The notes: generated from the sequence alone by a model not told the origin. DNA of 64,000 bases from Candidatus Rubrimentiphilum sp. (GCA_035710515.1 DASTDE010000004.1:591434-655433), one strand, 5' to 3'; numbered from the stretch's first letter, positions 1 to 64,000 are shown. Made by a program: numbers and translations.

Positions 1-1
1 T

Positions 2-277
2 GGTGCTTCACTGTCCCGTATCCTGAATGAGCACGATCGGGGAAAAATGTCCAAGGCGCTTGCGCGGTTGGAGACCCTTGGTGTGGTCGCAACGCGCAAA
101 TGGAAGGGGATGCTCATGTACCGCTTGGACGAAACCTGGCCGGCATATTCTGAGATTCGCGATTTGTTGCTTGCAATAGGTCGAGCATGGCCGGAATATC
201 ATGACGCCGCCATGAGTGAACCCCACACCTACCCGGCGAGGCGTCGCTCGCTTGAGCAATGCAGAGTCTCTAGGTGA
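2..277 (+). CDS. Winged-helix transcriptional regulator, 5'-truncated by window edge
   Basis: An open frame enters from the window edge and encodes the last 91 residues of a protein. The pattern SRILN...MSKALARLETLGVVATRKWKG...MYRL is a typical recognition helix followed by the beta-wing of a winged-helix DNA-binding domain, as in MarR/ArsR-like regulators or the small HTH proteins paired with nucleotidyltransferases. After it come an acidic/aromatic helix (ETWPAYSEIRDLLLAIG) and a basic tail. The N-terminus is missing, so family and start cannot be fixed. It precedes a large protein of unknown function on the same strand and could regulate it. The surrounding DNA is more AT-rich than the rest of the window. 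Confidence 0.55.
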   Translation, partial: GASLSRILNEHDRGKMSKALARLETLGVVATRKWKGMLMYRLDETWPAYSEIRDLLLAIGRAWPEYHDAAMSEPHTYPARRRSLEQCRVSR

Positions 278-327
278 GCGTAACCGCGGGAAAGTAAGAG
301 TGTTTAAGTGGCACGTCACGGAGGCTT

Positions 328-1947
328 ATGTACGAAATAACTCCTGTGGTCTGCAATATCGGCGAAGCCGAATTAAACCGGCTCGTTTCGCAAGCTGACC
401 CGCTTCAGCTTTCGGAGCGCTGTTGCTTCCTCAATGCGGCGCTCAGTGAAGACCTCATGACGCGCTCACCGGTCGAGGTCCAGCCCCATTTTATTGATCT
501 CGTCGGCAAAGATCCGAACCGCGACGAAGTCGTAGCAGAGTTAGTCCAGCGACGTACTGGCGTCGTTGCTGAACCGACGGCGCTGGCTACGATGGCGGCG
601 TTTACCTTGACGTGCGCTACGGGGACATCGCATGACGTGCCCTTCCTGAAGATACTCATGGCCTTGAACTTTGAGACGCTCCGAGAGCCGGGTACCGAGA
701 AAATTCGGTTTGATGCGGATAGCATGTCGTCGGCAATTGCGGCCTCGGCAACGCTCGGGACGGAGCGCTACCTAAATGTTCGCTGGCGTTTTAGAGAATT
801 CATTATATGGTCGCGCAGCGAGGAGGCACGGCGCCACCATGCCTACGTCAATATTGACGAAGAGCTCATGCAAGCCTTCGGCACGACCTATGAGGATCTC
901 ATGGCTGGCCTAACGGCGATCGACACCTTGACTGATTTTACCCTAATCCGTGAGCGCGGCCGGGCCTGGGTGTCGGCCGCTGAGATCTTGCGCGATGACC
1001 GACTCGGCATAATTCGCCGCCTCCTTTCACATATGTCGATTAGCAGACATAATTTGGCAGACATCGTACGCGCAACACAGTTACACTACTTACGCGGAGT
1101 AATGCACGCTCTATTTCTACGGTCGCCAGTGGTCGAATTCGAGAATGAGCGATATCTCGTTCCCGCACCGCGTCTGCTTGACAACGCCATGGCCCTTGGC
1201 TGGGTCTACGCGCTTGCGGATGCGCGCGCCGCATTGAATAAGAAGGCCAGCGCACAGTTCTGGATATTTTTTGGTGCGTTCTTCGAGCGCTACATCGTAG
1301 GAATCCTCGAGCGAATCGGACGGGCGATGGGTATGCGTGTGTTTCCGGAGCAGGATCTTGGGCAATTCCGGACGTCAGACGCGATTTTGCAAAGCGATAA
1401 TTCGATCTATTTCTTTGAGGTCGTTTCAAGTCGCCTCAGTGCAAACGTCTTACGCGATCCATCGGATGACGCCGAGTTAAACCGGGAGTTCGAGCAGAAA
1501 GTCTTTGGGAAGGTCGATCAACTCGCGGAGAACATCCGTCGGTTCTACGCAGGTGAGTTCGCTCAGTTTGGTTTGAACCCGGATAAGAGTATCGCGGTGT
1601 ATCCCGTCCTGGTGCAGTACCGATCCTTTTTGCGAACCGACGCCTTTCAACGTACTATGGAAAAGCGATTTCAAGAACGTTTAGGGATTCAGGCTCCAAA
1701 CGTTCGAGTCGTCGAGATTCTGGATTCGGAAATCCTTGAGTCGATGGAAGAGCATCTCGCCGCTGACAGGCCGCTTGGTGGTCTAATCGACGAAAAACTG
1801 GGCGACGCGGCGACCAGGTCGTCTCTGTTCAAGAATTTCATGAGCCTCCGCCATCCCGAATTGCCGCTGCGTCTTCCGCCCCAGATTGCACAGTGGGACA
1901 GAGACTGGCAAGGCGAGATCCTCGCCACTGTGGGAAGCTGGAGGTAG
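328..1947 (+). CDS. Uncharacterised 539-aa protein with degenerate PD-(D/E)XK-like nuclease core
   Basis: I do not recognise this protein as a named family. It has no signal peptide or membrane segment. The C-terminal third (about residues 305-470) looks like a restriction-endonuclease-like fold: a helix with FFERYIVGILERI, then TSDAIL giving an aspartate, a beta-strand YFFEVVSSRL giving a glutamate, and a helix KVFGKVDQLAENIRRF with lysine and glutamine. The canonical ExK is EVV here, so the catalytic lysine is missing or has moved to the following helix. The N-terminal 300 residues are helical with no visible motif. The ATG is preceded by CACGGAGG, a good ribosome binding site. It lies in an AT-richer patch with a regulator and a small protein, consistent with an accessory or defence-like cargo, but that role is inference. 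Confidence 0.6.
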   Translation: MYEITPVVCNIGEAELNRLVSQADPLQLSERCCFLNAALSEDLMTRSPVEVQPHFIDLVGKDPNRDEVVAELVQRRTGVVAEPTALATMAAFTLTCATGTSHDVPFLKILMALNFETLREPGTEKIRFDADSMSSAIAASATLGTERYLNVRWRFREFIIWSRSEEARRHHAYVNIDEELMQAFGTTYEDLMAGLTAIDTLTDFTLIRERGRAWVSAAEILRDDRLGIIRRLLSHMSISRHNLADIVRATQLHYLRGVMHALFLRSPVVEFENERYLVPAPRLLDNAMALGWVYALADARAALNKKASAQFWIFFGAFFERYIVGILERIGRAMGMRVFPEQDLGQFRTSDAILQSDNSIYFFEVVSSRLSANVLRDPSDDAELNREFEQKVFGKVDQLAENIRRFYAGEFAQFGLNPDKSIAVYPVLVQYRSFLRTDAFQRTMEKRFQERLGIQAPNVRVVEILDSEILESMEEHLAADRPLGGLIDEKLGDAATRSSLFKNFMSLRHPELPLRLPPQIAQWDRDWQGEILATVGSWR

Positions 1948-2046
1948 CGAAATAGAGATCCCGGCCGGCGTGGATGCGCGCTTCAGGTTTGGATGGTGCG
2001 GTTATTATCCCTTGACGGCAGGTATGCTTGGCGGTACAACGGTTGT

Positions 2047-2337
2047 ATGGATACCGAGGAAGCGAAGCGCCTTACAATCGAGGGGATAGCCGAATGGCTG
2101 GCCGAGGAGTTCCAGGGCGCAACGGTGACAAAGCCGACCCACCTCGCGCCACGCGCGCTTTTTAACGTAATTCGACTCGGACAAGAGTTTCGATTGAGCA
2201 TCACGCCCACCGCCCTTGCTGTTATCACGGTTAACGGCGCATATCTCGATAAAGAGCACGCGCGCATGTACATCGCTCAGCAGGACAGAATCGTCGAACG
2301 GATGCTGGCTGGCGAGGATGTTGTGATTTATGCCTAG
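2047..2337 (+). CDS. Small hypothetical protein (96 aa)
   Basis: This small soluble protein has charged helices (EEAKRLTIEGIAEWLAEEFQGA) followed by an alternating beta-rich middle (FRLSITPTALAVITVNGAYL) and a C-terminal helix (ERMLAGEDVVIYA). It lies about 100 bases downstream of the 539-residue gene on the same strand and shares its lower GC content, so it probably belongs to the same acquired segment. An in-frame upstream ATG at 1993 would add 18 residues. The start at 2047 was preferred because the recognisable folded sequence begins there, but neither has a convincing ribosome binding site. No function can be assigned. Confidence 0.55.
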   Translation: MDTEEAKRLTIEGIAEWLAEEFQGATVTKPTHLAPRALFNVIRLGQEFRLSITPTALAVITVNGAYLDKEHARMYIAQQDRIVERMLAGEDVVIYA

Positions 2338-2497
2338 CCTACACTATCGCCGATGATTGGGTGACTTGCTGATTTTTCCTGAAAGCGATTAATCCGGGAT
2401 CGAATTATTATGAAACGGCTGTGGCGAAATTAATAAGCCGGGTACAGCCAGTCCGTCAGTTCACAATACTTTATTCTGTTTAATCGGATTTCTTGTG

Positions 2498-2514
2498 CAT
2501 CCGGAAACCGGATG
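2498..2514. terminator. Hairpin between convergent genes
   Basis: CATCCGG-AAA-CCGGATG forms a perfect 7-bp stem with a 3-base loop in the gap between the plus-strand gene ending at 2337 and the minus-strand gene ending at 2535. Neither side carries a good U-tract, so a terminator role rests on position only. The rest of the 2338-2534 gap is AT-rich with no gene visible. Confidence 0.3.
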
Positions 2515-2534
2515 GCGACGGATCGGCTCTGCCC

Positions 2535-3008
2535 CTAGCGCCGCACCGGAGTCAGGCAAGTAGGCGGCCCACATCTAAGGTGAAAGACTCCCGGGGCGAG
2601 CACTAACGCTGGGTGTGATGTCGGCGGATAGCCGAATGATTCTGTTTTGTACCCAATGATCCGCACCTTTGCGAAGGCATAGTATTCTCCATCAGCCGGA
2701 TCGTTTATTGTGGCCCGAGAGATGAACGCACGTGTCTTAGCGAGCGACCGCAGCACGGCTGAACCTCTGCTGTTTGCGAACACGATTGTCAAACGCGTTG
2801 GCGCATTTACCCACGGAGCCGACGTATTCGTATAAACTGATTCCACAGCCAGCGTCCCGGTTGAACGGGACCAGAACGTGGCGTAATTTCGCGCTGGTGC
2901 AGCTGCGATCGACGTCTGCGTCAATTGCGTTGGCCCGGTTTGGTGAGTGCCGACGCAACCGGCTACAAGAACCAGCGCGGGAGCGACGCAGGCAGGCTTC
3001 CCTATCAT
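2535..3008 (-). CDS. Small secreted lipoprotein of unknown function
   Basis: The 157-residue product starts with a short signal peptide ending in a lipobox (ALVLVAGC, cysteine at about 18), so it is expected to be lipidated and exported. The mature part contains beta-strand-like segments (GTLAVESVYTNTSAP, RLTIVFANSRGSAVLRSL, EYYAFAKVRIIGY) consistent with a small beta-sandwich, and two C-terminal cysteines (RCGPPTC) that could form a disulfide. No family was recognised. It is transcribed divergently from the retropepsin-PDZ gene that starts about 110 bases away, and a run of nine thymines lies just upstream of its start. Confidence 0.6.
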   Translation of the reverse strand: MIGKPACVAPALVLVAGCVGTHQTGPTQLTQTSIAAAPARNYATFWSRSTGTLAVESVYTNTSAPWVNAPTRLTIVFANSRGSAVLRSLAKTRAFISRATINDPADGEYYAFAKVRIIGYKTESFGYPPTSHPALVLAPGVFHLRCGPPTCLTPVRR

Positions 3009-3052
3009 CCTAAATTTTTTTTTGGCCGACCGCGATAACCCTCGTAGCGCTT

Positions 3053-3074
3053 GCGCGCTAAATCCTTACAAGAC
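3053..3074 (+). promoter_or_regulatory. Shared upstream element, copy 1
   Basis: A 22-base stretch containing GCTAAATCCTTACAAGAC lies 45 bases before the retropepsin-PDZ gene at 3119. A copy with only two mismatches lies 31 bases before the paralogous gene at 9037. It may be the -35 half of an ECF-type promoter or an operator. This is inferred from the two copies only. Confidence 0.35.
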
Positions 3075-3118
3075 GCCGACTTTCCGAGACGCTAGACTTG
3101 ACCGAAGGAGGTCAAGAA

Positions 3119-4333
3119 GTGTCTCGACAGACGACCAAGCACGCGTTATATAGAACTCTCGTCTTTGCGATCGCGTGCATCGTATTTATTCCCGCGCCGG
3201 TCCAAGCACAGCTCACGGAGGGCTCGGTTCGGCTGAATGGTTCGACAACCGTTCCCTTCAAACTGTCCGGCAATCACATCTACGTGCAGGCGATAGTCGA
3301 CGGAAGGCCTTTCGCATTCTTGTTCGACTCGGGTGCCGCCGCATCGCTATCGGTTGAGGCCCAAAATGCGCTTGCGCTGACCGTAACCGGTTATGTGGAT
3401 GCCACGGGAGGCGGGGCTGCTGTAACCAAGATCGGAATCGTAACCGTGCCCCAGTTCACGGTTGGCAGCATGACGTACTCGAAGGGTTCATTCGTGTATC
3501 TGCCACCGCTAGCGCTGCAGAGCCCGTTCCCTGATCTGCCCTTCGGGGGAATTTTCGGGCGGGAGGTTTTTCGCAAACTCGTTGTGACGATCGACTACCA
3601 GAAGTCTCAGCTCACGTTCAGTCAGCCGTCCTCTTTCAGCCCGCCGCCCGGAGCCCAATTGTTGCCCCTCACGTTGCGCGATAATTATATTCCCAGTGTC
3701 ACCGCGTCAATCAACGGACACACGGGCAGCTTCGACGTGGATTCCGGATCGGGACTGGCGCTCATCGTCACCAAGCAATTCGCACTTAGCACGGGCCTCG
3801 AACATGAATTCCCTAAAGTTGTTTCGATGCAAGTCGGGCGCGGCATAGGCGGACCTATCATGGGAGAAGCCGGTCGCGGCCGCGTCTTCGCGCTCGGCCC
3901 ATACCAGTTTGAGAATCTGCCGGTTTCGGTGACCTCGTCGGGCGTTTTTGCGAGCAGCGACCTCGCCGGAAATATCGGCGTCGACATTCTGCGCCGCTTT
4001 ACCGTATCGCTCGACATCCCGGATTCAAAGCTGTTTCTGATTCCGAACGCAAACTTTTCTGCGCCATTCAGTACGAATCGATCGGGCTTATTCGTCATTC
4101 CTGACGGCAGCCAGTGGAAAGTTGATAGCGTTGTGCCGGGGAGTCCGGCGGCCCAAGCCGGAGTGCAGGACGGTGATACGCTGCTAACAGCCGACGGCCA
4201 ATCTGCAAGCGCGCTCGCGGCGGACGGACTACGTGCGATATGGAATGGACCGCCCGGCTCAGACGTACACTTGCAATTGCGCCGCGGCACCAAGACGATC
4301 GCGGTGGACTTTGTCCTGCGCGATCTCTTCTAA
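3119..4333 (+). CDS. Retropepsin-like aspartyl protease with C-terminal PDZ domain
   Basis: The 404-residue secreted protein has a Sec signal peptide ending PAPVQAQ, two retropepsin-type repeats, each with a D-S-G active-site-like motif (FLFDSGAAASLS near residue 70 and FDVDSGSGLALIV near 205), and a C-terminal PDZ domain (VDSVVPGSPAAQAGVQDGDTLL). Secreted aspartyl proteases of this type carry one catalytic aspartate per lobe. Both lobes here have Asp-Ser-Gly instead of the more usual Asp-Thr-Gly, so activity is plausible but unproven. The GTG start was chosen because GGAGG lies 7 bases before it; a TTG 21 bases upstream is in frame but would include the ribosome binding site. It is one of three paralogues in the first 16 kb and is followed by an AraC-type regulator. 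Confidence 0.82.
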   Translation: MSRQTTKHALYRTLVFAIACIVFIPAPVQAQLTEGSVRLNGSTTVPFKLSGNHIYVQAIVDGRPFAFLFDSGAAASLSVEAQNALALTVTGYVDATGGGAAVTKIGIVTVPQFTVGSMTYSKGSFVYLPPLALQSPFPDLPFGGIFGREVFRKLVVTIDYQKSQLTFSQPSSFSPPPGAQLLPLTLRDNYIPSVTASINGHTGSFDVDSGSGLALIVTKQFALSTGLEHEFPKVVSMQVGRGIGGPIMGEAGRGRVFALGPYQFENLPVSVTSSGVFASSDLAGNIGVDILRRFTVSLDIPDSKLFLIPNANFSAPFSTNRSGLFVIPDGSQWKVDSVVPGSPAAQAGVQDGDTLLTADGQSASALAADGLRAIWNGPPGSDVHLQLRRGTKTIAVDFVLRDLF

Positions 4334-4345
4334 ATGGGAGCGTGG

Positions 4346-4374
4346 TTGCACACCTAAGTAGTTAGGCATATAAT
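4346..4374 (+). promoter_or_regulatory. Sigma-70-type promoter with internal inverted repeat, driving an AraC gene
   Basis: TTGCAC (4346-4351) and a perfect TATAAT (4369-4374) are separated by 17 bases. The spacer contains the perfect inverted repeat CCTAA-GTAG-TTAGG (4353-4366), a likely operator. A start point 6-8 bases after the -10 would leave only one to three bases before the ATG at 4384, predicting a leaderless mRNA. Confidence 0.6.
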
Positions 4375-4383
4375 CTGGGCGTC

Positions 4384-5199
4384 ATGCATCCGGAGCACGA
4401 TCGCTACTATGGCCAAACTCAGCGACGCATCGACTTCCCGGACTTTAGCGCAGTTTATGTGACTTATCGCGCAGGTATGAAAAATAGGCCACACCGGCAC
4501 GGACATGACATCTTCGGCACGACGGTTCGCGGATGCACCGCGGATTGGGAATCCGGAACAAGCGTTCTTATTCCGGCCGGGGATAAGCATTTCGACGAAA
4601 TCGGGCCGACGGGCTGCCAGCAGATTATCGTCGAGTTCCGGCCGCGCGCGTTCGAAATCGGCGATCCCGCCCGGCGCCGGCAGGCGGCGTCGCCGGAGTT
4701 GTTTCACCTGGCTCGTGCGCTGCAGAGAGCATTGATTTGGGAGGGCCGTAACGATCCGTTTGTGCGCTCAATAATTCACGAGCTTCTCGCATCGGATTTC
4801 GTTCAAGGCGCGTCGACAAAACGTTCCCGGGCGACGTGGCTGAGGCACGCGAACGAGTATATCGAAGAGCACTTTCGCATGCGCCCATCACTCGAAACTA
4901 TTGCGAATGCAGTTGGCGTTCATCCCGTTCACCTGGCGCGTGAATATCGACGCCGCTACCAGGTAACTATAGCTCAAACCGTGCGGCGCCGCGTGATTTC
5001 TGAAGCTCTATCGCTCATCACCAAGAGCCATATGCCGGCATTGGTCGTGGCCGGGCAATACGGATACACGGCGTCCCACTTCTCGCAGCTGCTGCAGCGT
5101 GAGACCGGCTGCAATCTGAAGCAACTGCGTGCTATTTCAAATACTTCTCCAGCCACGCGACGGTGCGTTCGAGCGCGTCGATCTGGTCCTCGAGCTTGA
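4384..5199 (+). CDS. AraC-family transcriptional regulator
   Basis: The 271-residue protein has an N-terminal cupin-like sensing region (GMKNRPHRHGHDIFGTTVRG, with PAGDKHFDE) and a C-terminal double helix-turn-helix of the AraC/XylS type (about residues 160-255: EEHFRMRPSLETIANAVGVHPVHLAREYRRRY and the second helix pair with GYTASHFSQLLQRETGCNLKQLR). It would bind DNA and respond to an unknown small ligand. The last 22 codons, after the HTH, run 68 bases antisense into the 3' end of the convergent S9 peptidase gene. The promoter and inverted repeat directly before its ATG suggest autoregulation. The adjacent protease at 3119 is a candidate target. Confidence 0.85.
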   Translation: MHPEHDRYYGQTQRRIDFPDFSAVYVTYRAGMKNRPHRHGHDIFGTTVRGCTADWESGTSVLIPAGDKHFDEIGPTGCQQIIVEFRPRAFEIGDPARRRQAASPELFHLARALQRALIWEGRNDPFVRSIIHELLASDFVQGASTKRSRATWLRHANEYIEEHFRMRPSLETIANAVGVHPVHLAREYRRRYQVTIAQTVRRRVISEALSLITKSHMPALVVAGQYGYTASHFSQLLQRETGCNLKQLRAISNTSPATRRCVRARRSGPRA

Positions 5200-7090
5200 A
5201 GAAACCGTGGCCTTCCCCCGGATAAAAATGCGCATCGATCGTGCGGCCGCTCGACCTTAGCACGTCGACGACTTTCTCGGCTTGGTCCTTCGTAACGCGC
5301 GCGTCGTTGTCGCCCTGCAGCACCAAGAGCGGCGCAGTCGCATTGTTCATGTAAGTGACGGGGCTCGATGCTGTGTAAGCGCCCTTGTCCTTGACCGGGT
5401 CGCCGAGGAGGCTCATTTCGTATTGCTGATCCGGCAGGTCTTCATGGAGCAGCATTGCTCGCCAGTCGATGATTCCGTATGCATCGACGCCTGCCGCCCA
5501 TAGGTTAGGCATCTTGGCGATCGCCATCAGTGTCATAAAGCCGCCATAAGAGCCACCCGTGATACCGACCCGCTTGGGATCGACATAGCCGGTATCGATC
5601 ATGAATTGCCGGGCGGCGACTACGTCCTTGAGATCCCCGCCGCCGAGATCCTTGTAGTCGGCTTCCTCGAAAGCGCGGCCGTAGCCGGTCGACCCTCTGA
5701 AATTCGGAGCAATCACGACAAACCCGCGGGACGCGAGTGCCAACTCAGTGCGATTGGGGTTGAACGAATCCGTCGTTTGGGCCGTCGGGCCGCCGTGGGG
5801 CACGACGACGGCCGGCGCCTTGCCGTCGCGCGCGAGGTTGAACGGCATCCAGAGTAATGCGCTGATTACAGTTCCGTCGTAGCTCTTGTAGTGGACGATC
5901 TGCGCTTTCGGCAGGCGTGCGGGATTCATGCTGGCGAGGCTAAGCCGTGTCAGCTGCGTGGCGGCACGCGTTTTTACATTTACGATCCAATAATCGAACG
6001 GCGTGTTGCTCGCCTGATGACCGGCAACGAGGCGCGAGCCGTCCGGCGAAAACGCGGTCCCGTCGTCGCTCTCCTCTTCGTTGACTCCGTCCGGAAGCTT
6101 CAGCGTTTCCGATTTTCCCGAAGCCACGTCGTATTTATTGAGGATTCTTCTCCCGTCGAGGTTGCGACCGTAGATTAGCGTTCGGCCGTCCGGGGAAAAG
6201 TGGCCCGCCCACTGACCCCATACGTCGGGCCTAATGAGGCGAAGCGATTTGTTCCGCAGATCCAGCAGCGCTGCCCGGTATCCGCCGGCGGCCGTTTCCG
6301 TTTGCAGCGCAACATAGCGGCCGTCGGGTGAGATATCGCTGGCCGCATTGTATTTCTGCGGGGACGTAAGGCGCGTCTGCCTGCCGGAGTCAATGTCAAT
6401 CATCCAGGCTTCCGAACCCGTACCCGCTGCGTCGGTGCGATTGGCAAGAATGAATTTTCCGTCGTGCGAAAATGCAATCACACTCCACGTATGATCTTTC
6501 GTGGCTTCATGCGTGAGCTGTCGCACGCGGCGCGTCGCAAAATCCATGACTGCAATATTGTTGGCGGGTTCTGCCTTCGGTCTGCGAGTGAATGCAAGCA
6601 GCGCGCCGTCCGGCGAGAACAGCGCGTCCTCGGAGTCGACGTCCGGCGTGTTTGTCAGATTTATGACGCCGCCGCCTGAGGCAGGCGTCGCATAAAGATC
6701 GTAGACCTCGGCGCCGCCTCGATCGGACTGGTAGACGACCCATTTGCCGTCGGGCGAGGCGGTTATTCCAAATTGTCGATCATCGGACTGCGTGAGCTGA
6801 AGCGGAAAGCCGCCGTTTGCCGGCACGGTCCAGAGATTGTACCGGCCGGTGAGGTTGGTGGTAACGACGACGGCATTTGCACGTGGAAGCCAGACGGCAT
6901 CATCAATTCCGCCGCGCGTAAAGAACAGATCGGCCAGCGGAACGGGTGCAGCTCCCGCAAGCGGCCGCGACGCGACCGATTTGGGGTCGGTCAGCTCGCG
7001 CGGCGGCATGCCTTCGACGGGCGCGGCGAGCGATTGCGTCACCGAGGCCAACAAAAATGCCGCCGTCCAAAAACCTGGCTTCAAAATCAT
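5132..7090 (-). CDS. S9 family (prolyl oligopeptidase-type) serine peptidase
   Basis: This 652-residue exported peptidase has a Sec signal peptide (ILKPGFWTAAFLLASVTQSLAA), a beta-propeller of TolB/WD40-like blades (repeats such as SPDGKWVVYQSDR, SPDGALLAFTRR, SPDGRYVALQTE) to about residue 390, and a C-terminal alpha/beta-hydrolase catalytic domain. The catalytic triad is visible: Ser in GGSYGGFM, Asp in GDNDARV and His in GEGHGFF. It should hydrolyse oligopeptides in the periplasm. The ATG at 7090 was chosen over an in-frame GTG at 7111 because it begins the signal peptide directly and has a G-rich ribosome binding site before it. Its 3' end overlaps the convergent AraC gene by 68 bases. 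Confidence 0.92.
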   Translation of the reverse strand: MILKPGFWTAAFLLASVTQSLAAPVEGMPPRELTDPKSVASRPLAGAAPVPLADLFFTRGGIDDAVWLPRANAVVVTTNLTGRYNLWTVPANGGFPLQLTQSDDRQFGITASPDGKWVVYQSDRGGAEVYDLYATPASGGGVINLTNTPDVDSEDALFSPDGALLAFTRRPKAEPANNIAVMDFATRRVRQLTHEATKDHTWSVIAFSHDGKFILANRTDAAGTGSEAWMIDIDSGRQTRLTSPQKYNAASDISPDGRYVALQTETAAGGYRAALLDLRNKSLRLIRPDVWGQWAGHFSPDGRTLIYGRNLDGRRILNKYDVASGKSETLKLPDGVNEEESDDGTAFSPDGSRLVAGHQASNTPFDYWIVNVKTRAATQLTRLSLASMNPARLPKAQIVHYKSYDGTVISALLWMPFNLARDGKAPAVVVPHGGPTAQTTDSFNPNRTELALASRGFVVIAPNFRGSTGYGRAFEEADYKDLGGGDLKDVVAARQFMIDTGYVDPKRVGITGGSYGGFMTLMAIAKMPNLWAAGVDAYGIIDWRAMLLHEDLPDQQYEMSLLGDPVKDKGAYTASSPVTYMNNATAPLLVLQGDNDARVTKDQAEKVVDVLRSSGRTIDAHFYPGEGHGFFKLEDQIDALERTVAWLEKYLK

Positions 7091-7172
7091 AAGACCGCAC
7101 GGTCCCCCCACTTCGGACTAGTATAGGGTTCCGCGGCCTGGCCCAATGTCGAAATATTAGCTGATGTTGGGC

Positions 7173-8174
7173 TTAGCCTTGAACGAGCTCGCAGAACTTC
7201 GAGAGGTCGATGTTCCCGCCGCTAACGACGCAGACGACTTTGCCTTTGGGCACTCCGCTCAAGCCGGCCGCAACAGCGCACGCGCCGGCGCCTTCGCATA
7301 TGACGTGATTCTTTTCCGCAACGAGCTTCATGGCCTTACGAATGTCCTCGAGCGAACTCACAATCGAACCGGCTAAAAGTCGACTCGCCAGCGGCCACAT
7401 AGTCTCTAATACGGATTTTCCACCGCACCCATCGACCCACGTCGCGGTCCAGTCGGGGAATCTCTCCGCCTGTCCCGATGAAAACGAACGCGACAAAGGC
7501 GCAGCGCTCTCCGGTTCGGCGCCGTAGACTTTCACGGATGGCTTAAGGGCCTCCATCACCGACGCGACCCCGCACGACAGCCCACCGCCGCCATAGGACG
7601 CGACGACGCAGTCCACATCCGGCAAGTCTTCCAAAATCTCCAGACCGACGGTAGCGTTACCCGCGATGAAATCGTCATCGTCGAACGGATGGACAAAACA
7701 GCTGTCCATCTGAGGATGCTTTCGGTCTTGCAGCGCCTGCCAACACTCATCGAAGGACGCTTCGACGATCTCCGCGCCCAAAGCGCGTATGGCATTCTTT
7801 TTCGTCTCGGGCGCGGTTTCGATGATGAGAACCCTGCACTGCACTCCGTATTTTTGTGCGGCGAGTGCAACGCCCTGAGCGGCGTTACCGGCGCTCACGG
7901 TCCACACGCCCTTCGATCGGCGGGATGCGTCGAGCAAACGTACTGCGTTGTACGCGCCGCGGATTTTGAACGAACCGATTGGTTGGAGATTCTCCAACTT
8001 GAGGTATATCTCGGCGTTCGGGACCGGAACGTTCAGGCGCACCAGCGGCGTACGCAAAGCGGCCGCATAGACGTGCTCGGCGGCGTCCCGAACGGCCGCT
8101 AGCGGAATGATGCGTGACGACGTCTTGTCCGTGCTTACCACACCGCGGATTTCGGCATCCGGCGCCAATTTCAT
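7173..8174 (-). CDS. Threonine/serine dehydratase (PLP-dependent)
   Basis: The 333-residue protein belongs to fold-type II PLP enzymes. The lysine that binds the cofactor sits in GSFKIRGAYNA, a glycine-rich phosphate loop is present as YGGGGLSCG, and SAGNAAQGVA contacts the substrate carboxylate. It would deaminate threonine or serine to 2-oxobutyrate or pyruvate in the cytoplasm. Related racemases and ectoine-type eutD-like dehydratases share this fold, so the substrate is not certain. The frame stays open far upstream across the divergent AraC gene. The ATG at 8174 is favoured because it leaves a normal-length N-terminus, but an ATG at 8255 is possible and neither has a clear ribosome binding site. 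No C-terminal ACT domain is present. Confidence 0.88.
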   Translation of the reverse strand: MKLAPDAEIRGVVSTDKTSSRIIPLAAVRDAAEHVYAAALRTPLVRLNVPVPNAEIYLKLENLQPIGSFKIRGAYNAVRLLDASRRSKGVWTVSAGNAAQGVALAAQKYGVQCRVLIIETAPETKKNAIRALGAEIVEASFDECWQALQDRKHPQMDSCFVHPFDDDDFIAGNATVGLEILEDLPDVDCVVASYGGGGLSCGVASVMEALKPSVKVYGAEPESAAPLSRSFSSGQAERFPDWTATWVDGCGGKSVLETMWPLASRLLAGSIVSSLEDIRKAMKLVAEKNHVICEGAGACAVAAGLSGVPKGKVVCVVSGGNIDLSKFCELVQG

Positions 8175-8282
8175 CGAAATGAAGTCGAGGCCAGGGTATG
8201 GGGTCCACAGTTCATAATTTCTTAAGCTCCGTGCCGGACTATTAGCATGAAGCATGCGGCGTGACGTAAGGATACTGGAAGT

Positions 8283-8993
8283 ATGAGCTTGCAAGGACGG
8301 CTGGTCAGCGAGCGGCGCTGCGGCGACGTCGTGGTCTGCGATCGATCGTATGACGACCGAACGGTGCTTCACGAGCATCGTCACTCGCACGCCTATGTTT
8401 CCGTGCTCGTCGAAGGCGCGTACACGGAACTGCGCGACGGCTTGCCGCGCAGCTGCCGGCCCGGAACCGCAATCTATCATCCGCCGGGAGAGGCGCACGC
8501 CGACGCTTTTGCCGGCGAAGGCCGATGCATCAATTTTGAACTCGCTGAAGCAGCGCACGATTCAGCCGGCGCGCGCCGCAAAATTCTCGCCGCTGCGGAA
8601 AAAACGCACCCGGAGCACGCGCGCACGGTCGCTAGGGCGCTCGAAGCCTTCGCATATGCAGAACGTCTCGCCGCGGCGCCGGAGTGGTTGGCACGAGTCT
8701 GCCGCGAGTTTCCGTGGATTGAGCCGGTGCCGCTCGAAGAGGCAGCGCGACTGGCGGGCGTGCACAGGACGCGTTTTATCCGTTCGTTTAGCGAGCACGC
8801 AGGTGTAACACCGGTGCGCTATCGCCGCCGCGAACGCGTTCGCGCGGCATCCTCACTGCTGCTGGAATCTCTGGGGTCACTGAGCTACATTGCTCACGAG
8901 TGTGGTTTTTCAGACCAAAGCCATCTCACCAACGTTTTCCGCGAAGAGACCGGCATGTCGCCGGCACGCTACCGCCGCGCCTTCGCGCGCTAA
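8283..8993 (+). CDS. AraC-family transcriptional regulator
   Basis: The 236-residue regulator has a short N-terminal cupin domain (HEHRHSHAYVSVLVEGAYTE and YHPPGEAHADAF) and a C-terminal AraC double HTH (LEEAARLAGVHRTRFIRSFSEHAGVTPVRYRRRERV followed by SYIAHECGFSDQSHLTNVFREETGMSPARYRR), which matches the family signature closely. It is divergent from the dehydratase and ends 43 bases before the retropepsin-PDZ gene at 9037, on the same strand. The regulator may control that protease, but a separate promoter-like element spans its stop codon. Confidence 0.88.
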   Translation: MSLQGRLVSERRCGDVVVCDRSYDDRTVLHEHRHSHAYVSVLVEGAYTELRDGLPRSCRPGTAIYHPPGEAHADAFAGEGRCINFELAEAAHDSAGARRKILAAAEKTHPEHARTVARALEAFAYAERLAAAPEWLARVCREFPWIEPVPLEEAARLAGVHRTRFIRSFSEHAGVTPVRYRRRERVRAASSLLLESLGSLSYIAHECGFSDQSHLTNVFREETGMSPARYRRAFAR

Positions 8994-9006
8994 ATTCCTA
9001 CAAGAC
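8985..9006 (+). promoter_or_regulatory. Shared upstream element, copy 2
   Basis: This stretch contains GCTAAATTCCTACAAGAC and matches the element at 3053-3074 in 20 of 22 positions, although here it spans the stop codon of the AraC gene. A GATACT lies 16-20 bases further on, before the ATG at 9037, and could act as a -10. The core TCCTACAAG also occurs near 11622, upstream of the pentapeptide gene. Confidence 0.35.
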
Positions 9007-9036
9007 TGTCCCGCGAGCGGCTGATACTGTAAGCGC

Positions 9037-10923
9037 ATGTTAGCTTCGCTCGTCCTGGCTGCTACAGCCGCGAGCTCGTCAGCCAGCTGTCCCTCATCGT
9101 TGGCGATCCTTTCGGACATGCGCACGCGGAGCGGCGGAGCGCTGTGGGCGTCGGCCAAAGAGCTGGTCGCGCACGGACAGGCCACCGGTCTTGGTTTAAC
9201 AGGCTCGACGGCGATCGCGATCGATCTGCAGAGCGGTGCGACTTCGACTTCCGATCAGAACCCGCAGTTCCGTCAGCAGGTCGTGGTCGCGCCGGACGTG
9301 ACGTGGAAGCAAGACTTCACATTCGGAGTTCATCCAGTTAACTCACCCGACGCACTCGCGGAAAACCGCACCTCACGGTACCTTTCCCGTCGCGGATATT
9401 TTCGCGCGGCGGATCCAGCGGTGATCGGCTGCGCCGCAGACGAAACCGAAAACGGCCGCACGCTGAAGCGGCTGCAGATCGTACCGAAGGGTGGTCGTCC
9501 AGTTACGGTTTGGATCGATCCGCAGTTGCCGGCGATCGTCCGCACGCAGGAACAGGCGCCAACCCACCTTTCAACGGTGGAGTATGCGGATTTTCGCAGC
9601 ACGCACGGCTTACTGCTGCCGTACAAGATTACGGAGAGCGATGAACGGCCCGAGGATACATCGGTCCGCACGATTACGTCGTATGACGTTCTTCAAGCAG
9701 CGAACGCAACCGACTTTCAGCGTCCGCCCGAGCCTTCGAATCAAAGCATATCCGGCTCCGGTGCGACGCAAATGGACGTCGACGTGGACAGCGGCTCCGT
9801 CATCGTCAACGCGTACGTCAATGGAAGCGGCCCGCTGCCGTTCATTCTCGACACCGGCGGTCACGCGATACTGACGGCAGACGCGGCGCGGCAGCTCGGC
9901 ATCTCCGGCGCGGGCCAAGGCGTCTCGGGCGGCGGCGGCCAGGGGACCATCGGATTGCAATTCGGCCGCCTGCAGAGCCTCAAACTCGGCGATGCGGAGC
10001 TTACCGATCTCGGCGTCTTCATTATTCCTTACGACAAGAGCTTTTCGGATCGCGGTCCCGGGAAGACGCCGCTGGCGGGAGTTTTGGGGCTGGAGATCTT
10101 CGAACGCTTCGTGGTAACGATCGACTACGCGCATCACACGCTGCGCTTGCAGACACCGCAAAGCTACGCGGCGCCGCCAGACCAGACGAGCCTCCCAATC
10201 GTTTTTCAGGATGACGAACCTTTGACGAACGCGAGTGCGGATGGCGTGCCCGGGCTCTTCGGGATCGACACCGGAAACAGTGGACGCACCGTTTTGTTCG
10301 GCGACTTCTTGCGAAACCACGGTTTCTTGGCGCGTTACAACGGCGGAGCGGCTACGCAAAGCTCGGGAACCGGCGGCGCTGTGTATTCAACGTCATTCCG
10401 CTTGCGGGAGCTGACGTTCGGCGGATTGACGATGCATGATTTCGTGACGGCGTTCGTCTCGCAACAGACCGGCTCGTTCTCGTCGCGCACCGAAGCGGGC
10501 AACATCGGCCACGACGTGCTCGCGCAGTTTACGGTGACTTTTGATTATTCACGGGGCCGCATGTACGTGCACCCGGAACCCGGCGCGCCGCTTCCCACGT
10601 TCTCCCGAGCCGGTTTCGGTTCGTTCGGGCGAAATAGCGCCAGCAACACCCTGGTCGTGCAAAGCGTTCTGCCGAACTCGCCGGCTGCCGACGCCGGTTT
10701 TGCAGCCGGCGATTCGATCACTGCGATCGACGGCGTGGCGGTCGCAAGCATTCCAAGTTCGCGCTTGCGCGAACTGACGCGTCAGCCGGCCGGCACGCAG
10801 CTGCACTTCACGGTGGTCAAAAGTACCGGCGCAACCGTCGACATTATGCTGACGCTGCGCGACTTGCTGTGCAACGACGGCAAGACGACGTGCCCTCCAC
10901 GCGTCACGCCCGCAAAGCCGTAG
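9037..10923 (+). CDS. Retropepsin-like aspartyl protease with PDZ domain (large paralogue)
   Basis: The 628-residue secreted protein has a short signal peptide, then a region of about 200 residues resembling lipoprotein-sorting-like beta domains (VTWKQDFTFG, STVEYADFRSTHGLLLPYKITE). Two retropepsin lobes follow, with canonical DTG motifs (FILDTGGHAIL, Asp about 272; FGIDTGNSGRTV, Asp about 411) and their companion hydrophobic-Gly motifs (GVLGLEIFERF, GNIGHDVLAQF). A C-terminal PDZ domain (VVQSVLPNSPAADAGFAAGDSITAIDG) closes the protein. It probably cleaves peptides or proteins in the periplasm or at the surface. Both catalytic aspartates are intact, unlike the shorter paralogue at 3119. An AraC regulator lies directly upstream. 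Confidence 0.85.
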   Translation: MLASLVLAATAASSSASCPSSLAILSDMRTRSGGALWASAKELVAHGQATGLGLTGSTAIAIDLQSGATSTSDQNPQFRQQVVVAPDVTWKQDFTFGVHPVNSPDALAENRTSRYLSRRGYFRAADPAVIGCAADETENGRTLKRLQIVPKGGRPVTVWIDPQLPAIVRTQEQAPTHLSTVEYADFRSTHGLLLPYKITESDERPEDTSVRTITSYDVLQAANATDFQRPPEPSNQSISGSGATQMDVDVDSGSVIVNAYVNGSGPLPFILDTGGHAILTADAARQLGISGAGQGVSGGGGQGTIGLQFGRLQSLKLGDAELTDLGVFIIPYDKSFSDRGPGKTPLAGVLGLEIFERFVVTIDYAHHTLRLQTPQSYAAPPDQTSLPIVFQDDEPLTNASADGVPGLFGIDTGNSGRTVLFGDFLRNHGFLARYNGGAATQSSGTGGAVYSTSFRLRELTFGGLTMHDFVTAFVSQQTGSFSSRTEAGNIGHDVLAQFTVTFDYSRGRMYVHPEPGAPLPTFSRAGFGSFGRNSASNTLVVQSVLPNSPAADAGFAAGDSITAIDGVAVASIPSSRLRELTRQPAGTQLHFTVVKSTGATVDIMLTLRDLLCNDGKTTCPPRVTPAKP

Positions 10924-10924
10924 G

Positions 10925-10949
10925 TCGCGCCCCTCTCTAACGGGCGCGA
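10925..10949 (+). terminator. GC-rich hairpin after the protease gene
   Basis: TCGCGCCC and GGGCGCGA form a perfect 8-bp stem with a 9-base loop two bases after the protease stop codon. It is followed by A residues instead of a U-tract, so it may be a weak terminator or an mRNA-stabilising stem. The remaining gap to 11112 shows no supported gene. Confidence 0.4.
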
Positions 10950-11112
10950 GAAAAACTGATAGTGCGCGCTCCCATGATGAGCAACCACAGCGTACGACCG
11001 TTGCGCGTGGAGCTTGGAGGGTTCGGCGTGCCAGTCCGCGGGCGCAGCCGCCACAAGGAGTAGGCCATCGCGAACGGACCGGCGCGCTTCATATCACCTA
11101 AAAACTTAAAGC

Positions 11113-11592
11113 TTAAGTTCGGGTGACGCGCTTACAGGTGTATTGAAACGTATCCGGGATCTGTTGGGCTTTTGTAGCCGATGCGACCATCGATGGCGAG
11201 CACGAAAGCGGAACGCTTACGCATAGGTACCCGCCGGTCCAATCTTGGGTGGAGAAAGCCGGCTGGTTGCCGCACGTGTATTTCCATCCGTATTGAGACG
11301 GGTAAGGATTCCGGCAAGCATAGATCATTCTGACGATCCCAGCCATAACGTAGACAGAAGCATGCGAGCCTTCCCAATCCGCTTGGAATCCGCTCTGGCA
11401 TCCGCCGCTCGTCGGATAATTGTCGGTGCATGTGTAACTCGCAGCTATCCCGACTGAATCGATCATCGCCGGATTCGGCGTGAATCCCATTGTGCAGGTT
11501 GCCGCGCCCGGCACCGGCTGCGGAGGCGGTGCCGCGATGACCGGCGCTACGCTGAAGATTAGTGCGATAGCTAAAACGCACGGTACTCTCAT
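11113..11592 (-). CDS. Secreted cysteine-rich hypothetical protein
   Basis: The 159-residue product has a clear Sec signal peptide (RVPCVLAIALIFSVAPVIA) and a mature region with about eight cysteines spaced along the chain (ATCTMGF, YTCTDNYP, GGCQSGF, YACRNPYP, YTCGNQP, YLCVSVPLSC, YTCKRV). Together with many aromatic and proline residues this suggests a disulfide-bonded beta-rich extracellular domain. I do not recognise the family. It is isolated on the minus strand between two plus-strand genes. Start ATG at 11592 directly begins the signal peptide. Confidence 0.65.
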   Translation of the reverse strand: MRVPCVLAIALIFSVAPVIAAPPPQPVPGAATCTMGFTPNPAMIDSVGIAASYTCTDNYPTSGGCQSGFQADWEGSHASVYVMAGIVRMIYACRNPYPSQYGWKYTCGNQPAFSTQDWTGGYLCVSVPLSCSPSMVASATKAQQIPDTFQYTCKRVTRT

Positions 11593-11673
11593 GGCTCATA
11601 ACGTTCGGCAAGGCGCAGCAACTCCTACAAGCGCGGGTGGGACTTAAGACCCCTGGATAAACTAATTATTTAG

Positions 11674-11702
11674 TTGACAAAGCCCGGCCGTTGGGTTATC
11701 CT
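11674..11702 (+). promoter_or_regulatory. Sigma-70-type promoter of the pentapeptide-repeat gene
   Basis: A perfect TTGACA (11674-11679) and TATCCT (11697-11702) are separated by 17 bases in an otherwise AT-rich stretch. The predicted start point near 11709 leaves a short leader with the ribosome binding site AGGAAGG before the ATG at 11736. Confidence 0.6.
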
Positions 11703-11735
11703 CTTAAGGAATTAGTTGCGAGGAAGGAAACCGCC

Positions 11736-13022
11736 ATGACCGTTGTGCTTCGAACCCGCGTCTTTATCGCCGCCGCCTGCGTCGTCGCCCTGGCCGCCAC
11801 GTTCGGGCCGGTAGCGTCTCCGGCTCAAGGCCTGACCAACCGCGACATCATCACGCACTGTTCGGGCTGCAACCTTGCGGGCGTGGACCTGCACGGCCAA
11901 AGTCTGCCCGGCATACGCGTTCAGGGGAGCAATCTCTCCGGCGCCAATCTCTCCGGCGCGAATCTCGAAGGCGCGCGGTTGGAGGGTGCCAATCTGGACA
12001 ACGCCGATCTTCGTAACGCCAACCTTCGCAACGCGAGTTTCGAAGGAACGAGCTTGCGCGGTACTCGACTGAGCGGGGCGCAACTCGAAGGCGCACGATT
12101 CGAGGGAGTCAATCTTTCCGAAGGGGTGCTCAACGGCTTGGATGATGCGTCGGCTCGCGCGATCCTGAATCGCTGCGAAGGTTGCGATCTCGCGGGAGTT
12201 TCGCTGGCCGGGCACGATCTGCGTAACGTCCGGCTCGAAGGCGCCAACATGCGCGGCATCGATCTGCGCGGCGCCAATCTCGAAGGCGCACGTTTAGAAG
12301 GTGCCAATCTCGACAACGCGGACCTGCGCCGCGCGAACCTGCGCAACGCACGCTTCGAAGGAGCGAACTTGCGCGGTACGCGATTGGACGGCGCGCAACT
12401 GGATGGCGCGACGTTCGACGGGGTCAATCTTTCGAACGGGGTGTTGAACGGCCTAAGCGATGCCTCGGCTCGTGCGATCCTGAATCGTTGCGAAGGCTGC
12501 GACCTCGCGGGAGTCTCGCTGGCCGGCCACGATCTGCGTAACGTGCGGCTGGAAGGCGCCAACATGCGCGACATCGATTTGCGCGGCGCCCACCTCGAAG
12601 GCTCGCGACTCGAGGGCGTCAACCTCAATGGAGGGCATCTCGATCGCGCACATTTTGCGAACGCGCGTCTTGAGGGATCGAATCTCACCGGCGCCGGACT
12701 GCAGTCGGCCGATTTTACCGGCGCAGAACTGGTAGCGGCCAATCTACGCGACGCCGATGCACGGAACGTATCCTTTCAAAATGCGATTGTCTGTTCCGAC
12801 GACACCGAGATCATCGAAGATCACGGAACACGCACGGTGCACATCGGCAAGACGGATTGCATGCGGCTGGACGGCGCCGATCTGCGCGGCGCAAATTTTC
12901 ACGGCGCGCAACATTGCGTCTGGATAGATGACCGGGGCGATCAGCCGCAGTGCACGCCGGCGACGGCGGCGATGCTGCAAACCTACGGCCACGCAAACCT
13001 GAGCGGCGCAACCGGACCGTAA
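11736..13022 (+). CDS. Secreted pentapeptide-repeat protein
   Basis: The 428-residue protein has a Sec signal peptide (RVFIAAACVVALAATFGPVASPAQG) followed by long runs of A(D/N)LXX pentapeptides (ANLSGANLEGARLEGANL and similar), which fold into a right-handed quadrilateral beta-helix. The repeats are arranged in three higher-order modules of about 105 residues. Modules begin with a CxxC pair (CSGCNLAG, CEGCDLAG, CEGCDLAG) that may form a disulfide. The C-terminus has two more cysteines outside the helix. Pentapeptide proteins act variously as DNA mimics, scaffolds or surface proteins; export excludes a gyrase-protecting role here. ATG 11736 was chosen for its AGGAAGG site. The stop codon abuts the start of the HExxH peptidase gene, so the two are probably co-translated. 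Confidence 0.88.
   Translation: MTVVLRTRVFIAAACVVALAATFGPVASPAQGLTNRDIITHCSGCNLAGVDLHGQSLPGIRVQGSNLSGANLSGANLEGARLEGANLDNADLRNANLRNASFEGTSLRGTRLSGAQLEGARFEGVNLSEGVLNGLDDASARAILNRCEGCDLAGVSLAGHDLRNVRLEGANMRGIDLRGANLEGARLEGANLDNADLRRANLRNARFEGANLRGTRLDGAQLDGATFDGVNLSNGVLNGLSDASARAILNRCEGCDLAGVSLAGHDLRNVRLEGANMRDIDLRGAHLEGSRLEGVNLNGGHLDRAHFANARLEGSNLTGAGLQSADFTGAELVAANLRDADARNVSFQNAIVCSDDTEIIEDHGTRTVHIGKTDCMRLDGADLRGANFHGAQHCVWIDDRGDQPQCTPATAAMLQTYGHANLSGATGP
12161..12790 (+). repeat. 315-bp internal direct repeat in the pentapeptide gene
   Basis: The segment beginning GATCCTGAATCG at 12161 recurs at 12476 with only a few differences over roughly 100 bases and weaker similarity across the rest of the unit. 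The period of 315 bases is exactly 105 codons. A third, more diverged module precedes it. This indicates recent in-frame duplication of a whole module. Confidence 0.7.
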
Positions 13023-14072
13023 ATGATAGCGCGGGTGCTGGCGGCGTTGCTGATAGCGGCGGCGCTGCTGCCGGTTCCGGCGGTTGTCCGCGCGGCCGAT
13101 GCACCGGTCAGCGTGACAATCGACGCTGCAGAAGCGCAAACGACGCTTACTATTCTCGGCAAGCTGCATGCCGGGTCGGCGGTGGCTTCCTCGGATTGGA
13201 ACGCGCTCTTCGCAACACGCGGCTACCAACGCCTCAAGGAGCGCGAAGCTGCGTTCAAGCGGCCCTTCACGGACGACGATTTCAAAGCGTTCGTGAGCGG
13301 CGCGCCGTTAATCGCCCAGTATCAGAGTTTGCGCGACACGCTCAACCGGTGGATGTCGGCCGACATTACGCAGATCGCCCAGCGGTCCTTCGCCTATCTG
13401 CCTGCCGGCGCGACGATTCATGCCACAGTCTACCCGCTGATCAAACCGAAGACGAATAGTTTCGTCTATCAGCTCGATACGGACCCGGCAATCATGCTCT
13501 ACTTAGATCCCAGCGTGACGAAAGATCAGTTTGCCAACACCGTATCGCACGAGCTGCTGCACACCGGGGATGCGCAAAACTGTCCGCCGCCGGCCATTGC
13601 GGCGCAAGAAAAAACGCTCGATCCGCGCCGCAAAGCGGTGCTGATGTGGCTGAGCGCATTTGGCGAGGGCTGGGCCGTTCTCGCTGCCGCAGGCGGACCC
13701 GGCGTGCATCCACATTGGGAGGATCCGCCGGCGGATCGGGCGGTGTGGGATAAGGCGATGAGCGGCTACGACGGCGATTTTCAAACGCTGCAGCAGTTCT
13801 TTTCAGACGTCGCCGGCGGCAAGCTCACCGGTGACGCAATTGCCACCAAGGCCTATACATTTTTCGGTGCTGTTCAAGGGCCGTGGTATACGGTGGGCTA
13901 CAAGATGGACGTGACGATTGAACGCGAGTTCGGCCGGCCAAAACTCATCGAAGTGCTTTGCGATAAACGGGAGTATTTGGCGACGTACAATGCGGCGGCG
14001 TCAGCGTCCAATCAGCGCGGAAATACTGCGCTGCCGTTATGGCCGGCCGCGCTTGCGAACTTGTTCAACTAG
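13023..14072 (+). CDS. Secreted putative zinc metallopeptidase (DUF5700-like)
   Basis: The 349-residue protein has a Sec signal peptide (VLAALLIAAALLPVPAVVRA) and a zinc-binding HExxH motif in VSHELLHTGDA near residue 175. GEGWAVL about 40 residues later is a candidate third ligand region. This arrangement matches putative zinc-dependent peptidases of the DUF5700 type. The substrate is unknown. Its ATG immediately follows the TAA of the pentapeptide-repeat gene, so the two form an operon and may act together at the cell surface. It is convergent with the third retropepsin-PDZ gene, 11 bases away. Confidence 0.75.
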   Translation: MIARVLAALLIAAALLPVPAVVRAADAPVSVTIDAAEAQTTLTILGKLHAGSAVASSDWNALFATRGYQRLKEREAAFKRPFTDDDFKAFVSGAPLIAQYQSLRDTLNRWMSADITQIAQRSFAYLPAGATIHATVYPLIKPKTNSFVYQLDTDPAIMLYLDPSVTKDQFANTVSHELLHTGDAQNCPPPAIAAQEKTLDPRRKAVLMWLSAFGEGWAVLAAAGGPGVHPHWEDPPADRAVWDKAMSGYDGDFQTLQQFFSDVAGGKLTGDAIATKAYTFFGAVQGPWYTVGYKMDVTIEREFGRPKLIEVLCDKREYLATYNAAASASNQRGNTALPLWPAALANLFN

Positions 14073-14083
14073 CCGAAGCGCGG

Positions 14084-15640
14084 CTACAGATACTGGCGCA
14101 GGACGAGTTGGTGCGTCGAGCCGTCCGCGAGCGTAAGCGCAATCTTCGTTCCGGGATCAGCTCTTAGTAACGTACGCACGCGGTCCAAATCTTTTCCGCC
14201 GACCGCATTGCCGTCGATCGACGTGATGCGCGCGCCTTCTTTCAGTCCGGCGTCGGCAGCCGGCGTCCCGCCCAGCACTTGTTCGATGACGAGCGCATCC
14301 GATTCCGCGGTGACCACCATTCCCGAATGATCGTGAATGACGTTGCCGGCCGTGTCGCCGCCGGGGCGGAAGTCAACGATCTGATGCGCGTAATCGAACA
14401 CGAGCACCCAGCGCTTTAAAATCCCGTCTCCCACGTTGCCGACGATCGACGAATTATTTGACGTGCTCGCGCGGACCAGCAAGTCGACGATCGGCGCAGG
14501 AAATAGTGCGCTGCCCAGCCGCATCGCGCCGGCCCGAACCAAATAGATCGGATAGCGGCCGCCGACGTCATTTGCGTACGCTGCGACGGTAGCATGCAGC
14601 CGGTTCACCAGGTCGTACTTACGGACAGCCGGCGTTTGAATCTGAGCTGTGAGCGAGCTGCCCGTGTCGATGGAAAACGCTCCGGCGGCACTGTCGAGCG
14701 AGCCGTTCACTTGCGGCTGGCGGTCCAGATATACAAATGCGGCCGGCGCAACCGGAGGACCGAATGCAGTCGCCGCGGGCGCGAGTTCCAGCGTTCCGTG
14801 CGCCATGTCGAGTCGCGCGGCGAAACGCGCCAGCAACTCGTAGCCGACGATGCCGTCTATTCCGCCCGGGAGCGCGTTCGCGGGAAGAACGATGAATGGT
14901 TGATGGAACAGTTCCGCACCGCCGATATCGACCGTCTGAACCGTGGCGTACCGAATCGAGGCCGTCCCGCCGCCTCCGCCGCCAACCGTACCGCGTCCGA
15001 GCAGGTGCAGGCCCAGATCTTTCGCAGCAGCTTCGGTGAGCACGTTTTGGCCGCCGGTGTCGAGTAAGAATTGCAGCTGCTTTCCGTTCACGGTCGCCGT
15101 TATGACTGGCGAGCCGCCACTCATCGAAACCGGCACGCGCGTAGTCGCCGTCAACCGGAAATCGCGCGGGAGCATCGCGGGCGGCGCGAAGAAGTCCGGC
15201 CGGCTGCGCGTTTGATTCCAGCTTTGAACCGTCGCGGTCCACGAGCCGTTCTGTTCTGATTGCGACACGATGCGCGTCGGCACGCGAAGCGTTCCAAACG
15301 TGCGATACCGGTCGAATGAAAGCGTGACGTGATCGGTCGCGCCCGCTATCGTGATGCGCAAGGCGCCGCCGGCGGGCTGCTGAGCGCGGATCGCGCTCGC
15401 CAGCGCGCGCGACCATGCAAGAATCTCCGAACGCTCGCCTGCGTTCCCTTCAATGCGCGCCATGCCGGTGGCGTCGGCGCGCCATGCACGGCGGCCGTCG
15501 AAACCTTCTTGCTCCGAAACCGGTCCCGCGTCGAACCGGCGTACGAATTTGCCCGTCGTCTTGTCCACAGCGATCTCGCCCGATCCCGTCACGCCGTACG
15601 CAGTAACCGACAAATGCAAAACCAGAATCGCCGCAATCAT
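14084..15640 (-). CDS. Retropepsin-like aspartyl protease with PDZ domain (third paralogue)
   Basis: The 518-residue protein has a short signal peptide (IAAILVLHLSVTAYG), an N-terminal beta domain of about 170 residues like that of the 9037 paralogue, and two retropepsin lobes with intact DTG motifs (FLLDTGGQNVLT and FSIDTGSSLTAQ), each followed later by a companion hydrophobic-Gly motif (GIDGIVGYELLARF and GNVGDGILKRW). A PDZ domain (VIEQVLGGTPAADAGLKEGARITSIDG) is at the C-terminus. It should be a periplasmic or surface protease. Its ATG overlaps the stop of the upstream ArsR-type regulator in the sequence ATGA, so the two are translationally coupled, which links protease expression to that regulator. 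Confidence 0.86.
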   Translation of the reverse strand: MIAAILVLHLSVTAYGVTGSGEIAVDKTTGKFVRRFDAGPVSEQEGFDGRRAWRADATGMARIEGNAGERSEILAWSRALASAIRAQQPAGGALRITIAGATDHVTLSFDRYRTFGTLRVPTRIVSQSEQNGSWTATVQSWNQTRSRPDFFAPPAMLPRDFRLTATTRVPVSMSGGSPVITATVNGKQLQFLLDTGGQNVLTEAAAKDLGLHLLGRGTVGGGGGGTASIRYATVQTVDIGGAELFHQPFIVLPANALPGGIDGIVGYELLARFAARLDMAHGTLELAPAATAFGPPVAPAAFVYLDRQPQVNGSLDSAAGAFSIDTGSSLTAQIQTPAVRKYDLVNRLHATVAAYANDVGGRYPIYLVRAGAMRLGSALFPAPIVDLLVRASTSNNSSIVGNVGDGILKRWVLVFDYAHQIVDFRPGGDTAGNVIHDHSGMVVTAESDALVIEQVLGGTPAADAGLKEGARITSIDGNAVGGKDLDRVRTLLRADPGTKIALTLADGSTHQLVLRQYL

Positions 15641-16224
15641 GACGGCATCTTTTGCGCCGGAAAAATCGCCAGCGCTACTTCTACTTCATGACCGTCACTC
15701 GATTCGGAGTCATCGTACTCCCGAATGAGCGCGTTTAACCGTTCGCACAACTCGCGGCGGCGGCTCGCGTTTAGCCGCAGAAAACTGCGCGAAACCATCA
15801 CGTCGTTTTCAGCGGCGCGCCCATTTGCGGGCCTCGCGCGCAGATCGCTTGCAACGGCGTCCAAGATCGACGCTTGCGCGTCGTTGACTTCCGACTCAGA
15901 CGAACGCGCCGACAGTAAAGCGCGATCCACGCGGAACGCACGCGCGACCGCGCGGTAGGTGCGCTCGAGAATCCCTGAGACGACTCTGGTCTCGGTCACG
16001 CGAATGAGGCCGTGCTTCTCCAGCAAGTCCAAATGATAGTAGAGGCGGGTACGCGCGATCCCGAGCCGCTCCGCCAGTTCCCGGGCGGTGAGAGCCTCCT
16101 CGATGAGCAGCGTCACGACCCTATGGCGCTGGCTGTCGGCTACCACCTGAAGCGCTTCGAGGCTCTCAATCGCGGCCACCGGAGGCAGATCTTCAACTAT
16201 ATTCACCTGCATGTGACCATTCAT
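15637..16224 (-). CDS. ArsR-like winged-helix transcriptional regulator
   Basis: The 195-residue protein has an N-terminal winged-helix DNA-binding domain (RHRVVTLLIEEALTARELAERLGIARTRLYYHLDLLEKHGLIRVTETRVVSGILERTYRAVA), typical of ArsR-like HTH proteins that recognise YYHL in the recognition helix, and a C-terminal helical region probably used for dimerisation or ligand sensing. It has no obvious metal-binding cysteines, so a metal is not the likely effector. It overlaps the downstream protease gene by ATGA. A perfect inverted repeat over its own start codon suggests autorepression. Confidence 0.8.
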   Translation of the reverse strand: MNGHMQVNIVEDLPPVAAIESLEALQVVADSQRHRVVTLLIEEALTARELAERLGIARTRLYYHLDLLEKHGLIRVTETRVVSGILERTYRAVARAFRVDRALLSARSSESEVNDAQASILDAVASDLRARPANGRAAENDVMVSRSFLRLNASRRRELCERLNALIREYDDSESSDGHEVEVALAIFPAQKMPS

Positions 16225-16236
16225 ATCATAATGAAT
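16219..16236 (-). promoter_or_regulatory. Inverted repeat over the ArsR-like gene start (candidate operator)
   Basis: ATTCAT-ATCATA-ATGAAT is a perfect 6-bp inverted repeat with a 6-base centre that covers the start codon of the regulator. A winged-helix dimer bound here would block its own translation start region or promoter. GGAGGG lies 13 bases before the ATG. Confidence 0.4.
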
Positions 16237-16290
16237 ACCCTCCCTGCAAGCTCCCTGTTGCCAAGGGACCCGTCTTGCGCTGGTTTAAGA

Positions 16291-16316
16291 TCAAAAAACC
16301 GGATCTTACGATCCGG
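16291..16316 (-). terminator. Intrinsic terminator reading minus strand, upstream of the ArsR-like gene
   Basis: CCGGATC-TTAC-GATCCGG is a perfect 7-bp hairpin. On the minus strand it is followed immediately by six thymines, which is a textbook intrinsic terminator. No minus-strand gene precedes it; the phosphopantetheinyl transferase lies there on the plus strand. It could block antisense transcription or act as a leader attenuator. Confidence 0.55.
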
Positions 16317-16358
16317 CATGTATTTATTAGCTACTTCGGTTTTTGAACGTGATGGCGA

Positions 16359-17072
16359 ATGGGCCCTGAAAAGCGCTGCCTTCATGGAAGTGTGCACGTT
16401 TGGACTGTCCGGCTGGATGCAGCTCGCCGGTCCGAGCCGCTGCACGTCCTTAGCCGCGACGAACGCGATCGTGCGGCACGCTACAGCCACGAGAGAACGC
16501 GCCGCAATTTCGCTGTGCGCCGTTCCGCATTGCGCTTGATCCTGGGCAGCTACGCCGGACTATCCCCATCCGCCGTGTTGCTAACCCGAGTTCCGGGCGA
16601 GAAACCGTTCTTCGTGAATTCGCCGGCTCCGGCGATACAGTACAGCGCCTCAAGTTCCGAGGCGCTGGCCGTTTTTGCCGTCACGCAATCCGGCCGAGTC
16701 GGCATCGATATTGAATCGGTCGGCCCGTTCGAGGGTCTGCGCGACGTTGCGCAAGACGTTTTCGCGCCCGGCGAGCTCGCTGCGATTCTCTCGGAGGAAG
16801 CCGAAGCGGAACGCCTTGCGGCGTTTTTTTCGGCCTGGACGCGCAAGGAAGCTGTGGTGAAGTGCGAGGGCCGTGGAGTGCTTGGAGATCTTCGGCTGGT
16901 CAACGCGCCGGCATTCGGAGGTGGACTGCACGACTTGGACGTCGCGCAAGGGTACGCCGCGGCGATAGCGTGTGAGCAACCTTCCGCAACCGTCATCGTT
17001 CTCGATGGTCCGCTGACCCTCGACGAGCTCGCGACAAAACTGGCACAGACGAAAGAGTTGGCTGCCGTTTGA
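16359..17072 (+). CDS. 4'-phosphopantetheinyl transferase (Sfp type)
   Basis: The 237-residue cytoplasmic enzyme transfers phosphopantetheine from coenzyme A to carrier domains. The family motifs are visible: GRVGIDIES (Mg and CoA binding aspartate and glutamate) and FFSAWTRKEAVVKCEGRG (the WxxKEAxxK signature), plus an N-terminal half with FAVRRSALRLILGSY and the KPFF motif. Its size fits the two-lobed Sfp type, not the short AcpS type. The stop TGA overlaps the TTG start of the adjoining synthetase (TTGA), so the enzyme is produced with its probable substrate, the carrier domain of that protein. Confidence 0.9.
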   Translation: MGPEKRCLHGSVHVWTVRLDAARRSEPLHVLSRDERDRAARYSHERTRRNFAVRRSALRLILGSYAGLSPSAVLLTRVPGEKPFFVNSPAPAIQYSASSSEALAVFAVTQSGRVGIDIESVGPFEGLRDVAQDVFAPGELAAILSEEAEAERLAAFFSAWTRKEAVVKCEGRGVLGDLRLVNAPAFGGGLHDLDVAQGYAAAIACEQPSATVIVLDGPLTLDELATKLAQTKELAAV

Positions 17073-20000
17073 TCGCGCAAGCGCATCCCGGCGTGCTGCT
17101 CGGCCCCCACCGGCCGGAGTTGATCCGCGACGAAGTGCTCGCCGACATACTGGAAGCGACCGCAGCGGAAAAGCCGGACCAGGTCGCGCTGATCTATGGC
17201 GACCGGCAGCTCACATATAAGGAACTCAATACGCGCGCCGATCGGATCGCTTCGGAGTTGATCGAAGCCGGCGTGCGGGCCGGTCAGATCGTTGGGCTGT
17301 GGCTGCCGCGCGGCATGGATTTGCTGGTGATGCAGGCGGCGATCGCCAAGACCGGCGCCGCGTGGCTGCCGTTCGACGCGGATACGCCAATCGAACGCAT
17401 CGCGCTCTGTCTGACCGACGCCGGCGCCGCCGGCATTGTGAGTTGCGACGAATTCGCGCCGCTGCTTGGGCGTCTCGACCAGACCGTGTGGACGGCGGGA
17501 ACGCTGGCGTTGGAAGCCGAGCTGCCGCACGAAGCGTTGCGCCGGCGCGAACGCGTGCAGCCGGGCGATCCGGCGTACGTGATCTACACCTCGGGATCGA
17601 CCGGCAAGCCTAAGGGTATCGCGATTAGCCAAGGCAGCATCTGCCATTTTCTGCGCAGCGAGAACGACGTGCTCGGCATTCGGAGCAGCGATCGCGTCTA
17701 TCAGGGTTTTTCTGTCGCGTTCGACATGTCGTTCGAAGAGATCTGGATCAGCTATTTGGCCGGCGCGACACTGTGGATTGCCCCCAAGGATTTGGCCGTC
17801 GATCCGGATGCGCTTCCGCGCGCGCTCGCCGAAAATGGTATCACCGTCCTGCACGCGGTACCGACGCTACTCGCGCTTTTTACGCACGACGTGCCGGGCT
17901 TGCGGATCATCAACTTAGGCGGCGAGCCCTGCCCGGAAAGTTTGGTCATAGAGTGGGCGCGCGACGGGCGCCGCATCTTCAACACGTACGGTCCCACAGA
18001 GACAACCGTCTCAGCAAGCCTAGCCGAACTTCATCCCGGCGAGCCGGTGACGATCGGCTACCCGCTGCCGAATTACGGTATGCTGGTTGTCGATCCGGAA
18101 AATAAAAACGAGCTGGCGATTTTGCCCCGCGGCGAAGTGGGCGAGCTCTGCATCACCGGGCCCGGCGTCGGCGCGGGGTATCTCGGCCAGCCGAAACTGA
18201 CGAGCGAAAAGTTCCACGCAAATCCGTGGGCCGATGACAAAGACGCGGGCCGCCTGTACCGCACCGGCGATCTCGCGCGCATCGACAGCGACGGCCGCGT
18301 TCATTGCTTGGGCCGCACCGACGATCAAGTGAAGATCCGCGGTTTCCGCGTTGAACTCGGCGAGATCGAAGCTGCACTTTCCAAACAACCGGGCGTCGGA
18401 ACGGCGACCGTTATGCTGTATCAAGTTGACGATCTCGACCGGCTGGTGGCGTTCGTCACGCCCAAGGACGGATCGCCGAGCTCCGCCGGCGTCTTGCGAG
18501 ATGCACTGCGTGAATCGCTGCCGCCGTACATGGTGCCGGATCACTTTGAGGTCGTGCCGGAGATGCCGCGGCTGGCTTCCGGTAAAATCGATCGCAGGGC
18601 GCTGCGAGCGCGCCACCTGGCGCCGTCACCCGACGGCGCCGCAGACTCCGATTCGCCCGAGACGCCCGCGGAAGAAGCGCTGTTCGCTGCATTGCGCAAA
18701 CTTTTCCCGGGTCAATCGATCCGCCGCGGCGCCGATTTCTTTTCGGATTTAGGCGGCCACTCGCTCTTAGCGGCGAGACTCGCTTCCGCGCTGCGCACCG
18801 ATCCGCGCTTCGCGCACGTAACGGTGAGCGACATCTACAAAAACCGGACCGCCGGCCGCATCGCGGAAGTCCTCGCGCAAGCTCCGGAACCTGCATCCGA
18901 TGCCGGCGTGAACTGGGTCGCGCCGAGCGCGCGCAAACGGTGGCTGTGCGGGGCCGCGCAGGCCGCCGCGATACCGGTGCTGATGGCGGTCCGGATGGCG
19001 CAGTGGCTAGCGCCGTTCTTCATCTATCAAATTTTCACCGGCGACCCGGGCGATTCTATTCCTTACGCGATCGTGCTCTCGATCGGCGCGTTCTTACTGA
19101 TGACTACGCTCGAGTTTGCGGTAACCATCGCCGGATACCGGCTGATCGCGGGAGGTTTGCGCCCCGGCCGCTATCCGCTCTGGGGCTTGACGTTCTACCG
19201 CTGGTGGCTGGCGGATCGTTTGGTTGAGACTGCGCCGGCATATCTGCTCAGCGGCTCGCCGATGTATGCGTGGTGGCTGCGCGCACTTGGCGCGCGCATC
19301 GGAAATGACGTGGTGATCGGCGGTATCACCTTGCGGGCGCCGAGCCTGCTGACCGTTCGTGACGGCGCGAGTGTCGGAAACGCGGTAAACTTTGAAAACG
19401 CGCGTGTGGAACACGGCGAACTGCGGCTTGGAACGATCGTTCTCGATCGCAATTCGTGCGTCGGTTCGGCTGCGGTACTCGAAGGCAACACGTCCGTCGG
19501 CGAATTCGGCCATCTGGAAGGCCAGTCCGAACTGAGCGACGGCAACGACGTGCCGCCGGGCCGGATCTGGTGCGGATCGCCCGCGCGCGACATCGGCGCT
19601 TTCGATCTCAATACGAATCCGCCGCGTCCGAAAGTCTCCGGCTTGCAGCTGGCCGGCGAGTCGCTGTTCTTTTCGTTGGGCGGACTGTTGATCACGGCGT
19701 TGTTCTTCATGCCGGTGTTTGCGAGCTTCGTCCTGATCGACTGGCTCGACAACACCGATAAGTTCCCGTGGCTTGACGGGAGCGCGATCTGGTTTCAGCT
19801 CGGGAAGTATTTCGTGCTCGCGCTGCCGGCGGCAGCCTTGTTGGTCATAGGTACGGCGCTTCTATCGGGCCTGATTCGTTGGAGTATGCTGCCGCGGCTC
19901 AAAGCGGGACGCTGGCCCGTGCACAGCACCGTGTACTTGGCAAAATGGCTGGTCAACCAAATCCAAGAGACGAGTCTCAACGTGCTGCACGGCGTGTACG

Positions 20001-21094
20001 CCACCGTCTACGCACCGTTCTGGTACCGTTTGCTCGGTGCGCAAGTCGGTCACAGCGCGGAGATCTCCACGGCCTTGGGGGTCGTGCCGCACATGCTGAC
20101 CATGGGCGACGACACCTTTGTCGGCGACGGCGTCATGCTCGGCGACGAACAGATCGACGGCGGCTGGATGACCATGAAGCCGACCGTGATCTCGCGACGG
20201 GCGTTCGTCGGCAACGGCGCCTACATTCCCGACGGCACGAGCGTTCCGGAAAACGTTCTGATCGGCGTGCACACGCGAGCTCCGGAAAACGACCTTATGC
20301 GCGAAGGTGACACGTGGCTGGGATCGCCGCCGCTGAGTTTGCCGGCGCGCGAACAGGTGAGCGGTTTTCCCGAAGGGCTGACGTACCGTCCAACAATTTG
20401 GCGCCGGATCAGCCGCGGATTCGTGGAGGCATTTCGGATCATCATTCCTTTCGCGCTCGCCACGGCCGTCGGGTATACCGTGTTACTGAACGTTCTGCCG
20501 GCGGCGGAGGGCGATCGTTGGGGCCAAGTGAGCTGGGAGTTGACCGTTGCCGGCGTCCTGTACGGCGTGGGAACGTTTGCGTTCGTCGCCGTGCTGAAGT
20601 GGCTGTTGATCTTTCGCTACAAGACGTGCAGCCGTCCGATGTGGACGTACTTCGTCTGGATATCCGAGGCGGTGACGAATCTGTACGAGGGCATTGCCGT
20701 GCCGAACTTTATGCGCTACCTGCTCGGCACGCCGTGGCTCCCAATCGCGTTCAACCTCCTGGGCTGCAAGATCGGCCGCGGGGTGTACATGGACACAACC
20801 GACATTACGGAATTTGACTGCGTCAAGATCGGCGATTACAGCGAGCTCAACGCGGTGACGTGCCCCCAGACCCATCTCTTCGAAGATCGCGTAATGAAGA
20901 TCGGCCACGTCGTGATCGGCAAACGCGTGTACATGGGACCGCGCAGCACCGTGCTCTACGATGCCACGGTCGGGGATGCGGCCAAACTCGGCGCGCTCAC
21001 GCTCGTCATGAAGGGCGAATACATTCCGGCCCAATCGAGCTGGCGGGGGTGCCCCGCGGCACCCGCGCACGACGCGCCGCCGCGCCCCGTTTAG
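17069..21094 (+). CDS. Pls/PosA-type membrane-bound non-ribosomal peptide synthetase
   Basis: The 1341-residue protein has an adenylation domain (residues about 25-510; YTSGSTGKPKG, aspartate 219 in FDMSFEEIW expected to bind the amino group of the substrate, NTYGPTE, YRTGDLARIDSDGR, LASGKIDRRAL), a peptidyl carrier domain with Ser 565 in LGGHSL, then six transmembrane helices interleaved with three hexapeptide-repeat acyltransferase-like regions (about 740-840, 975-1070 and 1225-1325). This is the architecture of epsilon-poly-L-lysine synthetase (Pls) and its relatives, which polymerise one amino acid at the membrane without a condensation or thioesterase domain. The amino acid used here cannot be read with confidence. 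The TTG start overlaps the transferase stop. No dedicated exporter is adjacent. Confidence 0.88.
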   Translation: MIAQAHPGVLLGPHRPELIRDEVLADILEATAAEKPDQVALIYGDRQLTYKELNTRADRIASELIEAGVRAGQIVGLWLPRGMDLLVMQAAIAKTGAAWLPFDADTPIERIALCLTDAGAAGIVSCDEFAPLLGRLDQTVWTAGTLALEAELPHEALRRRERVQPGDPAYVIYTSGSTGKPKGIAISQGSICHFLRSENDVLGIRSSDRVYQGFSVAFDMSFEEIWISYLAGATLWIAPKDLAVDPDALPRALAENGITVLHAVPTLLALFTHDVPGLRIINLGGEPCPESLVIEWARDGRRIFNTYGPTETTVSASLAELHPGEPVTIGYPLPNYGMLVVDPENKNELAILPRGEVGELCITGPGVGAGYLGQPKLTSEKFHANPWADDKDAGRLYRTGDLARIDSDGRVHCLGRTDDQVKIRGFRVELGEIEAALSKQPGVGTATVMLYQVDDLDRLVAFVTPKDGSPSSAGVLRDALRESLPPYMVPDHFEVVPEMPRLASGKIDRRALRARHLAPSPDGAADSDSPETPAEEALFAALRKLFPGQSIRRGADFFSDLGGHSLLAARLASALRTDPRFAHVTVSDIYKNRTAGRIAEVLAQAPEPASDAGVNWVAPSARKRWLCGAAQAAAIPVLMAVRMAQWLAPFFIYQIFTGDPGDSIPYAIVLSIGAFLLMTTLEFAVTIAGYRLIAGGLRPGRYPLWGLTFYRWWLADRLVETAPAYLLSGSPMYAWWLRALGARIGNDVVIGGITLRAPSLLTVRDGASVGNAVNFENARVEHGELRLGTIVLDRNSCVGSAAVLEGNTSVGEFGHLEGQSELSDGNDVPPGRIWCGSPARDIGAFDLNTNPPRPKVSGLQLAGESLFFSLGGLLITALFFMPVFASFVLIDWLDNTDKFPWLDGSAIWFQLGKYFVLALPAAALLVIGTALLSGLIRWSMLPRLKAGRWPVHSTVYLAKWLVNQIQETSLNVLHGVYATVYAPFWYRLLGAQVGHSAEISTALGVVPHMLTMGDDTFVGDGVMLGDEQIDGGWMTMKPTVISRRAFVGNGAYIPDGTSVPENVLIGVHTRAPENDLMREGDTWLGSPPLSLPAREQVSGFPEGLTYRPTIWRRISRGFVEAFRIIIPFALATAVGYTVLLNVLPAAEGDRWGQVSWELTVAGVLYGVGTFAFVAVLKWLLIFRYKTCSRPMWTYFVWISEAVTNLYEGIAVPNFMRYLLGTPWLPIAFNLLGCKIGRGVYMDTTDITEFDCVKIGDYSELNAVTCPQTHLFEDRVMKIGHVVIGKRVYMGPRSTVLYDATVGDAAKLGALTLVMKGEYIPAQSSWRGCPAAPAHDAPPRPV

Positions 21095-21110
21095 CCGGCT
21101 GCGCGCATTT

Positions 21111-22853
21111 TCACGGTTTCTTGCGCGTCCACGTGCCCGAAAATTCCGCGCCTGGGTGCAAGCCCGTACATTGCGCGATGTCGGGACACGGCTGACCGCT
21201 CGACAATGTGATGCTGGCCGTCTTTATTTTCCCAACGGTCGAAATCGTTTGCCCGGACAACGTTAATGTAACGGTACTCGAGCGCTGCACATCCTTTCCG
21301 CTGTCATGGTAGTGCGCGTTCTCGGTGCAGGTCGCGACGTTCCCATGAACCGTGCAGCTGCCGCCGCCCTGATCGATCAGCGGACAACACGTGCCTGCGC
21401 CATCGGAACGCAAGAACTGGTACCCGAGCGAGCCCGCGCCGCCGGAGACTTGCATTGTGTACGGCCCGTTGTACCACGTGCCGCTCCAGTTGGTCTTTAC
21501 TTCGGTTTCGCGCAAATACAGTAAGTAGTGCGGTGTCTCACCGCTCAGCAGACTGACCGAAAGTGTTTGGACGGCGGATTTCGAGCCGCCGTGAGCGGCG
21601 CCGACGCGCGCCTCTCCGTTGAGAACGGCGCTCGCAACCTCCTCGGCGTCGAACGTGGCTAACCCGTGCGCGTCGGTCGTCGCATGCGCTACGGCCGTGC
21701 CGGGAAAGTGGTCGGGCTTGTAGATGGTGACCGTTGCCGAGGGAACCGGTTTGCCGGTATCGTGATTGAGGACTTCAACCGTCAACTCTTTAGCGGCGAC
21801 GCTGGGCTCGAGCACAAATGCGACCGATCTCGACCCGCTAAGGTTATACGGAACCGCCCCGCTCGAACCGCGCGGACCGCCGATAATTTCTTTGCTCGCC
21901 GGCTTCCAGCGGCTGCCAGCGTCAACTTTTACGATGTATGTTTCGCCCACCGGCACCTTTACCGTTACGTGAGCGTGGCCGCCGTAGTCGGTCGTGACCA
22001 AGTGGCGGCCTTCATTATCGTAGACTGACGCGTTGTGCACGGGCACGAGACCGTTCTTTCCTTGCCCTTGAATGGTAAAACTGAGCTCGACCTCTTCGGT
22101 CGTTTCTCGTCCGGTGCCTCGCAGCACGAAGTTGATGTAGTCGTCGGCGCGCGTGAGTCTTGTCCCACCTTCGGATGCGCCCGCAATGAATGAAGACGAT
22201 CCCTCGCCCCATTTCGCGCCGCCGTCAGCGCTCATGCGGACCGTTTCGCCCAACGGTGCGCGCACCGTCGCGGTGGCCATGCCGTTGTAATCGGTCGTTG
22301 CGACGTGATTGCCTTGCGCGTCGTAGACGGTGGCAAAATGTACTGCGACGAGCTTTCCATCCGCACCTAATCCACGTACGCGAATGTGCAGCGTGCGCAG
22401 CTCCGAGCTATGGCCTTCATTGTTTTCGGTAGGCGTCAATGGGAGCCGAACGAGATAGGACGGCTCTCCGGCGACAATGGTTACGTAAACGGCGCCACCG
22501 TCAAATTGCTGATTGCGGCCGGCAAGGACGCCGGTACGAACGCTCCCCAGTCCCAGCGTGTCGTTACCGTAAGAGAAAATTTCGCCCGACCCAGCGCACG
22601 CGTTGGCGTAAATGTCTGCAACGCCTTCGGTGCCGGTTGTACCGTACGCACCTGCTCCCGTCGGGCACGACGCTGTTCGGGCTTGCTCGAAATACACTAT
22701 CACCGACGGCACGGCGCTGCTCGTACGGGTATTGAACACGTACACGCGGATGTGGACCGCCCGTGGCGGCCCAACCTGCGCGCTCGCCGGAACCGCCCAA
22801 GAAAATATCAGGAGCAGCGCGACCAAAACATGCTGAAAACGTGCGAATGCCAC
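21111..22853 (-). CDS. Secreted protein with tandem Ig-like/carboxypeptidase-regulatory-like domains
   Basis: The 580-residue protein has a signal peptide ending VPASAQ and at least four beta-sandwich modules. Two are closely similar (HIRVRGLGADGKLVAVHFATVYDAQGNHVATTDYNGMATATVRAPLGETV and the later copy with FTIQGQGKNGLVPVHNASVYDNEGRHLVTTDYGG), and another resembles a carboxypeptidase regulatory-like domain (LTVEVLNHDTGKPVPSATVTIY). The C-terminal 120 residues are cysteine-containing and beta-rich. This looks like a surface or extracellular adhesion protein, but the role is inference. GTG start is supported by AGGAGG five bases before it. Confidence 0.7.
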   Translation of the reverse strand: MAFARFQHVLVALLLIFSWAVPASAQVGPPRAVHIRVYVFNTRTSSAVPSVIVYFEQARTASCPTGAGAYGTTGTEGVADIYANACAGSGEIFSYGNDTLGLGSVRTGVLAGRNQQFDGGAVYVTIVAGEPSYLVRLPLTPTENNEGHSSELRTLHIRVRGLGADGKLVAVHFATVYDAQGNHVATTDYNGMATATVRAPLGETVRMSADGGAKWGEGSSSFIAGASEGGTRLTRADDYINFVLRGTGRETTEEVELSFTIQGQGKNGLVPVHNASVYDNEGRHLVTTDYGGHAHVTVKVPVGETYIVKVDAGSRWKPASKEIIGGPRGSSGAVPYNLSGSRSVAFVLEPSVAAKELTVEVLNHDTGKPVPSATVTIYKPDHFPGTAVAHATTDAHGLATFDAEEVASAVLNGEARVGAAHGGSKSAVQTLSVSLLSGETPHYLLYLRETEVKTNWSGTWYNGPYTMQVSGGAGSLGYQFLRSDGAGTCCPLIDQGGGSCTVHGNVATCTENAHYHDSGKDVQRSSTVTLTLSGQTISTVGKIKTASITLSSGQPCPDIAQCTGLHPGAEFSGTWTRKKP

Positions 22854-22942
22854 GGCGACCTCCTAGAAGCAGCCGGGCGATTTTGGACGCCCAATCTTCG
22901 CGGCCCCGCGAACTAGGAGTAAAGACCTATTGCACCGCGCTG

Positions 22943-23593
22943 CTAGTCGTGAAGAATCACATTCAATAGCGACGTGTGAACTCGGAAGCGCCCGTTGTAT
23001 TCGATGAAGCCGAGGTTGCGGAATTTGTTCAAGAAATAGCTGACTCGGGAACGGGTCGTCCCGATCATTTCGGCCAGCGTCTCCTGACTGATCTTCGGGA
23101 TGACTTCTTCCGGCCGGCCGTCCTTGCCGAAGTTGGCGAGCAACAAGAGAATCCGCGCCAGCCGCTTCTCGCTGGAATTAAAAAGCTGATCGATAAGGTC
23201 TTCTTCGATGCGGATGTTGCGCGTGAGCAGATGCGCGATGAACGTCTCGGAGAATTGCGGTTCCTTGTGGAGGACGCGAGTCATGACGGCTTTCTTGACT
23301 TCGACGATCGTGCATTCCGTAATCGTGCGCGCGGTCGCCATTCGCACCGGCTGCCCGGCCAGACAGCCTTCTCCGAAGAAGAATCCATCGCCGAGGATCG
23401 CGATAACGGCTTCCTTGCCGCGCGCCGACACGATCGTGAGCTTGACCTTGCCCCGCTGAATGTAGAATACCGATGCGGCGGGATCTCCCTGCGCGAAGAT
23501 GGTGTGGTTCTTGCTGTACTTTTGAATCGTCCGTCCGTTGCCCACGGCTGACAGGAACGATTTAGAGTCGAACGGTTTCTCTTTAATTTTCAC
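22943..23593 (-). CDS. Crp/Fnr-family transcriptional regulator
   Basis: The 216-residue regulator has a cyclic-nucleotide-binding beta-roll (about residues 30-125: IFAQGDPAASVFYIQRGKVKLTIVS, GDGFFFGEGCLAG) and a C-terminal winged helix (SQETLAEMIGTTRSRVSYFLNKFRNLGFIEYNGRFRVH). It has no cysteine cluster of the Fnr type and lacks the RMA arginine-serine pair of cAMP-bound Crp in an obvious form, so its effector is uncertain. It lies between the secreted Ig-like gene and the ice-binding lipoprotein gene on the same strand, but a terminator separates it from the latter. Confidence 0.9.
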   Translation of the reverse strand: MKIKEKPFDSKSFLSAVGNGRTIQKYSKNHTIFAQGDPAASVFYIQRGKVKLTIVSARGKEAVIAILGDGFFFGEGCLAGQPVRMATARTITECTIVEVKKAVMTRVLHKEPQFSETFIAHLLTRNIRIEEDLIDQLFNSSEKRLARILLLLANFGKDGRPEEVIPKISQETLAEMIGTTRSRVSYFLNKFRNLGFIEYNGRFRVHTSLLNVILHD

Positions 23594-23637
23594 GGCGTCT
23601 CCGTAAAATGGCTCGGCGGCTGGCTCATTTTTTTCTA

Positions 23638-23672
23638 CAAAGAAGAAGGCGGCCCCCTAGCAAGGGCCGCCT
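23638..23672 (-). terminator. Intrinsic terminator after the ice-binding protein gene
   Basis: AGGCGGCCC and GGGCCGCCT form a perfect 9-bp stem with an 8-base loop. On the minus strand it is followed by the U-rich sequence TCTTCTTTG. It lies 22 bases after the stop of the ice-binding gene and separates that operon from the Crp/Fnr gene. Confidence 0.75.
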
Positions 23673-23694
23673 CTGAGGCGGGACGGAGTTCGAC

Positions 23695-24585
23695 CTAACT
23701 GCCGCCCGGATTGGTGATGAGCGAGCCGCTTATCACGGGAATTGAAACAGCGGCCGTACGAGCGAGTGCCCGCCCGTTGAACGTCGTAGCGTTTATGGTG
23801 ATCGATGCCAACGCCAGGACATTACCATTGAATGTGGCGCCTCCCAGCGTAGCCGAACTGCCGACCTGCCAATAGATATTGCAGGCGCTCGCGCCATTCT
23901 GCAGGAGCACGTTGCCGCCCGCCGCTCCGTTCAGGACGGTTGTGAGCGTGGACGCTATCTGAAATATGAAGATACTCTGCGGGTTGCCGCCGCCGTCAAG
24001 CGTGAGATTTCCGGATGCAATCGCCAGAGTTGACGTTGAGGTGTAGACGCCGGGCGGAAGCGTTTGCCCGCCGAGATCTCCGGCGACCGTCGCAGTCGAT
24101 GCCTTTCCGGCAGCCGTATTGTAGGCTGTCGTTAGAGCGCTTTCGGCGGCTAGCGGTACGGCGGCGTTCGTGTTAAACGTAGCCGCGTATATCGAGCTCG
24201 GGCCGTCCGCGACCGTTCCGGGCGGGTAGAATCCCGTCACCGCAGTTCCCGGCGATACGCCGACGAGATCGTCATGTGTTGCGCCGGTGTACGTAACGAA
24301 CGTGTTGCCGACATTGGTGATGGTGGATCCGGCCAATAGTGCAAACGGCGCGAGTGCCGGTCCGAGCACGATCGCGTTCGGCGCGGTGGTATTTTGGTTG
24401 CACGACAAGGGTGCAGGCGTCGGAATCGGCGTCGGCAAGACCGGTCCAGGCGTACCCGATCCCGGAACGAAGACCGGCACGTTGCAGTTGCCGCATCCGC
24501 TGCCGCCGCTGCATGCGACGAGCGTTGCAATGGCGAGTACTCCGGCGACCTGTCGCAGGCGGAGGAAGCGCAGTGACTTAAGCAT
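23695..24585 (-). CDS. Ice-binding-family (DUF3494) lipoprotein
   Basis: The 296-residue protein begins with a lipoprotein signal (LAIATLVAC, Cys 25), a proline/threonine linker, and a DUF3494 domain from about residue 65 to the end. Diagnostic blocks are visible: LGPALAPFALLAGSTITNVG, DDLVGVSPGTAVTGF, GDLGGQTLPPGVYTS, IFIFQIASTL, ACNIYWQVGSSATLGGATFNGNVLALASITI and NGRALARTAAVSI. The family folds into a discontinuous beta-solenoid that binds ice crystals, and some members serve in adhesion. Lipidation would place it on the cell surface or outer-membrane leaflet. ATG 24585 fits the signal peptide and has GGAGG 12 bases upstream. It follows the stalk/barrel gene by 22 bases and is probably in its operon. 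Confidence 0.88.
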   Translation of the reverse strand: MLKSLRFLRLRQVAGVLAIATLVACSGGSGCGNCNVPVFVPGSGTPGPVLPTPIPTPAPLSCNQNTTAPNAIVLGPALAPFALLAGSTITNVGNTFVTYTGATHDDLVGVSPGTAVTGFYPPGTVADGPSSIYAATFNTNAAVPLAAESALTTAYNTAAGKASTATVAGDLGGQTLPPGVYTSTSTLAIASGNLTLDGGGNPQSIFIFQIASTLTTVLNGAAGGNVLLQNGASACNIYWQVGSSATLGGATFNGNVLALASITINATTFNGRALARTAAVSIPVISGSLITNPGGS

Positions 24586-24607
24586 GGTGTGTATCATCCT
24601 CCGACCC

Positions 24608-25906
24608 TTAGAACTTAATGCCGACGCCGGCGTATGGACCGTTGTGGGTTTGACCGATTGGCGCGTTGGCTTTCGCGGTCCACATATCGGCAGCGTAACC
24701 TCCATAGAGATATACCGGGAAGCGCGACAGCGAGAGTGCCAGTCCGATATCGTATTTCGTAATCGCGTACTGCTGCCGGTAGGTCTTGCCGTTGTTGGGG
24801 CCGCCGGTAACCGTGTAATTACCGCTCGCGGTCGGATAGTAGAACGCGGAGCCGAACCAACCGATTCCGGTGCGTAGGTCCGGCAATTTTTCGATGCCGG
24901 CGCCAAGACCGTTGAGTTGCGGATATCCGTAATTGTTGGACGTGCTGATATAACCGACGCCGATATAGATCTTCGGAGCGGCGATCTTGTACTCCAGACG
25001 CGCGTCCCAGTTGCTTTGACGGGCCAAGAACACGGGTGTGAATGCGGTGCCGCCGTCGATGGTGCTGAACCGGGTGTAGTGGTTGCCGATCAGATCCGTC
25101 AGATTGTCGCTGGTCACGTACTTGTCTTGACGGAAGTCGACCTTAACCGCGATCGGCGAATTATTGAGAACGATAGCCGCAGCCAGCAAGTAGGATTGCG
25201 GGCACTTTTGGCCGGCCGAAAACTCATTGTAGTTTGCGCGCGACGAGACTGCGCCCTGAAGAAAAACAGTGTAGGGTGCTTCGGTGGGCACGGGTGTGGG
25301 CGTCGGGCTCGGTGCGATCGTGGGGGCAACCGTAGGTTCGGGCGTCGGCGGCGGCGTCGGCGGAATGTAGCGAACGACGACGAGGCGTCTCGAGGGGACC
25401 CATTGGACGTATGCACCCATGCCTTCGGAGATCACGCGAACGGGAACGAGCAAGATGCCCTTGTAGAGCATCGGCGGCACGTCGAGCGGCCGCGTCTCGC
25501 CATTGATGACGACCTCGGGCTTGTCTAACGTGACCGAAACGCTGGCGCCGCTTTTAACGGCGGTGACGGTTTTACCATCGGCCGACGCCGAAACGGTTGC
25601 GCCCATCTGCTCGAACATGCTGCGCAGCGGAACGTAGATTTGGCCGTCTCTTACCAGTGCGGCTAGCACGCGACTCTGCTTGAGGATGTCCGGCTTAGAG
25701 TAGACCGTATGGTCGTTATACAGAATCGGAACTTCACCCGAAGGCGGAGTGCCGAAATCAGCCGGCGGCGTGGTGGGCGCAGCCTGAGCTACTTGGCTCG
25801 AGGCCGCGGCGGCGGCTCCGGGCCCGCAGAGGAACAAGGCGACAAGCGAGGCTGCCGCTAGGCAGGGCGCGATCGCGGAAGTGGGCCTACTGAGCCAAAT
25901 ATGCAT
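24608..25906 (-). CDS. Copper-amine-oxidase-N ('stalk') domain protein with C-terminal beta-barrel
   Basis: The 432-residue exported protein has a signal peptide ending GPGAAAAASSQ, two stalk-domain half-repeats (ILYNDHTVYSKPDILKQSRVLAALVRDGQIYVPLRSMFEQMGATV and VVINGETRPLDVPPMLYKGILLVPVRVISEGMGAYVQW), a long Pro/Thr linker (PTPEPTVAPTIAPSPTPTP) and a C-terminal beta-rich region of about 200 residues with alternating amphipathic strands ending in GVGIKF, as in outer-membrane barrels. The stalk domain is not catalytic and probably sits between cell wall and membrane. No amine oxidase domain is present. The upstream gene of an apparent two-gene operon with the ice-binding lipoprotein. Confidence 0.75.
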   Translation of the reverse strand: MHIWLSRPTSAIAPCLAAASLVALFLCGPGAAAAASSQVAQAAPTTPPADFGTPPSGEVPILYNDHTVYSKPDILKQSRVLAALVRDGQIYVPLRSMFEQMGATVSASADGKTVTAVKSGASVSVTLDKPEVVINGETRPLDVPPMLYKGILLVPVRVISEGMGAYVQWVPSRRLVVVRYIPPTPPPTPEPTVAPTIAPSPTPTPVPTEAPYTVFLQGAVSSRANYNEFSAGQKCPQSYLLAAAIVLNNSPIAVKVDFRQDKYVTSDNLTDLIGNHYTRFSTIDGGTAFTPVFLARQSNWDARLEYKIAAPKIYIGVGYISTSNNYGYPQLNGLGAGIEKLPDLRTGIGWFGSAFYYPTASGNYTVTGGPNNGKTYRQQYAITKYDIGLALSLSRFPVYLYGGYAADMWTAKANAPIGQTHNGPYAGVGIKF

Positions 25907-25994
25907 ATGGCTACAGTGTAAGCGAGCACCGCACGCCAAGACTGGTCAGAATTGCTCACCTTGGGCGGGAAACCGCGAGCCTGAATTCCGAACG

Positions 25995-27131
25995 ATGGGA
26001 GGCATGAAAGCCGGTATAGGTCCCGGTATAACGCGACGGCAGTTGCTTCGCACCGCGTCCGCGGCCGGCATTGTCTCGAGCGTCCCACGCTTCGCGCTCG
26101 CCGCTTTGAGGGAAGCGGGCACGCAGCTCACCCGTGTACTTGCGGATGAATCACGCGTTATCCGCACGGTCGTCGGCCTGCGGCCCTTCCGGCAAAACGG
26201 GTTTGCGTTGAGCGCTCACCGGTTCGGCCGAAAACTTCTCGTGCACAATTACGGGCACGGCGGCGGCGGGATCAGCCTTTCGTGGGGCGTTGCAACGCTG
26301 GCGGCCGATCTCGCCAAAGGCGAGGAGGCGAGGCACGCGGCAGTACTTGGCTGCGGCGTCATCGGATTGTCGACGGCGCGTATCCTGCAAGAGCGCGGTT
26401 ACTCAGTTACTATTTATACCAAGGCGATGCCGCCGAACACGACCTCAAACATCGCGGGCGGACAGTGGACGCCGACGCATGCGTTCGAGGACAACCTGGT
26501 AACGCCGCAGTTCCGAACCACGTTCGAGAAGGCTTCGACCGTTGCGAATCGCCGCTTTCAGCTTATGGTAGGCGCGCGATACGGCATTCGATGGATCGAC
26601 AACTATGAGGTCATGGATAAGGCAGCGGACGAACAACTTATTTCCACCGCGCGCCGGGACCACATTGCTTCATTGTATACTGACATCGCCGACATCGATC
26701 CGGCCAGCACGCCGTTCCGGTACCCGTTTGTAACGCGGTTCACCACGATGCTGATCGAACCCAACACGTATTTGCCGGCTCTGATCAGCGATTTCTACGC
26801 TGCCGGCGGACGCATCGTGAACAAACGCTTCGACGATCCGGCCGAGCTAGCGCGCTTACCGGAGCCGGTCGTCTTTAACTGCACCGGTTTGGGGTCGCAC
26901 AAGTTGTTTAACGATAACAATCTGTATCCGGCGCGCGGACAGCTCACAATTCTCGAACCGCAAGCGGACGTCAACTACATCGTGTTCGGCTTTCCGCAGA
27001 TTCTCTACATGTTTCCCAGGAGCGACGGAATCGTGCTTGGAGGAACGTTTCAGCCGCACGATTGGTCGCTGACGCCGAATTTTCAAACGCAGCGCGAGAA
27101 GCTCGCCCTGCTTCGACAGATATACCGTTAG
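25995..27131 (+). CDS. Tat-exported FAD-dependent oxidoreductase, circularly permuted D-amino-acid-oxidase type
   Basis: The 378-residue protein has a twin-arginine signal (TRRQLLRTASAAG). The D-amino-acid oxidase signature GLRPFR (61-66) and HNYGHGGGGISLSWG (84-98), which in ordinary family members stand at the C-terminus, come first. The FAD-binding GCGVIGLSTARIL (119-131), TTSNIAGGQW and VVFNCTGLGS follow, and the chain ends after VLGGTFQPHDW. All parts of the family are present but in permuted order. It would oxidise D-amino acids or related amines in the periplasm. ATG 25995 and ATG 26004 are both possible; GGGAGG sits between them and is too close to the second. A GNAT gene follows after 4 bases. 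Confidence 0.85.
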   Translation: MGGMKAGIGPGITRRQLLRTASAAGIVSSVPRFALAALREAGTQLTRVLADESRVIRTVVGLRPFRQNGFALSAHRFGRKLLVHNYGHGGGGISLSWGVATLAADLAKGEEARHAAVLGCGVIGLSTARILQERGYSVTIYTKAMPPNTTSNIAGGQWTPTHAFEDNLVTPQFRTTFEKASTVANRRFQLMVGARYGIRWIDNYEVMDKAADEQLISTARRDHIASLYTDIADIDPASTPFRYPFVTRFTTMLIEPNTYLPALISDFYAAGGRIVNKRFDDPAELARLPEPVVFNCTGLGSHKLFNDNNLYPARGQLTILEPQADVNYIVFGFPQILYMFPRSDGIVLGGTFQPHDWSLTPNFQTQREKLALLRQIYR

Positions 27132-27135
27132 GCTC

Positions 27136-27657
27136 GTGATCGCGGCTCTCACGGTCCGGGCGGCGACTCTCGCCGATATTCCGGCGATGGCCGAAGTGCA
27201 CGTGAGGTGCTGGCACGAGACCTACGCGGGGCTCATTCCAAACGAGCATCTAGGCCGCCGAACCGTCGCCTATCGCACAGCGCAGTGGAATGAAGCGCTG
27301 CGCGATCGCGATCAGGTCGTCTTCGTCGCCTGCGAAAGCAGCGGCGACATCGTCGGGTTCGCTTCGGGCGGACCGTCGAGCGAGCCCGTCGAGGGATTCG
27401 ATGCCGAACTCGGAGCGCTCTACGTCCTCGCGGCCGCGCATCACCGCGGCGCAGGCCGGCAGCTCGTGCACGCGATTGGCGGCGAGCTGAAGTCACGCGG
27501 TTTTCACGCGGCGTGGGTGCGCGTACTCACCGAAAACCCGGCAGTAGAATTTTACAAAAAGACGGGCGCCGAGTTCATCTGCGACGTCGAGGAAGACATC
27601 GACGGGTGTATGTACCGCGAACAGTTTTACGGCTGGCGCGACGTGGCGGCGATGTAG
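27136..27657 (+). CDS. GNAT-family N-acetyltransferase
   Basis: The 173-residue cytoplasmic protein shows the GNAT fold: N-terminal VRAATLADIPAMAEVHVRCWHETYAGLIP, the acetyl-CoA-binding segment LYVLAAAHHRGAGRQLVHAIGGEL (R-x-x-G-x-G/A variant HRGAGRQ) and a C-terminal ENPAVEFYKKTGAEF. The YAGLIP start resembles acetyltransferases in the RimI-like/phosphinothricin group. The acceptor is unknown. GTG start four bases after the flavoprotein stop; the stop codon overlaps the GTG of the lipid kinase gene by one base, so the three genes probably form one transcript. Confidence 0.85.
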   Translation: MIAALTVRAATLADIPAMAEVHVRCWHETYAGLIPNEHLGRRTVAYRTAQWNEALRDRDQVVFVACESSGDIVGFASGGPSSEPVEGFDAELGALYVLAAAHHRGAGRQLVHAIGGELKSRGFHAAWVRVLTENPAVEFYKKTGAEFICDVEEDIDGCMYREQFYGWRDVAAM

Positions 27658-28484
27658 TGCGTGCGCTCTTAGTGTTGAACGAGCTGGCGCGCTCGGGAAA
27701 GCGTCAAGCCGAACTCGTGCGCCGCACGCTCGCAGAGTGCGAAATCGATTGCGTTGACGATCCTGACGCCGGAAATCTGGACGCGGTTATTGCCGCCGGC
27801 GGCGACGGCACGATCTTGCATGTATTGCCGCTGGCGCTCGAGCGGGCGTTGCCGCTCGGCGTTATTCCGCTCGGCACGTTTAACGACTTGGCGCACACAC
27901 TCGATCTGCCGTTCGACATCCCGCAGGCCTGCGCGGTTATCAAAGCGCTGCATACGCAGACTATCGATGTGGCGCGCGTCAACGGCGTGTACTACCTCAA
28001 CGAAGCCAGCATCGGACTCTCCTCCCGGATCGCGCGGCGGCAGACGCCCGAGGCGAAACAGCGTTTGGGATCGCTCGCCGTACTTTCGGCAACCGTGCGG
28101 AGTCTGCGCGACGCCGTGCAGATGCGCGTCCGGATCGAGTACGACGGTGCGGTGGAGAGGTTCAAGACGCTGCAACTGACGATTGCAAACAGCGGCCATT
28201 TTGGAGGGATCATCCGTTCGGCCAACGCCGCGATCGACGACGGCTGGCTCGACCTCTACAGCGTGGAAGCGCAGAACTTTCTGCAAGCGATTGCGGTTGC
28301 GAAAAAAGTGATCGCGCGAGACCCCGTTTCCGGCGACGGGTTGCGCGTCAGGCGCAGCAAGGCTTTTTCGGTAAATACCGGTCATCGGCACCGCATTGCC
28401 GCCGATGGCGAGCCCGCGGGCACGACGCCCGCGTTATTTGAAGTCGTTCCGGGTGCGCTGAAGGTTTTGGTCCCGCAGCGTTAA
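27657..28484 (+). CDS. Diacylglycerol/lipid kinase family protein
   Basis: The 275-residue protein has the diacylglycerol-kinase catalytic domain: AAGGDGTILHVL (nucleotide-binding GGDGT), PLGTFNDLAHTL (the LGTxND motif), YYLNEASIGLSSRIA and the C-terminal beta domain with LTIANSGHFGGIIRSANAAIDDGWLDLYSVE. Members phosphorylate lipid substrates such as diacylglycerol, and bacterial homologues vary in substrate. The GTG start overlaps the stop of the GNAT gene. Its stop codon overlaps the stop region of a minus-strand micropeptide gene on the opposite strand. Confidence 0.88.
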   Translation: MRALLVLNELARSGKRQAELVRRTLAECEIDCVDDPDAGNLDAVIAAGGDGTILHVLPLALERALPLGVIPLGTFNDLAHTLDLPFDIPQACAVIKALHTQTIDVARVNGVYYLNEASIGLSSRIARRQTPEAKQRLGSLAVLSATVRSLRDAVQMRVRIEYDGAVERFKTLQLTIANSGHFGGIIRSANAAIDDGWLDLYSVEAQNFLQAIAVAKKVIARDPVSGDGLRVRRSKAFSVNTGHRHRIAADGEPAGTTPALFEVVPGALKVLVPQR

Positions 28485-28597
28485 GCGCGCGGACCCCAGC
28501 CTGAGAACGAGTGGCTTTCCGGCGTGCTTGCGATCACCCGGTCGAGCGGGATCGTCGGACGCAATTGCTGCGGCTCTTTGGTAAAGTCTTTTTTCAT
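28481..28597 (-). CDS. 38-residue micropeptide ending in GWGPRA
   Basis: This short frame encodes a 38-residue basic, proline-rich peptide (starting MKKDFTKEPQQLRP) whose last residues are SFSGWGPRA. The same GWGP-plus-basic tail ends a second micropeptide at 32466-32570, GLFLGWGPKL, and both have a TP pair before it. It follows the DUF5916-type gene by 57 bases on the same strand. The ATG at 28597 has GAGAAAG about 9 bases upstream; an in-frame ATG at 28615 would add six residues. It has no signal peptide. Because such short frames arise by chance, the case rests on the shared tail and its position. No function is known to me. Confidence 0.5.
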   Translation of the reverse strand: MKKDFTKEPQQLRPTIPLDRVIASTPESHSFSGWGPRA

Positions 28598-28654
28598 GGC
28601 GTTCTTTCTCGTCATTCCTCTTCGCTTACCGGAACTCGACGCCGTTTGTTTCGT

Positions 28655-30934
28655 TCACGTTCCGGCGCCGCCGCCGAACCGGAAGAGATACTTAATGATG
28701 AACCGGTCGAGCGTGCGCGACGCCGCCGGCGTGCCGAAGTTTAAGAACAGCTCGTCGCCGTTGCGGAAGCGGCGGTGATAGGCAGCCGCAAGATTTGTGC
28801 CGGGCGGCGAGAAACCGCCGCGCCCGTTGACCGAGCGCAGCGAAATCGTCAAGTTCTCGTCGGGGCCGAGTTGCGCGCCGAGCGAGATGCGCCGCAGCCA
28901 TTGCGAATCGAAGGCGCCCGTCGTAATCGCGCGTTCGAAACTTCCGTCGTATTCCAGCCCCAGCGAAAAGACGCCGATCGGCCGCGACGTCGAGATCGAG
29001 TATAAGTGCAGATAGTCGGGACCGTTGTCGTTCTGTCCGACGAAGCCGAAGCCGAACTTTCCGAAGTTGATCGACGCATCCAGCGGTCTGGCGGTGCCGT
29101 CTTTATACCCGAACGCGGCGGTAAACAGGTTGAACGTATCCGTCCGTCCGCAGAAGTAACCCGGGTATCCCGTGAAGTACGACCGCGGAAGATCCGGATC
29201 GTTGCACGTCGTGCCCACGCTCGCGGGGTCGAGCACCGAGTAGCTGCGCAGCTCGCTGATTTGCGGTCCGATGAAGTTCAGCGAGAAGCCGCTCGGAAAT
29301 GCGGCCTGCAGGCCGATGCTGGAGTCCGCCTGATGCACGGCTCCGGAACGATCGAGGAATCGATCGGCGTTCACGAAGACGAGAAAGTTTTTTACGCCGC
29401 GGCTCGAGCCGCCGGCGTCGCCGAAGAAACTGAAGCCGCGGATGTCAGAGTTGGCTGTGATTCCGTCAATAGGATTGTAGTTCGGACTGATGTCGCCGTA
29501 GTCGATGTTCCATTCGTAGTTCGGCTTGTGAACGTCGATGAAGCTGTTGAAGCTGTGGGCGACGCCCTGAGGCACCCACGTTCCGTGTTCGCTGGCGTCG
29601 TCGATTCCGTAGACGAAGCCGTTCTTGAGATTGCGTCCCTTGATGCCGGCTTCGACCGCGGTGTCGCTGCCGAAGATGCTGTGATGCGCGATCACTCCGT
29701 CGGCCCAGTAGAGGAACGTGCGATCTTGCAGGGCGTGCGAGTAGCCGAACGCCGTGTCGTTAAATTCGTTACCGGTAGACTGATCGTAGCCTTTGAAGTT
29801 CAACACGCCGAACGATTGCCGGCCGAACGTTCCCTCAACTTTGGCGCCGCGATCGAACGGGCCGACCGACGGCGAGTAAAAGATCTCGTTGCCGCCGATC
29901 GGCGCCTGGTTCGGATTCAAGAACTGCGCGCCTTGCGCAAAGAACGGCCGGTACTCTCGCAAGAAGCGGCGGAACTCTTGCGGCGCGATCGTCTGCTGAT
30001 CGATCTCGACGTTTGAGAAGTCCGGATTGAGCGTCCCGACGAAATTGATCGTACTGGTCAGCGGATAGGTGACGTCGAGGCCTACCGGGCGCGCGTCTTG
30101 TTTCAGAAACTGGCCGTTGGCCTGCTGGAAGAGTTTGCGGTCTCGCCCAATGCTTTCCAGCGCGAAGATCTCGACGTGCGGTTTCGGCAGCGCGGTCCGC
30201 GCGTTCAATCCGGTAATGCCGGTCCACGACGGCCAAAAGCGCGCTTCGGTGAAGAGCGGCCAGCCGTTGCTGACTTGCACGTCCTGCATCACGCCATCGT
30301 AGGCCCACGTGTAGCGCTCGTTCGGCGCGGCGACGCTGCGAAAGAAATTGATCCGCCAGCTTTGCGGCGAGCCGGCATGGATGCGCATCGCACTCAACGG
30401 GATGACCATGACCGCATTCCACGAGTCGCCTTGGATCGCAGCCGCGGCTTGCCACAGCGGGCGATAGCGCGCGTTTTCGTTGGCTTGCTGGTAGCGTACG
30501 CCGCGCGGCGTCGTCTCGAAAAAGTAGATATTGGTGCCCGCGCCGCTCGTGTCGATTCCCACGCCCACAAAATCGTCGGTGCCGAAGCCGACGTCGTTGG
30601 TGGTCTGCGTGGCGGTGATCGGTGTCCCTTTCTGTTCGGCGTGAAAGGCGACGTAGAGATTGACGGAGTCGTAGAGCATCCACACTTGCGTCGGATGCGG
30701 AGCGATGGTTCGCGTGGTGAGATCCTCGAAGCCGCCGGATTCCGGAATCGCGCCCGGTTGCCAGGCAGACGCCGGAATGGACGGGTCGAGCGGGATCGGC
30801 GCGGCGGCCCGCACGGCCGGAACTTGCACGGTTGCCTGTACCGAGGCGTGCGCCGGCTGCACGCACGCAAATGCGAGCGCGGCAGCCACAAGCACGAAAA
30901 CGGCGCGCGGAGAACTTCTCAAAGGAAACACCAC
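28655..30934 (-). CDS. DUF5916-type outer-membrane protein with CBM9-like N-terminal domain
   Basis: The 759-residue protein has a signal peptide ending VQPAHAS and a carbohydrate-binding family-9-like domain (about residues 50-240: ASAWQPGAIPESGGFEDLT, QVWMLYDSVNLYVAFHAEQ, DDFVGVGIDT, WNAVMVIPLSAM, WRINFFRS). The remainder is a long beta-rich DUF5916 region with barrel-like strands ending in FIIKYLFRFG (DFSNVEIDQQTIAPQEFRRFLREYRPFFAQG is the most conserved block). It probably sits in the outer membrane; binding or transport of a carbohydrate is inference. GTG start. Transcribed divergently from a wHTH-TPR regulator, with about 70 bases between them, and followed by the GWGPRA micropeptide. 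Confidence 0.85.
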   Translation of the reverse strand: MVFPLRSSPRAVFVLVAAALAFACVQPAHASVQATVQVPAVRAAAPIPLDPSIPASAWQPGAIPESGGFEDLTTRTIAPHPTQVWMLYDSVNLYVAFHAEQKGTPITATQTTNDVGFGTDDFVGVGIDTSGAGTNIYFFETTPRGVRYQQANENARYRPLWQAAAAIQGDSWNAVMVIPLSAMRIHAGSPQSWRINFFRSVAAPNERYTWAYDGVMQDVQVSNGWPLFTEARFWPSWTGITGLNARTALPKPHVEIFALESIGRDRKLFQQANGQFLKQDARPVGLDVTYPLTSTINFVGTLNPDFSNVEIDQQTIAPQEFRRFLREYRPFFAQGAQFLNPNQAPIGGNEIFYSPSVGPFDRGAKVEGTFGRQSFGVLNFKGYDQSTGNEFNDTAFGYSHALQDRTFLYWADGVIAHHSIFGSDTAVEAGIKGRNLKNGFVYGIDDASEHGTWVPQGVAHSFNSFIDVHKPNYEWNIDYGDISPNYNPIDGITANSDIRGFSFFGDAGGSSRGVKNFLVFVNADRFLDRSGAVHQADSSIGLQAAFPSGFSLNFIGPQISELRSYSVLDPASVGTTCNDPDLPRSYFTGYPGYFCGRTDTFNLFTAAFGYKDGTARPLDASINFGKFGFGFVGQNDNGPDYLHLYSISTSRPIGVFSLGLEYDGSFERAITTGAFDSQWLRRISLGAQLGPDENLTISLRSVNGRGGFSPPGTNLAAAYHRRFRNGDELFLNFGTPAASRTLDRFIIKYLFRFGGGAGT

Positions 30935-31003
30935 ATTTCAACTACTAAATTAATACTAAACGGTTTCGGCAGTCTTGAAAAAGTTCTCAAAAGGAAGCGC
31001 CGC

Positions 31004-32383
31004 ATGAGCATCTACAGTTTCGGTCCGTTTTGCCTCGACCCCGAACGCCTGCTGCTGACGCTAGCGGGCGAGCCGGTCGCGCTGGGTCCCAAAGTGGTGG
31101 AGACGCTGCTTGCGCTCATCGAGCGTCCGGGCGAAACGCTCACGAAGAACGAGCTGCTCGACCGGATCTGGCCCGAGGGCTTCATTGAAGAGAGCAGTCT
31201 CGCGCAAAACATCTACGTCATTCGTAAAGTCTTGCGCGCCCATTGGACCGACGCCATTCAAACGGTCCCGCGCCGCGGGTACCGCTTCGCGGGTGACGTC
31301 GTACGGAACGCCGTGCCGGCGCAAGCGAAACGGCGGACCATCCCGCGCTTCTTTTATGGAACGGCTGCCGCAGCGCTGGCGCTCGCGTTCAGCCTCGGAT
31401 TGATGCACGAGACCGCCCGCTCGCAAGCGCAGCAGTTCAGTGCGCCCGCCGCGCGGCTCTTCGCCGTCGGCACCTACTATTGGAAGCAGCGCACCGAGAG
31501 CGGCGTGCAAAAGAGCATCCACTATTTTACGGCCGTCATCAAAACGGATCCCAAGAACGCACGCGGATATGCGGCACTGGCGCAGGCCTACGCGATCGCC
31601 GCCGACTACGGCTACGGGTCGCTTAAACCCAAGCAATCCTACGCACGGGCCCGCACGATCGCGCGCCGGGCAGTGGCCATGGATACGAATTTGGCCGAAG
31701 CGCACGCGGCGCTCGGAATTGCCGAGGACGTGGCTGGCTCGCGGACGGCCGCGCGCGAGCAATTCTACAAGGCCGTCCAGCTCGATCCGAACTACGCCAC
31801 GGCCCACCAATGGTACGGATCGGCCTTGCTGGAGCAGGGACGGCCGCGCGAGGCGCTGGCCGAACTGCAAAAAGCCTTACAGCTGGATCCGGTTTCCGTG
31901 GCGACACTGGCCTGGCTCTCCAGCGCCGCCTACCTCTCCCGGGATTATGCTCAAGCGATTGCCTATGCCCGGCAGACGCTGGAATTCGCTCCCCAGCGTC
32001 GCGACGCGTACTTCACCCTGGGTCTAGGATACGAGGCGTTGGGCAACTACCGGGGAGCCGTCGAGGCCTATCGCGGGTATGCTCAGCGGTGCGCCGGGTG
32101 CCGGTTCGAGGCCGCCGCCCTGCTCGCCCACGCCTATGCCCGATGGGGCGATTACCGGAGGGCCCTCCAGCAACTGAGCCTAGCCAGCCACAAACGCGGC
32201 ATGGGAGCGCCGGACCCGGGAGACCTGGCGGTGGCTCTGGTTGCCTTGAACCGCCGGTCCGACGCGCTGGCGGCGCTCAAGGCTGCCACTCGCGGTGAGA
32301 CGGCCACACTCGGGCTCGACCCGCGCCTCGACCCGATCCGCCGGGATCCCGCCTTCAGAAAATATTTTCGCGCCCCGGCCTAA
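31004..32383 (+). CDS. Winged-helix (CadC/OmpR-type) regulator with transmembrane helix and TPR domain
   Basis: The 459-residue protein has an N-terminal OmpR/PhoB-type winged helix (FGPFCLDPERLLLTLAGEPVALGPKVVETLLALIERPGETLTKNELLDRIWPEGFIEESSLAQNIYVIRKVL and VPRRGYRF), one transmembrane helix (FFYGTAAAALALAFSLGLMH, about 113-133) and six or more tetratricopeptide repeats in the exported part. This is the one-component ToxR/CadC-type layout, where a periplasmic sensor controls a cytoplasmic DNA-binding domain. The ATG has AGGAAG six bases upstream. The divergent outer-membrane gene at 28655 is its probable target. The frame continues open far upstream, antisense to that gene, but that is not coding. 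Confidence 0.9.
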   Translation: MSIYSFGPFCLDPERLLLTLAGEPVALGPKVVETLLALIERPGETLTKNELLDRIWPEGFIEESSLAQNIYVIRKVLRAHWTDAIQTVPRRGYRFAGDVVRNAVPAQAKRRTIPRFFYGTAAAALALAFSLGLMHETARSQAQQFSAPAARLFAVGTYYWKQRTESGVQKSIHYFTAVIKTDPKNARGYAALAQAYAIAADYGYGSLKPKQSYARARTIARRAVAMDTNLAEAHAALGIAEDVAGSRTAAREQFYKAVQLDPNYATAHQWYGSALLEQGRPREALAELQKALQLDPVSVATLAWLSSAAYLSRDYAQAIAYARQTLEFAPQRRDAYFTLGLGYEALGNYRGAVEAYRGYAQRCAGCRFEAAALLAHAYARWGDYRRALQQLSLASHKRGMGAPDPGDLAVALVALNRRSDALAALKAATRGETATLGLDPRLDPIRRDPAFRKYFRAPA

Positions 32384-32389
32384 AAGGGG

Positions 32390-32449
32390 TTGACTTCGCT
32401 TCTTCTTGTGCTATTATACTAGCGTACTAGTACAACAGTGTACTAGTAG
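32390..32449 (+). promoter_or_regulatory. Promoter with triple TACTAG operator for the GntR/ABC operon
   Basis: TTGACT (32390-32395) and TATTAT (32412-32417) are spaced 16 bases apart. Three TACTAG cores follow at 32417, 32425 and 32441. The middle one is within the perfect palindrome GTACTAGTAC (32424-32433) and the last within GTACTAGTAG. Spacings of 8 and 16 bases fit binding by the GntR protein encoded in the same operon. Confidence 0.65.
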
Positions 32450-32465
32450 TTAAGGAGAAGAAGAC

Positions 32466-32570
32466 ATGACGTTCCCCATCAATTTCCAAGAGGCGTCCGA
32501 GCGGCGCACCCCCTCGTTCCCGCTCTCGAACCAAAGCGGTCTGTTCCTCGGCTGGGGTCCGAAGCTGTAA
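32466..32570 (+). CDS. 34-residue micropeptide ending in GWGPKL
   Basis: This 34-residue frame follows a strong promoter and operator and has AAGGAG eight bases before the ATG, so it is very likely translated. It encodes a peptide beginning MTFPINFQEA, with a middle rich in serine and proline, and ending GLFLGWGPKL. The end resembles SFSGWGPRA of the micropeptide at 28481-28597. It is the first gene of an operon with a GntR regulator and an ABC exporter, an arrangement often seen for exported or sensed peptides. No modification enzyme or leader-peptidase domain was found nearby. The peptide may be a substrate, a signal or a leader regulating the operon. Confidence 0.65.
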   Translation: MTFPINFQEASERRTPSFPLSNQSGLFLGWGPKL

Positions 32571-32580
32571 AGGCGACCTG

Positions 32581-32976
32581 ATGCCGGCAATTTTCACGGT
32601 AGACCCGCGCAGCGGCGTTCCGATCTACCTGCAACTCATCGAACAAGTCAAGCGCTCAGTCGCCCTCGGCGTGCTGTCTCCAGGGGAGCAGCTCCCGACC
32701 GTCAAGCAACTGGCACTCGACCTGACCATCAACGCGAACACCGTGGCGCGGGCGTACCGCGACCTCGAGCGCGATGAGGTCATCGAAACCGCCCCCGGCC
32801 GCGGATCGTTTGTCCGCGCCGACGGCGTAGCTCACCAGGTAGGCGCGGCGGGAGACGTGGTCGCTGAAGCAGTCACGCAGGCCGTTCGTGAAGCCAAGTC
32901 CTTAGGATTGCCCGCCGGCAAAGTACGCCAACTTTTTGAAGCCGCCGTCGCGCGGTGGTTTCCGGAGGAAAAATGA
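32581..32976 (+). CDS. GntR-family (YtrA-type) transcriptional regulator
   Basis: The 131-residue regulator has the GntR winged helix (GVPIYLQLIEQVKRSVALGVLSPGEQLPTVKQLALDLTINANTVARAYRDLERDEVIETAPGRGSFV) and only a short helical tail, as in YtrA-type members, which typically repress an adjacent ABC transporter operon. The tail (AVTQAVREAKSLGLPAGKVRQLFEAAVARWFPEE) is short for ligand binding. It starts 11 bases after the micropeptide stop and its stop overlaps the ATPase start (ATGA). The TACTAG cluster upstream is its probable operator. Confidence 0.9.
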   Translation: MPAIFTVDPRSGVPIYLQLIEQVKRSVALGVLSPGEQLPTVKQLALDLTINANTVARAYRDLERDEVIETAPGRGSFVRADGVAHQVGAAGDVVAEAVTQAVREAKSLGLPAGKVRQLFEAAVARWFPEEK

Positions 32977-33878
32977 GCACCATCTCCATCCAGCGCTTGA
33001 GCAAGTCGTACGGAAATTTTATGGCCGTAGACGACGTGACCATCGACATCCCGAGCGGTTCCGTCTTCGGTTTGCTCGGCCCCAACGGGGCCGGCAAGAC
33101 GACAACGTTCAAATGTTTGCTCGGACTGGCGCGCCCGACTCTCGGCACCATCCGTTTCGACGGGCAGCCGCTGACGCCGCCGCTCTTCGAAAGTATCGCC
33201 TACATTCCGGAGCGCAGCGTTCTCTATGACTGGATGAGCGCGGCCGAACATCTGGAGATGCAGCGCCGCACCTTCGCGCGCTATGACGCAGCGCGAGCCA
33301 AAGATTTGATGGCGCTTTTCAGCCTGGATCCCCGCAAACGCGTACGGGCGATGTCCAAGGGCATGCGCAGCGCGCTCGCGATCGTGATGGCGTTCGCCAC
33401 TCATCCCGAGACGCTTATCCTGGACGAGCCGACCAGCGGACTCGATCCGGTGAATCAGCGCGCGGTCCTCAACCTTATTATCGAAGCGGCGGCGCAGGGC
33501 GCGACCGTGGTTCTTTCTTCGCATCAGATCGGACAAGTGGAGCGCGCCGCCGATCACATCGCGGTGCTTCAGCGCGGCAAAGTCGTCTTGGGCGGCGCGG
33601 TTGACGATCTGAAGTCCGACCGCAAGATCGTCGAAGGCGTGTTCGTCTCCGAAACGATCGCCCTCGACGGATTGCGCCGCGACTCGCGGATCGAGCGGCT
33701 CGACCAATCCGGCCGCATTCTGCGGCTCACGGTCACCGCCGATGGCGCGGGGCTGGCCGAGACACTGTCGCAGATGGGTGCGCAGAGCGTGCGCATCGTG
33801 GACCTGAACTTGGAGGATATCTTCCTGAACGCCGTCTCGCCTGGTACGGCGACCGCCGACGTGGTGGAAGCCCGCTAA
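32973..33878 (+). CDS. ABC transporter ATP-binding protein
   Basis: The 301-residue ATPase has all motifs: Walker A GPNGAGKTTT, Q-loop in YIPERSVL, signature MSKGMRSALAI, Walker B LILDEPTSGLDP and the H-loop SSHQIGQVE. The C-terminal 80 residues after the nucleotide domain are typical of drug/peptide exporters of the BcrA/YtrB group. It begins with ATG overlapping the GntR stop and is preceded by GGAGG inside that gene, so translation is coupled. It should energise the two permeases encoded next. Confidence 0.92.
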   Translation: MSTISIQRLSKSYGNFMAVDDVTIDIPSGSVFGLLGPNGAGKTTTFKCLLGLARPTLGTIRFDGQPLTPPLFESIAYIPERSVLYDWMSAAEHLEMQRRTFARYDAARAKDLMALFSLDPRKRVRAMSKGMRSALAIVMAFATHPETLILDEPTSGLDPVNQRAVLNLIIEAAAQGATVVLSSHQIGQVERAADHIAVLQRGKVVLGGAVDDLKSDRKIVEGVFVSETIALDGLRRDSRIERLDQSGRILRLTVTADGAGLAETLSQMGAQSVRIVDLNLEDIFLNAVSPGTATADVVEAR

Positions 33879-34915
33879 TGTTTTACTACGCTGAATATTT
33901 GCGCGGCATGCGCGCGCTGCGCGTCATGGCGATCATCTTGGGCGTCTTTGTCGCGATCGCGATCCTCATTCGTCTGTGGGCGTTCAGCGAGCACAGCCCC
34001 GAGTCGGTGGCGACCGCGTTGCAATCTTCACCAACGGCCCACGTTACGACCAAAACGCTGGCGGACGGCACGGTCGAAACGATTGTCGACGATCCCGCGG
34101 CTCATGTGCATGCGGTCATCGACCGGCACGGACGCGGCTTTCGCATGGACGCCACCATGCCGAGCTCCATGGCGCCCACCCAGCACGTCCATATCTCGAT
34201 GGGCAGCAGCGACGTCATCCGGAACCACAAGACCGGCATGACGCATCTCGTCATCCGGAACGACCTGGACGCCAACATTCCCGTCAGCATCCTGTTTGCA
34301 ATCGCCGAAGGGTTCGCTTTGATCACGGCGACGATGCTCGGCGGAGCATTGGCCAAGGAAAACGACGGACATCTTGAGATCGCGTGGACCAAACCGGTTG
34401 CGCGTGAAAAGTTGGCGCTGGCATCCATCGGCGTCGACATGGCCACGATTCTCGTCTCGCAGCTCGCAACAGTGCTGCTGATCGTCCTGGTCTGCGCGAT
34501 GTTTATCATGCCCACGTTCTCCACCGACGCGCTGACGCTGCCGGCTGTCTTGCTGACGCTGCTCGGACCCTTGGCGTGGTATGCCTGCCTGACGGCCTTT
34601 AGCGCCTCGCTAAAACGCGGACTTGGCATGGTGGTCGGTTTGGGCTGGCTCGCGGCGATCGCAATTCCGGGTATCGAGCAAGCCACCGCGTTTTCGACCA
34701 ACGACGTAGGCCTGGCTATTCACGGTGTGTTCAAGGCCCTGACGTACATCGATCCGATCCAATACGTTCACATCTCGTTCCACGCGTCGGCCGGCGGCCC
34801 GGGTATGCGATCGATGCCGGCCGACCCGCTCGGCATGTCCGTTGTGCTGCTGCTCGTGCTGACCGCCGCCTATGTTGCGGCAGCGGTGCTGCAGTGGCGG
34901 CGGGTGGAGGCGTAA
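33878..34915 (+). CDS. ABC transporter permease, first of a duplicated pair
   Basis: The 345-residue membrane protein has a first helix (RVMAIILGVFVAIAILIRLWAF), an extracytoplasmic insert of about 150 residues with histidine-rich stretches (VHAVIDRHGRG, QHVHISMG), and five further helices (FAIAEGFALITATMLGGALA, MATILVSQLATVLLIVLVCAMFI, LPAVLLTLLGPLAWYACLTAF and others), like the ABC-2 permease type. Its ATG overlaps the last base of the ATPase stop codon (TAATG). It closely resembles the following permease, including QSSPTAHVTT and the GPLAWYACLTAFSASLKRGLG block, so the pair arose by tandem duplication and probably works as a heterodimer. Confidence 0.85.
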   Translation: MFYYAEYLRGMRALRVMAIILGVFVAIAILIRLWAFSEHSPESVATALQSSPTAHVTTKTLADGTVETIVDDPAAHVHAVIDRHGRGFRMDATMPSSMAPTQHVHISMGSSDVIRNHKTGMTHLVIRNDLDANIPVSILFAIAEGFALITATMLGGALAKENDGHLEIAWTKPVAREKLALASIGVDMATILVSQLATVLLIVLVCAMFIMPTFSTDALTLPAVLLTLLGPLAWYACLTAFSASLKRGLGMVVGLGWLAAIAIPGIEQATAFSTNDVGLAIHGVFKALTYIDPIQYVHISFHASAGGPGMRSMPADPLGMSVVLLLVLTAAYVAAAVLQWRRVEA

Positions 34916-34918
34916 GAC

Positions 34919-35950
34919 ATGTATTATTACGTTGAATATCTGCGAGCGTACCGCGCGCTGCGCGTCATCGCGATCATCTTGGCGGTTTCCCTCGCGCTAA
35001 CGGTGCTCTTCCGCCTTTGGGCGTTCAGCGCCAGCACGCCGGAGAAGCTGGCCCAATCGCTGCAGTCGTCACCGACCGCGCACGTGACTACGAGCCGGCT
35101 GGCCGACGGCACGTTGCGCACGGTTGTCGACGATCCGGTCAAGGACACTCACGCAGTCATCGAGCGGCGCGGCCAAACGTTCCGTATGGACGCAACTGTG
35201 CCGAGCGCGGATGCTCCGCGCCACAATCACTTTTCGGTCGGCACGTTCGTGATCGACAAAAAGCAAAACGGCGGCACGGCGCACGTGATCGCGAACTACG
35301 ACATGGACGTGCAAATCGGGCTGGGAGAATTCTTCGCCGTCTCGTCCATTATCGGCCTTATCACCGCGACGATGCTCGGCGGTGCGCTTGCCAAGGAAAA
35401 CGAATCGCATCTGGAGCTGGCCTGGAGCAAGCCCGTCTCACGCGACCGGCTGGCGCTGGCGTCGATCGCCGTCGACATGGCGGCAATCGTCATCTCGCAG
35501 CTCGTGACCGTTGTGCTCGCCCTGCTCCTCATGCTGATGTTCGTCACGCCGCACGTGTTCGTGAATGCGCTGACGCCCAGTGCTATCGCGCTGTCGCTGC
35601 TGGGTCCACTCGCGTGGTATGCCTGTCTGACGGCGTTCAGCGCTTCGCTCAAACGGGGTCTTGGACTGGTGGTCGGCCTGGGCTGGCTGGCCGCGATCGT
35701 CGTGCCCGCCGTTGCAACCGGAACGTCGCTCAGCTCGGTGACCGCGATTCAGGCCATACATGCCGTTTTCCAGGCGGCTTCCTACATCGACCCTATCTCG
35801 TATCTTTCGTTTCACGGATCGGTTTCGGGCAGCGGTCTGACGCTCCGTACTTCAATTGGTACCCTCGGAATATCCGCTCTCGCACTTTTCTTTCTGACCA
35901 TCGCGTACGTTGCGGCCGCAGTACTGCAGTGGCGCCGCGTGGAGGCTTAA
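34919..35950 (+). CDS. ABC transporter permease, second of a duplicated pair
   Basis: The 343-residue permease repeats the layout of its neighbour: first helix RVIAIILAVSLALTVLFRLWAF, an external insert beginning SSPTAHVTTSRLADGTLRTVVDD, and five C-terminal helices with GPLAWYACLTAFSASLKRGLGLVVG. It starts three bases after the upstream permease. Divergence is greatest in the external insert, so the two could contact a substrate asymmetrically. It is followed by a 49-residue gene. Confidence 0.85.
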   Translation: MYYYVEYLRAYRALRVIAIILAVSLALTVLFRLWAFSASTPEKLAQSLQSSPTAHVTTSRLADGTLRTVVDDPVKDTHAVIERRGQTFRMDATVPSADAPRHNHFSVGTFVIDKKQNGGTAHVIANYDMDVQIGLGEFFAVSSIIGLITATMLGGALAKENESHLELAWSKPVSRDRLALASIAVDMAAIVISQLVTVVLALLLMLMFVTPHVFVNALTPSAIALSLLGPLAWYACLTAFSASLKRGLGLVVGLGWLAAIVVPAVATGTSLSSVTAIQAIHAVFQAASYIDPISYLSFHGSVSGSGLTLRTSIGTLGISALALFFLTIAYVAAAVLQWRRVEA

Positions 35951-35954
35951 CATC

Positions 35955-36104
35955 ATGGATCTATTCGGACTGAAGTTTTCCATCGCGCTCGGCGCCTGGC
36001 GCCTGCGGTTCGTGCTGATGCTGGAAGACGCCGAGGCGGCGCCCAAGCATCCGCAGGCTGCACCGGCTCCGCGCGTCGCCTCGATGCACAGCCTTCTGAA
36101 TTGA
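35955..36104 (+). CDS. 49-residue peptide ending the ABC transporter operon
   Basis: A 49-residue protein starts with ATG and has GGAGG nine bases upstream inside the end of the permease gene, so translation is likely. The N-terminal half (LFGLKFSIALGAWRLRFVLML) is hydrophobic with two arginines and could be amphipathic or membrane-associated; the C-terminal half is Ala/Pro-rich. I do not recognise it. It is the last gene of the operon and is one base from the convergent binding-protein gene. It does not have a GWGP end. Confidence 0.5.
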   Translation: MDLFGLKFSIALGAWRLRFVLMLEDAEAAPKHPQAAPAPRVASMHSLLN

Positions 36105-36105
36105 G

Positions 36106-37254
36106 CTACAAAAGAAACGTCGTCGGGTGTGACGCGGCGGTATACTTGAACGTACCGCCGGTCGCCGTATAAAAATAGAGATTCGGATCGATCGGGTCGC
36201 CGGTAAAGCTGAATTGAAACGACCCGACGATCGTGTCGTAGCTAACGGGTGTTTGCAAGGCTGAGAGTGTGGCCAGCCGGTTCGTCGCGTTGTTGCGGCG
36301 CGAGGCCGAGATGACGATCTGCGCGGCGGCATAAGCAAAAGCCGAGATAGCCGTCACCGTCGCGCGCGCGCGGAAATCCGTCAGAACGTTCGCGACGTCG
36401 GGCGCTCGCTCGATCGGCGGGAATGACGTCGATACGAGCGCGGCGCCGAGCGCGTCCGCGTACTTGTCGAGCGTGGCTTGGTTGAAGAAGCCCTCCGCCG
36501 CGCCGAACGATCCCGCATATCCCGCGGCCTTGAGTGCGGGAATCAGCGGGCCGAGGCCCTTGGTTTCGCCGCAGAGATACAGGTAGTCGGGTTTTTTCGC
36601 CACGATCTCTTTGGCCGCAGCGCCGTAATCCGGCTTGTCCCAGGCAAAACTATAGGTGTCCGCTTTGATCCCGAGCGCCGAAGCTTGATCGCGGAAGCCT
36701 TGCGCTACATCCGGGCCGTAATCGCCGTCCTGCGTTACCGCGATCGCGTATTTCGGCCGCGCGCGTTTGGCGAGAAAGCGCGCAAAGAGCGAGCCTTCGG
36801 TGCCGTCCTTGGTCGGCAACCGCCAGACGTTGCGATAACCGCGATCCGTAATCGAATTCGCCGTTGAGGCCGACACGATCAGCGGCATTTGCGCATTTGC
36901 AATTGTGGGCAGCGCGGCCGTCGTGAGCTTACCGTCCAGTCCGCCGATCATCGCCACGATGGACGGATCCGCCGCCGCGAACTGCGCGTTCTCGATCATC
37001 TGCGCAAGCGCGTCCTGGTCGTCGAACGAGCGGTAGGCATAGGCCGTGCCGAACGAACCGATGGTATTGTTGGTTTCGTTTATCGCGGCTTGCACGCCGT
37101 CGAGGAGCTGAAGGCCGGCGTCGCTGCGCGGACCGGAGAGCGGCGCCGCAACGCCAATGGTTATTTGCTGTTGGAAGCTCTGGGCGCGCGCGCGCGCGCC
37201 GGAGAGCAGCCAAGCCGCCCCGGCGGCAGTCCCTAGGAAATGCCGTCGCCTCAT
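36106..37254 (-). CDS. Tat-exported periplasmic substrate-binding protein (Leu/Ile/Val type)
   Basis: The 382-residue protein starts with a twin-arginine-like signal (RRRHFLGTAAGAAWLLSGARARAQ) and has the type-1 periplasmic-binding fold (IGVAAPLSGPRSDAGLQLLDGVQAAINE, VAMIGGLDGKLTTAALPTIANAQMPLIVSAS, YAIAVTQDGDYGPDVAQGF). Members bind amino acids or related ligands for an ABC importer. No importer permease or ATPase gene is nearby, so it is an orphan. It is the last gene of the quinone-type operon, starting two bases after the UbiA stop, which suggests co-transcription. Confidence 0.85.
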   Translation of the reverse strand: MRRRHFLGTAAGAAWLLSGARARAQSFQQQITIGVAAPLSGPRSDAGLQLLDGVQAAINETNNTIGSFGTAYAYRSFDDQDALAQMIENAQFAAADPSIVAMIGGLDGKLTTAALPTIANAQMPLIVSASTANSITDRGYRNVWRLPTKDGTEGSLFARFLAKRARPKYAIAVTQDGDYGPDVAQGFRDQASALGIKADTYSFAWDKPDYGAAAKEIVAKKPDYLYLCGETKGLGPLIPALKAAGYAGSFGAAEGFFNQATLDKYADALGAALVSTSFPPIERAPDVANVLTDFRARATVTAISAFAYAAAQIVISASRRNNATNRLATLSALQTPVSYDTIVGSFQFSFTGDPIDPNLYFYTATGGTFKYTAASHPTTFLL

Positions 37255-37256
37255 CG

Positions 37257-38126
37257 CTATGCCAACGTAAACGCGGCCAGCGTCGTCGCCAGAAAGACCA
37301 CGGAGAACGCCATGTTCGCGGTAAAGACGCGGTCGTTCAACGCGAAGATGTTCTCGACGGTAGCCAGCAAGCGGCCCTCATAGATCAGCAGTCCGATGGC
37401 CGCGAGAATTCCGAGCGCGTACAGCGCGCCGGCACGTTCGAAGATTCCCGCCGCGGTCAGCAGCGCAGCCATGAGCATGTGCAGCCACATCGCAAGTCTG
37501 CGGGCTCCGGTTTCGCCGAAGCGCGCCGGCAGCGACCGGATAGCTTGCGTGCGATCGACCTGCAGATCCATCAGCGCGTAGAGAATGTCGAAGCCGGCAA
37601 CCCAGACGGTTACCGCCAGAAACAACAGTATCGCCGCAACGTCGACCGTTCCGCGGATAGCGATGAACGCGCCCAACGGCGCCAGCGCGTCCACCGCGCC
37701 TAAGACGAAGTGCGTCGACCACGTAAAGCGTTTGCACAGCGGATAGAAGAGTGCACCCAGCGCCGCAACCGGCAGCAGTTTCACGCACAGCGGATTGAGC
37801 TGCCAGGCCGCGATAACGAGTACTGCGATTCCGATGAGCGCCGCCCACAGCATGACCGACGGCGCGAGGCGGCCGCTGGGAATCGCGCGGCCGGCGGTGC
37901 GCGGATTGCGTGCGTCGATTGCGCGGTCGAAGTAGCGGTTGGCCGCCATCGCCGCGGTGCGCGCTCCCAAGACCGCAAGCGTTATCCAAATCAATGCGTG
38001 GGCACTCGGCAAGCCGTGCGCGGCAAAGATCGCACCCGTATAGGCGAAGGGCAACGCGAAGAGCGTATGCTCGACGCGAATCTCTTTGAGAAAAGTGAGC
38101 AGACTCTTCAGCCTTGGCCCGACCAA
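37257..38126 (-). CDS. ubiA: UbiA-type prenyltransferase (4-hydroxybenzoate polyprenyltransferase family)
   Basis: The 289-residue integral membrane protein has about eight to nine helices and the UbiA signature: AANRYFDRAIDARNPRT (the NxxxDxxxD motif) and YALMDLQVDRTQAIRSLPAR (the second aspartate-rich motif). It transfers an isoprenoid tail onto an aromatic acid in quinone biosynthesis; in the futalosine route the equivalent enzyme is MqnP. The start is uncertain: TTG 38126 is the best fit, overlapping the UbiD stop by 19 bases, while CTG 38111 is an alternative. The frame stays open far upstream but antisense-like there. Confidence 0.88.
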   Translation of the reverse strand: MVGPRLKSLLTFLKEIRVEHTLFALPFAYTGAIFAAHGLPSAHALIWITLAVLGARTAAMAANRYFDRAIDARNPRTAGRAIPSGRLAPSVMLWAALIGIAVLVIAAWQLNPLCVKLLPVAALGALFYPLCKRFTWSTHFVLGAVDALAPLGAFIAIRGTVDVAAILLFLAVTVWVAGFDILYALMDLQVDRTQAIRSLPARFGETGARRLAMWLHMLMAALLTAAGIFERAGALYALGILAAIGLLIYEGRLLATVENIFALNDRVFTANMAFSVVFLATTLAAFTLA

Positions 38127-39589
38127 TCGTCGGGCTGCAGCGCGCGTTCGATGCGATCCAATCCGTATTCTTTCCAGCGTTTGTCGACGAGCTCGCGCGT
38201 GCTCTCGTCCATAATCATGTCCGGCGGCCACTGGCGCGTATAGCCTTCGGCCGCGCTCTTGCGCGTGGCGTCGACGCCGATCTTCATGCCGAGTGCCGGC
38301 GTGTACGACGCGTGATCGAGGTCGTCGACCGGTCCGGGCATCATCACGACGTCGTGCTGCGCATCTAAATTGTTCAGCACGAACCAGGCCACCGTGCGCG
38401 CGTTCTGTACGTCCACGTCTTCGTCGACGATAACGAGCACGCGCGTGAGCATCATCATGTGTCCGAGGCCCCAAAGCGCGTTCATGACTTTTTTCCCTTG
38501 GCCCGGATACGATTTTCTGATCGAGACGATCGCCAGATTTTGAAAGCCGCCTTCGACCGGCAAGTTCATGTCGACTATCTCGGGCACCACCATCTGCAGC
38601 AGCGGGAGAAAGATTCTTTCGGTCGCTTTGCCCAGCCAGGCGTCTTCCATCGGCGGTTTGCCTACCACGGTGGCCGGATAGATCGGTTTGCGGCGATGCG
38701 TCACGCACTGCACGTGAAACGTCGGATACTGATCGGCCAGACTGTAGACGCCGGTGTGATCGCCGAACGGTCCTTCCGTGCGCAGATCGGTGTTGTCCAC
38801 GTATCCTTCGAGCACGAACTCGGCGTCGGCCGGCACTTTGAGATCGACGGTCTTGCACGCGACCAGCTTGACCGGTTTTCCGCGGAGCAACCCCGCGAAC
38901 AGAAACTCGTCGACCACCGGCGGGAGCGGCGCGGTTGCGGCGTACGTCAGCACGGGATCGGATCCGATTGCGACGGCTACCGGAATGCGATCTCCCCACG
39001 CGGCTGCGTGCGCGCGGCCTTGTTTGTGCCGCTGCCAGTGCATCGCGGTTTCGCGCGGGCCGTAGACTTGCATGCGATACATGCCGACATTGAAGCGACC
39101 GCTCTTGGGATCTTTCGTGACGACCAGCGGCAGCGTGATGAACGGTCCGGCATCCATCGGCCACGTCGTCAAGACGGGCAACTGGGTGAGATCGGGTTGG
39201 TCGAGGACGACATCTTGGCAGCTGCCCGACGAAACCGTCTTCGGTAGGGCGGCAGCCAGCGGCGCGAGCGACAAGAGTTTTCCGATCTTTTCCATCGCCG
39301 ATTCGGGCAGCGAGAGATCGAGCAGCTTGCGAATGCGGTCGCCGGCTTCGTCGAGCGTGGCGCCGCCCAGCGCCATCGCCATGCGGCGCCGCGTGCCGAA
39401 TTGATTCGTCAAGACCCCAAACGACGATCCGCGAACGTTCGTGAACAGCAGCGCCGGGCCGCCGCGTTTGACGACGCGGTCCGTGATCGCGCTGATCTCC
39501 AGGTTGGGATCGACTTGGACGTCCACGCGGTGCAGCTCGCCGGCGCGATCCAGCGCATCGACGAAATCGCTCAGTGAGTCGTACGTCAT
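38108..39589 (-). CDS. ubiD: UbiD-family decarboxylase (quinone biosynthesis)
   Basis: The 493-residue protein is a UbiD-type decarboxylase needing prenylated FMN. Features include the N-terminal MTYDSLSDFVDALDRAGELHRV, the ITDRV, the PDLTQLPVLTTWPMDAGPFITL block, PFGDHTGVYS with the conserved Glu/Asp region, and the C-terminal DESTRELVDKRW. It would decarboxylate the prenylated aromatic acid made by UbiA; MqnL is the alternative name in the futalosine route. No UbiX prenyl-FMN synthase is in the window. It starts one base after the SDR stop and its stop lies within the UbiA gene. Confidence 0.92.
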   Translation of the reverse strand: MTYDSLSDFVDALDRAGELHRVDVQVDPNLEISAITDRVVKRGGPALLFTNVRGSSFGVLTNQFGTRRRMAMALGGATLDEAGDRIRKLLDLSLPESAMEKIGKLLSLAPLAAALPKTVSSGSCQDVVLDQPDLTQLPVLTTWPMDAGPFITLPLVVTKDPKSGRFNVGMYRMQVYGPRETAMHWQRHKQGRAHAAAWGDRIPVAVAIGSDPVLTYAATAPLPPVVDEFLFAGLLRGKPVKLVACKTVDLKVPADAEFVLEGYVDNTDLRTEGPFGDHTGVYSLADQYPTFHVQCVTHRRKPIYPATVVGKPPMEDAWLGKATERIFLPLLQMVVPEIVDMNLPVEGGFQNLAIVSIRKSYPGQGKKVMNALWGLGHMMMLTRVLVIVDEDVDVQNARTVAWFVLNNLDAQHDVVMMPGPVDDLDHASYTPALGMKIGVDATRKSAAEGYTRQWPPDMIMDESTRELVDKRWKEYGLDRIERALQPDDWSGQG

Positions 39590-39590
39590 G

Positions 39591-40427
39591 TTATTCGAAT
39601 CCCATGCGCCGCATCAGCGTGCGGTCGCGCAGACGTTCGGGGAACAGGGTGAACGTCCGGCGCATCCATCCCGCCGGAGCGCCGATGGCGTAGCGCGCTC
39701 GCGGTCTTTTTGCCGTCAGGGCGTGCAGCACGGTTTCGGCAACTGCGTTGGGATCGAGGCCGTTCTTTTCCGCGTCTTGCGTTATTTTCAGGAGCGTCTC
39801 GATCTTCGGCGCGTAATAGTCGTGCGCTTCTTGCGGCGCACGCTGCATGAGCGCGTTTCTGCTGCTGCGGCCTTTCTCCCAGATCGGTGTGTTGACGTTG
39901 CCGGGCTGCACGACGGAAACCCAAACGCCCGACCCGCGCAGCTCCATGCGCAGCGCGTCGCTCGCCGACTCCAGCGCAAACTTCGAGGAACTGTACGCCC
40001 CAACGAACGGCGCGGCGATCTGTCCGGAAACCGAACTCATGAAAACGATCCGCCCCTTCGCCGCGCGCAGCATCGGCAAGAACGCCTGCGTCACCGCCAG
40101 CGCGCCGAAAAAATTCACGTCGAACCCGCGGCGCAGCTCGTCGATCGGCAAGAACTCGAGTGGACCGGGTACTGCGATGCCCGCATTGTTGACGACGCCG
40201 CGCAGCGGCAGGCCGCTTTCATGAACGGCGTGCGCGGCGTCGCGGATCTGCTCCGCGTCGGTGACGTCCAATTGCAGTGCGGCGACGCCGGGCAGCGCCG
40301 ACAACCGCTGCGAATCCGCATCGCTGCGCACTCCCGCGAACACGGTGAAGCCCCTACGCGCGAGCAGCGCGCTGGTGGCGTAACCGATTCCGGTGGACGC
40401 ACCGGTAACGAGTACGGCTTGCTTCAA
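39591..40427 (-). CDS. SDR-family NAD(P)-dependent oxidoreductase
   Basis: The 278-residue classical short-chain dehydrogenase has TGASTGIGYATS (cofactor glycine motif), NNAGIAVPG, MSSVSG with the catalytic serine, and YSSSKFALE with the catalytic YxxxK. The C-terminus is basic. The substrate is unknown, but its position in the UbiA-UbiD operon suggests a role in or near quinone or lipid metabolism. TTG start at 40427 overlaps the upstream gene stop as TTGA. The open frame continues further upstream but only the TTG fits the SDR start. Confidence 0.85.
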   Translation of the reverse strand: MKQAVLVTGASTGIGYATSALLARRGFTVFAGVRSDADSQRLSALPGVAALQLDVTDAEQIRDAAHAVHESGLPLRGVVNNAGIAVPGPLEFLPIDELRRGFDVNFFGALAVTQAFLPMLRAAKGRIVFMSSVSGQIAAPFVGAYSSSKFALESASDALRMELRGSGVWVSVVQPGNVNTPIWEKGRSSRNALMQRAPQEAHDYYAPKIETLLKITQDAEKNGLDPNAVAETVLHALTAKRPRARYAIGAPAGWMRRTFTLFPERLRDRTLMRRMGFE

Positions 40428-40891
40428 GGAGCCGGCGTCGGAGCGGCCCAGATCGTGTGGCCGCCCTCGTCGTACATCCACGCCGACGGAGAGCCGCCTT
40501 TGTCGGCGTCGAGCCCTAAGCCCATGCGGCCGCGCTTCTGATACCAAAAGTAGATTGCGGCGCCGAGCTTACGTGATGTTCCGTACGCATAGCCGACGCC
40601 CAAGTCTTCGTCGCCGTATCCGCGCCCGAAGTACAAACCGTCGGTTCCCAACTGCGTTTGGTAGTGGTTAGCTCCGTAGATGATCAGTTCGGTGGTCGTA
40701 GTTTTGTGGCGCACGGGCGCGAGCTCGGCGAGCAGCTTGCCGCTCGCATCGACCAGGCGGAAGTCACGCGCCGTGACGACGCCGCTACTTGCGGCCTGCA
40801 CCGGCCGGACCAATTGCTGCGAGAGCATGCCGCCGGCAAAACCGGCGAGCACGGCAAAGAACAGCGGCACGATTTGAAAGCGAGAGCTCAT
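40424..40891 (-). CDS. Membrane-anchored or secreted hypothetical protein (155 aa)
   Basis: A signal or anchor helix (SSRFQIVPLFFAVLAGFAGGML) is followed by a beta-rich domain with DFRLVDASGKLLAELAPV, ELIIYG, GTDGLYFGRGYGDEDLGVGYAYG and LGAAIYFWYQKRGRMGLGLDADKGGSPSAWMYDEGG. Repeated strand-glycine patterns suggest a beta-rich surface or periplasmic protein. I do not recognise the family. The ATG at 40891 has AGGGAG seven bases before it, better than an in-frame ATG nine codons upstream. It heads the UbiA/UbiD operon and its stop overlaps the SDR start. Confidence 0.7.
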   Translation of the reverse strand: MSSRFQIVPLFFAVLAGFAGGMLSQQLVRPVQAASSGVVTARDFRLVDASGKLLAELAPVRHKTTTTELIIYGANHYQTQLGTDGLYFGRGYGDEDLGVGYAYGTSRKLGAAIYFWYQKRGRMGLGLDADKGGSPSAWMYDEGGHTIWAAPTPAP

Positions 40892-40913
40892 GGCGACTCC
40901 CTTATATAAATGA

Positions 40914-40947
40914 AGCAAAGAGAAAAGGCCCGCAATTGCGGGCCTTT
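40914..40947 (-). terminator. Intrinsic terminator after the PNPase gene
   Basis: AAAGGCCCGCAATTGCGGGC and the following CTTT form a 12-bp self-complementary stem. On the minus strand it is followed by TCTCTTTG. It lies between the PNPase stop and the next minus-strand gene, separating pnp from the UbiA/UbiD operon. Confidence 0.8.
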
Positions 40948-40993
40948 CGACTTCGCGATTCGATGCTCGAATCGCTTTGCTCAGGACTAAAAC

Positions 40994-43213
40994 CTATTCG
41001 CGCCGCCGTGGCCTGCGAGGCCTGCGTCCGCCTCCGCCGCCGCCGAATCCGCCGCCCGAGCGCATCGGCTCCGGCTCGTCCACTGCGCCGTTCCCGGCGG
41101 CGCCGGCCAGCACGGCCTTGCGCGAGAGGTTGATCCGGCCTTGGCCATCGACCTCCATCACTTTGACCATGATCTGGTCGCCGACTTTGACGACGTCTTC
41201 GACTTTTTCGACTCGAGCCGGCGCGAGCTGGCTGATGTGCACCAGGCCTTCTTTGCCGGGCAGAATCTTCACGAACGCGCCGATGGCGATGATCCGCGTC
41301 ACTTCGCCCATGTAGGTCTCGCCGACGACGATGTCTTTGGTGATCGCCTCGACCTGCGCGCGGGCCTTTTCGGCCGACTCGCCGTCGAGCGCGGTGATGT
41401 AGACCTTGCCGTCGTCCTCGATGTCCATCTTCTCGATGCCGGTTTCCTCGATGATCTTGTTGATGATCTTTCCGCCGGGACCGATGACGTCTTTGATCTT
41501 GGCCGGATCGATCTGCACGACGATCATGCGCGGCGCATACTTCGAGAGCTCCGTGCGCGGTTCGGCGATCGTTTCGGCCAGTTTGTCGATAATGAACAGG
41601 CGCGACTTCTTGGCCTCGGCCATGGCTTCGCGCATGATCTGCACGGTGACGCCTTGGACTTTGATGTCCATCTGAATCGCGGTGATGCCTTTTTTGGTGC
41701 CCGCGACCTTGAAGTCCATCTCGCCGAGCGAGTCTTCCATGCCTTGGATGTCGGTGAGAATTGCGTACTTGTCGCCTTTGAGAATCAATCCCATGGCGAC
41801 GCCGGCGACGTGTTCGCGAATCGGAACGCCGGCGTCCATGAGCGCGAGCGTGCTGCCGCACACCGACGCCATCGACGACGAACCGTTCGATTCGAGCACT
41901 TCGCTGATCAGACGCAACGTGTAAGGAAACTCTTCCTTGAGCGGCAGCACCGGCACGAGCGCACGCTCCGCCAAGTGGCCGTGACCGATTTCGCGCCGGC
42001 CGGGTCCGCGCATCGGGCGCGTCTCGCCGACCGAAAACGGCGGGAAGTTGTAGAAGTGCATGTAGCGTTTGCGCTCACCCAACTCCAGGATACCGTCGAG
42101 CCGCTGCGCGTCGCTGATAGACCCGAGCGTCGCTGCGGTGAAGACCTGGGTTTGGCCGCGCGTGAAGACGCCCGAGCCGTGAACGCGCGGAACGTAGTGC
42201 ACTTTGCACCAGATCTCGCGGATCTCGTCGGGCTTGCGGCCGTCGGGACGAATCTTTTCGTCCACGACCATGACGCGCAGTTCGTCCTCTTCCATAGACT
42301 TGAGGATCTTGCTGAAGTCTTTGGCCAGAACGGGATCTTCCAGCAGCGCTTTCACGGCCGGATCGTCGCACCGCGCGATGGCTTGATCGACCGTGATTTT
42401 GCCGAGCGTCTCTTCGCGCGCCAGCTTTTCGGTGACGCGCATGCCCTTGGCGACGTCGTCCTTGAACGTCTTGCGCATCCATTTTTCGAGATCGCTGTTG
42501 ACGCGCAGCAGCGGAAACTCGCGTTTGGCCTTGCCGCATTTCTTCGCGAGCTTGTCGATCGCGGCGACGATCAGTTTGATCTGTTCGTGCGCAAATTCGA
42601 TCGCGCCGAGGAACTCGTCCTCGCTAATTTCGTTGCCGCCGCCTTCGACCATCATGACGGCGTCGGCGGTGCCGGCGACGACGAGGTCCATGCCGCCGGT
42701 TTCGTATTGCGGCAGCGTCGGATTGCAGATGTACGCACCGCTTTCATCGCGTCCGACGCGAACCGCGGCGACCGTCTTGTCGAACGGAATGTCGGAGAGC
42801 GCGAGCGCGGCGCCCGCGGCGCAAACGCCCAGGACGTCGGCATCGAGCTCACGATCGATCGAAAGCACGTTGGCGACGATTTGGATGTCGTTGCGGAAAC
42901 CGTCGGGGAAGAGCGGCCGGATTGGGCGATCGATTTGACGCGAGCTCAGCACGCCGTGTTCGGACGGACGGCCCTCGCGTTTAATGTAGCCGCCCGGAAT
43001 TTTTCCGGCAGCGTACATCTTTTCTTCGAAGTCGCAGGTTAAGGGGAAAAAGTCGATGCCTTCGCGAGGTTTCTCGGAGGCGGTGGCGGCGCAGAGCACG
43101 ACATTTTGGTCACCATAACGGACCAGGGCGGAGCCGTTCGCTTGCTTCGCGAGCTCGCCGGTCTCGATGGTCATCGTGCGCCCGCCGATCTCTAATGAGA
43201 CGGATTCAGGCAC
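40994..43213 (-). CDS. pnp: Polyribonucleotide nucleotidyltransferase (PNPase)
   Basis: The 739-residue protein has two RNase PH domains (GGRTMTIETGELAKQANGSALVRYGDQNVVLCAA; FPPFSVGETRPMRGPGRREIGHG), the alpha linker, a KH domain (IVVQIDPAKIKDVIGPGGKIINKIIEETG) and an S1 domain (GETYMGEVTRIIAIGAFVKILPGKEGLVHISQLAPARVE). It degrades RNA phosphorolytically in the 3'-5' direction. A Gly/Arg-rich tail (GGGFGGGGGGRRPRRPRRR) ends the chain, probably an RNA-binding extension. The GTG start has AGGAGT six bases upstream. It is not next to rpsO, which is 17 kb away here. Confidence 0.98.
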   Translation of the reverse strand: MPESVSLEIGGRTMTIETGELAKQANGSALVRYGDQNVVLCAATASEKPREGIDFFPLTCDFEEKMYAAGKIPGGYIKREGRPSEHGVLSSRQIDRPIRPLFPDGFRNDIQIVANVLSIDRELDADVLGVCAAGAALALSDIPFDKTVAAVRVGRDESGAYICNPTLPQYETGGMDLVVAGTADAVMMVEGGGNEISEDEFLGAIEFAHEQIKLIVAAIDKLAKKCGKAKREFPLLRVNSDLEKWMRKTFKDDVAKGMRVTEKLAREETLGKITVDQAIARCDDPAVKALLEDPVLAKDFSKILKSMEEDELRVMVVDEKIRPDGRKPDEIREIWCKVHYVPRVHGSGVFTRGQTQVFTAATLGSISDAQRLDGILELGERKRYMHFYNFPPFSVGETRPMRGPGRREIGHGHLAERALVPVLPLKEEFPYTLRLISEVLESNGSSSMASVCGSTLALMDAGVPIREHVAGVAMGLILKGDKYAILTDIQGMEDSLGEMDFKVAGTKKGITAIQMDIKVQGVTVQIMREAMAEAKKSRLFIIDKLAETIAEPRTELSKYAPRMIVVQIDPAKIKDVIGPGGKIINKIIEETGIEKMDIEDDGKVYITALDGESAEKARAQVEAITKDIVVGETYMGEVTRIIAIGAFVKILPGKEGLVHISQLAPARVEKVEDVVKVGDQIMVKVMEVDGQGRINLSRKAVLAGAAGNGAVDEPEPMRSGGGFGGGGGGRRPRRPRRRE

Positions 43214-43292
43214 AAATTACTCCTAATTATTCTTGTTATCGTTGTATTATGAGGCCATCCCGGTTCGGGACGGCGCCCCAATCGCCCTGGCT

Positions 43293-44555
43293 CTAACGCC
43301 GGCGCGGGCGCGACCGGTAGACGACTCGCGCCTTGGGCGGCTCGATGCTGGCTTCGGGAAAGAGCGGATTCTTCGAACGGTCCAAGCGCTTGCCGAGCAG
43401 ATACTCGATCTGTTTCATCAGCGGCTCTTCGTCTGAGGACACAAAGGTGATCGCGTCGCCCGTCGACTTCGCGCGCGCGGTACGCCCGATGCGATGTACG
43501 TAATCTTCGGCGGCTCGCGGCACGTCGTAGTTGACGACGTGACCGAGCTCCAGGATGTCGATGCCGCGCGCCGCGATGTCGGTCGCGACCAAAACGCGGT
43601 GCTTGCCGCGTTTGAAATTTTCCAACGCGCGGGTGCGCTGCGACTGCGAGCGATCGCCGTGGATCAGATCGGACGGGATGCGATGTTTTTCAAGCGCAGC
43701 TGCCAGCCGGTTCGCACGCGCTTTGGTGCGCGTGAACGCGATGGCCGAATAGATCGTGTTGTCTTTGAGCAGCTCCAGGAACAGATCGGTTTTCTTTTCG
43801 TTCGGCACCGCGTACACCGTCTGCGTCAGGCCGGCAACCGGAGAGGCCTTGGCAGCCAATTCCACGCGAGCCGGATCGTGCAGCATCTCGCGGATCAATC
43901 CGGAGATCATGGGCGGCAGCGTTGCCGAGAAGAAGAACGTTTGCCGCTTCGGCGAGACGAACCGTACGATACGCCGGACAGCGGGCAAGAAACCCATGTC
44001 GAGCATGCGGTCGGCTTCGTCGAGCACGAGCATGGATACGTCGTTCAGTTTGGCCGTGCCGCGCTCGATGTGATCGAGCAGGCGGCCGGGCGTCGCGACG
44101 ATGACGTCGCTGCCGCGTTTGAAGGCCGTGGCCTGCGGACCGAATCCGACGCCGCCGTAGACTGCGGCGACGCGAATAGTCGTGTGTTTGGCGAGCGCGC
44201 TCAAGTGGGTTGCAATTTGCTCCGCCAGTTCGCGCGTCGGAGCCAGGATCAACGCACGTGTTTTCCCGCGCGGCAGATCGATAAGTTTGTTGAGGATCGG
44301 CAGGCCGAAGGCGGCCGATTTTCCGCTGCCGGTTTCGGCGCTCGCGAGCACGTCGCGGCCGGCCAGCGCCGGCGGGATAGACATGATTTGAATGGGCGTC
44401 GGTTCGGTGAATTTGAGGTCGTGGACGGCACGCAGCAACGCCGGCTGCAAGCCCAATTGGTCGAATGTGTTGATGGTGGACGATCTTTCGGTTAGAGAGC
44501 GCGGCTCAATCGTAAACGAAGGATCGCGCGGGGTGGCCTTCACTATGGCACACAA
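43293..44555 (-). CDS. DEAD-box RNA helicase
   Basis: The 420-residue protein has the DEAD-box motifs: FTEPTPIQIMSIPPAL (Q motif), ASAETGSGKSAAF (I), LAPTRELAEQ (Ia), VATPGRLLDH, LVLDEADRMLDMG (II), FSATLP (III), LVATDIAARGID (V) and YVHRIGRTAR (VI). It unwinds RNA with ATP and may act with the downstream PNPase in RNA decay, since it is the neighbouring gene 79 bases upstream on the same strand. The C-terminus is basic (YRSRPRRR). The exact start is uncertain; residues before FDQLGLQPAL are poorly conserved in the family. Confidence 0.95.
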   Translation of the reverse strand: MCAIVKATPRDPSFTIEPRSLTERSSTINTFDQLGLQPALLRAVHDLKFTEPTPIQIMSIPPALAGRDVLASAETGSGKSAAFGLPILNKLIDLPRGKTRALILAPTRELAEQIATHLSALAKHTTIRVAAVYGGVGFGPQATAFKRGSDVIVATPGRLLDHIERGTAKLNDVSMLVLDEADRMLDMGFLPAVRRIVRFVSPKRQTFFFSATLPPMISGLIREMLHDPARVELAAKASPVAGLTQTVYAVPNEKKTDLFLELLKDNTIYSAIAFTRTKARANRLAAALEKHRIPSDLIHGDRSQSQRTRALENFKRGKHRVLVATDIAARGIDILELGHVVNYDVPRAAEDYVHRIGRTARAKSTGDAITFVSSDEEPLMKQIEYLLGKRLDRSKNPLFPEASIEPPKARVVYRSRPRRR

Positions 44556-44583
44556 CCGCCGTACGCGTCAAACGCAAAGGTCG

Positions 44584-46014
44584 CTACGGCGTGGGAATTG
44601 CGAAGATCGTGCCGTTTCCGCCTCCCTTGGTGCCGTCCACCGAATCGTCGGTCGTTCCGCCGTACACCGTCATGCCGTAGATCAAGCCGTTGAAGATGAT
44701 GACGTTGTCGATCGGCTTGGCTCCGTCGCCGTTCTTTCCGGTGAAGTGATAGATCACTTGGTACGACGACGGAACGCCCGGCATGAAGCGGAAGACCGTG
44801 CCGTCATCGTCGCTCGACCCGCCGTAGGCGGTCGTGCCGTAGAGATAGCCGCTGGTCGAATCATAGTAGAGCGAACCGAACGGATCTGCGCCGTCGTTGT
44901 TGTCCAATCCCTGGAAAGCATAGAAGACGCTGTATGCTCCGGTGCCGTCGTACTGACCCGCGGTTTGATGCGGCACCACTTTGAAGATCGCGCCGTCGCC
45001 GTTGCCGCTTCCGCAATGATTGCTGTCGCCGCCGGTGCCGGCGCCGCCGCATTGCGTCAGACCGTACAGAACCGTCTGTCCGCCTTCCGTCACGGCGGTG
45101 AGATATCCGTGATCCGAAAAGAACGCATCCGGTCCGCCGCCGCTGAATGCGTGCACGACGTTGAGCACCGGCTGCGCCTGCGGAATGCCGTTCACGTATG
45201 AAAGGACGAGCGAGAAAACCGTTCCCCCGCCGCCGGCGCCGTCGGTGCGCGAGATTCCCCACAGCGTTGTCCCAAGTTGAATGATGCGCCCGTGCGGCTC
45301 CGTGCCTTCGCTTTTCGCGAAGTCATGAATATCGTAATACGTCGAACCGCTGGGCGTGATCGCGTAGATCTGTCCCTTACCGTTAGCGCCGCCTTTAGCG
45401 GTTTGGCCGTACAGCACGTTACCGAACTGTTGATCGAGCGTGAGCGAACTGTGCTGCTCCGCTCCCTGTGCAGGCCCGCCGGCAAACGCCAGCACGATCG
45501 ACGGCGTGCCTCCGGGAACGAGCGCGTGAATGTCGCCGGAGTTATACGACGTTCCGGAGTCGCTGACGCCTTGCGTCGTAAAATACAGCGAGCCGTTGAT
45601 CGGAACCATCGCGTCGTGCCGTGGATCGCAGCCGTCGGAACCGCCGAACTTGTAGACCAGCTGGTAACTCGTTCCGAAGTTCAAGCCGGTGCTGAAGACC
45701 GTGCCGCATTCGTGGTCGCCGCCCGCCGCCGTGCGGCCATAGAGCATCGGCGTTTGCCCGGCGACCAGCGTCAGCGAGCCTTTGGGCAGCGCGCCGTCTT
45801 TAGGCGGCGACGTCGGCAGTTCGTTCGCTTGCGTGTAGTTATGAAACATGTACTTCGTGTAGTTTTGGTGCGAGAAGACGGCGTCGACCGGCGGCGGCGT
45901 CGAGCGCGGCGTAGGAGCGGCTCCCGGCAGCGATGGCAGCGACGATGATCCGCCGTTGCAGCCGGTGGCGGCCGCGGTCAAAACCAGCGCGCAAAAGACC
46001 AGCCGGAGTTTCAT
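44584..46014 (-). CDS. GloVer-type tandem-repeat lipoprotein
   Basis: The 476-residue lipoprotein has a lipobox (LTAAATGC, Cys 19) and repeated blocks of the choice-of-anchor tandem GloVer type (LYGRTAAGGDHECGTVFSTGLN, LYGQTAKGGANGKGQIYAIT, LYGLTQCGGAGTGG, LYGTTAYGGSSDDDGTVFRF, IYGMTVYGGTTDD), which probably form a beta-propeller. Six or more blades are visible. The function is not known for the family; surface exposure is likely. The ATG overlaps the stop of the barrel gene upstream (ATGA), so it is coupled to the TonB-receptor-like pair. Confidence 0.8.
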   Translation of the reverse strand: MKLRLVFCALVLTAAATGCNGGSSSLPSLPGAAPTPRSTPPPVDAVFSHQNYTKYMFHNYTQANELPTSPPKDGALPKGSLTLVAGQTPMLYGRTAAGGDHECGTVFSTGLNFGTSYQLVYKFGGSDGCDPRHDAMVPINGSLYFTTQGVSDSGTSYNSGDIHALVPGGTPSIVLAFAGGPAQGAEQHSSLTLDQQFGNVLYGQTAKGGANGKGQIYAITPSGSTYYDIHDFAKSEGTEPHGRIIQLGTTLWGISRTDGAGGGGTVFSLVLSYVNGIPQAQPVLNVVHAFSGGGPDAFFSDHGYLTAVTEGGQTVLYGLTQCGGAGTGGDSNHCGSGNGDGAIFKVVPHQTAGQYDGTGAYSVFYAFQGLDNNDGADPFGSLYYDSTSGYLYGTTAYGGSSDDDGTVFRFMPGVPSSYQVIYHFTGKNGDGAKPIDNVIIFNGLIYGMTVYGGTTDDSVDGTKGGGNGTIFAIPTP

Positions 46015-47804
46015 TCTTTCAGTGCGTCGATGCTCAGACTCAAACCATAGGTTGATGTGGCGTGATGATGCTCCATCGTACCGATCAGCGTGATGTGGGG
46101 CGCAATCGAAAGCGCGGCGTCGGCGTCAATGTAGCGTCCCATTTCAACCGGATCGGTTTCGCGGCGGTAGATTACGTCGAAGCGGGTCCGTCTTCCGCCA
46201 TAGTACGTCAGCCAGGCGACGTCGCGGCCGAACGAAGGTCCGAGATCGCTTTGGCTCACGCCGGCGGCGGTGTCGCGCAGCGATAGCGTCCACGCGCGCA
46301 GGCGCCAGTCGCGCGCGATCGGCCAGTCGATCGCGACGCCGTTGCCGTTCAGGCGCGTCGTCGGAAGCGCCGTGGTGTATTTTTCGGTGTACGCAGTCAG
46401 CTCGGCTACGAATCCGCCCGGCGAGTGATAGAGCAGCGAGCCCTGCGTAAGATTGCTTCGGTTGAGAACGAGTCCGGGAATCGGATCGCCAAAAAACTGG
46501 TCGCTCACCGACGGTGTGTCTTCGACGTTGCCGCGCGTGGCTTGGAGTGCGAAGCGATCGCCGAGCTGCCAAACGGCGCCGAGCGAAACCGCGACTCCGT
46601 TGGCGTGCTGACTCACGCCCGCCGGCACTTTGTGCGTTACGCCCGCGTCGAAGAGCCCGTACCACGCGGCCGAAGCCAACGCCGAAAACCGGTTGCCGTT
46701 GTAGGTTTCGCTTGCGAAGATCCGGCTTTCGTTCGCCACGCCGCTGTACACTTTAGGATTGTAATTGCGCACGCCGGTGTCGCGCGTCAGCTTCACGCCG
46801 ATGTCGTTCCCGAAGAGTGCGCCGTCGTTGCGCAGCCGGAACTCGCCCACGACTTCGCTGTCGTACTCCAAGTAATCGTTCAACTTATTCTTGGTCTTAC
46901 GCTTGGCTTTGAGTTCGAACGTGGCCGTCGAGCCGAGCCATGGCTCGTCGAGCCGCAGCTCCGAGCTCGATTCGTTGCTGAGCGCCGGCGTGCTGCCGGA
47001 CGAGTCGGTGAGAAAACTGTTTGCGGCTTTGAAAAAAATCGTGCCTGCGCCCATCGAACTGCGCGACACCAAATCGAACCGCGAGATCTGCGTCAGATCG
47101 CCGCTACTGGTGCCGTATCCCAGCGCCTCGTCGCCCAAACGGCCTTGCACCGAGGCGATCTGCAGCGAACCGCCGCCGGCTTGCCCGACGCTGCCCTCGG
47201 CGCGATCGAAACCGAGCGTGTAATGCCCGGCCGCGCCGCTCGTGTAGCGATAAGCATGGAACGCGTCGGCAATGCCGCCGAACGACAGATAGTGCGCGGG
47301 CACCTGATCGAATGAGGTGCCGTTGCTCTCGAGCGCGTTCGCGCTGCCGCTCAAGCCGCGATCGCCGACCGAAATGCTGCCGCCGCCTTGTATTACGGCG
47401 AACGGCACGAGTCCGAACGCGTACCCGGCGTCCTGATAGGGGAGGACCGCCAAATCCGCGCCTTCGATCTTGGGCGGGCCTTTGGTGTCGCGTGGATACA
47501 GCACGATCGTGCGCGAGAGATCGAGAAACCGCAACGTTTGCGTTTGATAGCCGGACGCGCCGATGCTCCAGGTCTCAGGCGGTGAGGAAATGCTTATCGA
47601 AAAGCGCCCGTTCTTATCGGTGCGGCCGTGCGCAATCTCGCGCGCGTCCAGCGTGAAGAAGCGCACGTCCGCTTTGTCGATGCCTTTGCCGTCGCGATCG
47701 ACGACGATGCCGTGGACCTCTTGATCGGCCGCGAGTGCCGCGACCGGCAGCAAGCCGAGCGTCAGCACTGCGGCGATTGCAATAAGACGGATAGCGTTGT
47801 TCAC
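46011..47804 (-). CDS. TonB-receptor-like outer-membrane beta-barrel protein, second of a pair
   Basis: The 597-residue protein has a signal peptide (LIAIAAVLTLGLLPVAALA), a carboxypeptidase regulatory-like domain (VHGIVVDRDGKGIDKADVRFFTLDAREIAHGRTDKNGRFSISIS), a region that could be a short plug (GFVPF, IQGGGSISVGDRGLSGSANALESNGTSFDQVP) and then many barrel strands (e.g. WYGLFDAGVTHKVPAGVSQHANGVAVSLGAVWQ). It lacks an obvious TonB box and ends in an uncharged loop with the sequence SLSIDALKE. It may be an outer-membrane receptor or export channel; substrate is unknown. GTG start overlaps the upstream barrel stop (GTGA). Confidence 0.75.
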   Translation of the reverse strand: MNNAIRLIAIAAVLTLGLLPVAALAADQEVHGIVVDRDGKGIDKADVRFFTLDAREIAHGRTDKNGRFSISISSPPETWSIGASGYQTQTLRFLDLSRTIVLYPRDTKGPPKIEGADLAVLPYQDAGYAFGLVPFAVIQGGGSISVGDRGLSGSANALESNGTSFDQVPAHYLSFGGIADAFHAYRYTSGAAGHYTLGFDRAEGSVGQAGGGSLQIASVQGRLGDEALGYGTSSGDLTQISRFDLVSRSSMGAGTIFFKAANSFLTDSSGSTPALSNESSSELRLDEPWLGSTATFELKAKRKTKNKLNDYLEYDSEVVGEFRLRNDGALFGNDIGVKLTRDTGVRNYNPKVYSGVANESRIFASETYNGNRFSALASAAWYGLFDAGVTHKVPAGVSQHANGVAVSLGAVWQLGDRFALQATRGNVEDTPSVSDQFFGDPIPGLVLNRSNLTQGSLLYHSPGGFVAELTAYTEKYTTALPTTRLNGNGVAIDWPIARDWRLRAWTLSLRDTAAGVSQSDLGPSFGRDVAWLTYYGGRRTRFDVIYRRETDPVEMGRYIDADAALSIAPHITLIGTMEHHHATSTYGLSLSIDALKE

Positions 47805-49597
47805 GGTCCCTCGAATCTTATTCCGGCGTCAACGTAGCGTGTGTCCCGCCGGCGTTCGGTGCCTACGAACCAGCGCATGCGATCGGCCAGCGGCGCGGAG
47901 AGCGATGCGTCAACGTGCCGGTTGGGGAGCGCATCGAGCAAATCCGCGCGGTAGATCCCGTCCAACCGCAGACCGGATGGGTTCTCGTAGGTCAGCCACA
48001 GCGAACCCGGCGTGCCCGATTGCGCGGGGCGGCCGAAACGCAGCAGCGATTCGTACGCCTGCGTTTGGTCGTTGAAGTAGAGCGTCCAAGCGCGCAGCGA
48101 AATCGCCGGCGCAATCTGCCAACTGAACGAAAAACCTATGGCGCGCACGGTTCCGTTGTCGAGGCTACTCAGGCTTTCGTTCATGGAGGTGACCGAGATC
48201 TTCAAGCGGCGCAAATCGGTATAGCTGACGGTCTGCGTAAACTGCGCGTACCGGTCGATGGGCAACGGTCCCGCGGCGACATTTGTGGCGTATGCTTCGA
48301 GCAGCGTCGGGAGCCGGAACGAGCCGCCGGCGTAGACCTCGACATTCCATTGCGGCGAGAGATCGTACGATACGTACAGCGACGGCGAAATCGCTTGTGC
48401 GCTCATCGGCAGAACAGCTCCGCCGGCTCCGCCGTTGTACGCGATCGTATACGCGCCGATTCCGGCGCGCACGTCGTAGCGATCGCCGTGCGTCTGCGCT
48501 CCGACGTCCAGGTGCGTTTGTCCGGCCGTGCCGGCGACGCGCAGGCCGAACGTGTCGGCCGCATAGCGCCCCGTCGACCGGCGGAATCCGAAGTCGCCAA
48601 AAACTTGCACGCGCGTTTGCGACGATACGTTCAACTCGCCCGCGACGTCGGTCCATAACGCCGTCAGCGGGCTGCTCGTGTCGTAACCGGCGCGATCGGC
48701 GACCAGCGTGGCCGCAAGTGCGGTGTCGCGAATGCGCGTGTACTGTGCGCGAAAACCTTCCATATCTTGCCCGATCGACGTCGGTCCTTGCCTGATGTTC
48801 GCGCGAGCCGCCAGGAACGTGCTTTCCAGCGAATCGGTTCCGATCGCCGTCTGCACTTGGGCTGCGGCGCGCGCACGTGTGTCGAACGCATTGCCCGACG
48901 TTGCCGCGGCGTATGCTCCGCCCATTCCGGCGAACGCGGCGCGAAACGCCGCCTCTTTTCCGCCGATCGCAAAGGCGTCGAGTCCTTGCTGCGGCAGATC
49001 GCTTAGCGAGAAGATGCCGCCGCTCACCTGATCGCCGTAATACGACGTTTCACCGGCTGAAAAAACTTCGGAACGGCGCAGCGTGAAGAGCGGCATCGTC
49101 GGAAGGCCCGAGACGTTGGCGACGATGTCGTAATTCGGTATGCCGTCATCTAAGATCACGCCGCCCTGCCGCGAGGCGCCGCGATCGGAGAGACGCGGGC
49201 CGGGCAAGAATGCGCGGTTGTCGTTTAGGACGACGAACGGCTGCAGGGAAACCGCGGATTCGGCTCGGCCATATGGCAGCGAACGCAGATCGTCTTGCGA
49301 CGGGCCCGTTCCGAGCAGTGCCTGGTAGCGGCGGACGATCGCGACCACCGGTTCGGAACCGGCCACGCGTACGATCGCCGGAAGGCAGTAGGCGCAGCTG
49401 ATGCGGATCGCGTCCGTGCCGCCGGCCTGCAGGGCAAAAGTCCCATCCGCGGCGGTCGTCGTCCGGACGCCGCCTGCCGCCACGGTGGCTCCGGGGATGG
49501 GGGCGCCCGTCTGGTCCCGCACCGAACCGACCACCAGCGGCGCGGGCGCCGCGGCGAGGGTAAGCAAGAGGGCCGGAAATGTAAGGAGACGTTTCAC
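47801..49597 (-). CDS. TonB-receptor-like outer-membrane beta-barrel protein, first of a pair
   Basis: The 598-residue protein has a signal peptide (LLTFPALLLTLAAAPAPL), a carboxypeptidase regulatory-like domain (GSVRDQTGAPIPGATVAAGGVRTTTAADGTFALQ), a plug-like segment (SDRGASRQGGVILDDGIPNYDIVANVSGLPTMPL) and a beta-barrel with strands such as DLSPQWNVEVYAGGSFRLPTLLEAYATN, which matches the barrel portion of TonB-dependent receptors. The GTG at 49597 starts the signal peptide directly. It overlaps the next gene by GTGA and so is coupled with it. Its promoter region is shared with the divergent gene at 49632. Confidence 0.75.
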   Translation of the reverse strand: MKRLLTFPALLLTLAAAPAPLVVGSVRDQTGAPIPGATVAAGGVRTTTAADGTFALQAGGTDAIRISCAYCLPAIVRVAGSEPVVAIVRRYQALLGTGPSQDDLRSLPYGRAESAVSLQPFVVLNDNRAFLPGPRLSDRGASRQGGVILDDGIPNYDIVANVSGLPTMPLFTLRRSEVFSAGETSYYGDQVSGGIFSLSDLPQQGLDAFAIGGKEAAFRAAFAGMGGAYAAATSGNAFDTRARAAAQVQTAIGTDSLESTFLAARANIRQGPTSIGQDMEGFRAQYTRIRDTALAATLVADRAGYDTSSPLTALWTDVAGELNVSSQTRVQVFGDFGFRRSTGRYAADTFGLRVAGTAGQTHLDVGAQTHGDRYDVRAGIGAYTIAYNGGAGGAVLPMSAQAISPSLYVSYDLSPQWNVEVYAGGSFRLPTLLEAYATNVAAGPLPIDRYAQFTQTVSYTDLRRLKISVTSMNESLSSLDNGTVRAIGFSFSWQIAPAISLRAWTLYFNDQTQAYESLLRFGRPAQSGTPGSLWLTYENPSGLRLDGIYRADLLDALPNRHVDASLSAPLADRMRWFVGTERRRDTRYVDAGIRFEGP

Positions 49598-49631
49598 GGA
49601 TTCTTCAGAGATTGGGTTATACTGAGAGCTG

Positions 49632-49877
49632 ATGTCAAGACGATGGTTTCGGCTCTTCGTGCTGCCGGCGGTTTTAGCCGTTTGCACGCTGGCCGCAGCT
49701 TATGGATTTGCCGGTGCGCAGTCACTCGAAGCGATGCTCGACGGCGCCCTGCAGCCTTCGGCTGCGCCGGCCCTGCTCGGACCGATCACCGAAAACGGCC
49801 GGGTAGGCTGGGCTTGCAAACCTGAGCAGGCCGCCGCCGCCGGCGCTTGGCAAAACGCGGAACTTCCCCGGCCTTAA
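49632..49877 (+). CDS. Small secreted hypothetical protein (81 aa)
   Basis: This 81-residue product has a good signal peptide (RLFVLPAVLAVCTLAAAYGFAGA) and an Ala/Pro-rich mature part with one cysteine (GWACKPEQAAA). No family is recognisable. It is divergent from the TonB-receptor-like operon (about 34 bases apart) and ends four bases before the TPR gene, with which it is probably co-transcribed. Because it is short and low-complexity the call is moderate. Confidence 0.5.
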   Translation: MSRRWFRLFVLPAVLAVCTLAAAYGFAGAQSLEAMLDGALQPSAAPALLGPITENGRVGWACKPEQAAAAGAWQNAELPRP

Positions 49878-49881
49878 AATC

Positions 49882-50700
49882 GTGAGACGGTCCTGGCTGC
49901 CGCTGGCGTTGTTCGTCTTCGCTGCTTCTTTCTTGCATGCGCGCGCGCAGATGTATCCGTCCGCGAGGCCGGTGCCGCGCACGACCAGCGTTCCGGCTTT
50001 GCGCGCACTGGCGGTTCAGCGCGAAGTCGTCGAGCGGTTTCATTTGGGATTGGCCGCCGAACAGCGCGGCGACTGGCAGTCCGCCGCCGCCGAATTCGAG
50101 CGCGTTATTTCGCTGCAGCCGGCTGAACCGCAGAACTCAACTGCGCGTTACGATCTCGCGATCGCTTACGCGAATTTGCACCGCCTCGACGACGCAGCGC
50201 GGCAATTGCAAGATGCGATCGCACGCGATCCCGGCTTCTTGGCAGCGATGGCAAACCTGATCGCCGTTGACTTAAATCGCGGCGACCTGCGCGATGCCCG
50301 GGCTGTAGCGGATCGCTTCGTCGCCGCCGCTCCCGACTCGGCACGCGCGCTCTACGAACGCGGACTGGTTGCGCTGCGATCGGGCGACAATGCAACGGCA
50401 GAGAACGACTTCGGGCGGCTGCTGCACGCGAATCCGGCGTACGCCTACGCTCACTACAATCTTGGTTTGGCGCAAGCGCGCGCCAATCGTTTCGACTCCG
50501 CCGAACGTGAATTCGGACTGGCGCTCGATCTGGCTCCGGGATACGCGCGTGCGCGTTTCGCGTTGGGGACGGTTCTGCTGCGTGAAGGGAAACGAACGCA
50601 GGCGCGGGTCGCCTTCGACATGGTGGCGGGCGACGCGTCCGGCGATCCGGCCTTACGCAACCTGGCCGTCGCAATGCGCGACGCCATCAAATCCCGCTAG
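49882..50700 (+). CDS. Secreted TPR-repeat protein
   Basis: The 272-residue protein has a signal peptide (LPLALFVFAASFLHARAQ) and about five tetratricopeptide repeats (e.g. HLGLAAEQRGDWQSAAAEFERVISLQP, YDLAIAYANLHRLDDAARQLQDAIARDP, YERGLVALRSGDNATAENDFGRLLHANP, YNLGLAQARANRFDSAEREFGLALDLAP). These helical repeats make scaffolds for protein contacts in the periplasm. GTG start at 49882. It lies just before the copper/haem operon, but a separate start signal (GGGAG before 50764) suggests a distinct unit. A role in assembling the periplasmic electron carriers is possible only as inference. Confidence 0.8.
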   Translation: MRRSWLPLALFVFAASFLHARAQMYPSARPVPRTTSVPALRALAVQREVVERFHLGLAAEQRGDWQSAAAEFERVISLQPAEPQNSTARYDLAIAYANLHRLDDAARQLQDAIARDPGFLAAMANLIAVDLNRGDLRDARAVADRFVAAAPDSARALYERGLVALRSGDNATAENDFGRLLHANPAYAYAHYNLGLAQARANRFDSAEREFGLALDLAPGYARARFALGTVLLREGKRTQARVAFDMVAGDASGDPALRNLAVAMRDAIKSR

Positions 50701-50763
50701 ACCTTCAAACTTTCTTCATTCCCGCGATCTAAGCTCTTCCGAAGCTCGCTTTCGGGAGAACGT

Positions 50764-51387
50764 ATGTACAAATACAGGAGTAAGATTGCTGCTTTCGTTC
50801 TAGTTGCGATGGCCGCATCGCTGGCAGCCTGCGGCGGTGGCGGCGGCGGCGGCGGATACGGCGGGGGCGGCAACGGCGGGGCCGGTTCGACCGGCGGCAA
50901 CACCCCGACCGGCGTGGCCGGATTCACCATCGGGTTCGCGCAGCCGGACGGAACGATCGGCGTCGTGAACGATCCGTCGTTCGGAACCGTCGGCGGCTAT
51001 ACGCAAAACATCTACTCACAGACGATTGCATTTGCGCCCGGCACGGTCGTAACGCTCAAGAATCTTTCGGCCGCAACCGATCACACGCTCAACGTCTTAA
51101 GCACCAGCAGCTTTCCGGCCAGTCCGTCGCTGCCGACGACGGCATCGGGCGGCTCGACGCTGCAAGCCGGATACACCAGCGGAACCATTCACGGCGGCGC
51201 GACGCTGAGCCTGACGCTCGCTACAGCCGGCACGTACTACATCGGCTGCGCTTACCATTATATGGACGCGATCAGCATGCGTGACGTGATCCAAGTCAGC
51301 ACCACCGCGACGCCTGGTCCGCAGGCGACGCCGCAAGCCGGCGGCGGTGGCGGCGGCATTACCGGGTGCACCGGTCCGTATTGCTAA
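50764..51387 (+). CDS. Cupredoxin-domain lipoprotein
   Basis: The 207-residue lipoprotein has a lipobox (MAASLAAC, Cys 23), a long glycine-rich linker and a cupredoxin fold with a type-1 copper site: His 107 in AATDHTLNV, Cys 162 and His 165 in YYIGCAYHY, and a methionine at 172 (or 167). It would carry single electrons at the membrane surface. A glycine tail with two cysteines (GGGGGITGCTGPYC) follows. Its stop overlaps the next gene start region, and it is the first of four genes with copper or haem signatures. The ATG has GGGAG upstream. Confidence 0.85.
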   Translation: MYKYRSKIAAFVLVAMAASLAACGGGGGGGGYGGGGNGGAGSTGGNTPTGVAGFTIGFAQPDGTIGVVNDPSFGTVGGYTQNIYSQTIAFAPGTVVTLKNLSAATDHTLNVLSTSSFPASPSLPTTASGGSTLQAGYTSGTIHGGATLSLTLATAGTYYIGCAYHYMDAISMRDVIQVSTTATPGPQATPQAGGGGGGITGCTGPYC

Positions 51388-51944
51388 CCCGTTTCAAGCA
51401 CGCCGGCGCGGCGATCGTATTGACGGTCGCCGCGCTGGCCCTCCCGGCCTCCGCGCGCGAACAGCTGCCGCGACTCGTCGATCAAACGGGGCGCGCTTTT
51501 ACGTTTGCGTCGTTGGCCGGCACGCCGCTCGTCGTCACCTTCGTGGCGGCGCATTGCACTGACGCCTGTCCGCTGGTCAACGCGCAGTTTGCTCAAGCGG
51601 CGCGGCAGCTCGCGAGCGAGCATCGCAGGATACGGCTTCTGACGATAACCCTCGATCCCGAAAACGATCCGCCGTCCGTCATGCGCGCGCTCGCGCACAC
51701 ATTTCGCGCCGATCCGCGCGTCTGGATCGTCGCCGGCGGTACGGTCCGGGACGTGCATCGCGTGATGCAAGGCTTCGGCGTCGTAGCTCAGCGCGGCCGC
51801 AAAGGGTACGCCGACGTGCACACGACGTTCGTCTATTTCATCGATGCGCGCGGCTCTTTACGGAAAACGATGCTGGCGTCCACGGATCTCGGCACACAGC
51901 TGGTTGCCGAAGTGCACTCGAACTGGCGCACGCTTATGCAATGA
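51366..51944 (+). CDS. SCO1/SenC-family copper chaperone
   Basis: The 192-residue protein has a signal peptide or N-terminal anchor (HAGAAIVLTVAALALPASA) and the thioredoxin-like SCO fold. The copper ligands are visible: CTDAC (Cys 64 and Cys 68, CxxxC) and His 152 in ADVHTTFVYF. It normally delivers copper to CuA of cytochrome oxidase or to other cuproproteins. Here it lies between two cupredoxin genes and no oxidase gene is adjacent, so those are its likely clients. Start GTG 51366 overlaps the upstream gene by 22 bases; an in-frame TTG at 51381 is equally possible. Its stop overlaps the next ATG. Confidence 0.88.
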   Translation: MHRSVLLTRFKHAGAAIVLTVAALALPASAREQLPRLVDQTGRAFTFASLAGTPLVVTFVAAHCTDACPLVNAQFAQAARQLASEHRRIRLLTITLDPENDPPSVMRALAHTFRADPRVWIVAGGTVRDVHRVMQGFGVVAQRGRKGYADVHTTFVYFIDARGSLRKTMLASTDLGTQLVAEVHSNWRTLMQ

Positions 51945-52393
51945 GGGCGTTGACATGCATTGCAGTGATCGTGCTGACGGCTTGCACGAACGGCGGTCAG
52001 GCCACACCGGCGGCGGGCGGCGGCGGTGCTCAAATCGTGGATGTAAATCTTACGCTCGACGGCAGTTCGCAGACGGCCGCGGGAACGGCCGCCGGTTACG
52101 CACCTGCTACTACCAACGTCGCGGTCGGCACCATGCTGCGTTTCGTCAATACGGACGGGTTCGCGCACACTGCGACGCTCATTACGGGAGCGACGACATT
52201 TCCGGCGGGATCGCCCTTTACGGCGTCGGCCCAAACGCAGACCGGGAGCGCCATCTCACAAAACTGGAGCAGCGGAACGCTCGCGGCCGGCGCGAGTTCG
52301 CAGACCCTGCTGGTCGACCACGCGGGGACGTATTTGTTCGGCTGTTTCTTTCACTACGGTGCGCCGATGCGGGCGGTGATCGTTGCGCACTAA
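51941..52393 (+). CDS. Cupredoxin-domain lipoprotein (second)
   Basis: The 150-residue lipoprotein has a lipobox (VLTAC, Cys 15) and a plastocyanin-like cupredoxin domain with ligands His 76 (GFAHTATL), Cys 135, His 138 and Met 143 in FGCFFHYGAPM, spaced exactly as in plastocyanin (C, +3 H, +8 M). It is a single-electron carrier anchored to a membrane. Its ATG overlaps the SCO stop (ATGA). It shares only the fold and ligand spacing with the first cupredoxin, so it is not a recent duplication. The following TTG of the cytochrome gene lies inside its 3' end. Confidence 0.88.
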   Translation: MRALTCIAVIVLTACTNGGQATPAAGGGGAQIVDVNLTLDGSSQTAAGTAAGYAPATTNVAVGTMLRFVNTDGFAHTATLITGATTFPAGSPFTASAQTQTGSAISQNWSSGTLAAGASSQTLLVDHAGTYLFGCFFHYGAPMRAVIVAH

Positions 52394-53513
52394 AGTCCGG
52401 TTCGCGCTGACGTGGGCACTCGCCGTGTGGTTTGCCTTGGCAATCGGCGGTCAGGCGCGCGCCATTCCACTGTTTGCGCAGCGCTACCGTTTGCAATGCG
52501 GAGCATGTCATAGCGTGCTGCCGGAATTGAACACGTTCGGGCTCTCTTTCCGCGAACACGGCTACCAACTGCCGCTTCCCAAACACGGGACGACCGGCGT
52601 CGCATTTCGCTACCAGCTCGAGTGGGAGCAAGATCCCGCCGCGGGCACCCGGCGCTTCGCTCCGGGCGGCGTGGTGCTCTCGAACGCGGACATCGGCGCG
52701 GTAAGCGCGTTCGTACATTATAACTTGGGCGCGGGCGGCGGTCCGGCGGGATTGTACTTAGGATATCTCGCGACCTACAACGCGCACACGCAATCGCTCT
52801 ATCGTTTAGGCCTCTTCGAGCTGCCGCTGGCGCAATCGCCCGGCCAGCGGCTCGACGATCTCGCGCCGTACGGCTACTACGGCCTGCACGTCGGCCTCAA
52901 CGATTTACCGCTGTCGTCGCCACGCTGGGGCGCTCAAGCCGAGCGCAGGATCGGATCGGTTAGCGCCGATCTGACCGTTGCGCTTAGCGAGTTCAAGGGC
53001 TCCGCGTACGGCGGCAAACCTGTTCCGACCGGCGAGACGAGCGCCGCGAATTCCCCTGAAATCGGTATGTTCTTGCGTGCGCCGCTAACATCCGGTTTCG
53101 AGGCCGGTGGTGATTTCATCACCGGATCGCGTCGAATCGTTCCCGCCGGTCGGAACGCCTTCACCGATTCCTATCAGCGCGCCGGCCTGCTCGCGAACCT
53201 GCACCTGCGCAAGTTCGAGCTGCAGGCCGAGCAATGGTGGGGAAGCGATGCGAACTCCGACGGATTCGGAACGCGCACCGGCAGCAGCGGCGGCTACGCG
53301 CGCGTCAAGTATTATCTGACGCCGCACGCCTATCTGGGTGTGCGGTACGACGCGCAAGCTGCGCCGTTCATCACGCGCGACGTCGTGTTCTACGCGGCGT
53401 TCCACGTGACGCAGCACGCCCGGCTGCTGGTGCAGCAGGTACAGCCCACCGGCGGTCCGGGCCGGCTCGGTGCGGCGCTGACAGTGGGATTTCCCTGGCC
53501 GCCGAACTTGTAA
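52383..53513 (+). CDS. Monohaem cytochrome c fused to an outer-membrane beta-barrel
   Basis: The 376-residue protein has a signal peptide (FALTWALAVWFALAIGGQARA), one haem-binding motif CGACH (Cys 39, Cys 42, His 43) in an N-terminal 60-residue region (FAQRYRLQCGACHSVLPELNTFGLSFREHGY), and then about 300 residues of alternating beta-strands such as YRLGLFELPLAQ and GAALTVGFPW that fit a porin-like barrel. This is the general layout of fused cytochrome-porins such as Cyc2, in which electrons pass across the outer membrane. Similarity to Cyc2 itself cannot be tested here. TTG start overlaps the cupredoxin gene by 11 bases. Two-component genes follow. Confidence 0.8.
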   Translation: MRTKVRFALTWALAVWFALAIGGQARAIPLFAQRYRLQCGACHSVLPELNTFGLSFREHGYQLPLPKHGTTGVAFRYQLEWEQDPAAGTRRFAPGGVVLSNADIGAVSAFVHYNLGAGGGPAGLYLGYLATYNAHTQSLYRLGLFELPLAQSPGQRLDDLAPYGYYGLHVGLNDLPLSSPRWGAQAERRIGSVSADLTVALSEFKGSAYGGKPVPTGETSAANSPEIGMFLRAPLTSGFEAGGDFITGSRRIVPAGRNAFTDSYQRAGLLANLHLRKFELQAEQWWGSDANSDGFGTRTGSSGGYARVKYYLTPHAYLGVRYDAQAAPFITRDVVFYAAFHVTQHARLLVQQVQPTGGPGRLGAALTVGFPWPPNL

Positions 53514-53517
53514 GTTC

Positions 53518-54186
53518 ATGAGGATCCTGGTGATCGAGGACAACGCCTCGGTCGCCGCGGCGGTGCGCACGATGCTCGAACGGAGAAAATATGCCGTCGA
53601 CGTCGCCGCGGATGGTGAAGCGGGCTTGGAGCATTTGCTGCGGCAGGTGTACGATGCGGCGATCGTCGACGTCGTGCTGCCCAAACGCGACGGCTTTGCG
53701 CTCGCCAAGGCGGCGCGCGACGCCGGCGTGCAGACGCCCATCCTGATGCTGACGGCACTGGACGCCGTGGAGAACCGCGTTCGCGGATTGGACTGCGGCG
53801 CGGACGACTATCTGGTGAAGCCGTTCGTGGAAGAAGAATTGTTCGCGCGGCTGCGCGCCGTTACGCGGCGCGCGGATCGTCCCGTTCGCGAAAAACTTCG
53901 CGCGGGCGCGCTGGAGATCGACGCCGCCGGACGCGAGGCGACGGTAGCGGGCAAGCCGCTGCAGTTGGGCGCGACCGAGTTCCGGATGCTGGAGTTTCTG
54001 ACGCGCAACGCGGGCATCGCTTTTTCGCGCGAACGCCTGCTCGAGCACTTATGGGAGTACGACTTCGAGGGAACGAGCAACATCGTCGACGTCTACGTGA
54101 GTCAGCTTCGCCGCAAACTCAAGCGCGCGGGCGCGGGTGAAGTCATTCATACAGTCTGGGGCGTCGGATACAAGTTGGAAGCGTGA
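53518..54186 (+). CDS. OmpR-family response regulator
   Basis: The 222-residue protein has a receiver domain with phosphoacceptor Asp 51 in AIVDVVLPKRDG, acidic residues in VIEDN, and the Lys of LVKPF, and a C-terminal OmpR-type winged helix (LGATEFRMLEFLTRNAGIAFSRERLLEHLWEYDFEGTSNIVDVYVSQLRRKL, VWGVGYKL). It is a DNA-binding transcription regulator controlled by the adjacent kinase. It starts four bases after the cytochrome gene stop and its stop overlaps the kinase start (GTGA), so it is probably co-transcribed with the electron-transfer genes. Confidence 0.95.
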   Translation: MRILVIEDNASVAAAVRTMLERRKYAVDVAADGEAGLEHLLRQVYDAAIVDVVLPKRDGFALAKAARDAGVQTPILMLTALDAVENRVRGLDCGADDYLVKPFVEEELFARLRAVTRRADRPVREKLRAGALEIDAAGREATVAGKPLQLGATEFRMLEFLTRNAGIAFSRERLLEHLWEYDFEGTSNIVDVYVSQLRRKLKRAGAGEVIHTVWGVGYKLEA

Positions 54187-55097
54187 TCGGCAGGCTCGCG
54201 CTCCGGTATCTGCTCGTCTTCGCGATCGTGCTCGCGCTGCTCAGCGCCGGCGCGTATGCGTTCTTGGGACGCGAGTATCAGGCGATGCTGCAGCCGGCGA
54301 TCGGGACGCCCGAAGCGGCACGTGCCTACGCAACGGCAATGTCGCGCGTGGCGCTGACGATCTTGGCGTTCGACATTCCGCTGCTGGCGCTCGTGGGCGG
54401 CGCGTCGTGGCTGTTGGCGCGCGCTTCGCTTGCGCCGCTGCTGGCCGCGCGCGAGCGCGAACGCGAATTTGCAGCCGACGCCGCGCACCGCTTGCGTTCG
54501 CCGCTTGCGACGATCGCAGCGGTCGCACAGGCAGCGCGGCCGGAAGCGCCCGACCGCCTTGGGCAAGACTTCGACACAATCGCGCAAGCGGCGCTCGACG
54601 CATCGCAAACTGTCGGCGAATTGCTGACGCTGTCGCGGCCGGCTACGTCGCGGCTGCTGCAGCGCGAACCGGTCGACGTCGCGGTGCTGGCCAAGCACGT
54701 TTCGAAAGAGTTTGAAGCCCGCGCCGCGCAGCGCGGACTGCTGATTGCCAACCGTGCGCAAAGCGCGATCGTCAACGGCGACGAGCGCCGCCTGCGCGAG
54801 CTGCTGCGCACGTTGCTTGAGAACGCGCTGCGGCACGCGCGCAGCGCGATCGTCGTCGACTCGCGCAAGAACGGAAGCAGCGTGGACCTGTTGATCTCCA
54901 ACGACGGCGACGCGGTCGAGACGGCATACCGGGAGCGGATCTTCGAGCGAGCGTTCAGCGGCGATGGCCAGGGCAGCGGTTTAGGTTTGGCGGTCGTGCG
55001 CTGGATCGCGCGCGCACACGAAGGCGACGCATTCGTGCGCGACGACGAGCGCGGCGGCGCGCAGTTCGTTGTGCGTCTGCCGTCCATCGCAGAATAA
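54183..55097 (+). CDS. Sensor histidine kinase
   Basis: The 304-residue kinase has two transmembrane helices (ALRYLLVFAIVLALLSAGAY and LTILAFDIPLLALVGGASWLLA) flanking a short extracytoplasmic loop of about 30 residues, a dimerisation/phosphoacceptor region with His 102 in FAADAAHRLRSPLATI, and a catalytic domain with N box LLENALRHA, G1 ISNDGDAV and G2 GSGLGLAVVR. The loop is too short for a large ligand, so it may sense the membrane or its neighbours. The GTG overlaps the response-regulator stop. Confidence 0.93.
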   Translation: MIGRLALRYLLVFAIVLALLSAGAYAFLGREYQAMLQPAIGTPEAARAYATAMSRVALTILAFDIPLLALVGGASWLLARASLAPLLAAREREREFAADAAHRLRSPLATIAAVAQAARPEAPDRLGQDFDTIAQAALDASQTVGELLTLSRPATSRLLQREPVDVAVLAKHVSKEFEARAAQRGLLIANRAQSAIVNGDERRLRELLRTLLENALRHARSAIVVDSRKNGSSVDLLISNDGDAVETAYRERIFERAFSGDGQGSGLGLAVVRWIARAHEGDAFVRDDERGGAQFVVRLPSIAE

Positions 55098-55140
55098 GGA
55101 ACGAGGAGACTCGCGCGTTGGCGGGTATCTACGGCCAGAT

Positions 55141-55989
55141 ATGCCCGCGCTCTCGCCTGCCCGTCTGACCGAACTCAAGCTGCACGCGAACCTCGTCCGG
55201 CAAGGGATCATTCGATCGCTGCTGGCCGCCGGATCGGGACATTCGGCCGGCCCGCTGGATATGGCCGACGTCTTTACGGCGATGTACGAACACGTCTTGC
55301 GCCACAAGCCGGATCAGCCCGAGTGGGAGGACCGCGATCGCTTGCTGCTTTCGTGCGGCCACATCGCGCCGGTCCGGTACAGCGCGATGGCCTATGGCGG
55401 ATACTTTCCGGTCGAGGAACTGCTGACGCTGCGCAAATTCGGTACGCGGCTGCAAGGCCACCCCGAACGCGTGCGTCTGCCCGCGGTGGAAACGACCTCG
55501 GGACCGTTGGGCGAAGGGCTGGCGCAAGGCACCGGCATGGCGCTGGCCGCGAAGATGGACGGCAAGGACTGGCGCGTCTACGTCGTGACCTCGGATGCGG
55601 AACATCAATGCGGCCTGCATTGGGAGGCGGCGATGACGGCTCCCAAATTCAAGTTGGATAATTTGATCGCGATCGTCGATCGCAATTTCATTCAAATCGA
55701 CGGCAGCACGGAAGACGTCATGCCGCTCGAACCCTTCGCCGACAAATACCGGGCGTTCAACTGGGAAGTCTTCGAGTGCGACGGCAACGACATCGCGCAG
55801 TTCATCGAGACGATGGACAAGGCGCGAGCGGTCAAACGCAAGCCGAGCGTCATCATCGCCAACACGGTGCCCGGCAAAGGCGTCAGTTATATGGAAGGCG
55901 ACTACACCTGGCACGGTAAGCCGCCCAACAAAGAGCAGGCGGATCAGGCGCTGCGCGAGCTCCAAGCCGAACGGGAACGGATCGCATGA
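55141..55989 (+). CDS. Transketolase, N-terminal subunit
   Basis: The 282-residue protein is the thiamine-diphosphate-binding half of a split transketolase: HSAGPLDMADVFTAMY, DRLLLSCGHIAPVRY, SGPLGEGLAQGTGMALAAK, the ThDP motif region (TSDAEHQCGLHWEAAMTAPKFKLDNLIAIVDRN) and ANTVPGKGVSYMEGDYTWHG. It transfers two-carbon units in the pentose phosphate/Calvin cycle pathways when paired with the C-terminal subunit. The ATG at 55141 lies 43 bases after the kinase stop; the open frame begins earlier but has no better start. Its stop overlaps the next ATG by ATGA. Confidence 0.92.
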   Translation: MPALSPARLTELKLHANLVRQGIIRSLLAAGSGHSAGPLDMADVFTAMYEHVLRHKPDQPEWEDRDRLLLSCGHIAPVRYSAMAYGGYFPVEELLTLRKFGTRLQGHPERVRLPAVETTSGPLGEGLAQGTGMALAAKMDGKDWRVYVVTSDAEHQCGLHWEAAMTAPKFKLDNLIAIVDRNFIQIDGSTEDVMPLEPFADKYRAFNWEVFECDGNDIAQFIETMDKARAVKRKPSVIIANTVPGKGVSYMEGDYTWHGKPPNKEQADQALRELQAERERIA

Positions 55990-56954
55990 ACCTAGCCGTA
56001 CTGAGTGATCCGCAGAGCGTCAAGCAGGTTCCGACGCGCAACGGCTTCGGTGAGGGCGTCATCGAGGCGGGCAAAAAGAACCGGAACGTGATCGCGATCT
56101 GCGCGGACCTTTCGGAGTCGACGCGCATGCTGGGCTTTAAGGAAGCGCTGCCCGATCAATACATCGAGATCGGCGTTTCGGAACAATTGCTGGTCGCCAT
56201 GGCCGCCGGCCTGGCGAGCGCGGGCAAGATTCCGTTCATCGCCAGTTACGCGATGTTCAATCCGGGCCGTTCGTGGGAGCAAGTGCGCACCACCATGGCG
56301 CTGAATGAAACGAACGTCAAGATCGCCGGCGCGCACGCCGGCGTTTCGGTGGGTCCCGACGGCGCGACGCATCAAGCGATCGAGGACATCGCAATCATGC
56401 GCTGCATTCCGCACATGACCGTCGTGGTGCCGTGCGACTCGATTCAAACGAAGAAAGCGACGCTCGCGGTGGCGGAGATGAACGGGCCGGTCTACTTGCG
56501 TTTCGGGCGCGAAAAAACGCCGGTCGTCACCACCGAAGCGACGCCGTTCGAACTCGGCAAGGCTCAAACGTTCCACGAAGGCGGCGACGTGGCGATTATC
56601 GCGTGCGGCATTCTTCTGTACAACGCGTTGATCGCCGCCGAAACACTGGCGAAGGACGGCATCCAGTGTATGGTCGTCAACAATCATACCGTCAAACCGA
56701 TGGACGAAGAGGCCGTCGTCGCGGCGGCGGAACGCTGCGGCGCCGTTGTAACGGTCGAGGAGCATCAGGTCTCCGGCGGCATGGGTTCGCGCGTCGCCGA
56801 GATCTTGGCACAGCGGCGTCCAACGCCGATCGAATTCATCGGCGTGCAGGATCGATTCGGACAATCCGGCGATCCGGCCGAGTTGATCGAGTACTACGGC
56901 ATGGGTTCGGATGCGATCGCGGCGGCGGTCCGCCGCGTCATCAAACGGAAGTAG
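55986..56954 (+). CDS. Transketolase, C-terminal subunit
   Basis: The 322-residue protein carries the pyrimidine-binding and C-terminal transketolase domains: ADLSESTRMLGFKEALPDQYIEIGVSEQLLVAMAAGLASAGKIPFIASYAMF (with the conserved catalytic glutamate in GVSEQ), HAGVSVGPDGATHQAIEDIAIMR and VTVEEHQVSGGMGSRVAE. It forms the active enzyme with the preceding subunit. Its start overlaps that stop (ATGA), so they are made in a fixed ratio. The next gene is convergent and directly adjacent. Confidence 0.92.
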   Translation: MNLAVLSDPQSVKQVPTRNGFGEGVIEAGKKNRNVIAICADLSESTRMLGFKEALPDQYIEIGVSEQLLVAMAAGLASAGKIPFIASYAMFNPGRSWEQVRTTMALNETNVKIAGAHAGVSVGPDGATHQAIEDIAIMRCIPHMTVVVPCDSIQTKKATLAVAEMNGPVYLRFGREKTPVVTTEATPFELGKAQTFHEGGDVAIIACGILLYNALIAAETLAKDGIQCMVVNNHTVKPMDEEAVVAAAERCGAVVTVEEHQVSGGMGSRVAEILAQRRPTPIEFIGVQDRFGQSGDPAELIEYYGMGSDAIAAAVRRVIKRK

Positions 56955-57287
56955 CTAACCCGTCGCGACCGGAGCCTGTTCGAACGTCATCTCAACACCG
57001 CCCGTCCAGCGCGCGGCCAGATTATAGAGCGCCGCGTAGAGCAGGCCCCCGATAAATCCCGCGATTGCGAAAAAGATCGGGAAGAAAACTACCGCGAATA
57101 CTCCCATGCCGGCAAACATGCCCGCACTGGCGGATGTGCCACCCATCGTGCTTTTTATTCCGGCTAGCATGATTGGGCTTATGACGAGCCACCATACCAA
57201 CCCATAAATCAAGCCAATGCATGCGTAAATGACGGCGAGGACGAGGGCAAGCTGCACGACGGCAACGTGACGTAGGCGAGTAACCAT
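56955..57287 (-). CDS. Small integral membrane protein (DUF3566-like)
   Basis: The 110-residue protein has two hydrophobic helices (LALVLAVIYACIGLIYGLVWWLVI and FAVVFFPIFFAIAGFIGGLLYAALYNLAARW) and a short glycine-rich loop between. The C-terminal pattern ALYNLAARWTGGVEM resembles DUF3566-type and related membrane proteins, and no function is known. The ATG has AGGGAG eight to ten bases upstream. It is convergent with the transketolase pair and divergent from the following lipoprotein. Confidence 0.72.
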   Translation of the reverse strand: MVTRLRHVAVVQLALVLAVIYACIGLIYGLVWWLVISPIMLAGIKSTMGGTSASAGMFAGMGVFAVVFFPIFFAIAGFIGGLLYAALYNLAARWTGGVEMTFEQAPVATG

Positions 57288-57381
57288 ACAAAAAACTCCC
57301 TTCGAATAGAAGCGAAGCAGTTACGTGCGGCTTAGGCCTCCCTCCGAAGGGAACCTCCACGAGCTTGGGAAAGCGCCGTGC

Positions 57382-58419
57382 ATGCGATTCAAGAGTCGTT
57401 TGTCTTTATTTTGTGCCCTGACCATAGCGCTTTCGGCGTGCGGCGGCGGCGGTTCGACGACGCCCGCACCCCCGGCGCCGAAAACCACGCTGACCGTGAC
57501 CACGCAGCGGAATGCGGCGCAGGCCGCGCTGGCGGCCGAATTCGGTGTCGGATTTCTGACCCTGATCTTCGGCAACGGCACGAGTCAGGCGTTCGGCGGA
57601 GCTTCGACGGTAGGGCCGCCGCCGTGCAACAACGGCTTGGAAGTTTCCGTGATCGCGACGTCCACGACGGTGGTAACGACGATCGATGGATTCTATGAGC
57701 CGACCTGCGTAACGATTTTGGCGCACGTCGTGCTCACGCAGACGAAAACGTCGGCGACAACTTCGACTCTCACCGGAACGGCAACGTTCACGTCGCGGAC
57801 CGGTTCGGTCATCGCGTATAACACGCTGAGCGGAACGGTCACCAAGAGCGGCTCGACAACGTCGTTCAGCGTCAACGGAACGGCGGCGCCCAACCAATCG
57901 GCGCCCGCGACAGCGGCCTTCGGACTCAGCTGCAGCGCGACCGGAGCCTCAACCGCGTGCGGCTTCGGCGGATTGCAGAATGTTTCGCTGCTGAATACGC
58001 AGTTCGGAAATACCTTCAGCTTCTCGGGAACGCAAAGCGGAAACGTGACGAGCGGTGCGGCGACGCTGCAAGGCTACACGTCCGGTTTGAGCACGATGAC
58101 GCTTTCGGCTTCCGGACCAACCTCATGGAGCATTACCGGCGGAGGTTCCCCGGTCATCAACGGAGCCGGAACATTCTCCGTAACGGTTGGGCCGTTCAAC
58201 CTGGCGTCGGCGATCAGCGTGGCGCTCAACGACACGACGGCCGATGCCGGCGCCGTGGCGACGATGTCCGGCGGTCCGTTCGGGCCGACCGGCGGCAGCG
58301 TGACGCAGATCAGCAACGGGATAACAGCCAGCACACTCGGTCTGGACGGTTTGGGCTTCGGAACGATTACTTACTCGGACGCAACGACCGCGCAGATCTC
58401 GGGCTTCGTCGTTCAGTAA
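57382..58419 (+). CDS. Secreted Thr/Ser-rich lipoprotein of unknown function
   Basis: The 345-residue protein has a lipobox (ALTIALSAC) followed by a Gly/Thr/Pro linker and a Thr/Ser/Gly-rich beta domain with repeated strand-turn elements (TLTGTATFTSRTGSVIAYNTLSGTV, NTFSFSGTQSGNVTSGAATLQGYTSG). This composition suggests an extracellular beta-helix or barrel-like surface protein, but I do not recognise a family. ATG 57382 was chosen because it begins the signal; the open frame extends 57 bases upstream. Its last seven bases overlap the stop end of the convergent carotenoid oxygenase gene. Confidence 0.65.
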   Translation: MRFKSRLSLFCALTIALSACGGGGSTTPAPPAPKTTLTVTTQRNAAQAALAAEFGVGFLTLIFGNGTSQAFGGASTVGPPPCNNGLEVSVIATSTTVVTTIDGFYEPTCVTILAHVVLTQTKTSATTSTLTGTATFTSRTGSVIAYNTLSGTVTKSGSTTSFSVNGTAAPNQSAPATAAFGLSCSATGASTACGFGGLQNVSLLNTQFGNTFSFSGTQSGNVTSGAATLQGYTSGLSTMTLSASGPTSWSITGGGSPVINGAGTFSVTVGPFNLASAISVALNDTTADAGAVATMSGGPFGPTGGSVTQISNGITASTLGLDGLGFGTITYSDATTAQISGFVVQ

Positions 58420-59807
58420 CCGGCCCAGAACTGGCCGTGGAATCCGATCGGCAAGCGTGCCGGCACGGCCGCGCGCGCCATCTCGGTAAACGTCGCGGCG
58501 TCGAGGACGACGAGTGCGGATTGCTGCGAGCGCGCATTGAATGACGCGAACAGCACCGCGCCGTCCGTTTCGTCCTGTCCGCCGGGCCGTGGAACGAAGA
58601 TCGCTTCGCCGGGTGATTCGTCCGGCCGTTCCCAGACGCGCTGCGCATTCGATACCGTGTCGATCTGCAGCACCGCATCGGTGAACGCGTCGCCCGAACT
58701 CACGCGCGGCGCGTAGACGTAACGCGGACGTTCGGCGCGCACGTCCACGCGCGGCAGTTCGATGCGCGTGTTCGCAAGCGTTTCGCGATCCGCATCCTGT
58801 CCGTTGAGCGGGGCGCGGTACCGCCGCAGCGACAGACCCGGCGCGACGGGCGACTTTTCGCGAACTTCGTTGAGGTACAGCGCCGGAACGATCGACGCGT
58901 CATCGTAACCCACGAGATCGATGACGACGCTGTCGCCGTCGTCGAACGCGCTGACGTGATGAAAACAAAAGAACGGCTCGGCGGCGCACGTCACCGGCGG
59001 TTCCTGCCCGGCAAGATCGATTAAGTGAATGAGCGTCTCGCCGCCCTCCCAGGCAAAGTTTTCGATAAAGGGTTTGCCGCGAAGTATCATCGCGAGCGGA
59101 TCGAAGCGGTACGGGTATTCGATCAAAATCGCATAGCGCGCGCTCGCGCCCATGCTGTGCACGTATGCCGGGCGTTGGCTGGGAATGCGAGCCAGCGTCT
59201 CGCGCGCCCCGCCGTCGGGCATGCGCCAAACCATGTACTCGTTACGCATGCCCAGTTTCATCGTATAGTTGATCCACGCATCACAATGACGAACCGGATG
59301 CGCGGTCGTCGGGCCGGATCCGAGAGCGTCGTTGAACGGGAAAGGTTCGCGTGTGTCCAGCGTGAGCGGATCGAACTGCCGCGGCAGGCCGATCTCCGTG
59401 AGCGCCACGCACGCATCGCCGTAGCGCGCGACGTTGACGTTTGTATTGTCGGTGATGTTCGTCGACGCCAAGCCCGCCAGCCACGATCCGAACGAGCGCG
59501 CTGCCGGCGTCGCGAAACTCTGATACGTGGCGCGCCCATCGAGCGCCGCCAGGTAACTCGCACTGCGCACGAACCGGCCCGTGTACGTTAAGCGAGAGTC
59601 CTCGAAGGCAAACCGCTGCAGAAATGCCATGCCGTCGAACCAGTGCCGGAACTGGAGCGATCCGAACGAGTAGCGCGCGGACCCGTTGCGGATGAACGAG
59701 CCGCGAAGCCAATCCGGGAGGCGGCCCTCAAGGGCCAGCGTCATCGGGCCGATGTCGCCGTCGACGTCGGCAAAGGTTAACTCACGCGGCGTAAGAGCAG
59801 CGATCAT
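58413..59807 (-). CDS. Carotenoid cleavage oxygenase family protein (RPE65/CCD)
   Basis: The 464-residue protein is a carotenoid oxygenase: the four iron-binding histidines are visible in TTAHPVRHCDAW, YVHSMGASARY, FCFHHVSAFDDG and GFHGQFW, along with the N-terminal RNGSARYSFGSLQFRHWFDGMAFLQRFAF. It cleaves a carotenoid or apocarotenoid double bond with Fe(II) and oxygen. ATG 59807 was chosen because the family sequence starts there and because the ATG at 59885 would overlap the divergent gene at 59884. Context does not tell the substrate; no carotenoid synthesis genes are in view. Confidence 0.88.
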   Translation of the reverse strand: MIAALTPRELTFADVDGDIGPMTLALEGRLPDWLRGSFIRNGSARYSFGSLQFRHWFDGMAFLQRFAFEDSRLTYTGRFVRSASYLAALDGRATYQSFATPAARSFGSWLAGLASTNITDNTNVNVARYGDACVALTEIGLPRQFDPLTLDTREPFPFNDALGSGPTTAHPVRHCDAWINYTMKLGMRNEYMVWRMPDGGARETLARIPSQRPAYVHSMGASARYAILIEYPYRFDPLAMILRGKPFIENFAWEGGETLIHLIDLAGQEPPVTCAAEPFFCFHHVSAFDDGDSVVIDLVGYDDASIVPALYLNEVREKSPVAPGLSLRRYRAPLNGQDADRETLANTRIELPRVDVRAERPRYVYAPRVSSGDAFTDAVLQIDTVSNAQRVWERPDESPGEAIFVPRPGGQDETDGAVLFASFNARSQQSALVVLDAATFTEMARAAVPARLPIGFHGQFWAGY

Positions 59808-59883
59808 CCCGGGCTCTTCGGCATGGGTCTCGCCGGCACTCCCGCGGGCAAGGATTCCTAGGCCGGAAAAGAACGGGGAGGGC

Positions 59884-60501
59884 ATGAGAATAGCAGCTAC
59901 TTCAGTGGCTCTCGCCTTTTTATTTGGCCTTACCAACGCGTCGGCCGCCTCGAACTCGGCGCTCGATCAATTCGCGAAGGCATGGTCTGCACTCAACGGC
60001 TACACGGCGACGATCCAACTCTTTGAAACCAAGGGCGGCAATACGGAACATGCCGTGTTCGCCTACACGTACCGCAAACCGCAGTCGATAACGATGCACG
60101 TGAACCAAGGACCGAGCGCGGGAGCGACGGTTACCTGGAGCGGCGGACCGACGGTCAGCGCATCCAAGAGCGGCGCATTCGGCATCACCATGAGCAAGAA
60201 CGTCAGCATAAACGATCCGCTCGTAACGTCGCTGCGCGGCTACACGGTTGCGGATTTAAGCTTGCCGGGAATTCTGTCGCACGCGCAGCAAACGGCCGGC
60301 ACGTCTTACAGCGGCACGACCGTACTAAACGGCGACGCTGTCACCGCGGTAACGCTGAACGTCGCCAATCCTTCACAGGACAACGGCATGACGCGTGAGG
60401 TGCTCTATCTCTCGCAGAGCACGCAGTTGCCGGTGCGGATCGACGGTTTCGTTGGAGATCAGCTGGTTCGGACGTACAAGTTCACGATCACCAAAACGTA
60501 G
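59884..60501 (+). CDS. Secreted outer-membrane lipoprotein-sorting-like protein (LolA-type fold)
   Basis: The 205-residue exported protein has a signal peptide (TSVALAFLFGLTNASAAS) and a mature part reminiscent of LolA/DUF1571-like beta folds (FAKAWSALNGYTATIQLFETKGGNTEHAVFAYTYRKPQSITMHV and TREVLYLSQSTQLPVRIDGFVGDQLVRTYKF). These proteins bind lipids or hydrophobic ligands, but the exact member is unclear. The ATG has GGGGAGGG upstream. It is divergent from the carotenoid oxygenase gene, and convergent with rpsO. Confidence 0.72.
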   Translation: MRIAATSVALAFLFGLTNASAASNSALDQFAKAWSALNGYTATIQLFETKGGNTEHAVFAYTYRKPQSITMHVNQGPSAGATVTWSGGPTVSASKSGAFGITMSKNVSINDPLVTSLRGYTVADLSLPGILSHAQQTAGTSYSGTTVLNGDAVTAVTLNVANPSQDNGMTREVLYLSQSTQLPVRIDGFVGDQLVRTYKFTITKT

Positions 60502-60507
60502 CGATCG

Positions 60508-60777
60508 TTAGCGGCGCAGTCCCAGCTCGTTGATCAGTTTGCGGTAGCGATCCAAGTCCTTGTGCTGTAAGTAATTCAGCAGACGGCGGCGCTGCCCGAT
60601 CTGAAGGTACAATCCGCGGCGGCTGTGGTGGTCTTTCTTGTGATCCTTCAGGTGCTCGTTCAGCTTATTGATCGAGGCCGTGAGGATCGCGATTTGCACG
60701 TCGGCCGAACCGGTGTCGGTCGCGGACCGGCCGTACTTGGCCGCCAGCTCGGATTTCTGATCTTTGGTGATAGGCAC
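60508..60777 (-). CDS. rpsO: 30S ribosomal protein S15
   Basis: The 89-residue protein has the full S15 signature: [71 protein letters not shown]. It binds 16S rRNA in the platform of the small subunit. Length is exactly as usual. It stands alone, seven bases from the convergent gene end, instead of beside pnp as in many bacteria. The 149-base gap upstream of its start shows no other gene. Confidence 0.98.
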
Positions 60778-60926
60778 GAATGAGGCTCCTTATTCAAGGA
60801 TAGGCTCGCTCGGGTACAGGCTCGGCTCGCGCCCTAGTCCGTCCCGGCGACCGGGGAATCATACCATCGCGGGTCCCGCGGCGCAACCCGGGTTTCGGCC
60901 GGGCGGCGTCTAAAGCGGTCGCTCGT

Positions 60927-61691
60927 ATGGAATTGGCAGAAAAAACGTTCTTGGTGACCGGCGGAGCCTCGGGCCTGGGGGCCGCCTGCGTGCGCGAGTT
61001 TACCGCGGCGGGAGCAAACGTCGTGATCTGCGACGTGAACGAGCACGGCGCTCAAGTCGCCAAAGAGGCCGGCGCGCGCGTGCGGTTCGTGCGAACCGAC
61101 GTTACGTCGGAAGAGGATGTGCGTGCCGCGGTCGATCTTGCGGTGCGTGAGTTCGGAAGCTTGCACGGGGCGATCTCGTGCGCGGGCATTGCGACGGCCG
61201 AACGCGTCGTCGGCCGCGACGGTCCGCAGCCGCTCGATCATTTCACGAAAGTCGTGAGCATCAATTTGATCGGAACGTTCAACGTCATTCGCTTGGCCGC
61301 GGCCGAAATGATCAAGCGCGCGGTCGAGCCGGGCGAAGATCGCGGAGTCTTCATTTGTACTGCGTCGGTGGCCGCGTTCGACGGTCAGATCGGGCAAGCC
61401 GCATACTCGGCGTCCAAAGGCGGCGTCGCCGGCATCACGCTGCCGATCGCGCGCGAGTTCGCGCAGCATCAGATTCGCGTGATGAGCATCGCGCCCGGCA
61501 TCTTCGACACGCCGATGCTCGCGGGGCTACCTGAAGCTGCGCGTGAGTCGCTAGGAAAGCAGACGCCGTTTCCGCCGCGGTTGGGAAGTCCGCAAGAGTA
61601 CGCGCGGCTCGCGCGTCACATCGTCGAAAATCAATACCTCAACGGTGAAGTAATCCGCCTTGATGGAGCCATCCGTTTAGCGCCGCGCTGA
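60927..61691 (+). CDS. 3-hydroxyacyl-CoA dehydrogenase-like SDR
   Basis: The 254-residue short-chain dehydrogenase has [53 protein letters not shown] with the catalytic Ser, Tyr and Lys, and [14 protein letters not shown] with [22 protein letters not shown] at the C-terminus. This pattern is that of the HSD10-type 3-hydroxyacyl-CoA dehydrogenases that act on short and branched acyl-CoAs in fatty or amino acid breakdown. Its 3' end overlaps the convergent thioesterase gene by 15 bases. Confidence 0.9.
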
Positions 61692-62081
61692 CGCGCGTTT
61701 CTTCGGGCTAATCACCGGCGTCGGACGTCCGTTCCGGTCGACCGCGACCATCACGAACTTCCCGACCGTCGAAAGCGTACGCTTGCCGGTGGTGGGAAGC
61801 ACGCGCCACAATTCGACTTCCAACGTGATCGACGTGCGGCCGATCTTTACCACACGCGCGATCGTTTCGACCAGATCGCCTTGACGGATCGGTTCTTTGA
61901 AGTCGATCCGATCGATCGAGGCGGTGACGGTCGGTTTGTGGGCGGCGCGCATAGCCGCGATCGACGCGACGATGTCCATCATCGCGACGGCTTTTCCGCC
62001 GAAGAGCGTTCCGTAGTGATTCACGTCGGTTGGAAAGACGACTTCCGTGCGCCGTTCGACGATTGGTTCTTTGCTCGCCAT
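61677..62081 (-). CDS. Acyl-CoA thioesterase (hotdog fold)
   Basis: The 134-residue enzyme has the hotdog thioesterase pattern: [60 protein letters not shown], with [13 protein letters not shown] matching the acyl-CoA thioesterase (YciA/BACH-type) active-site block. It would hydrolyse acyl-CoA to free acid and CoA. The ATG at 62081 fits the family; the open frame upstream is antisense to the next gene. It overlaps the convergent dehydrogenase 3' end. A link to acyl-CoA metabolism with that neighbour is inference. Confidence 0.9.
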
Positions 62082-62137
62082 CGCCGCGAGGGTTCCAGCT
62101 GAAAGCGCGGGAGCCCCGCGGGGCGAACCCCGCTGGC

Positions 62138-62905
62138 ATGGACCTGGGAATACGCGGACGCACCGCGCTCGTAACGGGCGCGAGTTCGGGCCTCGGCCGT
62201 GCTTGCGCGCTCGCGCTGGCGCGCGAGGGCGCGCGCGTTGCGCTGGCGGCTCGCCGGAAGCCGGAGCTGGAGGCTGCGGCGGGAGAAGCGCGAGCTGAAG
62301 GCTCACCGGATGCACGCGGTTATACCGTCGATCTGCGCGACGCCGGTTCGATCGATGAAATGCTCGCACAGGTGCAATCGGATTTTGGCGCGATCGACAT
62401 CCTGATCGCCAACGGCGGCGGTCCGAAAGCCGGTACGTTTACGCAGTTGCAGCCCGCGGACTGGGACGAAGCGTATGCGGGGACGCTGCGCCCGATGCTG
62501 CAGCTCGTGCATGCTGTTGTCCCCTCGATGCGGGAACGCCATTGGGGACGCATAGTCGCACTGACGTCCACCTCGGTCAAACAGCCGATTCCGAATCTGG
62601 CGCTTTCAAATATTTTTCGCACGGCGCTCGTCTCGGCGCTCAAGACACTTTCGTCCGAGATCGCGAGCGACGGCGTGACGGTCAACGCGATTGCGACCGG
62701 CCGCGTGCGAACTGCGCGGCTGCGCGCTATCTACGGCGGCGACGAAGCGATGGAACGCGCCGGGAATGACGTGCCGATCGGGCGCATTGCATCGCCGGAA
62801 GAGTTTGCGCAGTTGGTGACGTTTTTGTGCGGCGAGCCGGCAGGTTACATTACGGGGCAAACGATCGCAATAGACGGCGGGTTGACCGCGGGAGTGTTCG
62901 GATGA
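62138..62905 (+). CDS. Atypical SDR-family oxidoreductase lacking the YxxxK pair
   Basis: The 255-residue protein has the SDR cofactor motif TGASSGLGRACALAL and a C-terminal SDR block (GYITGQTIAIDGGLTAG), and a conserved NGGGPKAGTF loop instead of NNAG. At the active site, the usual Tyr-x-x-x-Lys is replaced by a segment PNLALSNIFRTALVSALKTL, without Tyr. Such FabG-like members with LSN at this position are known as an atypical clade, so it may be a non-standard reductase or a pseudoenzyme. Its stop overlaps the next start (ATGA). It is divergent from the thioesterase gene. Confidence 0.82.
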   Translation: MDLGIRGRTALVTGASSGLGRACALALAREGARVALAARRKPELEAAAGEARAEGSPDARGYTVDLRDAGSIDEMLAQVQSDFGAIDILIANGGGPKAGTFTQLQPADWDEAYAGTLRPMLQLVHAVVPSMRERHWGRIVALTSTSVKQPIPNLALSNIFRTALVSALKTLSSEIASDGVTVNAIATGRVRTARLRAIYGGDEAMERAGNDVPIGRIASPEEFAQLVTFLCGEPAGYITGQTIAIDGGLTAGVFG

Positions 62906-63393
62906 ATTGGGACCCCGTAACCGGAACCGCGGGCGGCGCCGAATTCGGCGAAGCGCTGCGCGCGTATGCGGCCGAACGCGAACTGCCGGACGAACGTTTG
63001 GCGGAAGCCGCCGGCCTCGACGCCGAGGGACTGCGGGAAGTCTATGCCGGCACGCGGCGGCTGGCGACCGGCGCGCTGGCGCGGCTGGTTCTCGCCTTGC
63101 GCACCAAGCCAATCGAGTTCATGCAGCACACGCACTTGCTCTCGCTCGAGTTGTACGCGTTCGGCTTGGACCCGCTGTATTTTCTGCCCGAAGGGCAGCT
63201 GCGGTACGACGCGCGCATCTACATGCGCGAAATCAATCCGCGCCACCGGGTCCCCGAAGGCGACATGACGCGCCGCAATCCGACGATCAAGGCTATCGCC
63301 GAGGATCCCATCCTGGACGCGCCCGGAAAGATCGAGCTGGAACTGGCCTACTTGCTTCGCGCGGCCTCGCAGCAGATAGGACAGACCTCGTAG
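62902..63393 (+). CDS. Helix-turn-helix-like protein of unknown function
   Basis: The 163-residue protein has an N-terminal helical region (FGEALRAYAAERELPDERLAEAAGLDAEGLREVYAGTRRLATGALARLVLALRT) that resembles a Xre/lambda-repressor HTH, followed by LEFMQHTHLLSLELYAFGLDPLYFLPEGQ, and an acidic-to-basic tail. It may be a DNA-binding regulator of the adjacent atypical SDR, whose stop it overlaps by ATGA. I do not recognise a fuller family. A DNA-binding role is inference. Confidence 0.65.
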   Translation: MNWDPVTGTAGGAEFGEALRAYAAERELPDERLAEAAGLDAEGLREVYAGTRRLATGALARLVLALRTKPIEFMQHTHLLSLELYAFGLDPLYFLPEGQLRYDARIYMREINPRHRVPEGDMTRRNPTIKAIAEDPILDAPGKIELELAYLLRAASQQIGQTS

Positions 63394-63426
63394 GCACCGC
63401 TCGCCCCCGGAGAGAAACCGAGGCGC

Positions 63427-63990
63427 ATGCAATCAGTTGAAGGAAAACGCATCGCCGCGCTGGTCGGCGACGGCTTTGAAGAATCAGAACTTACCGAGCC
63501 CCGGCGCGCCTTGGAAGAAGCAGGCGCCATCGTGACCATCGTCGGCATCGACGAGAAGTCGCGCCAGAAGATTCGCGGGAAGCGCGGATTGGACGACGGC
63601 CAGAGCGTCAAGGCCGAGGAACTCGTCGCGGACGTTACGGCCGAAGATTTCGACGCGCTGCTGATTCCGGGCGGCACCTCGCCCGATCACATCCGCACGA
63701 ACAAAGACGTGCAGCGCCTGGTGCGCGAGTTCGACGCCGTCAAGAAACCGATGTTCGTGATCTGTCACGGACCGCAAGTCTTAATTTCGGCGCAGATCGT
63801 TCGCGGCAGACAACTCACCGGCGTGCATTCGATCGCCGACGACATTCGCAATGCCGGTGGCCTCTATCGCGATCAGCCGGTCGTGCAGGACGGCAACTGG
63901 GTTACGTCGCGGACGCCTGAAGATCTGGCACAATTCAATCGCGCCATCGTGGAGAAACTCGCGACCGCGATACCGATGCCGATCGTCTAG
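63427..63990 (+). CDS. DJ-1/PfpI-family protein (type-1 glutamine amidotransferase-like)
   Basis: The 187-residue protein has the DJ-1/PfpI fold: IAALVGDGFEESELTEPRRALEEAGAIVTIVGI, the active-site elbow MFVICHGPQVLISAQIVRGRQLTG with nucleophile Cys before His, and VVQDGNWVTSRTPEDLAQF at the C-terminus. Members act as glyoxalase-like, peptidase or chaperone-type enzymes in stress. The family residues Cys-His and a Glu near position 18 are present. It lies 33 bases after the HTH-like gene, in the same direction, and ends near the window edge. Confidence 0.92.
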   Translation: MQSVEGKRIAALVGDGFEESELTEPRRALEEAGAIVTIVGIDEKSRQKIRGKRGLDDGQSVKAEELVADVTAEDFDALLIPGGTSPDHIRTNKDVQRLVREFDAVKKPMFVICHGPQVLISAQIVRGRQLTGVHSIADDIRNAGGLYRDQPVVQDGNWVTSRTPEDLAQFNRAIVEKLATAIPMPIV

Positions 63991-64000
63991 CCGCGCTAAT

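Follow-up and report, generated by a model that had tools for sequence, protein, structure and literature searches.

We analyzed a 64,000-nucleotide stretch of the Candidatus Rubrimentiphilum sp. genome (the window), in which two short genes on opposite strands encode peptides that share a C-terminal tail. The plus-strand gene (32466 to 32570) encodes a 34-residue micropeptide, MTFPINFQEASERRTPSFPLSNQSGLFLGWGPKL, whose tail, FLGWGPKL, occupies 32544 to 32570 together with the stop codon and was identified from the sequence and from the tail statistics given below. It is the opening gene of an operon that continues with a YtrA/PmtR-like GntR repressor (32581 to 32976; Pfam GntR, 4e-14; NCBIfam PmtR, 1e-17, which is below the cutoff), an ABC transporter ATPase (32973 to 33878; profile match), and two permeases on the same strand. 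Permease copy 1 (33878 to 34915) has no Pfam match of its own and clusters with copy 2, an ABC-2 type permease (34919 to 35950). Upstream of the peptide gene lie a sigma-70-like promoter (TTGACT-16 bp-TATTAT, with TG preceding the second hexamer; 32390 to 32417), ACTAGT-type repeats that are likely the operator bound by the adjacent GntR repressor (32417 to 32449), and a ribosome-binding site, AAGGAG, 8 bp 5' of the ATG (32452 to 32457). Orthologs of this peptide, here called group A, open the same operon throughout the class, with the same promoter layout and similar ACTAGT-type sites.

The minus-strand gene (28481 to 28597) encodes a 38-residue micropeptide, MKKDFTKEPQQLRPTIPLDRVIASTPESHSFSGWGPRA, or one of 44 residues if the alternative ATG at 28615 is used, and its tail, FSGWGPRA, plus the stop codon spans 28481 to 28507. 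It lies 58 bp past the gene for a DUF5916 outer-membrane beta-barrel-like protein (28655 to 30934, minus strand; profile match) and closes the transcript of that gene. Its orthologs (group B) are found 3' of a DUF5916 gene in the host genus and three other genera. Between the two peptide loci is a gene for an OmpR-type winged-helix and TPR regulator (31004 to 32383, plus strand). Groups A and B are syntenic, 3 to 10 kb apart, in the host genus and two other genera (the window at 28481 to 32570, L042, L046, L048 to L051, and L057), and the synteny also includes the DUF5916 gene or the winged-helix/TPR regulator. An earlier, sequence-only reading of this DNA had proposed both frames with their tails, an operon-like context for each, and a promoter, operator, and good ribosome-binding site for the plus-strand gene, and all of these were confirmed.

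The same reading had considered the tail to be rare by chance, and pattern scans bear this out. In the 2.54-Mb host genome, the Gly-Trp-Gly-Pro pattern occurs at eight places, four of which are the ends of short frames with FxGWGP[KR]; a reversed-pattern control in this genome gave no match, and a wider FxGWG scan of it gave no additional member. When the host and 60 relatives were scanned for the DNA pattern F-x-G-W-G-P-[K/R-like], without requiring a stop codon, 93 places matched, compared to 4 for the reversed pattern. The relatives account for 89 of these places, and 52 of the 60 contain the pattern. An in-frame stop lies no more than 20 codons away in 86 of the 87 matches that were read in context. 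In three genus-level ortholog sets, dN/dS was 0.19 to 0.27, and it was 0.22 to 0.30 with the tail codons left out; by this sequence measure, the three sets evolve under purifying selection, also outside the tail. Within the tail, the third base of the Gly and Pro codons varies freely across 111 distinct peptides, which argues for selection at the level of the peptide. The reversed-pattern controls and dN/dS rule out a chance origin of the shared tail. The sequence-only reading had named lack of conservation or of a synonymous-substitution signature in relatives as grounds for giving up the idea; the tail is conserved class-wide, and the dN/dS signature is present.

Across the 111 distinct peptides, the tail consensus is [LIVT]-F-x-G-W-G-[PVI]-[KR]-[LIVFA], followed by the stop codon or a few residues. 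The motif exceeds GWGP, in that a Phe stands two residues before GWG and a basic and then a hydrophobic residue stand after it, the latter in all 111 peptides. The position after GWG is almost always P or V, as seen in a stop-anchored scan in which this fourth residue was left free and a stop was required. The stop codon directly follows the hydrophobic residue in 79 peptides, and the rest add 1 to 4, rarely 10 to 12, residues. Because 1 to 12 residues can trail the tail, recognition of a free carboxyl end is not universal. The peptides are 28 to 56 residues long as called (median, 40), with a constant C-terminal and a variable N-terminal part, the latter proline rich and probably disordered. 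The TP pair that had been noticed before both tails in the window proved to be a loose form of an upstream segment, [RHTQN][PTS][TSPF][IVLFM], which is present in 47 of the 111. No signal peptide, transmembrane segment, or hydrophobic segment was found (across the 111, the best 15-residue Kyte-Doolittle window has a median of 0.31 and exceeds 1.6 in a single peptide), and AlphaFold2 modeled the isolated peptide without regular structure.

The stop-anchored scan found the tail at 104 places in 117 genomes of the class, compared to 1 in 32 genomes from other classes of the phylum. An exact search for FxGWGPK[LIM] followed by a stop gave 20 matches in 85,000 species, 18 of which belong to Eremiobacteria/Vulcanimicrobiia, the second being the current NCBI name of the class; these 18 are records named Eremiobacterota or Eremiobacteria, except for L132, which carries just the label "bacterium" and coincides with a class genome (G114). 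The two matches outside the class (L126 and L129) were rejected as relatives in other phyla and counted as chance because they have no credible start codon. A phage origin was rejected, the exact pattern having no match in 2.9 million viral contigs. The peptide family is restricted to Eremiobacteria/Vulcanimicrobiia, which are soil bacteria. A few lineages, the genera g21 and g23, have lost most or all copies, so the peptides are not essential. In one genome (G030), the group A copy is missing despite the presence of the GntR ortholog.

The genomic contexts of the peptides fall into five groups. In group A, the peptide gene comes first, followed by the YtrA-type GntR repressor, the ABC ATPase, and the permease; the distance from the peptide frame to gntR is not conserved, ranging from an 18-bp overlap to a gap of ~48 bp. 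ACTAGT-type operator sites are present in the 120 bp upstream of all 37 group A peptides, and in 5 of 6 inspected GntR-ortholog loci that lack the strict motif, GWGV stands in place of GWGP. Group B peptide genes lie 45 to 170 bp after the DUF5916 barrel gene, with a convergent gene next. Those of group C are divergent from an ECF sigma factor gene, with DUF4097 and DUF6249 genes coming after, and those of group D follow BlaR1-type M56 and/or DUF4097 genes and are convergent with an SNF2 helicase gene. Group E, from family f3, is divergent from ABATE/CGNR stress regulators and mostly stand-alone. The regulator types adjoining the peptides comprise YtrA-type GntR/ABC, ECF sigma, ABATE/CGNR, BlaR1-type, and MalT/LuxR; a few copies next to metabolic genes (L039, L093, and L102) have no visible regulator beside them. 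Among the immediate neighbors of non-A peptides (n = 99) there are 10 ECF sigma, 7 ABATE/CGNR, and 7 DUF4097 genes, compared to 3 DUF4097 genes and at most 2 each of the other two, neither of which ranked within the 25 commonest families, among distant genes of the same loci (n = 98), although these neighbor counts are inflated by orthology, many of the loci being orthologous rather than independent. DUF4097 "toastrack" proteins are discussed alongside envelope stress systems in one paper (PMC11237479). The sequence-only reading had proposed testing whether such frames in relatives lie beside ABC or outer-membrane genes; this holds for both orthologous groups in the window, but what the family as a whole has in common is a neighboring stress or envelope regulator, not a transporter. 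For 41 of the 111 peptides a convergent gene lies directly downstream, making the peptide gene the last or only gene of its unit. Seventeen of them, with a divergent gene on the upstream side as well, look like stand-alone genes.

Several further features of these loci were observed. The ACTAGT operator is confined to group A, and sharing of an operator across groups was rejected on this ground; an ABATE-linked pair (L179 and L180) has a different ACTAGT-containing repeat. The sequence GGGACA occurs ~94 to 107 bp before the peptide start in 8 of 12 family f3 group A promoters (L060, L063, L065 to L067, L070, L073, and L076), where the background is ~1.4% per 200 bp, and the two ABATE-linked peptides L179 and L180 carry it too; it is possibly a shared activator site. 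ABATE/CGNR-linked promoters (L169, L170, L172, L173, L179, and L180) share a TTGACAGGTTA-like sequence and, farther along, another AGGTTAC; this is a candidate operator for the ABATE regulators. A gene belonging to a single sequence cluster is found upstream of some group A peptides (L054, L103, L135, and L186), and the two full-length members of that cluster tested (L103 and L186) gave a weak PDZ_6 match. At L068 and L069, GWGV and GWGP subtypes lie ~1.3 kb apart with a metallophosphoesterase-like gene between them.

The tail is not limited to micropeptides. In three of four family f2 genomes, a conserved protein of ~223 residues ends with the same C-terminal module (L077:5419-6090, L190:463-1128, and L191:1501-2166), and its pre-tail segment, TLSLSRT.., resembles the PTIPLDRV and PTISMTRV of group B. 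This protein had no sequence match in databases, and a fold search of the PDB gave no usable match for its low-confidence model (pLDDT, 50); the order of helices and strands in that model vaguely recalls a degenerate PD-(D/E)XK nuclease fold, a guess of low confidence. Because the tail also ends this larger protein, we regard it as a portable C-terminal module, and the finding favors docking or tagging as its role and argues against its being part of a leader.

Searches of the peptides against Pfam, NCBIfam, PHROGs, PADLOC, and PDB found no significant relative, and no bacterial GWGP peptide was found in the literature, in agreement with the earlier statement that no family with this tail was known. 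The peptides are a real, class-wide, and previously undescribed micropeptide family. Its newness lies in the family and in its architecture, with one tail beside many unlinked regulators; how the peptides work may still turn out to be a variation on a known mechanism. Animal GnRH, corazonin, and AKH neuropeptides have short GWGP-like ends (PMC4923880, PMC5626854), but these are secreted hormones, and kinship was rejected in favor of a chance four-residue resemblance. By position, the nearest known protein is YtrG of the Bacillus subtilis ytrGABCDEF operon, a small transmembrane protein with no assigned function (PMC12772383), which, like group A alone among the peptides, is encoded in a YtrA-type GntR/ABC operon (cotranscription of group A with the GntR/ABC genes being judged from spacing and the promoter). 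Unlike YtrG, the peptides are hydrophilic, have no transmembrane segment or database relationship to it, and share their tail with peptides in unrelated loci. By proposed logic, the nearest are the RssB anti-adaptors IraD, IraP, and IraM of Escherichia coli, small stress-specific proteins that converge on one target (PMC4428439). The likeness would consist in several stress-specific small proteins acting on one target, but the Ira proteins bind RssB in differing ways, and no common tail is known for them. The placement of the peptide genes and their operators suggest induction by distinct stress regulators, as for connector or anti-adaptor peptides.

We tentatively favor, at somewhat less than even confidence, the explanation that these micropeptides are intracellular, are induced by stress, and dock through their common tail on a single putative, class-specific partner. 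Each copy would be switched on by its neighboring regulator under a different envelope stress, and the peptide would then work in trans inside the cell, its tail docking onto a single shared partner such as a protease adaptor, a sigma or anti-sigma factor, RNA polymerase, or an envelope-control hub. A number of independent stress circuits would in this way converge on one target. Of the two copies in the window, the first would be induced together with a YtrA-like ABC exporter, the second together with the DUF5916 barrel.

The sequence-only reading had offered exported or signaling peptides and regulatory leader peptides, and the former we retain as an unlikely rival. The peptides would then be exported, modified precursors, RiPP- or pheromone-like, with FxGWG[PV][KR] and the final hydrophobic residue as the core. 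Maturation would fall to an unlinked enzyme, and export, in group A, perhaps to the adjacent ABC exporter. Short length, a conserved C-terminal core, that exporter, and the class restriction are in keeping with this idea, but the N-terminal signal or hydrophobic export segment of Phr-, PapR-, and SHP-type pheromones is absent, the variable leader and constant core are the opposite of the conserved leader and variable core of usual RiPPs, no maturation enzyme was recognized among the 25 commonest neighbor families, groups B to E have no exporter, and the tail also terminates the ~223-residue protein. Control of the downstream gene in cis, by a leader or nascent-chain arrest peptide during its own translation, is improbable. 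The group A frames closely precede or overlap gntR, and the presence of Pro in the C-terminal motif is reminiscent of arrest peptides; however, a gene that could be controlled follows directly on the same transcript only in group A and part of the other groups, and the 41 peptides followed by a convergent gene have nothing to control, so that a leader cannot be the general explanation. Moreover, the gntR spacing is not conserved, the Pro is often Val, the residues after the motif vary from 2 to 14, and no Rfam leader was found.

In Staphylococcus aureus, the GntR repressor PmtR is inactivated when PSM peptides bind to it (PMC5080381), and PSMs resemble group A in being short peptides with links to both a GntR repressor and an ABC exporter. 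That each peptide is likewise the ligand of its neighboring regulator agrees with the PmtR/YtrA-like adjacent GntR and with peptide and repressor probably sharing one transcript, but PSMs are secreted toxins, whereas the peptides here also adjoin unrelated regulators without an exporter. Because the same tail adjoins at least five unrelated regulator types, it is ill suited to regulator-specific binding, and we consider this reading very unlikely. Slighter still is the likelihood that the tail is a C-degron, with the peptides either rapidly destroyed or saturating a tail-specific protease. The C-terminal position, the hydrophobic end, and a gene for a PDZ-domain protein upstream of some group A copies would fit, but the PDZ gene is present at only ~4 loci, the residues after the tail vary, and a degron would not need such constancy of Trp-Gly-Pro.

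Docking on a shared partner could be put more broadly as a private intracellular peptide code, in which one hub reads the tail of many stress-specific micropeptides; this is possible, though we hold it with still more reserve. Unrelated envelope regulators would then reach the same target via interchangeable 40-residue messengers. Short genes usually escape annotation, and the phylum concerned has been the subject of few experimental studies. That a tail of ~8 residues is kept class-wide over unrelated regulatory loci makes a strong comparative case for a layer of stress control based on peptides, of which no counterpart has been described. The tail could serve in searches for related small genes and in linking the GntR/ABC, ECF, ABATE, and BlaR1 circuits.
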